Shown here: positions 1 to 25,020 of the stretch, in pieces | How positions within the stretch are numbered: the first letter of the stretch is position 1 | Layout: each line of letters opens with the position of its first letter | From: a virus | Reading direction: 5' to 3' (one strand) | IMG/VR virus record: IMGVR_UViG_3300014050_001238 | Span: 1 to 25,020 of that record | Length of the DNA stretch: 25,020 nt | The notes under the pieces: model-generated | What the model saw: only the letters and a program-made list of their open reading frames with translations | What the model was told of the DNA's origin: nothing | The model's database searches: none | Position numbers and translations under genes: made by a program

Positions 1-318
1 CTGTTCATCAAACTCTTTACTTGCAAAAGATAATCCTTCACCAAAAGCCTGATTCTTAAACTGCGGATACATTGTAGTGAATTCATAGGTCTCGCCATCA
101 ATGGCCTTCTGTAAACATTCTTTGGTAGATGGTTTACCAATCAATAATTCTAGGTGTCCCCATGCATGAAGTAATTCTTGGTCAGCGGTATGTTCAAAGT
201 GTTTTGCCACTTCTTCAAAGCCTTCTTCACGAGCAATCTTGGCGAAATAACGGTACTTAATGTGTGCTTGACTTTCGCCTGCCAATGCACTTTCAAGGTT
301 TTTAATTGTAATAGACAT
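1..318 (-). CDS. Rubrerythrin (ferritin-like diiron protein), C-terminus cut by the window edge
   Basis: The 106 visible codons match the N-terminal four-helix diiron domain of rubrerythrins. An AGESQA motif (Glu ligand) is followed by a helix with a Y-x-Y-F pattern, the ELLHAWGH segment supplies the E-x-x-H ligands, and GETYEFTTMYPQF resembles the family's E-x(n)-MYPEF segment. Rubrerythrins reduce hydrogen peroxide in the cytoplasm. The usual C-terminal rubredoxin-like Cys4 domain would lie outside the window, so its presence is unknown. The ATG at 318 follows a good Shine-Dalgarno (GGAAGGAAATT). The gene has its own promoter at 364-392 with a palindrome at 342-359 between promoter and start, so it may be separately regulated. 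Family assignment is strong; a role in protecting the infected cell from peroxide is inference. Confidence 0.88.
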   Translation of the reverse strand, partial: MSITIKNLESALAGESQAHIKYRYFAKIAREEGFEEVAKHFEHTADQELLHAWGHLELLIGKPSTKECLQKAIDGETYEFTTMYPQFKNQAFGEGLSFASKEFDEQ

Positions 319-341
319 AATTTCCTTCCAATAGTTAAAAT

Positions 342-359
342 CTAAGTATTAATACTTAG
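342..359. promoter_or_regulatory. 18-bp perfect palindrome, possible operator
   Basis: CTAAGTATTAATACTTAG is a perfect palindrome just downstream of the -10 box at 364-369, spanning the expected transcription start of the rubrerythrin gene. It lacks a following T tract, so it is not an intrinsic terminator. The position suits a repressor operator or a 5' mRNA hairpin. No protein in the window is recognised as its binder. Confidence 0.5.
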
Positions 360-363
360 TCAT

Positions 364-392
364 AGAATATCACAATAATGAGGTTTTGTCTA
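364..392 (-). promoter_or_regulatory. Sigma70-type promoter with extended -10, upstream of rubrerythrin
   Basis: On the minus strand there is TAGACA (387-392), a 17-nt spacer and TATTCT (364-369), with a TG one base before the -10 box (TGATATTCT). Expected transcription start is near 357, giving a leader of about 39 nt before the ATG at 318. The spacing is ideal and the extended -10 compensates for the imperfect hexamers. Confidence 0.65.
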
Positions 393-400
393 ATGATATT

Positions 401-421
401 TTTTGATTGAGATTATCAAAA
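401..421. other. AT-rich hairpin between the structured RNA and the rubrerythrin promoter
   Basis: TTTTGAT and ATCAAAA arms (7 bp) flank a 7-nt loop. On the plus strand the hairpin is followed by a T run, so it could act as a weak plus-strand terminator. On the minus strand, the coding direction here, it is followed by A residues. Otherwise 319-430 holds only the promoter and operator listed separately. Confidence 0.3.
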
Positions 422-430
422 TTTTTAATA

Positions 431-660
431 ACCATTGTTGAGAATACTGTTCCGTGTTTAAGAACTCGTGGGTGGATTTATCAAAAAGTATAGGCGCCTA
501 TCTTTATGCGTTACCACAATCGTCAGTTGTTCTCTTAGCTTTGCGCTTTCAATCTAACTTTTGCATTGTTAGATAATCTCCTTTTTGCGGATGCGGTTTC
601 TAAGATAGTGTTTTCCTTAACAGTCAGGATTGCTTACTCTTTCTCTCACATTCTCAACAA
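431..660 (-). ncRNA. Putative structured RNA directly 3' of tRNA-Thr, closed by a 15-bp helix
   Basis: No open reading frame is visible. On the minus strand the segment starts with ACCATTGTTGAGAAT (664-650) and ends with its exact reverse complement (445-431), so a perfect 15-bp terminal helix closes about 200 nt. The first four bases, ACCA, are the encoded 3' end of the tRNA, so the two RNAs share bases. Internal elements include a perfect 7-bp hairpin (ATCTAAC/GTTAGAT, 574-568 and 558-552), a 6-bp helix TCTTAG/CTAAGA that competes with a 7-bp CTATCTT/AAGATAG pairing, a CAAAAAG/CTTTTTG pairing that would form a pseudoknot, and a GTTC/GAAC hairpin near the 3' side. I do not recognise a named family. 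Phage tRNA-linked RNAs (T4 RNA C/D, GOLLD and similar) are analogies by position only. Confidence 0.55.
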
Positions 661-734
661 TGGTGCCCCTTGATGGAATCCAACCACCAATCCATGATTA
701 CAAATCAAGTGTTATAGCATTTAACTAAAAGGGC
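661..734 (-). tRNA. tRNA-Thr (anticodon UGU) with encoded CCA and unusual D/T loops
   Basis: The 74-nt cloverleaf has a 7-bp acceptor stem (GCCCTTT/AAGGGGC, one G-U pair), a 4-bp D stem (GTTA/TAAC), an anticodon stem with one T-T mismatch, the anticodon loop TTTGTAA (anticodon TGT), a 4-nt variable loop, a 5-bp T stem (GGTGG/CCATC) and a 3' ACCA. G1-C72, C2-G71 and anticodon bases G35-U36 are known threonine identity elements. The T loop is TTGGATT instead of TTCGATT and the D loop has GC instead of GG, so the 19-56 tertiary pair appears swapped. The 5' end lies 5 nt after the stop of the preceding gene, so the tRNA is probably processed from the upstream transcript. Confidence 0.85.
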
Positions 735-739
735 GATTA

Positions 740-1006
740 TTATACTACTTGTCCGTTCTTGTGAATATAACGAACTGTGCCATTTTCATCCTTAAATGAT
801 ACTCCTTCCCAAAAGAATTCTTTTTCCTGAAAATGCTTGATTCTTTCATCTGTAAACTCGGAAATATCAACTTTCATTTCACCAAGATACTCTTGCCAAT
901 TGTCATCAGCAGTCCTAGCAATTTCCATGGCTGCATCTTCATTTTCCGCTTCGACAACATGGACTTGGCGGAACATTCCAATAGATTCTACAATATATTT
1001 TGTCAT
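740..1006 (-). CDS. Small conserved-type phage protein, unknown function
   Basis: An 88-residue acidic protein. The N-terminal beta-rich stretch (TKYIVESIGMFRQVHVVEA) is followed by an ENEDAAMEIA helix. This layout is common in short phage proteins that pair a beta hairpin with an 'EAENEEEA' helix, sometimes annotated as DpnD/PcfM-like; I do not assign it firmly. The ATG at 1006 is 3 nt after the stop of the 1010-1858 gene, so translation is probably coupled. It is the last protein gene of the early run before the tRNA. Confidence 0.8.
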   Translation of the reverse strand: MTKYIVESIGMFRQVHVVEAENEDAAMEIARTADDNWQEYLGEMKVDISEFTDERIKHFQEKEFFWEGVSFKDENGTVRYIHKNGQVV

Positions 1007-1009
1007 TTT

Positions 1010-1858
1010 TTACTCTCCAAGCGAAAAATTAATCTGTTTTACAGAATCCCAGCGAAAACTACGCCAAGCTTGTGCTTCTGTGTCCCAAACTGCTAACGCT
1101 TCGTCTGATTTTTTGCGAGAATTAGCAGAATTTTCAGAATTTGTCGCTTCAGGAATGAAATCTTCACTCAAAGTAGCTTGCATCACTCGTTCCGTGCCGT
1201 CTTTTTTGATAAAAGTAACACCAACTACTCGTTCACGCAACAATCCTTTCAACCATTCACGACCAATTTCATCAGCAAACGCATTTTTTGCAGGTTCATC
1301 ACTTACACTTAACGCTTCAAACTCTTTTTTCAATTCTTCTAGCGCTTCAACCATATCATCCTCTTCACTTTCTTCTTCATCTTCAAATTGGTCACGCAAA
1401 TTATACTCATCAATCAATTCTTCAGGTATATTTTCAACATCTTCAGCATTAGAATACTCATAGCAGTCATCTTGACCTGCAATATTGCTGCCAACGAAGG
1501 CCATGCCAGGTTCCCAATAGGTAGCAGTAACATACCATTCAGTATTTTGTGCTACGAAATCGTAAAATATCGTTGGCGGTGCCCATGCTGTATCAAAATT
1601 TAGTGTGATACAATTGTCATTGACCTTTTCCCACGAATAAATGCTTGCTTCCCACTTGGTACCCCAATTAGAAATGTTCCAATCATACCAATTTTCTTCT
1701 TCTTCAGCTGGTCTTGGTCTAAAAAAGGCAAATAGACCAGATTCAATGTTATTATTACTCTTATTTTCATCAAGGAATTTCAAGTGTGCTTCTAGTTTTG
1801 CAACTTCGGCAACATCATCATTGTGAAACTCAGCATTATTAGCACACCAATTAGGCAT
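1010..1858 (-). CDS. Two-domain protein: Api92/YubB-like N-terminus plus WYL_2 (Sm-like SH3) C-terminus
   Basis: A 282-residue protein. The start MPNWCANN and the later W-rich stretch (NWYDWNISNWGTKWEAS, FDTAWAPPTIFYDFV) fit the Api92-like/DUF1281 ferredoxin-fold family of phage and plasmid proteins. A very acidic linker (about residues 150-180, rich in Glu/Asp) leads to a C-terminal domain with VGVTFIKKDGTERVMQATL and AVWDTEAQAWRSFRWDSVKQI. That is the pattern of the WYL_2 Sm-like SH3 barrel found as a free-standing protein in many T4-like phages. The substrate of either domain is unknown. The fusion itself is notable. It is followed by the 88-residue gene after 3 nt. Confidence 0.85.
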   Translation of the reverse strand: MPNWCANNAEFHNDDVAEVAKLEAHLKFLDENKSNNNIESGLFAFFRPRPAEEEENWYDWNISNWGTKWEASIYSWEKVNDNCITLNFDTAWAPPTIFYDFVAQNTEWYVTATYWEPGMAFVGSNIAGQDDCYEYSNAEDVENIPEELIDEYNLRDQFEDEEESEEDDMVEALEELKKEFEALSVSDEPAKNAFADEIGREWLKGLLRERVVGVTFIKKDGTERVMQATLSEDFIPEATNSENSANSRKKSDEALAVWDTEAQAWRSFRWDSVKQINFSLGE

Positions 1859-1873
1859 TTTTATTTCCCTTTC

Positions 1874-2254
1874 TTAATTTTTGGCAATAGAGCCTGCATA
1901 ATTTTTCATTTTGTTTATCATAACACGACCGAGCAGTCTTTTGAGGTATTCTTCAACCCATTTCCAACTGTTTTCCGTCTTTCGTACCATACAACCATAG
2001 ATATTTGCACCAAGTAAACCCTTAACATACACTTCAGGATCGGCAAAAATTGCCTCAAAGTGGTCATCCAACTCAGGATTACCATCTTCGCCTTGTGTTA
2101 AAAAGACCACATGGTACATATCACCAAGGCTGGTATGGTCAATCTTCTTTCCTTTTTCAAAATCATCATTGAAATCAAAAAAAGAAAGTCTTAAGCCGTC
2201 ATCTTGCTTATGTGGCAATATATAAAAGCCATCAAAGTCTTTTGCATCTGGCAT
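1874..2254 (-). CDS. Hypothetical phage protein, 126 residues
   Basis: A soluble protein with aromatic residues in its N-terminal half (DGFYILPHKQDD, RLSFFDFNDDF) and a basic helical C-terminus (WVEEYLKRLLGRVMINKMKNY). No family recognised. An upstream in-frame start at 2281 exists, but the ATG at 2254 is preceded by a strong Shine-Dalgarno (GGAGGT, 6 nt away) and begins MPDAKDF, so I use it. It lies between two other small unknown genes of the P1-driven early run. Confidence 0.8.
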   Translation of the reverse strand: MPDAKDFDGFYILPHKQDDGLRLSFFDFNDDFEKGKKIDHTSLGDMYHVVFLTQGEDGNPELDDHFEAIFADPEVYVKGLLGANIYGCMVRKTENSWKWVEEYLKRLLGRVMINKMKNYAGSIAKN

Positions 2255-2283
2255 GGAAATACCTCCAAAGATAATTTCCATAC

Positions 2284-2460
2284 TTATAATACAAATTCTT
2301 GTGGGTTTCCTTGATTAACTTCAAAGATTAATTCTTTCACCACAAAGGATGCGGTATTAAAATGACCAGTTCCTTCTTCTTGTGGTTTATAATTAGATTC
2401 AATTTTTTTCTTGGCATCTTCCAAAACAGCAACATACTGCTCACGGGTAATCATTTTCAT
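2284..2460 (-). CDS. Small hypothetical protein, 58 residues
   Basis: Starts MKMITREQYVAVLEDAKKK and ends NPQEFVL. Predicted to be mostly helical and soluble, with a short C-terminal strand. It sits 1 nt after the stop of the membrane protein gene 2462-2692, with an AGGATATAAA ribosome site that overlaps that stop. No family recognised; it is accepted for tight packing, ribosome site and protein-like composition. Confidence 0.7.
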   Translation of the reverse strand: MKMITREQYVAVLEDAKKKIESNYKPQEEGTGHFNTASFVVKELIFEVNQGNPQEFVL

Positions 2461-2461
2461 T

Positions 2462-2692
2462 TTATATCCTATAAATTAAACCAAACACATAAATGGCAAG
2501 AAGGCCAAAGTTTACAGCAATCATGGCTTTTTCTTTAATCAGAAAACCCCATATCAAAAACAATAGAGCACCACTATTCAACAACCAGATATTCAATGGG
2601 TCAATCATCAATGCTGTTGCTAATGCACCACCTAGTGTTACAAAGGTGGCGACCCATTTTAATATATTTACTTTACTCAATTTTTTCCACAC
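2462..2692 (-). CDS. Small integral membrane protein
   Basis: 76 residues with two or three predicted transmembrane segments (about residues 11-28, 33-50 and 55-73; LNIWLLNSGALLFLIWGFLI in the middle). The start is GTG at 2692, inside the last 20 nt of the preceding gene, with AGAGAA in front. Small multi-span proteins of this shape (hydrophobic strips around an NIWLLN/NVWLFN-like motif) recur in T4-like phages without assigned function. It would sit in the host inner membrane. Confidence 0.78.
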   Translation of the reverse strand: MWKKLSKVNILKWVATFVTLGGALATALMIDPLNIWLLNSGALLFLIWGFLIKEKAMIAVNFGLLAIYVFGLIYRI

Positions 2693-2861
2693 ATTCTCTA
2701 AAAGCCATCCGTGTCATTGTATCATACGGACTATAATCTAACAATATTCTATTGCGGTTCTCTTTATTGACCGCATAATGATAATACTTAATGTTATCAT
2801 CTTCCTCCTCTACGGAGAGGTGATAATAAAAATGTCCATGCTCAATCGGCAGAATATACAC
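2673..2861 (-). CDS. Small hypothetical protein, 62 residues, GTG start
   Basis: The open frame extends to 2990, but most of that extension lies inside the 2842-3195 gene. A GTG at 2861 is preceded by GAGGAAAATTCAA, giving a good ribosome site and a 20-nt overlap with the upstream gene, so I choose it over an ATG at 2912. The protein begins VYILPIEHGHFYYHLSVEEE and looks like a small beta-rich fold with a C-terminal helix (TRMAFRECVEKIE). Function unknown. Confidence 0.72.
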   Translation of the reverse strand: MYILPIEHGHFYYHLSVEEEDDNIKYYHYAVNKENRNRILLDYSPYDTMTRMAFRECVEKIE

Positions 2862-3195
2862 TTGAATTTTCCTCGGTATAATTTCTTTCAATACTGGCGA
2901 CCCACGCTTCATACTCCCGCTTGCGTTCATCAGCCAACCACTTCGCTTGCTTTGCCAACTCTGGGTCGGTTTCTTCAATAACCCAACCATTGGTACGAAG
3001 CTCTTCCCGACCAGAAAAGGTCTCTTTCATTTTATCCATGGCATCATGGATTTTATCAATGTTGGAGATTAACCAATCACGGTTATTCCAATCTTCCTCG
3101 GTACCAAAGCCACGAGGGCGATACCCATAAAAATCTTTATGAAAATCGCTATAGTAGCCTTGTAATTCATCAACGGAATATTTGGAATACATCAT
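2842..3195 (-). CDS. Hypothetical helical phage protein, 117 residues
   Basis: Starts MMYSKYSVDELQGYYSDFHKDFYGYRPRGFG and continues as charged helices (IDKIHDAMDKMKETFSGREEL; ELAKQAKWLADERKREYEAWV). The FYGYRPRGFG segment is a common motif in short phage proteins of unknown role. Its start overlaps the stop of the 3192-3380 gene (ATGA), indicating translational coupling. Confidence 0.8.
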   Translation of the reverse strand: MMYSKYSVDELQGYYSDFHKDFYGYRPRGFGTEEDWNNRDWLISNIDKIHDAMDKMKETFSGREELRTNGWVIEETDPELAKQAKWLADERKREYEAWVASIERNYTEENSSVYSAD

Positions 3196-3380
3196 ACAGT
3201 TTCCTTTATCGGTGCAAAAAATTCACGACCCATGGCCATGAAGGTACGAAATGCCGTGGCTTCTTGGTAACTTAAATCATCGAAGCATAAATTCATTTCC
3301 TCTAAGGTTTCTAAAAGACCTTTGATACCCCATTGGTCTTGGTACTGCCGAATAATTTGAATAGCTTGCTCGATTTGCAT
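3192..3380 (-). CDS. Small hypothetical protein, 62 residues
   Basis: Begins MQIEQAIQIIRQYQDQWG and is predicted all-helical and soluble, with one Cys and an aromatic C-terminal half (RTFMAMGREFFAPIKE). It starts 2 nt after the stop of 3383-3664 and ends in an ATGA overlap with the next gene. No family recognised. Confidence 0.75.
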   Translation of the reverse strand: MQIEQAIQIIRQYQDQWGIKGLLETLEEMNLCFDDLSYQEATAFRTFMAMGREFFAPIKETV

Positions 3381-3382
3381 AA

Positions 3383-3664
3383 TTACTCCGATAAATTAAT
3401 TACACGGAAATCAAATTCCATAAAACTAGTCTGGTATGGCACAAACATGATTTTGCCAACACGATTCTTTTTATTGGCTTTGGTTTCAAACTTCACAAAC
3501 TTATCAGCCGTAACCGTAATTTTATACGACATAAAACCAGGCTCGGTGCAATTGGTTTGCTCGACAATTCCTTCAATAAAAGCATCATCACGACCAGCAC
3601 ATGGCTTGAAATCATAAGCACGAATCACATCACCAACTTTTGCAACTTTTTCAAATTTCAACAT
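3383..3664 (-). CDS. Hypothetical protein, 93 residues, first gene after early promoter P1
   Basis: Beta-rich small protein with a KVGDVIRAYDFKPCAGRDDAFIEGIV stretch, a pattern I have seen in many short phage proteins of unknown role. An ATG at 3691 is in frame but lies at the expected transcription start of promoter P1. The ATG at 3664 has GAAAAGG eight bases upstream and is preferred. The leader from P1 is about 23 nt. Probably a host-takeover-era early gene by promoter type; no specific function seen. Confidence 0.8.
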   Translation of the reverse strand: MLKFEKVAKVGDVIRAYDFKPCAGRDDAFIEGIVEQTNCTEPGFMSYKITVTADKFVKFETKANKKNRVGKIMFVPYQTSFMEFDFRVINLSE

Positions 3665-3693
3665 AATATAACCTTTTCTCAATTTATGCATCC

Positions 3694-3721
3694 ATTATAC
3701 ACGAACCATGCCTAAAGTCAA
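3694..3721 (-). promoter_or_regulatory. Early sigma70 promoter P1 (repeat family copy 1)
   Basis: TTGACT (3716-3721), a 16-nt spacer ending GGTTCGTG, then TATAAT (3694-3699). The spacer 3' half is identical to those of P2 (5963-5990), P3 (7100-7127) and P4 (7478-7505). A small hairpin (TGTTGC/GCAACA) lies just upstream. Drives 3664 and the genes to its left. Confidence 0.85.
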
Positions 3722-3749
3722 GCCCACCTGTTGCATGGAAGCAACACAG

Positions 3750-3986
3750 CTAAGCTCTTGATTTTCTTGACTTTTCTGCCTGCCAGTATTCCGTAAAGGT
3801 ATCAAAACACCTCTGGAACTTCACCTCATAGATTTCCTTTAGAGAATCAATTAGTTCTGGTTTATCTCGTACCAATTCAATATCTTCAAGGATAGCCCAG
3901 CATCGCAAAATTTCTTGCTCTAAATCAAACCTATCACTCGTACCTACTATTTTCTCAGGATTTTCCACGGCGCTTTTTCCTTTCAT
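3750..3986 (-). CDS. Small hypothetical helical protein, 78 residues
   Basis: Charged helical protein (FDLEQEILRCWAILEDIELVRDKPE; FQRCFDTFTEYWQAEKSRKSRA). A TTG two codons upstream is possible, but the ATG at 3986 forms an ATGA overlap with the upstream stop and has AGGA seven bases before it. Its last codons, ending ...KSRA-stop (GCTTAG), resemble the orphan 3'-end fragments ...KSVA-stop and ...ESVA-stop next to P3 and P4, see findings. Confidence 0.78.
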   Translation of the reverse strand: MKGKSAVENPEKIVGTSDRFDLEQEILRCWAILEDIELVRDKPELIDSLKEIYEVKFQRCFDTFTEYWQAEKSRKSRA

Positions 3987-4324
3987 AACCAAGTCCTATG
4001 CTTCTCGGCGACCCACTCATTACCATCATATTCTTCAATCTCCCAATCCACATCCTCGGGAATCTCTACCACTTTCAGAGTAGCACAGAAACCATTCGCT
4101 TTCTCACCAAGCTTCTCAACCACCGCTACCAATGTCGGATCATTCCGCGGAATCTCACGGCAATTAAACCATTCATCATTGTCAAGGTAATAATCACTTG
4201 AGAGAACCGAATCAGAGTTCCGCTCCTCTTTGCGTAGGGTAATTCCTTTTCTCTCCGCATAGGCCTCAATCGCTTCATCCGATAAACTAAAACCACCGTA
4301 ATCCGAATTAATTACCACTTTCAT
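3983..4324 (-). CDS. Conserved phage protein of unknown function
   Basis: 113 residues. The combination of an N-terminal MKVVINSDYGGFSLSDEAIE, a central RNDPTLVAVVEKLGEKANG and a C-terminal EIPEDVDWEIEEYDGNEWV is typical of a widespread short phage/bacterial family with no assigned function. It overlaps its upstream neighbour by 17 nt and its downstream neighbour by ATGA. I recognise the family pattern but not a role. Confidence 0.85.
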   Translation of the reverse strand: MKVVINSDYGGFSLSDEAIEAYAERKGITLRKEERNSDSVLSSDYYLDNDEWFNCREIPRNDPTLVAVVEKLGEKANGFCATLKVVEIPEDVDWEIEEYDGNEWVAEKHRTWL

Positions 4325-4547
4325 AGAGTTTCCTTATTTCAATTTCAACATTCGTAGTACCATTGTAATCCTCTGGTACACCACTACTCCTGAAAGTATA
4401 TCTCCGTGCTTCATCCGCACATAAGTCCACCACCGATTTGATAATGGTTTCTAGTGTACCTTCAGAGCAGACATAGTAACTTCCTGCATCAAACTCTGCC
4501 TTGCCTATCTTGGCATCCGCCAATATTTTCTGTAATTTAGTATTCAT
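4308..4547 (-). CDS. Small hypothetical phage protein, 79 residues
   Basis: Starts MNTKLQKILADAKIG at the ATG preceded by AAGGAAAAT; a longer in-frame reading to 4607 would overlap the 4555 gene and lacks a ribosome site. The C-terminal half (DLCADEARRYTFRSSGVPEDYNG) looks helical with a conserved-looking turn. No function recognised. Ends 17 nt inside the start of the 3983-4324 gene. Confidence 0.78.
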   Translation of the reverse strand: MNTKLQKILADAKIGKAEFDAGSYYVCSEGTLETIIKSVVDLCADEARRYTFRSSGVPEDYNGTTNVEIEIRKLYESGN

Positions 4548-4554
4548 ATTTTCC

Positions 4555-4713
4555 TTATAATCCAAGTGCAACCGCCACAGAGGCCGCATTACCCGCTGAT
4601 GCCACAATGTATAACCAACCCATATGATTCAGTTCTTTTTCAAATGCTTCCTCTGCCCATTTCCACATAATAAACACAAAGGCTACTTGTAGAGATAATA
4701 GAAAGGTTTCCAT
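4555..4713 (-). CDS. Small membrane protein, 52 residues
   Basis: Two hydrophobic segments (ETFLLSLQVAFVFIMWKW, WLYIVASAGNAASVAVAL) separated by a charged turn, so probably a helical hairpin in the host membrane. The ATG at 4713 overlaps the stop of the 25-residue protein (TAATG) and has no good Shine-Dalgarno, suggesting translation coupled to that tiny gene. Confidence 0.65.
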   Translation of the reverse strand: METFLLSLQVAFVFIMWKWAEEAFEKELNHMGWLYIVASAGNAASVAVALGL

Positions 4714-4790
4714 TAGATAGAAAGTCCAATGATTATGAGTATGCCACAAACAATGGTGGCAATTAACTGTTCTTTATCTGAAAAATCCAT
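4713..4790 (-). CDS. 25-residue single-span membrane microprotein
   Basis: Begins MDFSDKEQL and continues as one hydrophobic helix (IATIVCGILIIIGLSI) to the stop. The ribosome site is strong (AGGAG, 7 nt before ATG). Its stop overlaps the next start (TAATG). The polar N-terminus and single helix fit a tiny membrane effector or a leader that couples translation of the next gene. Below usual gene-calling limits. Confidence 0.65.
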   Translation of the reverse strand: MDFSDKEQLIATIVCGILIIIGLSI

Positions 4791-4998
4791 GATGCTCTCC
4801 TAATAATAAACCATTGTAACACATTATAGACAAAAACACAGGTAATTGTATATAATGGCAAACGACTTCCACGGCAAATTTCCTGGCCGCGGATTTTTTT
4901 GAAGTCTGAGAATCCAAAAGTTTTTTCGCTGGAACTAATAGAAACTCTCTGAAAAACACAGCGAAAATAAGTCATGTGGTACCCTTACTCACACATTC
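4791..4998. other. Non-coding gap with a possible promoter
   Basis: Between the terminator at 4999 and the microprotein gene I see no convincing gene. A perfect TATAAT lies at 4823-4828 (minus strand) without a clear -35. A second option is TTGCCG, 17 nt, TATATA, ending near 4850. One of these presumably restarts transcription after the terminator, but neither is compelling. Confidence 0.35.
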
Positions 4999-5019
4999 AA
5001 AAAAGTAAGGATCCTTACT
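4999..5019 (-). terminator. Intrinsic terminator ending the P2 operon
   Basis: Perfect 16-bp palindrome AGTAAGGATCCTTACT (5004-5019) followed on the minus strand by six T residues. It lies 30 nt beyond the stop of the GIY-YIG gene at 5050. Confidence 0.75.
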
Positions 5020-5049
5020 ATGGCTTCCCACCCCCTCTTAGATTTAGCC

Positions 5050-5349
5050 CTAGAACGTATTGAGAGATGGACTCAGCGCTTCTATGAGCTCCCTCTCCCT
5101 ACTATGGGCTGCCTTGCGACCACGAACCACTTCCAAAACCTCATACTGTATAACCTCATCCGACCTCAAGGCCTCACAAATTGCCCAATCCTTGGACTCT
5201 TTTCTGGCTCTACTCATATGCTTCTGGACTCTCACTTTGACCGAACGGAGAAAAGCCTGGCCTTGTGCTACTGTCAGGCCAATATAGGTGTCCTCTCCTA
5301 TGGTCAACTGATACAATACATGGTTACGGTCTGAGCGCTTTCTACGCAA
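5050..5349 (-). CDS. GIY-YIG-like nuclease-family protein, TTG start
   Basis: 99 residues from a TTG at 5349, preceded by GGAG seven bases away and overlapping the upstream stop by 8 nt. No ATG is available in frame. Residues 11-26 (HVLYQLT...TYIGLT) form the two strands of a GIY-YIG core. Residues further on (VRVQKHMSRARKESKDWAI; VLEVVRGRKAAHSRERELIEAL) supply the Arg and Glu positions expected for such a fold. Similar short proteins occur in T4-like phages and are not proven nucleases. Last gene of the P2 operon. Confidence 0.75.
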   Translation of the reverse strand: MRRKRSDRNHVLYQLTIGEDTYIGLTVAQGQAFLRSVKVRVQKHMSRARKESKDWAICEALRSDEVIQYEVLEVVRGRKAAHSRERELIEALSPSLNTF

Positions 5350-5503
5350 TCGGATACTCCATTCTATACACTTTATAAGCCTCAATGGTTCTCAGCGGAA
5401 AAGACAGCGGTGCTTTCTCTAGCTCGGTTAGAAGCTTATTGAATGACAGCCCAAGGAATTCGCACTCCTTCTGTAGCTGTCGAATAGCCGTGGTGATTTT
5501 CAT
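5342..5503 (-). CDS. Small hypothetical helical protein, 53 residues
   Basis: Begins MKITTAIRQLQKECEFLGLSF; the ATG at 5503 has GGTGAG upstream and overlaps the stop of the preceding 42-residue gene (TAATG). The N-terminal helix followed by a proline-containing C-terminus (PLRTIEAYKVYRMEYPIA) matches no family I know. Confidence 0.68.
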   Translation of the reverse strand: MKITTAIRQLQKECEFLGLSFNKLLTELEKAPLSFPLRTIEAYKVYRMEYPIA

Positions 5504-5631
5504 TAACTCACCACATAGTAGGAAACAGTAAGAGCATCTAGCCGTTGGCAAGCACCCTCAAGGTCAATAAGGCTCGTGGTAGTGTAATAGAGCTCACTGG
5601 TAGGTCTAAGGTAGATTTTATAGGTAACCAT
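5503..5631 (-). CDS. Small hypothetical protein, 42 residues
   Basis: Starts MVTYKIYLRPTSELYYTTTS, an alternating beta-hairpin pattern. Start and stop lie in short overlaps with the neighbours (TAATATG after the upstream stop; TAATG with the next start), and no strong ribosome site is present, so it is read as coupled. Unknown function. Confidence 0.6.
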   Translation of the reverse strand: MVTYKIYLRPTSELYYTTTSLIDLEGACQRLDALTVSYYVVS

Positions 5632-5632
5632 A

Positions 5633-5926
5633 TTAAGCAGCTTTCAAAACGGTAACATTGGAAGGTTTCTTATTGGCCTTGACAGCTTTGATACCAACTG
5701 GATTTTTGAGAGCAGCGAGCTTTGCTTCCAACTTAGCGATACGAGCGGCCTTCTTGGCAGCACGGTCATAGGCTTTGTTTTCACGAGCAATTTTCTTCGC
5801 TTCTTTAGCACGAGATTTAGCCAAGCGAGCAGCCATCACATCAATGCGGATGGCTTCTTTTAACTCAGCCATCAGAGCACGTTTATCAGTCAAATTCAAT
5901 TCATTCACAATACTAAATGTAGTCAT
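5633..5926 (-). CDS. Lys/Ala-rich basic helical protein, possible nucleic-acid binder
   Basis: 97 residues, very rich in Lys, Ala and Arg from residue 30 on (ARLAKSRAKEAKKIARENKAY; AAKKAARIAKLEAKLAALKN), with a PVGIKAVKANKKPSN tail. The composition resembles histone-H1-like or other nucleoid-binding proteins, or a simple charged helix. First gene after promoter P2, with AAGGAATTATT before the ATG. DNA binding is inference from composition only. Confidence 0.78.
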   Translation of the reverse strand: MTTFSIVNELNLTDKRALMAELKEAIRIDVMAARLAKSRAKEAKKIARENKAYDRAAKKAARIAKLEAKLAALKNPVGIKAVKANKKPSNVTVLKAA

Positions 5927-5962
5927 AATAATTCCTTTTCTTTTATCAACTCAACAAAATCC

Positions 5963-5990
5963 ATTATACACGAACCACGGCAAAAGTCAA
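5963..5990 (-). promoter_or_regulatory. Early sigma70 promoter P2 (repeat family copy 2)
   Basis: TTGACT (5985-5990), 16-nt spacer ending GGTTCGTG, TATAAT (5963-5968). Sequence downstream (TTGTTGAGTTGATAA) is also shared with P4. Drives 5926-5050, ending at the terminator 4999-5019. Leader about 35 nt. Confidence 0.87.
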
Positions 5991-6005
5991 GGGTAGCTGT
6001 TGTTT

Positions 6006-6344
6006 TTAAGCACCACACCAACTGATTGTTCCATAAGACTTTTCTAGCACATTACCACGAGCGAAATTCTTAGCGGGCGCCCTCCAACTGGCGGACTTCA
6101 ATATATCGCCCACCTGAAATTTATCCGACTTCAGCACGATAAAAGAGTGGCTACTACGGGAAGTATCACGCACACCATCGGTACTGTAGCCAATGATGAC
6201 CTTAATAAACTTCGAGCCCTTATCAAATTCAACCACCAACTGGCGGTCAAAGCCACTTTTTGCCCATGAAGCACCACGGCTCATATAACATTCCTTTAGG
6301 TACTCTGCATAAGCCTGTAACGCTGAATCCATATTACTCTGCAT
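6006..6344 (-). CDS. Conserved-type phage protein, 112 residues
   Basis: Contains a KGSKFIKVIIGYSTDGVRDTSRSSHSFIVL core, then KVGDILKSASWRAPAKNFARGNV-like sequence (FQVGDILKSASWRAPAKNFA), a pattern seen in many phage hypothetical proteins that look like small beta barrels. The ATG at 6344 has GGAG five bases upstream; an in-frame GTG two codons earlier is possible. Function unknown. Confidence 0.8.
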   Translation of the reverse strand: MQSNMDSALQAYAEYLKECYMSRGASWAKSGFDRQLVVEFDKGSKFIKVIIGYSTDGVRDTSRSSHSFIVLKSDKFQVGDILKSASWRAPAKNFARGNVLEKSYGTISWCGA

Positions 6345-6477
6345 AATCACTCCAAAATTCTATGGCCTGCTCAGCCATCTCTAATGAACAACCCAGCTTC
6401 TGCGAGATAACATCCGCATTACAGCCAGCCTCTAATAACTCTTGGACTTGATCCAAAAAATGTTTCATTCCACTCAT
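6334..6477 (-). CDS. Small helical, possibly HTH-like protein, 47 residues
   Basis: Starts MSGMKHFLDQVQELLEAG, followed by ADVISQKLGCSLEMAEQAIEF. The second part has the spacing of a helix-turn-helix (two helices around LGCS), so DNA binding is possible. Coupled at both ends: TAATG with the upstream gene and an 11-nt overlap with the downstream one. Confidence 0.68.
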   Translation of the reverse strand: MSGMKHFLDQVQELLEAGCNADVISQKLGCSLEMAEQAIEFWSDYAE

Positions 6478-6764
6478 TAATCACACAAGCTCATTGATGA
6501 GCCCAAAATTAGTTGACGTTTAACCCTATCTACACCAATGATAGTGTCACCATTACTCCAACGCAAAGCACCGTAACCACTCTGAGCTTTGCCCATAAAG
6601 CGGGACTTTTTGAATGCCTCAATGATAGCGGTGCAAACCTCGGAGGTTAACTCACCATCATAGGCGATATCAATAGAGTCCTGCCAGGTGTCCTGATACG
6701 ATTCCATACGATGGGAACCTGGCACCATGGTACGGGTCTTAACTAGAATTTTACCATTAAACAT
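6477..6764 (-). CDS. Hypothetical protein, 95 residues
   Basis: Mixed alpha/beta protein (KILVKTRTMVPGSHRMESY; SEVCTAIIEAFKKSRFMGK; NGDTIIGVDRVKRQLIL). No family recognised. One-base overlap with the upstream gene, TAATG overlap with the next. Part of the P3-driven early operon. Confidence 0.77.
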   Translation of the reverse strand: MFNGKILVKTRTMVPGSHRMESYQDTWQDSIDIAYDGELTSEVCTAIIEAFKKSRFMGKAQSGYGALRWSNGDTIIGVDRVKRQLILGSSMSLCD

Positions 6765-6997
6765 TATAATCCTTTCACAATACCAAAAGCGGGTAAATTA
6801 GCGGTACCGTTCATAAAACCACGACCGCAAGCTTTTTGGTGACCCATGTTAAAAATAGTGTATTTGTTATTCCGAAAAGTAACTTCGGACTTGCGTGGCT
6901 TGGAGGCCTTACAAACTTTCACAGCACCACCTTCATTCAGAAAATTTAGAATGTCCTGTTTCAACTGAATGTCGGCCTGTAATTTTGAGATATTCAT
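6764..6997 (-). CDS. Small hypothetical protein, 77 residues
   Basis: N-terminal helix (ISKLQADIQLKQDILNFL), then a basic beta-rich part (KPRKSEVTFRNNKYTIFNMG) and a Gly-rich end. No recognised family. Start overlaps the stop of the 30-residue membrane ORF (TAATG). Confidence 0.75.
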   Translation of the reverse strand: MNISKLQADIQLKQDILNFLNEGGAVKVCKASKPRKSEVTFRNNKYTIFNMGHQKACGRGFMNGTANLPAFGIVKGL

Positions 6998-7089
6998 TAA
7001 GCTATCACCAATACAAAGTAAATTACAAGAGAAAACGAGAACAACATGGTACCCGTTAAGAGGAGAGAAATTAAATCTTTATTTGTCAT
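6997..7089 (-). CDS. 30-residue membrane microprotein just downstream of promoter P3
   Basis: Reads MTNKDLISLLLTG then one hydrophobic helix (MLFSFSLVIYFVLVIA) to the stop. The sequence before it is ATGATG, so initiation could also be one codon earlier at 7092. The P3 -10 box (7100-7105) places the transcript start at about 7094-7092, leaving almost no leader and no Shine-Dalgarno, so translation would be leaderless. Its stop couples to the 77-residue gene. Confidence 0.55.
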   Translation of the reverse strand: MTNKDLISLLLTGTMLFSFSLVIYFVLVIA

Positions 7090-7099
7090 CATATAAACC

Positions 7100-7127
7100 A
7101 TTATACACGAACCGAGGCAAATGTCAA
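7100..7127 (-). promoter_or_regulatory. Early sigma70 promoter P3 (repeat family copy 3)
   Basis: Perfect TTGACA (7122-7127), 16-nt spacer ending GGTTCGTG, perfect TATAAT (7100-7105). Start is only a few bases ahead of the microprotein ATG. Drives 7089-6006. Confidence 0.88.
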
Positions 7128-7134
7128 GGCCCCT

Positions 7135-7169
7135 GCTAAGCTACTGATTTTATTGAGGATAATAGTTGA
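7135..7169. repeat. 35-bp repeat, copy A, upstream of P3
   Basis: Matches 7513-7547 with only two mismatches (GCTAAGCTACTGATT, two variable bases, then ATTGAGGATAATAGTTGA) at the same distance from the promoter -35 box. Read on the minus strand it ends in codons ...TCA GTA GCT TAG, like a gene 3' end, with an in-frame stop shortly upstream and no start. I read it as a fossil gene tail copied together with the promoter. Confidence 0.75.
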
Positions 7170-7208
7170 GTAATTTGGTCGACTATTGAAAATGTTCAAA
7201 ATTTGAAC

Positions 7209-7234
7209 AAAAAAAGAACCCACCTAGGTGGGTT
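7209..7234 (-). terminator. Strong intrinsic terminator
   Basis: The perfect palindrome AACCCACCTAGGTGGGTT (7217-7234) is followed on the minus strand by C and seven T residues. It ends the transcript started at P4 and insulates P3. Confidence 0.88.
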
Positions 7235-7471
7235 TAAAATGAAAGAGAGAAATATATGAAAAAATATTTCAGGAGGGATAATTGAAAGTGCCAAACAGTT
7301 TCTATATCTTTTTTCACACCACTATCATTCTTGAATCACACACAATGGCCGTTGGTGCAATCTCAATCCGATACTATGACCGCTGCAGCAGCTTTAGATG
7401 GCGAGGCTTATTAAGGCAAATATAGTCTTTTCAGTCAAATTCCCTTCTGAAATACTCTTATCAACTCAACA
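7209..7471 (-). ncRNA. Candidate small RNA from promoter P4 to a strong terminator
   Basis: A consensus promoter at 7478-7505 and a strong terminator at 7209-7234 bound about 260 nt in which I find no credible gene on the minus strand; the best reading is a 14-codon TTG-start frame behind AAGGGAAT. The RNA would contain CCCUCCU (7272-7278), which is the anti-Shine-Dalgarno-like sequence, followed by a U-rich stretch before the terminator, and a possible CCAUUGU/AUAGUGG hairpin in the middle. This layout fits a regulatory RNA that pairs with ribosome sites, or a leader of a lost gene. No known RNA family recognised. Confidence 0.5.
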
Positions 7472-7477
7472 TAAACC

Positions 7478-7505
7478 ATTATACACGAACCAGTATGGAT
7501 GTCAA
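7478..7505 (-). promoter_or_regulatory. Early sigma70 promoter P4 (repeat family copy 4)
   Basis: TTGACA (7500-7505), 16-nt spacer ending GGTTCGTG, TATAAT (7478-7483). Downstream bases GGTTTATGTTGAGTTGATAA resemble those of P2. The transcript would end at 7209 without a clear gene. Confidence 0.88.
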
Positions 7506-7512
7506 GGGGGTA

Positions 7513-7547
7513 GCTAAGCTACTGATTCCATTGAGGATAATAGTTGA
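7513..7547. repeat. 35-bp repeat, copy B, upstream of P4
   Basis: Second copy of the repeat at 7135-7169, 378 bp away, with the two central bases changed. It lies 7 bp beyond the P4 -35 box as copy A does for P3, so promoter and repeat were duplicated as one module. In the shared frame it reads ...LLSSMESVA-stop versus ...LLSSIKSVA-stop for copy A. Confidence 0.75.
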
Positions 7548-7560
7548 CCGGAATGGTCAG

Positions 7561-7857
7561 TTATAGACGGAAACCATCATCATCTTCATTATCTATTGGA
7601 ATTTCTACTATCCAATCATCTTCGGGAAGTGTTTGAATACCTGCGTGGCGTTTCTCAGTTACTCTCGCAATAACCTTAGTGGTCGCAATGCCTTCGGGTG
7701 TTCTGCGATACTCTCTGGATTTCTCTGCAAGCTTCTGTTTAGTTTCGGGGGATTTAGTTTGACCAGTATTGGCACAGGAAATCGAACAGAAATTCCCTCG
7801 CCCTCTGTGTAGTTTTTTACATTGGGGACATTGTTTCTCTTTATATACGCCTGGCAT
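7561..7857 (-). CDS. Zinc-finger protein with NUMOD3-like segment
   Basis: 98 residues. Cys10, Cys13, Cys24 and Cys28 form a C-x2-C...C-x3-C knuckle (CPQC...FCSISC). The following SPETKQKLAEKSREYRRTPEG resembles NUMOD3-type DNA-binding helices found in homing nucleases. The C-terminus is acidic (IDNEDDDGFRL). No nuclease domain is present, so it may be a DNA-binding accessory or remnant of a homing element; the HNH gene lies directly upstream. No clear Shine-Dalgarno precedes the ATG at 7857. Confidence 0.75.
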   Translation of the reverse strand: MPGVYKEKQCPQCKKLHRGRGNFCSISCANTGQTKSPETKQKLAEKSREYRRTPEGIATTKVIARVTEKRHAGIQTLPEDDWIVEIPIDNEDDDGFRL

Positions 7858-7880
7858 GGTGGATATCTATGTTGGTTCTC

Positions 7881-7920
7881 TACCACTTTTTGCTACTTTT
7901 TACCACTATTTACTACTATA
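7881..7920. repeat. Four degenerate tandem decamers at the end of the HNH gene
   Basis: TACCACTTTT, TGCTACTTTT, TACCACTATT and TACTACTATA follow each other exactly, spanning the HNH stop codon at 7893. Probably replication slippage, possibly at the border of the inserted nuclease gene. Confidence 0.6.
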
Positions 7921-8723
7921 ATTTTACCTTCTTTTGTTACTCTATGAAGCTTTGATTGTTTAAATTCTTTTGGTTTTAGTTTAAATTCTTTTGGTTTTGT
8001 TGTAGGTTCACTAGTTATGTTTCTCCAATTGTCTTGAACATATTTTTTAGCCAATCTAATATCTCTTACATAGAATTTTATATGTTCAATAAAATCATAT
8101 TGGTTAATTATGTCCATCCCTGCTTTATTCATTCTACTACAATAGGCATTCCATGCACGAAATATATCATCTAGTTGCCACGACTCAAAAGTTCTTAGTA
8201 TTTCAATTTTTTTACTAAATTCTTCTTCATTTTTTTTAGGTTCTTTGAGTTTTTTAAGTTCAATGAGTTTTTGTTTTTCTTCTAAAATACTTTTATTTGC
8301 AATGTGCCACCCTAAAGACCAATCTATCATAGACCCCTTTTCTAAATTACACTCATTACACAATATTTGAAGGTTATTCATATCATCAATTAATGCAGGA
8401 TAATGTCTGATTGGTTTTATATGGTCTACTCTTAAATTTTCTTCTGACCCGCATACTGGACATAAATGAGCATGGGTCTTATATACTTGTTCTTTAATCA
8501 ATTTCCACCGTTTTGAATTATAAAATCGGTGTAGCCGCTCTTCAAATTCTTTATTGGAATAATCATTATTTAAAATAGTGGGTTGTTTAAGTTTTCTTTG
8601 TTTACGGACAATTCCATCTTTTTTACTAGTATCAATAGTGCCTCCACGAGAGAGGAATTCATCTACCGTTTCAAAAGAATCAATATTTTTAAATTTTTTA
8701 TAATACATATTTTTTCTACTCAT
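7893..8723 (-). CDS. HNH homing-type endonuclease
   Basis: 276 residues. The HNH core spans about residues 67-130: FYNSKRWKLIKEQV, zinc ligands Cys88/Cys91 and Cys122/Cys125, catalytic DH at 100-101 and Asn117. This is the zinc-bound HNH fold that nicks or cuts DNA. The C-terminal half is Lys-rich and helical (WQLDDIFRAWNAYCSRMNK), likely DNA-contacting. A tandem 21-nt duplication (7958-7977 and 7979-7998) encodes a repeated KPKEFK heptad near the end. It is more AT-rich than its neighbours, as for a mobile gene. It starts 1 nt from the phosphoesterase stop. Confidence 0.9.
   Translation of the reverse strand: MSRKNMYYKKFKNIDSFETVDEFLSRGGTIDTSKKDGIVRKQRKLKQPTILNNDYSNKEFEERLHRFYNSKRWKLIKEQVYKTHAHLCPVCGSEENLRVDHIKPIRHYPALIDDMNNLQILCNECNLEKGSMIDWSLGWHIANKSILEEKQKLIELKKLKEPKKNEEEFSKKIEILRTFESWQLDDIFRAWNAYCSRMNKAGMDIINQYDFIEHIKFYVRDIRLAKKYVQDNWRNITSEPTTKPKEFKLKPKEFKQSKLHRVTKEGKIIVVNSGKK
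7958..7998. repeat. 21-bp tandem duplication inside the HNH gene
   Basis: GTTTAAATTCTTTTGGTTTT occurs twice with one base between, keeping frame and duplicating seven residues (KPKEFK-L/Q). Recent slippage is the simplest reading. Confidence 0.75.
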
Positions 8724-8724
8724 A

Positions 8725-9543
8725 TTAATACTCCGTCTTTCGGACAGTTTTTAGCCACTCTTGCTGTTTCTCATGGGTGGTTACTTCATTCTCATCCTTT
8801 TCCTTTGTCCAATGTATTATTTTCCATATACCTTCGTGGGTTTCTACTAATGCGGTACAGGATTCTACCCAATCGCCATCGTTCATATACAGTATACCAT
8901 TGAGTTCTTTTATCTCGGCATGGTGGATATGCCCACAAATGACACCATCATATCCTTTCTTTTTACAATACTCGGAAATATTCTTTTCAAACCCTAGTAG
9001 GAAATCAGAGGCTTTCTTTACTTTATACTTTAGAAAGCGAGAGAGCGACCAATAGCCCAGCCCAAATTTACGGCGGAAGGCATTAAAGGTAGAATTCCAA
9101 TTGAGCACCATATCATATAACTTATCACCAAGGAAAGTCAACCATGGTGCAAGTTTGGAGATACCATCAAATAAATCTCCATGTGTAACCAGTAATCGTT
9201 TACCATTGGCATCTATGTGCTCGGTCTGGTTGCATATCTGTATGGCACCGAAGCTTAGGCCATAGGGTATCATTGGTCGTAAAAATTCATCGTGGTTACC
9301 TGCAACATACACTACTCTGGTGCCTCGCTTGGCATGGCCTAGGATTCTTCGCACTACATTAGAATGAGATTGTTTCCAGCGCCACTTGTTTTGTTGTATC
9401 TTCCATGCATCAATAATATCACCCACAAGGTATAGAGTATCGCAAGTATTATGTTTGAGAAAGTTATTCAGTTTCTCGGCTTGGCAATCACGGGTGCCAA
9501 GGTGAACATCGGAAATGAAAATACTACGATAGGTGTTCATCAT
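8725..9543 (-). CDS. Metallophosphoesterase, LpxH-like (UDP-2,3-diacylglucosamine pyrophosphatase family)
   Basis: 272 residues with the full calcineurin-like metal set: DVHLG (Asp12, His14), GDIIDAW (Asp42), GNHDE (Asn83, His84, Asp85), THGD (His121) and GHIHHAE (His204, His206). The closest named family is COG2908, whose members cleave UDP-diacylglucosamine in lipid A synthesis; LpxH enzymes in that family work at the inner membrane. GNHD in place of GNRD suggests a related but perhaps different substrate. A phage copy might change the host outer membrane, or hydrolyse a signalling nucleotide; both are inference. Two adjacent ATGs exist (9543, 9540); the ribosome site is weak. Confidence 0.87.
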   Translation of the reverse strand: MMNTYRSIFISDVHLGTRDCQAEKLNNFLKHNTCDTLYLVGDIIDAWKIQQNKWRWKQSHSNVVRRILGHAKRGTRVVYVAGNHDEFLRPMIPYGLSFGAIQICNQTEHIDANGKRLLVTHGDLFDGISKLAPWLTFLGDKLYDMVLNWNSTFNAFRRKFGLGYWSLSRFLKYKVKKASDFLLGFEKNISEYCKKKGYDGVICGHIHHAEIKELNGILYMNDGDWVESCTALVETHEGIWKIIHWTKEKDENEVTTHEKQQEWLKTVRKTEY

Positions 9544-9706
9544 GGGCTATAATCCATTGTAGTGCATCGGTTAAACTTTTATATATGGGTGATTTGGGAT
9601 TGTTTTGGTTTGTATACCATTGATAGACCATTGCTTCTTCTATTTGCCATGCATTGGTCTCTTTATTCCATTGTGCCGTGCGTTCAACTGTTTTTTCTAG
9701 TATCAT
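9524..9706 (-). CDS. Small hypothetical protein, 60 residues
   Basis: Trp-rich, apparently soluble (AQWNKETNAWQIEEAMVYQWY; TDALQWIIAHDEH). It overlaps the phosphoesterase start by 20 nt and its upstream neighbour by 23 nt, so it belongs to the same operon. Function unknown. Confidence 0.72.
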   Translation of the reverse strand: MILEKTVERTAQWNKETNAWQIEEAMVYQWYTNQNNPKSPIYKSLTDALQWIIAHDEHLS

Positions 9707-9911
9707 TGATATGAAAATTCATCTCTCGCTCATTGACCACTACACGATTGGAGATGTCGGTCAAGCGTTTATTCAGGCGGACTATTTTAATGAAGCAGAG
9801 TATGAGTAGTGCCACCACAATGGTGAATGAAGCACCCCAGCCTACGATTAGGCCGTATGTCCAGTACCATAGGGTATCAATTGCATTATTCAGTAGGGTT
9901 AGTGGGTTCAT
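9684..9911 (-). CDS. Single-span membrane protein, 75 residues
   Basis: One or two hydrophobic segments (about residues 13-43, YGLIVGWGASFTIVVALLIL) followed by a charged cytoplasmic tail (VRLNKRLTDISNRVVVNERE). Such a layout is seen in phage membrane proteins of unknown role. Overlaps neighbours at both ends. Confidence 0.75.
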   Translation of the reverse strand: MNPLTLLNNAIDTLWYWTYGLIVGWGASFTIVVALLILCFIKIVRLNKRLTDISNRVVVNEREMNFHINDTRKNS

Positions 9912-10071
9912 CAGGCACCTGTGGTACGGGAGGTTTTCTTATTGTTTCATTGATAATATCGGTGATAGACTTATTGGTCTTTCTAAACTGTGGTTGTGAG
10001 TAAGTCTTTGGATTCATCCAATCGGGCAATGGTTCAATGTCATCGGGTTCACCCCAAAAGTTATTGTTCAT
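9886..10071 (-). CDS. Small proline-rich hypothetical protein, 61 residues
   Basis: Low-complexity polar protein, N-terminus MNNNFWGEPDDIEPLPDW, C-terminus rich in Pro (RKPPVPQVPDEPTNP). Probably mostly disordered. ATG at 10071 overlaps the upstream stop (ATGA). No family recognised. Confidence 0.7.
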   Translation of the reverse strand: MNNNFWGEPDDIEPLPDWMNPKTYSQPQFRKTNKSITDIINETIRKPPVPQVPDEPTNPTE

Positions 10072-10631
10072 AGTTTTTTAATGAGAATAATCTTCTTATT
10101 CTCTCCTGTTGGCTTCACAAATAGTTCCTTTAGTTCGGTGTTACTGTGCCATTTCATACTGGATGACTTATGCTTAGGTAGGCCTGCGGTCTCGCCTATT
10201 TTTGACCAGTTATCGGCAAGGTACACGGCACCATTCTTACCTGCACCGACAAAGGTGATAATATGGGTCAATTCATCGCCATACTTGGCCTGCCATGCAA
10301 TTGGTGCCTGTCGGCGGAGTTCTTTCAATACTCTGGTGCCAACATTCTGTATGGATTTTATCATACAAAAGCGCCAATTGTTGGCAATGGTATTAAAGAC
10401 TGCCTTGTATTCTTCTTTGGAAAGGGAGAGGTGACGGAGTATATCTTTGGGTGGTGGGTAAACAGAGCTGCCTAACCCTATCATGCCAACTGTTTGACCT
10501 TCATAATTAATCAACCAATCTATACGGCGCCCAACAGAGGCATTGCTTGGCACATAAGAATGGTGGTTCTCAATGATATGCTTAACTATATCCTTCTGGT
10601 CTTGCCTTGTTACTTCAACCAGCTCAATCAT
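10068..10631 (-). CDS. DruA (DUF4338) / Mom-like protein, possible DNA-modification or nucleic-acid enzyme
   Basis: 187 residues. The succession HHSYVPSNASVGRRIDWLI, GQTVGMIGLGSS, IANNWRFCMIKSI, then ELRRQAPIAWQAKYG, ITFVGAGKNGAVYLADNW and IGETAG follows the pattern of the DUF4338 core of DruA from the Druantia defence system: xHHY...GR...I, G.xxG.xGxxx, NNTRF, RRLxxDWxxRYG, ETFV, GTCY.AANW, xGxTxG. That core is thought related to GNAT-like phage Mom enzymes that modify adenine. I infer a DNA-modification-like role, not defence, because it stands alone in a phage early/middle operon. Catalytic residues cannot be assigned from sequence alone. Confidence 0.65.
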   Translation of the reverse strand: MIELVEVTRQDQKDIVKHIIENHHSYVPSNASVGRRIDWLINYEGQTVGMIGLGSSVYPPPKDILRHLSLSKEEYKAVFNTIANNWRFCMIKSIQNVGTRVLKELRRQAPIAWQAKYGDELTHIITFVGAGKNGAVYLADNWSKIGETAGLPKHKSSSMKWHSNTELKELFVKPTGENKKIILIKKL

Positions 10632-10734
10632 TACATTGTTTTGTTACTACTTCAACATGAGCATGGTTACGACCTGCATCAAAGCCAAATGCATAGGCAA
10701 AGCAAAATATTAGTAGGTATACAATCCAGTTCAT
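10624..10734 (-). CDS. 36-residue exported or membrane microprotein
   Basis: MNWIVYLLIFCFAYAFGF is a hydrophobic anchor or signal, followed by DAGRNHAHVEVVTKQCND. Overlaps upstream stop (ATGA) and the next start by 8 nt, supporting translation. Short, so function is open; one terminal Cys. Confidence 0.6.
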   Translation of the reverse strand: MNWIVYLLIFCFAYAFGFDAGRNHAHVEVVTKQCND

Positions 10735-10901
10735 TCTATATTATTCTTTATATCTGTCCAAAGGTTGGGTTCACAAGGTTTTAATTCAGGAAATAGTTCT
10801 AATTGTTCCATTGGTTTTAATCGTTCAGCTGGCACTTCACCGTAGCCTACCGACCTTGACCATTCTTCAGCGGAGTAATAGTAGGATTTATCAATCGTCA
10901 T
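10731..10901 (-). CDS. Small hypothetical protein, 56 residues
   Basis: Begins MTIDKSYYYSAEEWSRSVG and ends EPNLWTDIKNNIE. An upstream in-frame start at 10961 lies deep in the neighbouring gene; the ATG at 10901 has AAGGGCAAAACAAA before it and an 11-nt overlap, so it is preferred. Unknown function. Confidence 0.7.
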   Translation of the reverse strand: MTIDKSYYYSAEEWSRSVGYGEVPAERLKPMEQLELFPELKPCEPNLWTDIKNNIE

Positions 10902-11130
10902 TTTGTTTTGCCCTTTTTTCTTGGATGGTTTCTTCACCCCATATCTTGCGAGGTGAAGCACACATTACACAATTTGGTTGCCCACAATCTAGTGCGTGAT
11001 GCTTGGCGAACATATGTGGATTGTCAACCGGCACACCATGGGACTTTGCTATCTTCACCTGCTTCTGTATTGCGTTTTGATCCTTCAACAACCTTTTACT
11101 ATGCTTAAACTTCGCTTCTTCGTGGCTCAT
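10891..11130 (-). CDS. Conserved Cys-containing small basic protein
   Basis: 79 residues. N-terminal basic helix (KHSKRLLKDQNAIQKQVKIAK), then GVPVDNPHMFAKHHALDCG and NCVMCASPRKIWGE. Cys49, Cys54, Cys57 and nearby His44/45 could bind zinc. A protein with this HKFAKHHALxCGxPxCxMCxNPRK pattern is common in bacteria and phages; its role is not known to me. Confidence 0.8.
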   Translation of the reverse strand: MSHEEAKFKHSKRLLKDQNAIQKQVKIAKSHGVPVDNPHMFAKHHALDCGQPNCVMCASPRKIWGEETIQEKRAKQNDD

Positions 11131-11132
11131 GT

Positions 11133-11411
11133 TTAACCTTTTCTAAATGACTGAACAATAGTTTTAGTAAATGCCATGATACGAGCATTTGCCTTTCTAA
11201 ACTCTGCAACCTCCTGTAATAGTTTATTGTATTCGTTAGTATTCACTACGGTAAAATCATTCTGTGGTGCCATAGCAGCATCTTCATAACCTGGATGGTA
11301 TGGTGCCTCTGCAACCAAATCTTCTTCTAGGCCTGTTGCACTTGAAGGTGTAACACAACTAAGGCCAGGGTCATAGGCCTGTTTTCTATCGTCTGTGGTG
11401 AATGTGGTCAT
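11133..11411 (-). CDS. Hypothetical protein with C-terminal coiled coil, 92 residues
   Basis: The first 50 residues are polar and likely disordered; residues about 57-88 (NEYNKLLQEVAEFRKANARIM) form a heptad-like helix. No family recognised. Start overlaps the stop of the oxygenase gene (ATGA). Confidence 0.72.
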   Translation of the reverse strand: MTTFTTDDRKQAYDPGLSCVTPSSATGLEEDLVAEAPYHPGYEDAAMAPQNDFTVVNTNEYNKLLQEVAEFRKANARIMAFTKTIVQSFRKG

Positions 11412-12025
11412 GGGTTTAATAACTCCGTTAGTGATTCGTTTTCGCCAATAGTTCCTTTCAAAAAGGTATTGAATGCTAGACTACAGCGAACATTGTTACC
11501 GGCCTTCTGCTCAACCATGTGGGTCAAATGCGATGGAAATACAACAATACTACCAGTTTTCACTTCAAACCACCATGATTCACAATTCCACCAATTCCAT
11601 TCGGCCGGTGTTAGTTTAATTTGTTTATAACCATTCTTAAAAAATGTAATTTTATCGTTTGCTTCATCAGCATCAATGTAATATACACCAGATAGAAAAC
11701 TGTTTGGATGTTCGTGCTTATGATGCCATTGTTTCTCGGAGGTGAAATTCAACCATGATTGTGTAATGTAAGCCTTCACCTCAGGTTTGGCTACAATGAT
11801 TTTATCCATGTAATGATTAACAGCGGCTTCAATTTCTGCTTTAATTGTTGCCATTTCAGGTTCATTGACAATGTACCGATTAAGGCTGGTCACATTACCT
11901 TCGTTTTTATAAGTGGTTTCACTTGATTTCTTAAAGAATTTTAGTTCTTGCTTTGTAAATTTACGGTCTGTTGATGAAAATACAACTGGTGTTGGAAATA
12001 ATCCATGTATAACTGGTTCACTCAT
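11408..12025 (-). CDS. Putative 2OG-Fe(II) oxygenase (TIGR02466-type)
   Basis: 205 residues from ATG 12025 (AAGGATATT ribosome site; an upstream in-frame reading to 12043 lacks one). Begins with HGLFPTPVV as in this phage-abundant family. The His-rich QWHHKHEHPNSFLSGVYYI (His101-106), followed by FPSHLTHMVEQ (His166, His169) and VRCSLAFN (Arg180, expected 2-oxoglutarate ligand), match the jelly-roll core. Such enzymes use iron, oxygen and 2-oxoglutarate to hydroxylate proteins, nucleic acids or small molecules; the substrate is not known. Common as an auxiliary gene in aquatic T4-like phages. Confidence 0.85.
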   Translation of the reverse strand: MSEPVIHGLFPTPVVFSSTDRKFTKQELKFFKKSSETTYKNEGNVTSLNRYIVNEPEMATIKAEIEAAVNHYMDKIIVAKPEVKAYITQSWLNFTSEKQWHHKHEHPNSFLSGVYYIDADEANDKITFFKNGYKQIKLTPAEWNWWNCESWWFEVKTGSIVVFPSHLTHMVEQKAGNNVRCSLAFNTFLKGTIGENESLTELLNP

Positions 12026-12236
12026 AATATCCTTTTGATACAAAAAAATCTTTTACTTTCTTCTCTGCTTCTTGCTGTGATTCTGCCAATAACTTTACAC
12101 TTGCTACTTGGTTTCTATCAACCCGTAGATTAAATGGTATTGGACTGCCATCAAACATTACTTCAGGTGGTATATCTATAATCACCTCAAACTCTTTTAG
12201 GTTCTTAATGCGGTCAATTACATTCTTTGCATCCAT
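12018..12236 (-). CDS. Small hypothetical protein, 72 residues
   Basis: Starts MDAKNVIDRIKNLKEFEVIIDI; an alternating beta part followed by a C-terminal helix (AESQQEAEKKVKDFFVSKG) typical of short phage beta-hairpin plus helix proteins. Overlaps the oxygenase start by 8 nt. Function unknown. Confidence 0.75.
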   Translation of the reverse strand: MDAKNVIDRIKNLKEFEVIIDIPPEVMFDGSPIPFNLRVDRNQVASVKLLAESQQEAEKKVKDFFVSKGYYE

Positions 12237-12415
12237 TAATATTTTCCTTGTAGAATGATTGGCTTAGGTGTTTCTCGTGTAGTAAAGTCTTTTGTTACCC
12301 ATAGTAAAGCTGCAAGTATGACCAAGAATGTGCCTATGAGCACCAAGTATTTCTCACCACGATACAGGCCATTATACCATACCTTTATTTTATTTGCAAT
12401 AATTGGATCAATCAT
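12236..12415 (-). CDS. Single-span membrane protein, 59 residues
   Basis: An N-terminal amphipathic part (MIDPIIANKIKVWYNGLYRG) leads to one hydrophobic helix (YLVLIGTFLVILAALLWV) and a short basic tail. Both ends overlap neighbours by one base (TAATG). Unknown role. Confidence 0.68.
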   Translation of the reverse strand: MIDPIIANKIKVWYNGLYRGEKYLVLIGTFLVILAALLWVTKDFTTRETPKPIILQGKY

Positions 12416-12642
12416 TAGTGAATATTTACCTTAGGTGGATCGGCAAGAATAGGCCTATCGGCAATTGCATTAAGCAAATTGCGAAAGTCTTTTTGAGTTT
12501 GTAATTCGGTGTTGAGAAGAATTAGACGGGCAAGAATAACTGCCGATAATTCAAGAGCTGGTAATTGATGTTCAACCGCAAGGGTTGAAAGAAACTCATC
12601 TACTTTTTTTGATAGTGTAATTAATTCTTCATCGGTAACCAT
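12415..12642 (-). CDS. Small helical hypothetical protein, 75 residues
   Basis: Predicted three-helix protein (EELITLSKKVDEFLSTLAV; LELSAVILARLILL; DFRNLLNAIADR). The family pattern seems common in phages but has no named function. First gene after the 12693 terminator, with a TATAAT at 12663-12668 and AAGGAAATACATT before the ATG. Confidence 0.75.
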   Translation of the reverse strand: MVTDEELITLSKKVDEFLSTLAVEHQLPALELSAVILARLILLNTELQTQKDFRNLLNAIADRPILADPPKVNIH

Positions 12643-12785
12643 AATGTATTTCCTTTACTGCTATTATACATTAATTCAATTTGGAGAGAGGCAATAAAAA
12701 CCTTGCCAAAGCAAGGTAGTTTAAGGGTTTATTTTAATGCCAATAGGGTGTAAAACAGAAAAACTCCACAAAAAAATTATTTTTA
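12643..12785. promoter_or_regulatory. Intergenic region with terminator and likely promoter
   Basis: Holds the fibre terminator (12693-12717) and, past it, a minus-strand TATAAT at 12663-12668 preceded by ATG-TATAAT context. A clear -35 is missing (a TTGCCT lies 20 nt upstream), so this promoter is tentative. I see no gene in it. Confidence 0.4.
12693..12717 (-). terminator. Intrinsic terminator after the tail adhesin gene
   Basis: CCTTGC / GCAAGG stem with TTTG loop (12701-12716), then TTTTTATT on the minus strand. Confidence 0.8.
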
Positions 12786-13919
12786 TTAAAGTGGTGATAA
12801 AGTTCCACCACCTGTGAAGGTGTGTATGGTGTTACCGCCAGATGATGATACCGAGCCACCAGTGAATTTCTGTGAGCCAGCATAAGAAATAATGACTACA
12901 CCGCTACCACCTGATCCACCAAAAACGCCACCAGAATTTGATACGTTTCTTGCACCGCCGCCACCGCCGCCTGTGTTTGGAGTTCCTGAAGTTCCAGGAG
13001 TACCACCGCCTTGACCAGAACCACCACCACCTACACCACCAGATCCTTGAGTATTTCCTGCGTCAACAGAGCCACCGCCTCCACCCGCATAATAAGAACC
13101 AGTAACAGGGTAATAGGATCCAGAACCGCCAGCACCACCAACACCAGGTGAGCCGCTACTACCAGCGGAACCAGCTCCGCCGCCACCGCCAGCAGGATAT
13201 CCACCAGGAACACTGGCATTTCCACCATTATTTCCTTGACCAGGAATTCCAGGACCACCTGAAGCTTCGTATCCGCCGCCACCTCCAGAACCGCCATAAG
13301 CTCCATTACTATAATTACCACCATTTTGACCGGCACTGCTGCCACCGCCGCCTGTGGAAGTGATAGACAAGAATGACGAATCTGAGCCGTTTGGTGCTGA
13401 TGAAGGATAACCATATGTGGTTCCTGGTCCACCACCTCCAACAGTTACACTATTACTTGAGTTTGGAGCAATGACTGCTGAACTGGTGCGATAACCACCT
13501 GCACCTCCACCACCTCCAGTACCTGATGCAGCTCCACCACCTCCAGCAACAACAAGGAAGTTAACCGTTACACTTGTTGTTATGGAATTACTTGATCCAC
13601 TAGCATTACTTGTTCCAATACCATTAGTTGCTGTAACTGTAAATGTGTAAGTGGTGCCTTCAGATAAACCAGATACAGTAATTGTTCCTGAACCTGATTG
13701 AGATAATGTTCCTGTTATACCACCTGGACTTGATATTGCTGTATATGATGTAATTGCAGAACCACCATTATTTGCTGGAGCTGTAAATGAAACAGTTGCT
13801 GTAGTTGTTCCTGTAGCAGTTGCTGTACCTATTGTTGGTGCATCAGGTACAGTTGCTCTTCGTTTTTTGCTTCTGAAACTTACTGAGGTACTACTACGCA
13901 ATGTATTAACAAATGGCAT
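12786..13919 (-). CDS. Tail fibre or adhesin: fibronectin type III domain plus glycine-rich domain
   Basis: 377 residues. Residues about 23-118 form a fibronectin type III domain (VPDAPTIGTATATG, AITSYTAISSPGG, GLSEGTTYTFTVTATNGIG). Residues about 120-370 are glycine runs spaced by Tyr, Ser, Asn and Pro (LVVAGGGGAASGTGGGGGAGG and many similar). Such regions resemble the polyglycine-sandwich receptor-binding tips of T4-family gp38-type adhesins. It follows a repetitive structural protein and is followed by a terminator, as expected for a late host-recognition protein. The glycine-rich tip often varies and decides host range. Confidence 0.8.
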   Translation of the reverse strand: MPFVNTLRSSTSVSFRSKKRRATVPDAPTIGTATATGTTTATVSFTAPANNGGSAITSYTAISSPGGITGTLSQSGSGTITVSGLSEGTTYTFTVTATNGIGTSNASGSSNSITTSVTVNFLVVAGGGGAASGTGGGGGAGGYRTSSAVIAPNSSNSVTVGGGGPGTTYGYPSSAPNGSDSSFLSITSTGGGGSSAGQNGGNYSNGAYGGSGGGGGYEASGGPGIPGQGNNGGNASVPGGYPAGGGGGAGSAGSSGSPGVGGAGGSGSYYPVTGSYYAGGGGGSVDAGNTQGSGGVGGGGSGQGGGTPGTSGTPNTGGGGGGARNVSNSGGVFGGSGGSGVVIISYAGSQKFTGGSVSSSGGNTIHTFTGGGTLSPL

Positions 13920-13921
13920 AA

Positions 13922-14650
13922 TTAAAAGAAGCTAGAAACTTGTGCAAAAACATTGTATGTTGGAGTTGCATCTGTTTTGACAATATTAAAACTATACATA
14001 TCGGTATTTGCTGATGTGCCACCAATTGGAGCACCGCCTGCCCATTTTGGTGTTATAGAATTTCCATCTATTTGAACAGCACTAATGTATCTTGCAGTTG
14101 TTCCATTTGGTACCATAATAACATATGATGCTACATTACCAACAGACATTGTATTAAGGCCTGTAAAATTAACTGTTGCATTAGCAGACGAGTTAGCAGT
14201 AAATATTAAAACACCAGTATTAGTTGTTGGAATAGTAACAGTAGCTGTTAACCCTCCAGTTGTTACCACATTCGCTCTTTCAAAAATTGGCCCCATAAAT
14301 GTGGCTGTTTGAGAAGATGTTACATTTGCAATTGTTATGGAATCAACAAGGTTGTTAGAAGATACTGAGCTCGTTGCAAGTAGGTTACCAGTAATTTGAC
14401 CTGTTGCAATCAGATTGCCAGTAATTGTGGCTGCTACAATATTATTAGCACGAATGATATTAGCTGCTAAATCATTACCAAGAATTGCACCATCTACAAT
14501 ATTGTTGGCATTAATAATGTTGGTGGAAAGAGTATTTCCTGTAACTGCACCTGCTGCTATTTTTGGTGATGTGATTGAACCATCTGCGATGTCAGCGGCG
14601 ATTACTGTGCCGTCTGCGATGGAATCTGCTGTGACTTTATTAAGAGGCAT
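13922..14650 (-). CDS. Phage structural protein with N-terminal short-repeat region (tail fibre/collar type)
   Basis: 242 residues. Residues about 8-110 are imperfect decapeptide-like repeats (ADGTVIAADIADGSITSPKI, NIINANNIVDGAIL, NIIRANNIVAATITGNLIA), typical of elongated beta-helical phage fibre parts. The C-terminal 130 residues are beta-rich (TATVTIPTTNTGVLIFTA; ARYISAVQIDGNSITPKWAGG) as in many marine T4-like fibre/whisker proteins. Preceded by a T4-type late promoter (14688-14695) and AGGATAAACA ribosome site. Partner of the adhesin gene 3 nt downstream. Confidence 0.78.
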   Translation of the reverse strand: MPLNKVTADSIADGTVIAADIADGSITSPKIAAGAVTGNTLSTNIINANNIVDGAILGNDLAANIIRANNIVAATITGNLIATGQITGNLLATSSVSSNNLVDSITIANVTSSQTATFMGPIFERANVVTTGGLTATVTIPTTNTGVLIFTANSSANATVNFTGLNTMSVGNVASYVIMVPNGTTARYISAVQIDGNSITPKWAGGAPIGGTSANTDMYSFNIVKTDATPTYNVFAQVSSFF

Positions 14651-14687
14651 TGTTTATCCTATAATCTATAATGATATATTTATGCTC

Positions 14688-14695
14688 TATTTATA
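14688..14695 (-). promoter_or_regulatory. T4-type late promoter TATAAATA
   Basis: Perfect TATAAATA on the minus strand, just past the terminator at 14702-14724, giving a leader of about 32 nt to the structural gene start at 14650. Recognition would need a phage late sigma factor of gp55 type, which is not in this window. Confidence 0.75.
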
Positions 14696-14701
14696 AGAAA
14701 A

Positions 14702-14724
14702 TAACCCTGCCAAAGCAGGGCTAT
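14702..14724 (-). terminator. Intrinsic terminator after gene 14731-14949
   Basis: AGCCCTGC / GCAGGG stem with TTTG loop (14705-14720) and a T-rich tail TTATTTTCTT on the minus strand. The terminator/late-promoter pair separates two transcription units. Confidence 0.75.
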
Positions 14725-14730
14725 TTGATA

Positions 14731-14949
14731 CTAAGCTTCAATCGTTTCTTGGGGGTTTTGTTCACATATAAAATTGATGTATTCCACAGCATCTTCTTCA
14801 CTAGTGAAATAACGAACAATGGTTTGGCCTGTGAAACAGGAAGTAAAGATGAGCAATATGTTGTCCTCACGATAAACTGAGAATTTTATTGCCCATCCAT
14901 TACGAACAATCGGGCTAAAACTCCGTGAGTTATTTCTTATGTCCAACAT
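14731..14949 (-). CDS. Small hypothetical phage protein, 72 residues
   Basis: Begins MLDIRNNSRSFSPIVRNGWAI. A longer in-frame reading to 14994 overlaps the upstream gene much more and lacks a ribosome site; ATG 14949 gives a 20-nt overlap with GAG eight bases away. Beta-rich with a TSEEDAVEYINFI helix; a similar pattern is common in short phage proteins of unknown role. Confidence 0.76.
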   Translation of the reverse strand: MLDIRNNSRSFSPIVRNGWAIKFSVYREDNILLIFTSCFTGQTIVRYFTSEEDAVEYINFICEQNPQETIEA

Positions 14950-15235
14950 TAGCAAAACTCTTGAGGGTGCCAGTTTGAATGATTTCTTTTGCATTTTCTG
15001 TTACTGTATCTACTACTTCCTTTGCTTTATCTAGGTATGTAGTGGATTCTTTACCTGCAAATGAACCAATGGCATCAAAGGTTGCTACTGTTGCCTTATA
15101 CTGTGCGTCAATTAAGGCTACAGTAAAGTCTTGGCTTTTCTTGGTGAATTCTTTCACATCTTTTGCAACAGCATACTGTGCAAACTGGTCAGCAAAATAC
15201 TTGGTGGTTTCTTGAATGGTGTTTAGGTTAAACAT
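14930..15235 (-). CDS. Helical protein, possibly phasin-like
   Basis: 101 residues, almost fully helical and amphipathic (TIQETTKYFADQFAQYAVAK; TVATFDAIGSFAGKESTTY; KAKEVVDTVTENAKEIIQTG). The alternating Ala/Lys/Val helix and Asn-Ala-Lys repeats resemble phasins, proteins that coat storage granules in polyhydroxyalkanoate-making bacteria. Resemblance is compositional and weak; it may instead be a virion-internal or scaffold-like helical protein. Start has GGATATTACC before ATG. Confidence 0.72.
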   Translation of the reverse strand: MFNLNTIQETTKYFADQFAQYAVAKDVKEFTKKSQDFTVALIDAQYKATVATFDAIGSFAGKESTTYLDKAKEVVDTVTENAKEIIQTGTLKSFANVGHKK

Positions 15236-15252
15236 GGTAATATCCTTAGTGA

Positions 15253-15396
15253 TTAATAATTAAATGAAGTATGACGCTCAAATTCTCTAATCAATCTTTC
15301 AACATCAGCCTGTGATAATGGCTGACGACTGGCAATATAACTTTCTAGTATAGATTGCCTGTCAATGGTGAATAGTGATAAAATTTTATTAAGCAT
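15253..15396 (-). CDS. Small DUF3563-like protein, 47 residues
   Basis: Starts MLNKILSLFTIDRQSILESY and continues IASRQPLSQADVERLIREFERH. The helix-loop-helix pattern Y-I/L-A-x...DVE/LExRxRxxER resembles DUF3563, a short family common in Burkholderiales. If correct it hints at host lineage. Strong ribosome site (GGAG, 6 nt) and a late-promoter-like CATAAATA at 15436-15443. Confidence 0.65.
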   Translation of the reverse strand: MLNKILSLFTIDRQSILESYIASRQPLSQADVERLIREFERHTSFNY

Positions 15397-15435
15397 TTTT
15401 TTCTCCGTAGACCTCTTAATGAGCGTCTATACTTT

Positions 15436-15443
15436 TATTTATG
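15436..15443 (-). promoter_or_regulatory. Late-promoter-like box CATAAATA
   Basis: One mismatch to T4 late consensus TATAAATA, about 40 nt upstream of the ATG at 15396, matching the spacing at the 14688 late promoter. Confidence 0.5.
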
Positions 15444-15455
15444 TTGCAAACCTGA

Positions 15456-15477
15456 AAAAAATGTTGCAGCTGCAAAG
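15456..15477 (-). terminator. Possible weak terminator after the GIY-YIG gene
   Basis: Palindrome TTGCAGCTGCAA (about 15464-15475) is followed on the minus strand by C-A and seven Ts. The stem is short once a loop is allowed, so efficiency is doubtful. It sits between the homing gene stop (15508) and the late-promoter-like box. Confidence 0.35.
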
Positions 15478-15507
15478 CATTACCTAGTGTATATCGCCTG
15501 GTGAAAT

Positions 15508-16182
15508 TTACAGTTGTCGCCTAAGCTTTGCCACTTTACTTGTGGTGCTAACATATTCCCATTGTTCCATTGGCAATCCAAATTTTTTTTGACTATTGTA
15601 TAACTCGGTTGAAATTTGCTTGGCTACACCATTTTTATCAATGCAACATATTTTACCTGGACTTCCTTTATAATTGTCTTTACATTTTTTTGGTTGTCTA
15701 AGTTTTTTATATGTTTCTTCTGTAAAAGATTTACCTTGATAGTTTGGATTTTTATTGCCCAATCGCATATCACTCCAAGCTTTTATTTGCTCAGGTTTAT
15801 GTTTTTTATTGTAAAATGGGTTTTGTTCTTTTGTTTTACCAAACATACCATTTAATTCACCAAATAGTCCACCATTTTTGACACCTTTAGGTGCTCCATC
15901 TAATCCATTTTCAACAATTAAATTTGCCCATTTTGGTGAGTTTTCAATATCAAAAAAATCAGAAAAAAAAGTTGAAAATTCTACAAGTAATTTTTTATCA
16001 TAAAAAGGCTCCGACACCCACAAAGTTTCAATGTGCTTTTTGCCATATTTTTTTATGTGTTTTTTCCAATAAACACCAGAACCATTGTATGATTCAACAT
16101 TATTTTTAGTTGTTTTACCAAAATATTTAAGACCAGTAATCTTATGCTTTTTGATATAAAGATAGGTTGGATAAATATCCAT
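15508..16182 (-). CDS. GIY-YIG homing endonuclease with NUMOD3 repeats
   Basis: 224 residues. N-terminal nuclease part: TYLYIKKHKITGLKYFGKT (a YLY...YFG variant of GIY-YIG, residues 6-24), SYNGSGVYWKKHIKKYG with the usual conserved Tyr/Arg-Lys helix, and a possible Glu in the following strand. From about residue 105, GELNGMFGKT, NPFYNKKHKPEQIKAWSD and NPNYQGKSFTEETYKKL are NUMOD3 DNA-binding motifs, followed by a C-terminal IENR-like part (QISTELYNSQKKFGLP). Very AT-rich and lysine-rich, as for a mobile gene, and it sits alone between phoH and the late genes. The ribosome site lies in the loop of a small hairpin (16187-16203). Confidence 0.88.
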   Translation of the reverse strand: MDIYPTYLYIKKHKITGLKYFGKTTKNNVESYNGSGVYWKKHIKKYGKKHIETLWVSEPFYDKKLLVEFSTFFSDFFDIENSPKWANLIVENGLDGAPKGVKNGGLFGELNGMFGKTKEQNPFYNKKHKPEQIKAWSDMRLGNKNPNYQGKSFTEETYKKLRQPKKCKDNYKGSPGKICCIDKNGVAKQISTELYNSQKKFGLPMEQWEYVSTTSKVAKLRRQL

Positions 16183-16186
16183 GCTG

Positions 16187-16237
16187 ACATTCCTTTACAA
16201 TGTTAGAGTAGGTGCAAGTTTCCGCTTGGCGACCTAC
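16187..16237 (-). promoter_or_regulatory. Leader hairpins of the homing endonuclease gene
   Basis: One 5-bp hairpin (ACATT/AATGT, 16187-16203) exposes or traps the GTAAAGG ribosome site in its loop. A second (GTAGGT/ACCTAC with inner CAAG/CTTG, 16208-16237) overlaps the start point expected for the late promoter at 16241, so read-through RNA and late RNA would have different leaders. Confidence 0.45.
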
Positions 16238-16240
16238 ACC

Positions 16241-16248
16241 TATTTATA
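16241..16248 (-). promoter_or_regulatory. T4-type late promoter TATAAATA upstream of the homing endonuclease
   Basis: Perfect TATAAATA, overlapping the phoH stop codon (16244-16246). Expected start near 16235. In T4, intron homing genes such as I-TevI also use an internal late promoter combined with leader hairpins. Confidence 0.7.
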
Positions 16249-16981
16249 TTCCCAATTTCTCACAAGCAACAATAAAAGATTTTACTAAACTACTTCGGAT
16301 AATATCTTCTGAATTAAAGTTTATTCTAGTAAATTCATTCATAGTTGCAGCCACATTCAAAAATTCTTGTAAACCAGATACATCATTTCTTGTTTTTACA
16401 AGGTCATTCTGTTTTAAGTCTCCAACAAATATAATTTTTGACCTGTGACCAGTTCTTGTCATAACTGAAGATAACTCATGCCAAGTCATAGATTGGCACT
16501 CATCCACAATAATAATGGCATCATCTATTGATATACCACGAATTGCTGTGGTTGAAATGAATCTTGCGTGGTCTTGTTCTTTTAAGCGAGCCCAGGCATC
16601 AGACCTACCAAATAAAGTATTACAAATTTCAATATAAGGTTGTTCATATATTTGCATTTTTTCGTCTAAATCACCTGGAACAAATCCTTGGTCACGGACT
16701 TGAACTGCACTACGAACAACTACAATTTTATCAAAAGAATTACTTTTATCCAACACTTCTTCTAATCCTTTGAGTAAAGCTAAAAATGTTTTGCCTACTC
16801 CAGGACTACCAAAAAGACCAATAAAATAGTCACCTCGTTTGTATGCTTCAAAAAATAATCTTTGGTTTTCTGTAAGTGGTTGAAAGGTTTTGAGGTCATC
16901 AATTCGTATGCGTAATTGATTGGATTTGTTAACTGGTTTCAGTTCTGTTACATTGTCGATTAGAGCTTTGTTGCGAGCCAT
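16244..16981 (-). CDS. phoH: PhoH-like ATPase
   Basis: 245 residues. Walker A GSPGVGKT (58-65), a VVVRSAVQVRDQGFVPGD motif conserved in PhoH proteins (87-104), Walker B IIIVDECQ (Asp160, Glu161), and a sensor-like IIFVGDLKQND. PhoH proteins are P-loop ATPases linked to the phosphate regulon in bacteria and to RNA processing; they are among the most frequent auxiliary genes in aquatic phages. The ATG at 16981 has AGGAAAAATAA upstream although it overlaps the GIY-YIG frame by 53 nt. Confidence 0.93.
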   Translation of the reverse strand: MARNKALIDNVTELKPVNKSNQLRIRIDDLKTFQPLTENQRLFFEAYKRGDYFIGLFGSPGVGKTFLALLKGLEEVLDKSNSFDKIVVVRSAVQVRDQGFVPGDLDEKMQIYEQPYIEICNTLFGRSDAWARLKEQDHARFISTTAIRGISIDDAIIIVDECQSMTWHELSSVMTRTGHRSKIIFVGDLKQNDLVKTRNDVSGLQEFLNVAATMNEFTRINFNSEDIIRSSLVKSFIVACEKLGI

Positions 16982-17387
16982 TTATTTTTCCTAATACATG
17001 AGATTTGTGAATTTTACAGGTCACCCATGAGTTATAGTATTGTTCACTTAATAGAGCATGGCGATAGAATATCTCAAATGTTTCCCAATACGAACACTCT
17101 GACCTAGATTTGCATAAATGTAGAATTTCTCTTGTGTATGCATCCTCCCCATTTTGTTTGACTTCTTCTTTTAATACTTCGTTGGAACCCCAATAGGTTA
17201 ACCAATCACTTGATACTCTGCTCTTTTTCTTTTTGCCTTTTACTTGCCTCGTTTTAGATTTAGTAAAAAATTTCTTACCGATATACTTTCGGCCTGTTGA
17301 AATGTGTGTGATAAGATACACAAAACCGTAATGGTTTTGTATATCTTCTTCGTTGAATTGTTCTGCTGTATTATAATAAAGCCACAT
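16929..17387 (-). CDS. GIY-YIG-like putative endonuclease, T4-like phage family
   Basis: 152 residues. Core YGFVYLITHISTGRKYIGKKFF (residues 20-41) is a GIY-YIG motif; a basic loop KTRQVKGKKKKSRVSSDW follows, then WLTYWGSNEVLKEEV and SYWETFEIFYRH with a candidate catalytic Glu. This small family is common in T4-like marine phages; nuclease activity is assumed. Its last about 17 codons lie inside phoH, a 53-nt overlap, and look unlike the core, so the tail may be dispensable. Start couples to the zinc-ribbon gene (TAATG). Confidence 0.82.
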   Translation of the reverse strand: MWLYYNTAEQFNEEDIQNHYGFVYLITHISTGRKYIGKKFFTKSKTRQVKGKKKKSRVSSDWLTYWGSNEVLKEEVKQNGEDAYTREILHLCKSRSECSYWETFEIFYRHALLSEQYYNSWVTCKIHKSHVLGKINGSQQSSNRQCNRTETS

Positions 17388-17536
17388 TAATAATCTTCAT
17401 CCTGCTCCATTTCGCTCTCCTGTATATAGGTTCCGCAAAATGAACAGTATGCTGGACTATCTTCTACTTCTCTTTCATCATATTCAATCTTAAACTTTGA
17501 ATCACACTCAGAACATTGGTGCTTTAATACGGTCAT
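17387..17536 (-). CDS. Zinc-ribbon protein, 49 residues
   Basis: Cys8, Cys11, Cys31 and Cys34 form a typical C-x2-C...C-x2-C zinc ribbon (HQCSECDSKF; YCSFCGTYI), followed by an acidic tail. Coupled on both sides by TAATG overlaps. Such small ribbons in phages may modify transcription or bind nucleic acid; role unknown. Confidence 0.75.
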   Translation of the reverse strand: MTVLKHQCSECDSKFKIEYDEREVEDSPAYCSFCGTYIQESEMEQDEDY

Positions 17537-17970
17537 TAATTACACCATGATTGCTTGGCTTCACCAAAATACTCACGAGCAAAACCATTTTTAATTAACA
17601 TGGTGCGTAATGATTGGCCATTTAATATGATATCACCCAAGACACGGCCACCAAATTTATCCCAGCCATACAACACAACTTGGCGCTGAGTGGAAGCTGA
17701 TACTGCTTTCTTTGTAAATTCACTTGCGGCTTGTCCTCTGGCATCTTCAGAAGGGCATTGGGCTCTGAATCCTTTTTCTGGAGTATCCACACCGAATATT
17801 CTAACGGCAAGTTCGGGTTTAAGTGGTGCAGGTAGAAAAGGTGCAGCTATGACAACAGTATCGCCATCGCTTACACGGACAATCTGAGCATCATAGGTTA
17901 CACCTTGTGGAGTTTTTTGTGCGAATGCTAATAATGGTGTTGCTAATAATACAAGTAATAATTTTTTCAT
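17536..17970 (-). CDS. Exported thermonuclease (staphylococcal nuclease family)
   Basis: 144 residues. Signal peptide MKKLLLVLLATPLLAFAQ (cleavage probably after Ala17). The SNase fold follows: VRVSDGDTV (Asp35, Asp37), VRIFGVDTPE (Arg57, Asp62, Glu65) and GGRVLGDI (Arg109) match the metal and arginine residues of staphylococcal nuclease. Acts on DNA or RNA, probably in the periplasm, where it could help host DNA recycling or exclude competing DNA (inference). Thermonucleases are frequent in aquatic T4-like phages. Confidence 0.9.
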   Translation of the reverse strand: MKKLLLVLLATPLLAFAQKTPQGVTYDAQIVRVSDGDTVVIAAPFLPAPLKPELAVRIFGVDTPEKGFRAQCPSEDARGQAASEFTKKAVSASTQRQVVLYGWDKFGGRVLGDIILNGQSLRTMLIKNGFAREYFGEAKQSWCN

Positions 17971-17971
17971 T

Positions 17972-18676
17972 TTATTTCCTATTAATTTTTGCTAATTTTA
18001 AATAACTTAGTGTTTTAATCCAAAACCAACCCATGTCAAATTCAAACCATTTTTCAGATAGTTTTGCACTTGCTGGTTTATTATGATGGTTATTATGTAG
18101 TTCTTCACCACCAATAATTAGACCCATTGGTATAATGTTTTTAGATGTGTCGTTTGTTTCGGTGTTACGATAACCCCAATAATGGCCAACACCATTGACT
18201 ACACCTGCAGCCCAAAATGGAATCCAGGCCATCTGTATCAACCACATAACAATACCCCATCCGTGAAATAGATAGGTTTCAATAATCAATAATGCTATTA
18301 CGCCTACAAGGCTATACTTTGAGTATATATTCTTTTCAACCCAATCTTCAGGTGTTCCTTTGCCGTATGCTTGAACCATTAGTTTATCTTTACTTGCATC
18401 AGCATACAGAAATGCACCGCCAAATAATACACGCCAAATACCAAATATCTTTGGTGAATGTGGGTCACCTTTTTGGTCGGTCATCTGATGGTGTTTACGG
18501 TGTATAGCAACCCATTGCTTGGTGACCATGCCTGTTGTAAGCCATAGCCAAAATCGTATGAGATGTTCTAATACAGGATTAAATGTTACTGCTCGATGTG
18601 CTTGACTGCGATGGAGATACATTGTAACACAAAGAATGGTGATGTGGGTCATCACCAATGTGTAGAGAATTAACAT
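17972..18676 (-). CDS. Fatty acid desaturase (acyl-CoA/acyl-lipid delta-9 type)
   Basis: 234 residues with hydrophobic segments near residues 1-20, 38-50, 121-160. The three histidine boxes of membrane diiron desaturases are present: HRSQAH (22-27), HRKHH (59-63) and HNNHH (194-198), plus GHYWGYRN before the last box. The enzyme inserts a double bond in membrane acyl chains using oxygen and iron. It is shorter at the N-terminus than typical bacterial enzymes. The start overlaps the nrdB stop (TAATG). A likely role is to adjust membrane fluidity of the infected cell, which is inference. Confidence 0.9.
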   Translation of the reverse strand: MLILYTLVMTHITILCVTMYLHRSQAHRAVTFNPVLEHLIRFWLWLTTGMVTKQWVAIHRKHHQMTDQKGDPHSPKIFGIWRVLFGGAFLYADASKDKLMVQAYGKGTPEDWVEKNIYSKYSLVGVIALLIIETYLFHGWGIVMWLIQMAWIPFWAAGVVNGVGHYWGYRNTETNDTSKNIIPMGLIIGGEELHNNHHNKPASAKLSEKWFEFDMGWFWIKTLSYLKLAKINRK

Positions 18677-19668
18677 TAGGCGGCTTTACCCCAAACATCG
18701 TCCCATGTACCACTTAATGCACCCTTAGAATAATCTGTTGAACGGTTTTCAAAAAAGTTAGTGTGTGTTGGAGCATTAATCATTTCTTCAACCCATGGCA
18801 ATGGATTGCGTTTGACTTTGAAAATGCCTTTCATGCCTAGGCCAATTAATCTGCGGTCAGCAATATAACGAATATATTGTTTAACATCAGCAGGTGTTAG
18901 ACCTTCCATTTCACCCATACTAAAAGCAAGGTCAATGAATTTATCTTCTAATTCAACCATTTTTTCTGCAATGGCATAGATAGATTGTTTTAATTCATCA
19001 TTCCATATTTCGGTGTTCTCATGCACATAGGTCTTAAATAGTTTCATCATGGACTCAGCGTGCATTGTTTCATCAACGATTGACCATGTAATGATTTGAC
19101 CCATGCCTTTCATTTTACCTTGGCGTGGAAAGTTTAGTAACATAATAAATGAGCTAAACAACTGCATACCTTCTGTAAAGGCTGAAAATACTGCAATATG
19201 TCGTGCTGTGTTTTCTTTGGTGCCGTTCTTATCTGAAATATCAAGCACATAATCATGCTTGTCTTTCATCTCCTGATACTCCATAAAATCATTATAGGTT
19301 GTGTCAGGCAGACCCAATGTTTCAATCAGGTGTGAATATGCCGCAATATGTAATGCTTCACGAGCTGCAAAGCCCATCAGCATCATACGCACTTCTGGTT
19401 GTGGAAAATATGGCAGATAGTTCTTTACATAACCACCTGCCACATCAATGTCGCCTTGTGTGAAGAAACGGAAAATATTGGTTAAAAAGTGTTTCTCAGC
19501 TGGTGTGAGTTTCTTTTTCCAATCTTTCACATCTTCAAGCATTGGCACTTCTGTGTGTAACCAATGTGATTGCTCATGCTTCAACCATGCCTCATATGCC
19601 CATGGATAATTGAACGGTTTAAAACTGTTGCGTGTATCTGTTAATTTACTTTCTGTTTTCTTAATCAT
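18676..19668 (-). CDS. nrdB: Ribonucleoside-diphosphate reductase beta subunit (class Ia)
   Basis: 330 residues from ATG 19668 (GAGAGAAAAG before it; an ATG at 19680 lacks a ribosome site). Diiron ligands Asp73, Glu104, His107, Glu166, Glu200 and His203 are in order. Tyr111 stands four residues after His107 in EALHIAAYSH, the position of the radical Tyr122 of E. coli NrdB. With NrdA it makes deoxyribonucleotides for phage DNA. Overlaps the conserved 212-residue gene by 8 nt. Confidence 0.95.
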   Translation of the reverse strand: MIKKTESKLTDTRNSFKPFNYPWAYEAWLKHEQSHWLHTEVPMLEDVKDWKKKLTPAEKHFLTNIFRFFTQGDIDVAGGYVKNYLPYFPQPEVRMMLMGFAAREALHIAAYSHLIETLGLPDTTYNDFMEYQEMKDKHDYVLDISDKNGTKENTARHIAVFSAFTEGMQLFSSFIMLLNFPRQGKMKGMGQIITWSIVDETMHAESMMKLFKTYVHENTEIWNDELKQSIYAIAEKMVELEDKFIDLAFSMGEMEGLTPADVKQYIRYIADRRLIGLGMKGIFKVKRNPLPWVEEMINAPTHTNFFENRSTDYSKGALSGTWDDVWGKAA

Positions 19669-20299
19669 CTTTTCTCTCATACATTACTGTGTTGATGTTT
19701 CCTAGTGCCCATTTGGCCTCGGTTTCTACTGACCATCTCTTAGTTGCTACTCTAAAATCTGGCATCTTTAATTCTTTTGGGTTACTACTTGGTTCTAATA
19801 TAATCAACCTATTATTTGGTTGAGCAGCAAACTGCCCGTTATCACACATAACAAAATTATAAGACTTGTGATCCTCAACATCTTCGGAAAAGCCAGTATC
19901 AAGAGTATTAAAATCAGGATGGGCACTATCAACTGTGAAAAGGTATACCCCATACATCCAATCTCCATTTTTCAACTTAAACTTACATTTCATGGATTGT
20001 AACTGTGCTTTCTTTAGAACAGTAATATCATATGATAAACAATCCCACAACTGTAAACTATCTAATGGCAATGGTTCACCAACAATAGGCTTCCAACAAA
20101 ATGCGTGTAATGGTAACTTGTCGTATAATGCACCGTAATTGTTTAGATAGGCCTCAATACGAAATGCTTGACCTCGTAATGATTTGATACTTATCCACCA
20201 ACATGGCTCAAGTTCTCCATGACCTTTTTGAAAATCATAGAGAAATTCTTTACGAACAAAACATTTTACCGGTGGTAAATTTGCTACAATGTGTGCCAT
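19661..20299 (-). CDS. Conserved aquatic T4-like phage protein of unknown function
   Basis: 212 residues starting MAHIVANLPPVKCFVRKEFLYD at 20299 (GGTGG ribosome site, TAATG overlap with the carrier gene; an upstream in-frame reading to 20329 is less likely). Features GHGELEPCWWISIKSLRGQAF, NNYGALYDKLPLHAFCWK and LDSLQLWDCLSYDI. This pattern is recurrent in marine T4-like phages near replication or RNR genes; no function assigned. Confidence 0.88.
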   Translation of the reverse strand: MAHIVANLPPVKCFVRKEFLYDFQKGHGELEPCWWISIKSLRGQAFRIEAYLNNYGALYDKLPLHAFCWKPIVGEPLPLDSLQLWDCLSYDITVLKKAQLQSMKCKFKLKNGDWMYGVYLFTVDSAHPDFNTLDTGFSEDVEDHKSYNFVMCDNGQFAAQPNNRLIILEPSSNPKELKMPDFRVATKRWSVETEAKWALGNINTVMYERKDD

Positions 20300-20622
20300 T
20301 AAAAACCCACCGATGAACCGCAACCGCAAGAAGATTTTACATTTGGATTACTAATTACAAACCTTGATTCAAAAGGCTTTTCAACATAATCTAATGTTGC
20401 TTCATTTAAGTATTCCATTGACATATAATCCACTATTAGTTTAACATCTGTTGCTTCAAAAACAAAATCATCTTCTTCTATTGTATCTTCAAAAGTAAAA
20501 ACATATTCAAAGCCATTACAACCACCGCCTCTGAGAGCAACCCTCAACCCTTTTAGTGTTGGTTCATTTTCTTCAATAATTAAATCACGAATTCTTTCAG
20601 CGGCAGCTTTTGTTAGTTTCAT
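20299..20622 (-). CDS. A-type iron-sulfur carrier protein (HesB/IscA/ErpA family)
   Basis: 107 residues with the three conserved cysteines: Cys35 in GGGCNGF, and Cys99 and Cys101 in SCGCGSSVGF. These hold and transfer [2Fe-2S] or [4Fe-4S] clusters. Located between nrdA and nrdB, with one-base overlaps on both sides, so produced together with them. Known as an auxiliary gene in cyanophages and pelagiphages; the target protein is unknown. Confidence 0.92.
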   Translation of the reverse strand: MKLTKAAAERIRDLIIEENEPTLKGLRVALRGGGCNGFEYVFTFEDTIEEDDFVFEATDVKLIVDYMSMEYLNEATLDYVEKPFESRFVISNPNVKSSCGCGSSVGF

Positions 20623-22412
20623 TACCCTTCACACGCCAAACATTCGTTACCTTGTGCGATAGCAGTCATGTCTAACTCTTTAATAACTTCTCTTTCAATA
20701 CGCTTAGATACCTTATCAGCCTTAGCCAACTTCTCTGAACGGCAATAGTATAGTGTTTTCAATCCTTTTTTCCATGCCAAGAAATGACAGGCATGGAGAT
20801 ATTTGACATTCACATCAGGCCTGAAGAATAGATTCAATGATTGTGCTTGGTCAATATACACTTGGCGGTCGGCTGCGTGTTCAATCACCCAGCGTTGGTC
20901 AATTTCCATTCCAGTTTTAAATATATCTTTTTGTGTATCATCTAATATGGTCAAATGTTGGCATGAACCATCATTAGCAATAATAGATGACCATGTATCT
21001 TGCATTTGTTCTTCAGTAAGACCTTTTGCTCTTAGTATGGCATCAAGGAACTTATTTTTATTCAGATGTGATCCTGATAAGGTATCTTGTCTGTAAGCAT
21101 TAGCACGATATGGCTCAATAGAAGGACTGGTGTTACCCATAAGAATAGAGCTGGAAGCATTTGGGGCCACAGCCATAACGTGAGCGAAGCGTAGGCCGGT
21201 GCCGGCACAGTCACCAGGAGAGCCCCGTTCACCACCCAATTCCAAGTTGGCTTCATCTAATTTACTCCTTATATGTTTGAACATTTTGTTATTGGCTACT
21301 TTAGCCATGACACCTTCAAAAGCAATACCATTACGCTGTAGATAAGCATGGAACCCAAGAGCACCGATACCAATAGAACGCTCTCGCTCGGCACTAAACT
21401 TTGCACGATGAACAGCATCAGGAGCATTAGTAATGAAGTAATCAAGGACATTATCAAGCATCTCGGCAATATCTTTAAGAAATAATTTGTTAGTTCTCCA
21501 TTCATCATAATACTCCAAATTAACTGACGATAGGCAGCAAACGGCTGTTCTATCTTTATCTGTTGGTAGAATAATCTCAGAGCATAGGTTTGATTGTTGA
21601 ATCTTTAGACCTAAATCTTTCTGAAATTGTGGCATGAGCCGATTGCTGGTGTCAATGAAATGGATATATGGTTCACCAGTTAACATTCTTGTTTCTAAAA
21701 TTCTCTGCCACAATTCACGAGCAGAAATAGTATCTCTTACTTCACCTGATGCTGGGTCTTTTAATTGCCATGTGTCATCAAAGTTTGGGTCAAGCATTGA
21801 TTGCTCAACAAGGTGCATAAACTCATCGGTGATATTGATGCCGTGATGTAAATTCAGGCAACGCATATTCTGGTCGCCTGTTGGTTTACGAATCTCAAGA
21901 AACATTAATACATCAGGATGACTGATATCAAGATAGGCTGCATATGACCCTCTGCGTGTGCGACCTTGACGATAGGCTAGTGATGAGGCGTCATAGGTAC
22001 GCAAGTGTGGCATTACACCAGTTGATTTATCATCAGCACTACGAATGCCAATGCCGATGCCTACACCACCGCCTAGCATTGATAACCAATTTACTTCAGC
22101 TAAGCAATCTACTAGTCCTTCTGCCGAATCATGTAGATAAGGGAGAAAACATGATATAGGAAGACCACGCTTACTGCGACCAAAGCTAAGAATGGGAGTA
22201 GAATAAGAAAGCCAATGATTGGAACTATACTCATACAACCTCTGTGAATGCTCTTCGTTAGAGCCAAACGCCTTTGAAACATATGCAAACCTCTCTTGCG
22301 GTGATGTTTCGTCCTCTTTCATGTAGGACTCTTTCAATCTTTTAATTCCCAATTCATCAAACAATGAATCACGAGAATAATCTACTTTAATACCGTGAAC
22401 GATATCACTCAT
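20622..22412 (-). CDS. nrdA: Ribonucleoside-diphosphate reductase alpha subunit (class Ia)
   Basis: 596 residues from ATG 22412 (GGAG ribosome site seven bases away; the open frame extends further without one). Active-site residues: Cys88 in ISCFLPYL, Asn275-Cys277-Glu279 in SNLCSEI, the second redox Cys at 292/293, PNASSSILMGNTSPSIEP in the catalytic barrel, and C-terminal Cys591/Cys594 (NECLACEG), spaced x2 rather than the usual x4. There is no N-terminal ATP-cone, so allosteric activity control is probably lost, as in other phage enzymes. Confidence 0.95.
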   Translation of the reverse strand: MSDIVHGIKVDYSRDSLFDELGIKRLKESYMKEDETSPQERFAYVSKAFGSNEEHSQRLYEYSSNHWLSYSTPILSFGRSKRGLPISCFLPYLHDSAEGLVDCLAEVNWLSMLGGGVGIGIGIRSADDKSTGVMPHLRTYDASSLAYRQGRTRRGSYAAYLDISHPDVLMFLEIRKPTGDQNMRCLNLHHGINITDEFMHLVEQSMLDPNFDDTWQLKDPASGEVRDTISARELWQRILETRMLTGEPYIHFIDTSNRLMPQFQKDLGLKIQQSNLCSEIILPTDKDRTAVCCLSSVNLEYYDEWRTNKLFLKDIAEMLDNVLDYFITNAPDAVHRAKFSAERERSIGIGALGFHAYLQRNGIAFEGVMAKVANNKMFKHIRSKLDEANLELGGERGSPGDCAGTGLRFAHVMAVAPNASSSILMGNTSPSIEPYRANAYRQDTLSGSHLNKNKFLDAILRAKGLTEEQMQDTWSSIIANDGSCQHLTILDDTQKDIFKTGMEIDQRWVIEHAADRQVYIDQAQSLNLFFRPDVNVKYLHACHFLAWKKGLKTLYYCRSEKLAKADKVSKRIEREVIKELDMTAIAQGNECLACEG

Positions 22413-22431
22413 TAAAACTCCAATCTTATTA

Positions 22432-23463
22432 TTATACTTTCTTCCAAAAAACAAATTTGGTCTGTGCTTGTAAACCGTTAAATGTGTTACTACTTATAAT
22501 ACTTTCAATCTCACCAACTGATATGCCACTCATTATCATTTCATTGACATCTTTTGCTTGTATAGTATTAGGCCAAATGACGATATTGTGATTGGATTTA
22601 ATGCTTTCTTGCATTAATTTGACGATTTCTTTGTTGCGTGGTTCATTATCAAATATTAAAACTTTCTTACCTGCTGAAATATTTTCTGCAACAATAGCAA
22701 GATTAGCATCAGCACTTGCAACACAATTCTTTATAAACAGACTATCAAGGGGACCTTCAACAACACGGACAGGTTCGTGAACACTCACTCTATCCATACC
22801 GAACACTAATTTTTCTTCACTATCGGTAGTGCGAATGGTTATATATCTTAGTGTTTTATCGGAGGTTTCTAATGCACGGCCTGATACCGCAATCAGGTTA
22901 TTATACACATCATAGAACGGTATAATAACTCGAGCATCATCAATCAACTTCTTGCCATGATTAGGCACCAAGGCATCTATAAATTTCTTATAGTGTGAGG
23001 TAAATAATAATTGGCTGTAGAACTCTTTAGGTATCTGTCTATTCTTTAGATAAGCTAAGCAAAAATGCTCACTTGATAGGTTAGAACAGAACTCGGCGTG
23101 CTCAAAGATTTTTGGTTTGTCAAGTTTATCAAATCTTGGCGAGGGTATGTTGAATGTTGGCTCCTTAAAATTGGAGAAACCGGATTCACCTGATTTATAC
23201 CGTTCAAGGACATATTCCTTGTATAAACTACCATCTACATTCTCCAATAATTTACCTAGACTTGTACCTATTCCACAATTTTTGCATGAATAGAATAGAT
23301 TGTTGCCTTTCTTATACACATACCCACGAGCCTTGAGGAGATTCTTCTTAGAATCACCGCAAATCGGGCATGAGAAATTCCAAAGGTAATCTTGCTTACG
23401 CTTGAAGTTTCTCAGACGATGGGAAATTAGTCCAATATATTTGGACTCTACACTTAAACTCAT
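22432..23463 (-). CDS. DNA primase, T4 gp61-like
   Basis: 343 residues. Zinc-binding region: Cys32/Cys35 (FSCPICGDSKK) and Cys60/Cys63 (SCKNCG). The TOPRIM catalytic part follows with EGPLDSLFI (acidic Glu) and VLIFDNEPRN. It makes RNA primers for the lagging strand, normally with a gp41 helicase not in this window. The ATG at 23463 lies only about 3 nt after the start predicted from the consensus promoter at 23472-23500, so a transcript from it would be leaderless. Start of the replication and nucleotide block. Confidence 0.92.
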   Translation of the reverse strand: MSLSVESKYIGLISHRLRNFKRKQDYLWNFSCPICGDSKKNLLKARGYVYKKGNNLFYSCKNCGIGTSLGKLLENVDGSLYKEYVLERYKSGESGFSNFKEPTFNIPSPRFDKLDKPKIFEHAEFCSNLSSEHFCLAYLKNRQIPKEFYSQLLFTSHYKKFIDALVPNHGKKLIDDARVIIPFYDVYNNLIAVSGRALETSDKTLRYITIRTTDSEEKLVFGMDRVSVHEPVRVVEGPLDSLFIKNCVASADANLAIVAENISAGKKVLIFDNEPRNKEIVKLMQESIKSNHNIVIWPNTIQAKDVNEMIMSGISVGEIESIISSNTFNGLQAQTKFVFWKKV

Positions 23464-23471
23464 AATATAGG

Positions 23472-23500
23472 ATTATAACAAAATACTACTGAATTGTCAA
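23472..23500 (-). promoter_or_regulatory. Consensus sigma70 promoter for the primase/RNR block
   Basis: Perfect TTGACA (23495-23500), 17-nt spacer, perfect TATAAT (23472-23477). Differs in spacer from the early promoter family P1-P4, so a separate unit. Predicted start near 23466. Confidence 0.88.
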
Positions 23501-23502
23501 CA

Positions 23503-23808
23503 CTATTGAAATATTTTTGTAATGATTTCCATGTGGCCAGATACCCAACCAAGAGCGGCAAGGGCACCTGCTGATAACCATACCCACTTATCTCTCTGAG
23601 ATTTAAGTGCATTGATTTCTTTTGCCAAAGCTGAATGTTGAGTGCATGAAGCATCATACATGGTTTTCAGCTGTTCTGTCAAGTCATCTCGTGTTTTATC
23701 AAGGCAATCATGCACATCTTTAACGTCAACTTTCAGGTCGTCTAATTTCTCATCAAGGGTATGTACCTTGGTTTCAACAATACCAAGGCGCTCTGCTGTA
23801 GATGCCAT
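23503..23808 (-). CDS. Coiled-coil protein with C-terminal membrane anchor
   Basis: 101 residues. Residues about 5-55 form a heptad coiled coil (LGIVETKVHTLDEKLDDLKV; DVHDCLDKTRDDLTEQLK), then a C-terminal transmembrane helix (WVWLSAGALAALGWVSG). This arrangement is like XhlA-type phage lysis accessories and is frequent in aquatic phages. Function not established. Promoter of the primase starts just beyond its stop. Confidence 0.77.
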   Translation of the reverse strand: MASTAERLGIVETKVHTLDEKLDDLKVDVKDVHDCLDKTRDDLTEQLKTMYDASCTQHSALAKEINALKSQRDKWVWLSAGALAALGWVSGHMEIITKIFQ

Positions 23809-23810
23809 TT

Positions 23811-24002
23811 TTATTTCTTCTCTGGCACAGGAGTACCGTCTAATTTTTTATGAACTTTGATTTCTTTACAAACTTCTTTTTCTTTACCTGTTTTCTGGTC
23901 TTTCTGCATGACACAAGCCTTTTTAGTTTCGGCTGCATGAGCAACTTGGTAACCAACAAGAGACCATGCTACAATATTAATTGCGATTAAAAACTTTTTC
24001 AT
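23811..24002 (-). CDS. Small exported protein with signal peptide
   Basis: 63 residues. MKKFLIAINIVAWSLVGYQVAHAAE is a cleavable signal peptide (A-x-A site), followed by a charged 40-residue mature part with two Cys (KACVMQKDQ, KEVCKEIK). Probably periplasmic. Overlaps the holin-like gene by ATGA. No family recognised. Confidence 0.72.
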   Translation of the reverse strand: MKKFLIAINIVAWSLVGYQVAHAAETKKACVMQKDQKTGKEKEVCKEIKVHKKLDGTPVPEKK

Positions 24003-24223
24003 TTCTGTTCTTCCTTTTTAGCAAATTTTTCTGAGGCGGTAAATCCTAATCCTGCGATTACAAGGTATATCATTGAATCAAACAATGATGGTGTTACCTT
24101 GTAACCAAAAATGTCAGCGACAAGTGCAAAAGCACAAATTAAAAATGATAAAAGGGTTATAACTCTTTTACTACTGATAGACCCATTGTGTCCATCGGAT
24201 AGCATACTATTCAACCAATTCAT
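23999..24223 (-). CDS. Holin-like two-helix membrane protein
   Basis: 74 residues. After a short polar N-terminus with SSKRVI, two hydrophobic helices (about residues 23-40 and 49-63; LLSFLICAFALVADIFGY, MIYLVIAGLGFTASEKF) and a Lys-rich tail. The SSKR...GLGFTAxEKF pattern is frequent in T4-like phages and often called holin-like. Lysis role is plausible but not shown; no endolysin is visible here. Confidence 0.72.
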   Translation of the reverse strand: MNWLNSMLSDGHNGSISSKRVITLLSFLICAFALVADIFGYKVTPSLFDSMIYLVIAGLGFTASEKFAKKEEQK

Positions 24224-24226
24224 TTA

Positions 24227-24712
24227 TTAAATCTCTGGTTGAGGTGGTTGAAGTGGTGCTGGTTTACCACCAAATCCTGTTGTAACTGCTGGTGCAAATG
24301 GCGATGGTGCAGGTGCCGATGCAACAAAAGCAGGCGTTGTTACACCACTAAAACTTGGCGTAGATGGTGTTGTTGGTGCAGGACTTACTGTTGTAGGCCG
24401 TGTTGCAGCTTGTAGTGCCATCTTCTGTGCATCTTTGTCACCACCAGCCAACATGATACCAGATAATGTACCAGTTAAAAATGTGGCAATAGGTATAATC
24501 AACTCAAAGAATTTTTGGTCGATAGGTGAAATAGCATTAAGTGGCTGTGTTACAAAAATTAAAGAGTATAACACAACAAATACAATACCAAACAATGTAA
24601 GTGCCAAACAAATACCAATAAAGAACTTCAGACGAGCCATCAACTGCTCTTCGGTATACATGAAGTTATCTTCTGGTTTCTTTTCTTTTTTATTAAAAAT
24701 ATTCAAGTTCAT
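24227..24712 (-). CDS. Membrane protein with Pro/Ala/Thr-rich C-terminal tail
   Basis: 161 residues. Two transmembrane helices (about residues 30-55 and 70-90; FFIGICLALTLFGIVFVVLY, LIIPIATFLTGTLSGIMLAG) and a disordered tail rich in Pro, Thr, Ala (residues 105-160). ATG at 24712 overlaps the upstream stop (ATGA); a TTG two codons earlier is possible. Role unknown, inner-membrane. Confidence 0.75.
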   Translation of the reverse strand: MNLNIFNKKEKKPEDNFMYTEEQLMARLKFFIGICLALTLFGIVFVVLYSLIFVTQPLNAISPIDQKFFELIIPIATFLTGTLSGIMLAGGDKDAQKMALQAATRPTTVSPAPTTPSTPSFSGVTTPAFVASAPAPSPFAPAVTTGFGGKPAPLQPPQPEI

Positions 24713-24987
24713 TTGCAATTCGCTCCAGTTGTTGGCGTTATTGGTGTTGGTGTATTTTGTGCAATGGGTTTATCTCCTCCTGGTCCCAAGCGTGGGTCAT
24801 TTTGACCCTTAAAAATGTGTTGAGGACAAGTCCTTGTTACATCACAATATGGCAACTTGCATATATCTTTGTCCCAATTTGCTGGGTCTTGGCATGGGTA
24901 ACGAAACTTATCGCCACTAAAATATGCCAATGTCAATGGAAGCAATAATAAAATAATTAGGCCTTTGGCTAATCTTTTATCATTCAT
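24709..24987 (-). CDS. Conserved-type small membrane-anchored/exported Cys protein
   Basis: 92 residues. N-terminal hydrophobic anchor (KGLIILLLLPLTLAYF), then a FRYPCQDPANWDKDICKLPYC and CDVTRTCPQ segment; the pattern YPCQ-PxNWDKxxCxxPxC recurs in short marine-phage proteins. Cysteines suggest disulphides in the periplasm. C-terminus Pro/Thr-rich. AGGAG ribosome site. Confidence 0.78.
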   Translation of the reverse strand: MNDKRLAKGLIILLLLPLTLAYFSGDKFRYPCQDPANWDKDICKLPYCDVTRTCPQHIFKGQNDPRLGPGGDKPIAQNTPTPITPTTGANCK

Positions 24988-25020
24988 TAGTGAACTCCTA
25001 ATACATGAAGTGCGTGTTCA
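24987..25020 (-). CDS. C-terminal end of an upstream gene, partial
   Basis: Only the last ten codons (EHALHVLGVH) and stop TAA are inside; the stop overlaps the next start as TAATG, consistent with the tight packing of the region. Nothing can be said of function. Confidence 0.5.
   Translation of the reverse strand, partial: EHALHVLGVH

Follow-up and report, generated by a model that had tools for sequence, protein, structure and literature searches.

The window, i.e., the whole stretch of 25,020 bases analysed here, is a fragment of a virus record and encodes both subunits of ribonucleotide reductase as well as a primase, whose best relative among isolated phages is found in a methylophage myovirus (43% identity). 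Only one tRNA gene, a tRNA-Thr(UGU), was called in the window by ARAGORN, and directly behind it lies a perfect 15-bp inverted repeat (664-650 with 445-431) that shares the last four bases of the tRNA. The tRNA and the RNA bounded by the repeat are placed as follows:

661-734, minus strand: tRNA-Thr(UGU) gene, abutting the RNA in this phage (ARAGORN; Rfam RF00005, 56.4 bits)
431-664, minus strand: the whole RNA, bounded by the two strands of the outer helix (146.6 bits with covariance model R1, E 3.6e-43 over 0.5 Mb of sequence, a score to be read with the window sequence being part of the R1 training set)

In a preliminary description of this DNA, the repeat was read as the outer helix of a discrete structured RNA with a gene-free interior. 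The perfect helix is present, with a chance expectation near 1e-4 in about 250 nt according to a base-composition estimate, and the interior is gene-free in that no ORF longer than 40 aa is found within 425-670. The fold of 425-680 gave a z-score of -2.22 against shuffles, which is modest alone and only mildly better than the shuffled sequences, so that the question was left to comparison among homologs. Scanning the surroundings of the RNA in the window for consensus signals revealed neither a terminator nor a convincing promoter of its own. Downstream of the RNA lies a Rubrerythrin-like gene (1-318, minus strand; E 3e-15), the upstream region of which contains an 18-bp palindrome, CTAAGTATTAATACTTAG, at about 342-359. 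Elsewhere in this phage genome, the 187-aa product of 10068-10631 (minus strand) matches Pfam DruA (Druantia protein; E 7.6e-10), and a 282-aa protein (1010-1858, minus strand) carries a WYL_2 domain at its C-terminal end, its two parts finding their matches in distinct proteins from other phages.

With a 17-base pattern taken from the window, three further phages plus one near-identical one were retrieved, and in these first relatives the ends agreed and the middles differed. The set was widened by one 3′ pattern, two 5′ patterns and one core pattern, with members accepted through a filter demanding a fitting pseudoknot. Covariance model R1, the E-values of which come from a short calibration, scores all 53 main-set members (E 1e-57 to 1e-18), matches L053, L075 and L234 though these lie outside its training alignment, and finds 22 more contigs beyond the main set. 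Also matched is G045 (L298:4838-5015; E 7e-33), whose record was retrieved solely through a neighbouring protein and without any RNA pattern. Homologs are thus found on 76 contigs of IMG/VR phages, and the structured RNA that had been proposed proves to be a covarying family. Its members range from about 170 to 240 nt in length and occur as one copy per record in all 26 records with a strong match. The RNA is widespread in environmental phages, yet it was not found in the isolated-phage collection INPHARED, where three blastn queries returned only tRNA-Thr or chance matches. An exact-pattern search of 84,980 prokaryote genomes, of a kind that would miss divergent copies, gave 110 matches, none of which had the 5′ motif and helix. 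Presence is patchy even among close relatives; L002 is 97.8% identical until the tRNA CCA ends and diverges from there on, and its 81.5-kb record holds no convincing R1 match (best E 0.07). No published description of the RNA was found in the literature searched, the reach of which excluded preprints and most subscription papers.

The core is compact, with P1 closing the ends, P1b just inside it, the P2 loop pseudoknotted, and P3 followed by P4:

650-664, minus strand: P1 5′ strand ACCAUUGUUGAGAAU (perfect inverted repeat, covariation)
431-445, minus strand: P1 3′ strand AUUCUCAACAAUGGU (both-side changes in 14 of 15 pairs among 53 homologs; 93.3% of cells paired)
647-649, minus strand: P1b 5′ strand GUG, partner of CAC at 454-456 (variant pairs in homologs)
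454-456, minus strand: P1b 3′ strand CAC (P1b helix 96.9% paired)
630-646, minus strand: J1/2, conserved unpaired joining segment AGAGAAAGAGUAAGCAA (GAAAGANUAAGCAA near-invariant)
614-629, minus strand: P2 hairpin UCCU-GACUGUUA-AGGA (closing-pair exchange; strongest covarying column pair)
619-624, minus strand: ACUGUU, the 5′ strand of the pseudoknot, located in the loop of P2; partner of 446-451 (100% of cells paired)
446-451, minus strand: AACAGU, the 3′ strand of the pseudoknot, adjoining the P1 3′ strand on its 5′ side; partner of 619-624
600-605, minus strand: P3 5′ strand UCUUAG (covariation across the family)
533-538, minus strand: P3 3′ strand CUAAGA (covariation across the family)
552-574, minus strand: P3 inner hairpin AUCUAAC-AAUGCAAAA-GUUAGAU (both-side changes in all five pairs)
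462-532, minus strand: P4 arm (GAAC...GUUC), a variable cassette (four P4 pairs 94.8% paired; cassette exchange)
456-463, minus strand: UCUUAAAC, nearly invariant, at the base of the P4 arm, with its UC within the P4 3′ strand and its final C within P1b

Comparison of the 53 homologs indicates that this fold, including the pseudoknot, is preserved by paired mutations. Standard pairs fill 94.6% of 1,997 pair cells, vs. 78.1% when the 3′ partners are shuffled and 44-52% when they are slid; both-side changes occur in 32 of 38 pairs, and the covariation score is 0.500 vs. 0.174. P1, P1b, P2, P3 and P4 are each kept while their bases change. P1b has the family-wide form GUG with CAC or CAU and the variants GCG/CGU (L044, L233, L248, L258), CCG/CGG (L075) and AUG/CAU (L113), the closing pair of P2 swaps among C-G, U-A and A-U, and P3, which is UCUUAG/CUAAGA in the window, is UCCUG/CAGGA or CCCU/AGGG in other members. 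Two inner hairpins covary as well, and the core further contains conserved unpaired purines and an invariant AAAC. The pseudoknot is near-invariant apart from ACUGGU/ACCAGU (L044), ACUGAU/AUCAGU (L248 and L258) and ACUGCC/GGCAGU (L075), the G-C and A-U replacements of L044, L248 and L258 in the scored set all falling at one pair; it is also present in the model-based match L298.

The P3 and P4 registers were located partly by pairing, and together with the pseudoknot filter this makes the statistics of these elements flattering. All pairs of columns lying four or more columns apart were also scanned in a hand-anchored core alignment, against a simple null in which an equal number of changes is replayed on the tree. 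Of the six top-ranked pairs, five fall in the proposed helices (three in P1 and one each in P2 and P3), with an unrelated pair ranking fourth and only the top two exceeding every null value. Homologs beside tRNAs with a covarying outer helix do exist, and the two outcomes named beforehand as refuting the RNA, kept coding frames and missing covariation, were looked for and not seen.

The interior elements of the preliminary description fared unevenly. The perfect 7-bp hairpin is the one at 552-574 and is a genuine part of the family fold. As to two mutually exclusive helices, TCTTAG/CTAAGA (600-605 with 533-538) is P3 and stands, whereas CTATCTT/AAGATAG is lost in the close relatives L042 and L046, and a two-state switch is thus unsupported. 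The proposed CAAAAAG/CTTTTTG pseudoknot can be drawn in the window but is likewise lost in L042 and L046 and is incidental; the true pseudoknot, between 619-624 and 446-451, had been overlooked.

The copies of the RNA are located among tRNA genes. Fifty of the 52 scored copies lie within tRNA arrays, which contain up to 25 tRNAs, and all are on the tRNA strand; the two without a nearby tRNA, L234 and L247, are related contigs. A tRNA begins within 20 nt downstream in 29 copies. The upstream tRNA, in contrast, is abutted in only 15 of the 52, is of six kinds in these (Gly, Asn, Thr, Arg, Tyr and Leu), and may be hundreds of bases off in the others. In the window, the first four bases of the P1 5′ strand (ACCA, 664-661) are the discriminator and CCA of the tRNA, as had been noted, and a continuity of the two RNAs with mutual control of their processing had been proposed on this basis. 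As a family property this is not supported, since few copies abut a tRNA and in only 7 of those 15 could all four bases of NCCA find partners at the 3′ end of the RNA (a count from the sequences). Given the small number of abutting copies and the six tRNA kinds, the pairing of the CCA is an accident of where the RNA happens to lie; the same P1 positions pair elsewhere without any tRNA, showing that P1 belongs to the RNA. The RNA has a gene of its own within the tRNA arrays, and the tRNA CCA sometimes happens to supply the first bases of P1. Of 45 records tested, 11 were found to encode the T4 capsid protein family, so that about a quarter are demonstrably T4-like; many of the remaining records are fragments.

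Core and arms have different histories in several pairs of phages. L226 and L242/L254 have identical 5′ cores and P4 arms only 46% alike, and L097 and L099 have cores 98% alike with P4 49% alike; conversely, the cores of L103 and L234 are 67% alike and their P4 arms 96% alike. These comparisons show that the P3/P4 arms pass from one lineage to another as cassettes, independently of the core. Clustering of the P3 interiors at 65% identity merged all of them into one and was uninformative.

Structured RNAs have been met among phage tRNAs before. The cages of the GOLLD and ROOL type are homo-oligomeric RNA nanocages, ROOL being several hundred nt in size, and T4 encodes the small stable RNAs C and D, of unknown role, inside its tRNA cluster. 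That no named family could be assigned to the RNA had been stated from the outset, and this was borne out by Rfam 15, which at both gathering and permissive thresholds returned only tRNA, tmRNA and chance matches for the window and its homologs; the GOLLD, ROOL (cmscan) and ribozyme models gave no match in either. GOLLD is a structured phage-encoded RNA, and ROOL is a phage and prophage RNA with multiple pseudoknots; both are often near tRNA islands and have no known function (PMC12286853). Their niche is shared by the RNA, 50 of 52 copies of which lie among same-strand tRNAs. However, GOLLD exceeds 800 nt in many members, vs. 170-240 nt here, and ROOL is larger and has other conserved sequences. 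GOLLD and ROOL are therefore the closest analogues, with the same niche but a different fold and size. RNAs C and D are alike in niche, and the three queries of the phage collection, T4-like phages included, found no match to the RNA. The RNA is best filed as a new family among the orphan structured RNAs of phage tRNA islands.

Two other assignments were tried and rejected. An RNase P-like reading, suggested by GAAAG and ACAG motifs, fails in that the topology differs and no model matches. For a retron-like or mobile-element reading, no reverse transcriptase was found among ten window proteins scanned; P1 varies with compensation, which identifies it as an RNA helix rather than terminal repeats. 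Permuted (two-piece) tmRNA is a structured RNA of the same tRNA arrays but a separate gene (L254:4393-4759 and L228:5008-5330(-)), and tmRNA models match these other places in L254 and L228, never the RNA. Both permuted tmRNAs resemble betaproteobacterial ones, which makes betaproteobacteria plausible hosts.

We consider it rather probable that the RNA is a stand-alone phage gene acting in trans, transcribed together with the neighbouring tRNAs and freed by the nucleases of tRNA maturation. In tRNA operons, RNase P generates the 5′ end of the following tRNA and endonucleases cut after the CCA, and the same enzymes would excise the RNA from the tRNA transcript. The folded core would then expose the conserved purine-rich strand (GAAAGANUAAGCAA) and AAAC, and the RNA, or an RNA–protein particle, would engage a host target in trans during infection. 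The conserved core would be the working part, and the exchangeable P3/P4 arms would set or vary the target recognised. A bolder version, which we advance tentatively as one possibility, is that of an RNA machine of the phage whose pseudoknotted core is fixed and whose recognition arms are interchangeable, acting in trans on a host target such as the translation apparatus or a defence nuclease that cleaves tRNA. The machine would often be encoded beside a second, uncatalogued partner RNA. If true, this would be a class of phage effector not described before.

A specific form of trans action, conceivable though doubtful, is that of a counter-defence decoy or RNA antitoxin mimic, which would bind a host RNA-targeting defence protein. 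The arm exchange would then reflect an arms race, and the patchy presence (e.g., the absence from L002) and the location in tRNA arrays would also fit; a cyanophage with an abiF RNA provides a precedent (PMC9964418). However, nine loci searched against Rfam at E up to 10 showed no likeness to any Rfam RNA, with neither an abiF RNA nor an RNase P match, and no bacterial counterpart was found with the one pattern used on the 84,980 genomes.

The position between tRNAs might instead reflect a cis-acting processing element, in which P1 is a double-stranded cutting signal or insulator between tRNA precursors and the interior is self-cleaving or filler. The inclusion of the upstream CCA in P1 in 7 of the 15 abutting copies favours this reading, as do remnants in which the interior is wholly gone and a 40-nt P1 hairpin is left in the same place. 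These P1-only alleles, which surfaced through a search for the neighbour RNA described below, represent two separate lineages, L300 (5824-5864) and L301 (1066-1106) with L303 and L304, and suggest either that the RNA is dispensable in some phages or that P1 has a role of its own. Two further candidates, L313 and L314, were rejected as chance hairpins outside tRNA arrays. Nevertheless, we regard a cis element as unlikely, because the RNA occurs once per record in arrays of up to 25 tRNAs, its neighbours vary and are sometimes hundreds of bases off, and a cutting signal needs no strongly constrained core or pseudoknot.

That core, compact and pseudoknotted like those of ribozymes, with conserved unpaired purines and the invariant AAAC, could also point to a self-cleaving or otherwise catalytic RNA. 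Such activity appears distinctly improbable, as neither an Rfam ribozyme nor RNase P is matched, P1 pairs both ends, and no consistent cleavage-site sequence lies outside P1. A chance inverted repeat beside a tRNA, with no structured RNA, would agree with the modest folding z-score of -2.2 but is refuted by the covarying family on 76 contigs and has virtually no standing.

The spaces between the tRNA genes of a phage cluster are usually taken for gaps, yet some of them hold a well-folded, strongly constrained RNA, for which a tested fold and a search model are now available. GOLLD and ROOL have been without a function for years, and this small analogue, which shares their niche and has exchangeable arms, offers a more tractable way into the question of what makes phages retain structured RNAs in their tRNA clusters.

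Another uncatalogued structured RNA is often found directly upstream: in 13 loci, a conserved segment of some 165 nt separates the upstream tRNA from the RNA. Its alignment, A4, comprises L045:808-972(-), L048, L079, L095, L097, L099, L103 and L107, together with L113, L230, L238, L261, L298, L300 and L301, and no match to Rfam was found. At the DNA level, TTATGCACA/TTATCCACA in its 5′ hairpin resembles a DnaA box, which is probably a coincidence, as the variable base of this site covaries with its RNA partner. The 5′ hairpin covaries, with both-side changes in 8 of 24 predicted pairs, and the loop AUCCCUA could pair with the 3′ loop UUAGGGA.
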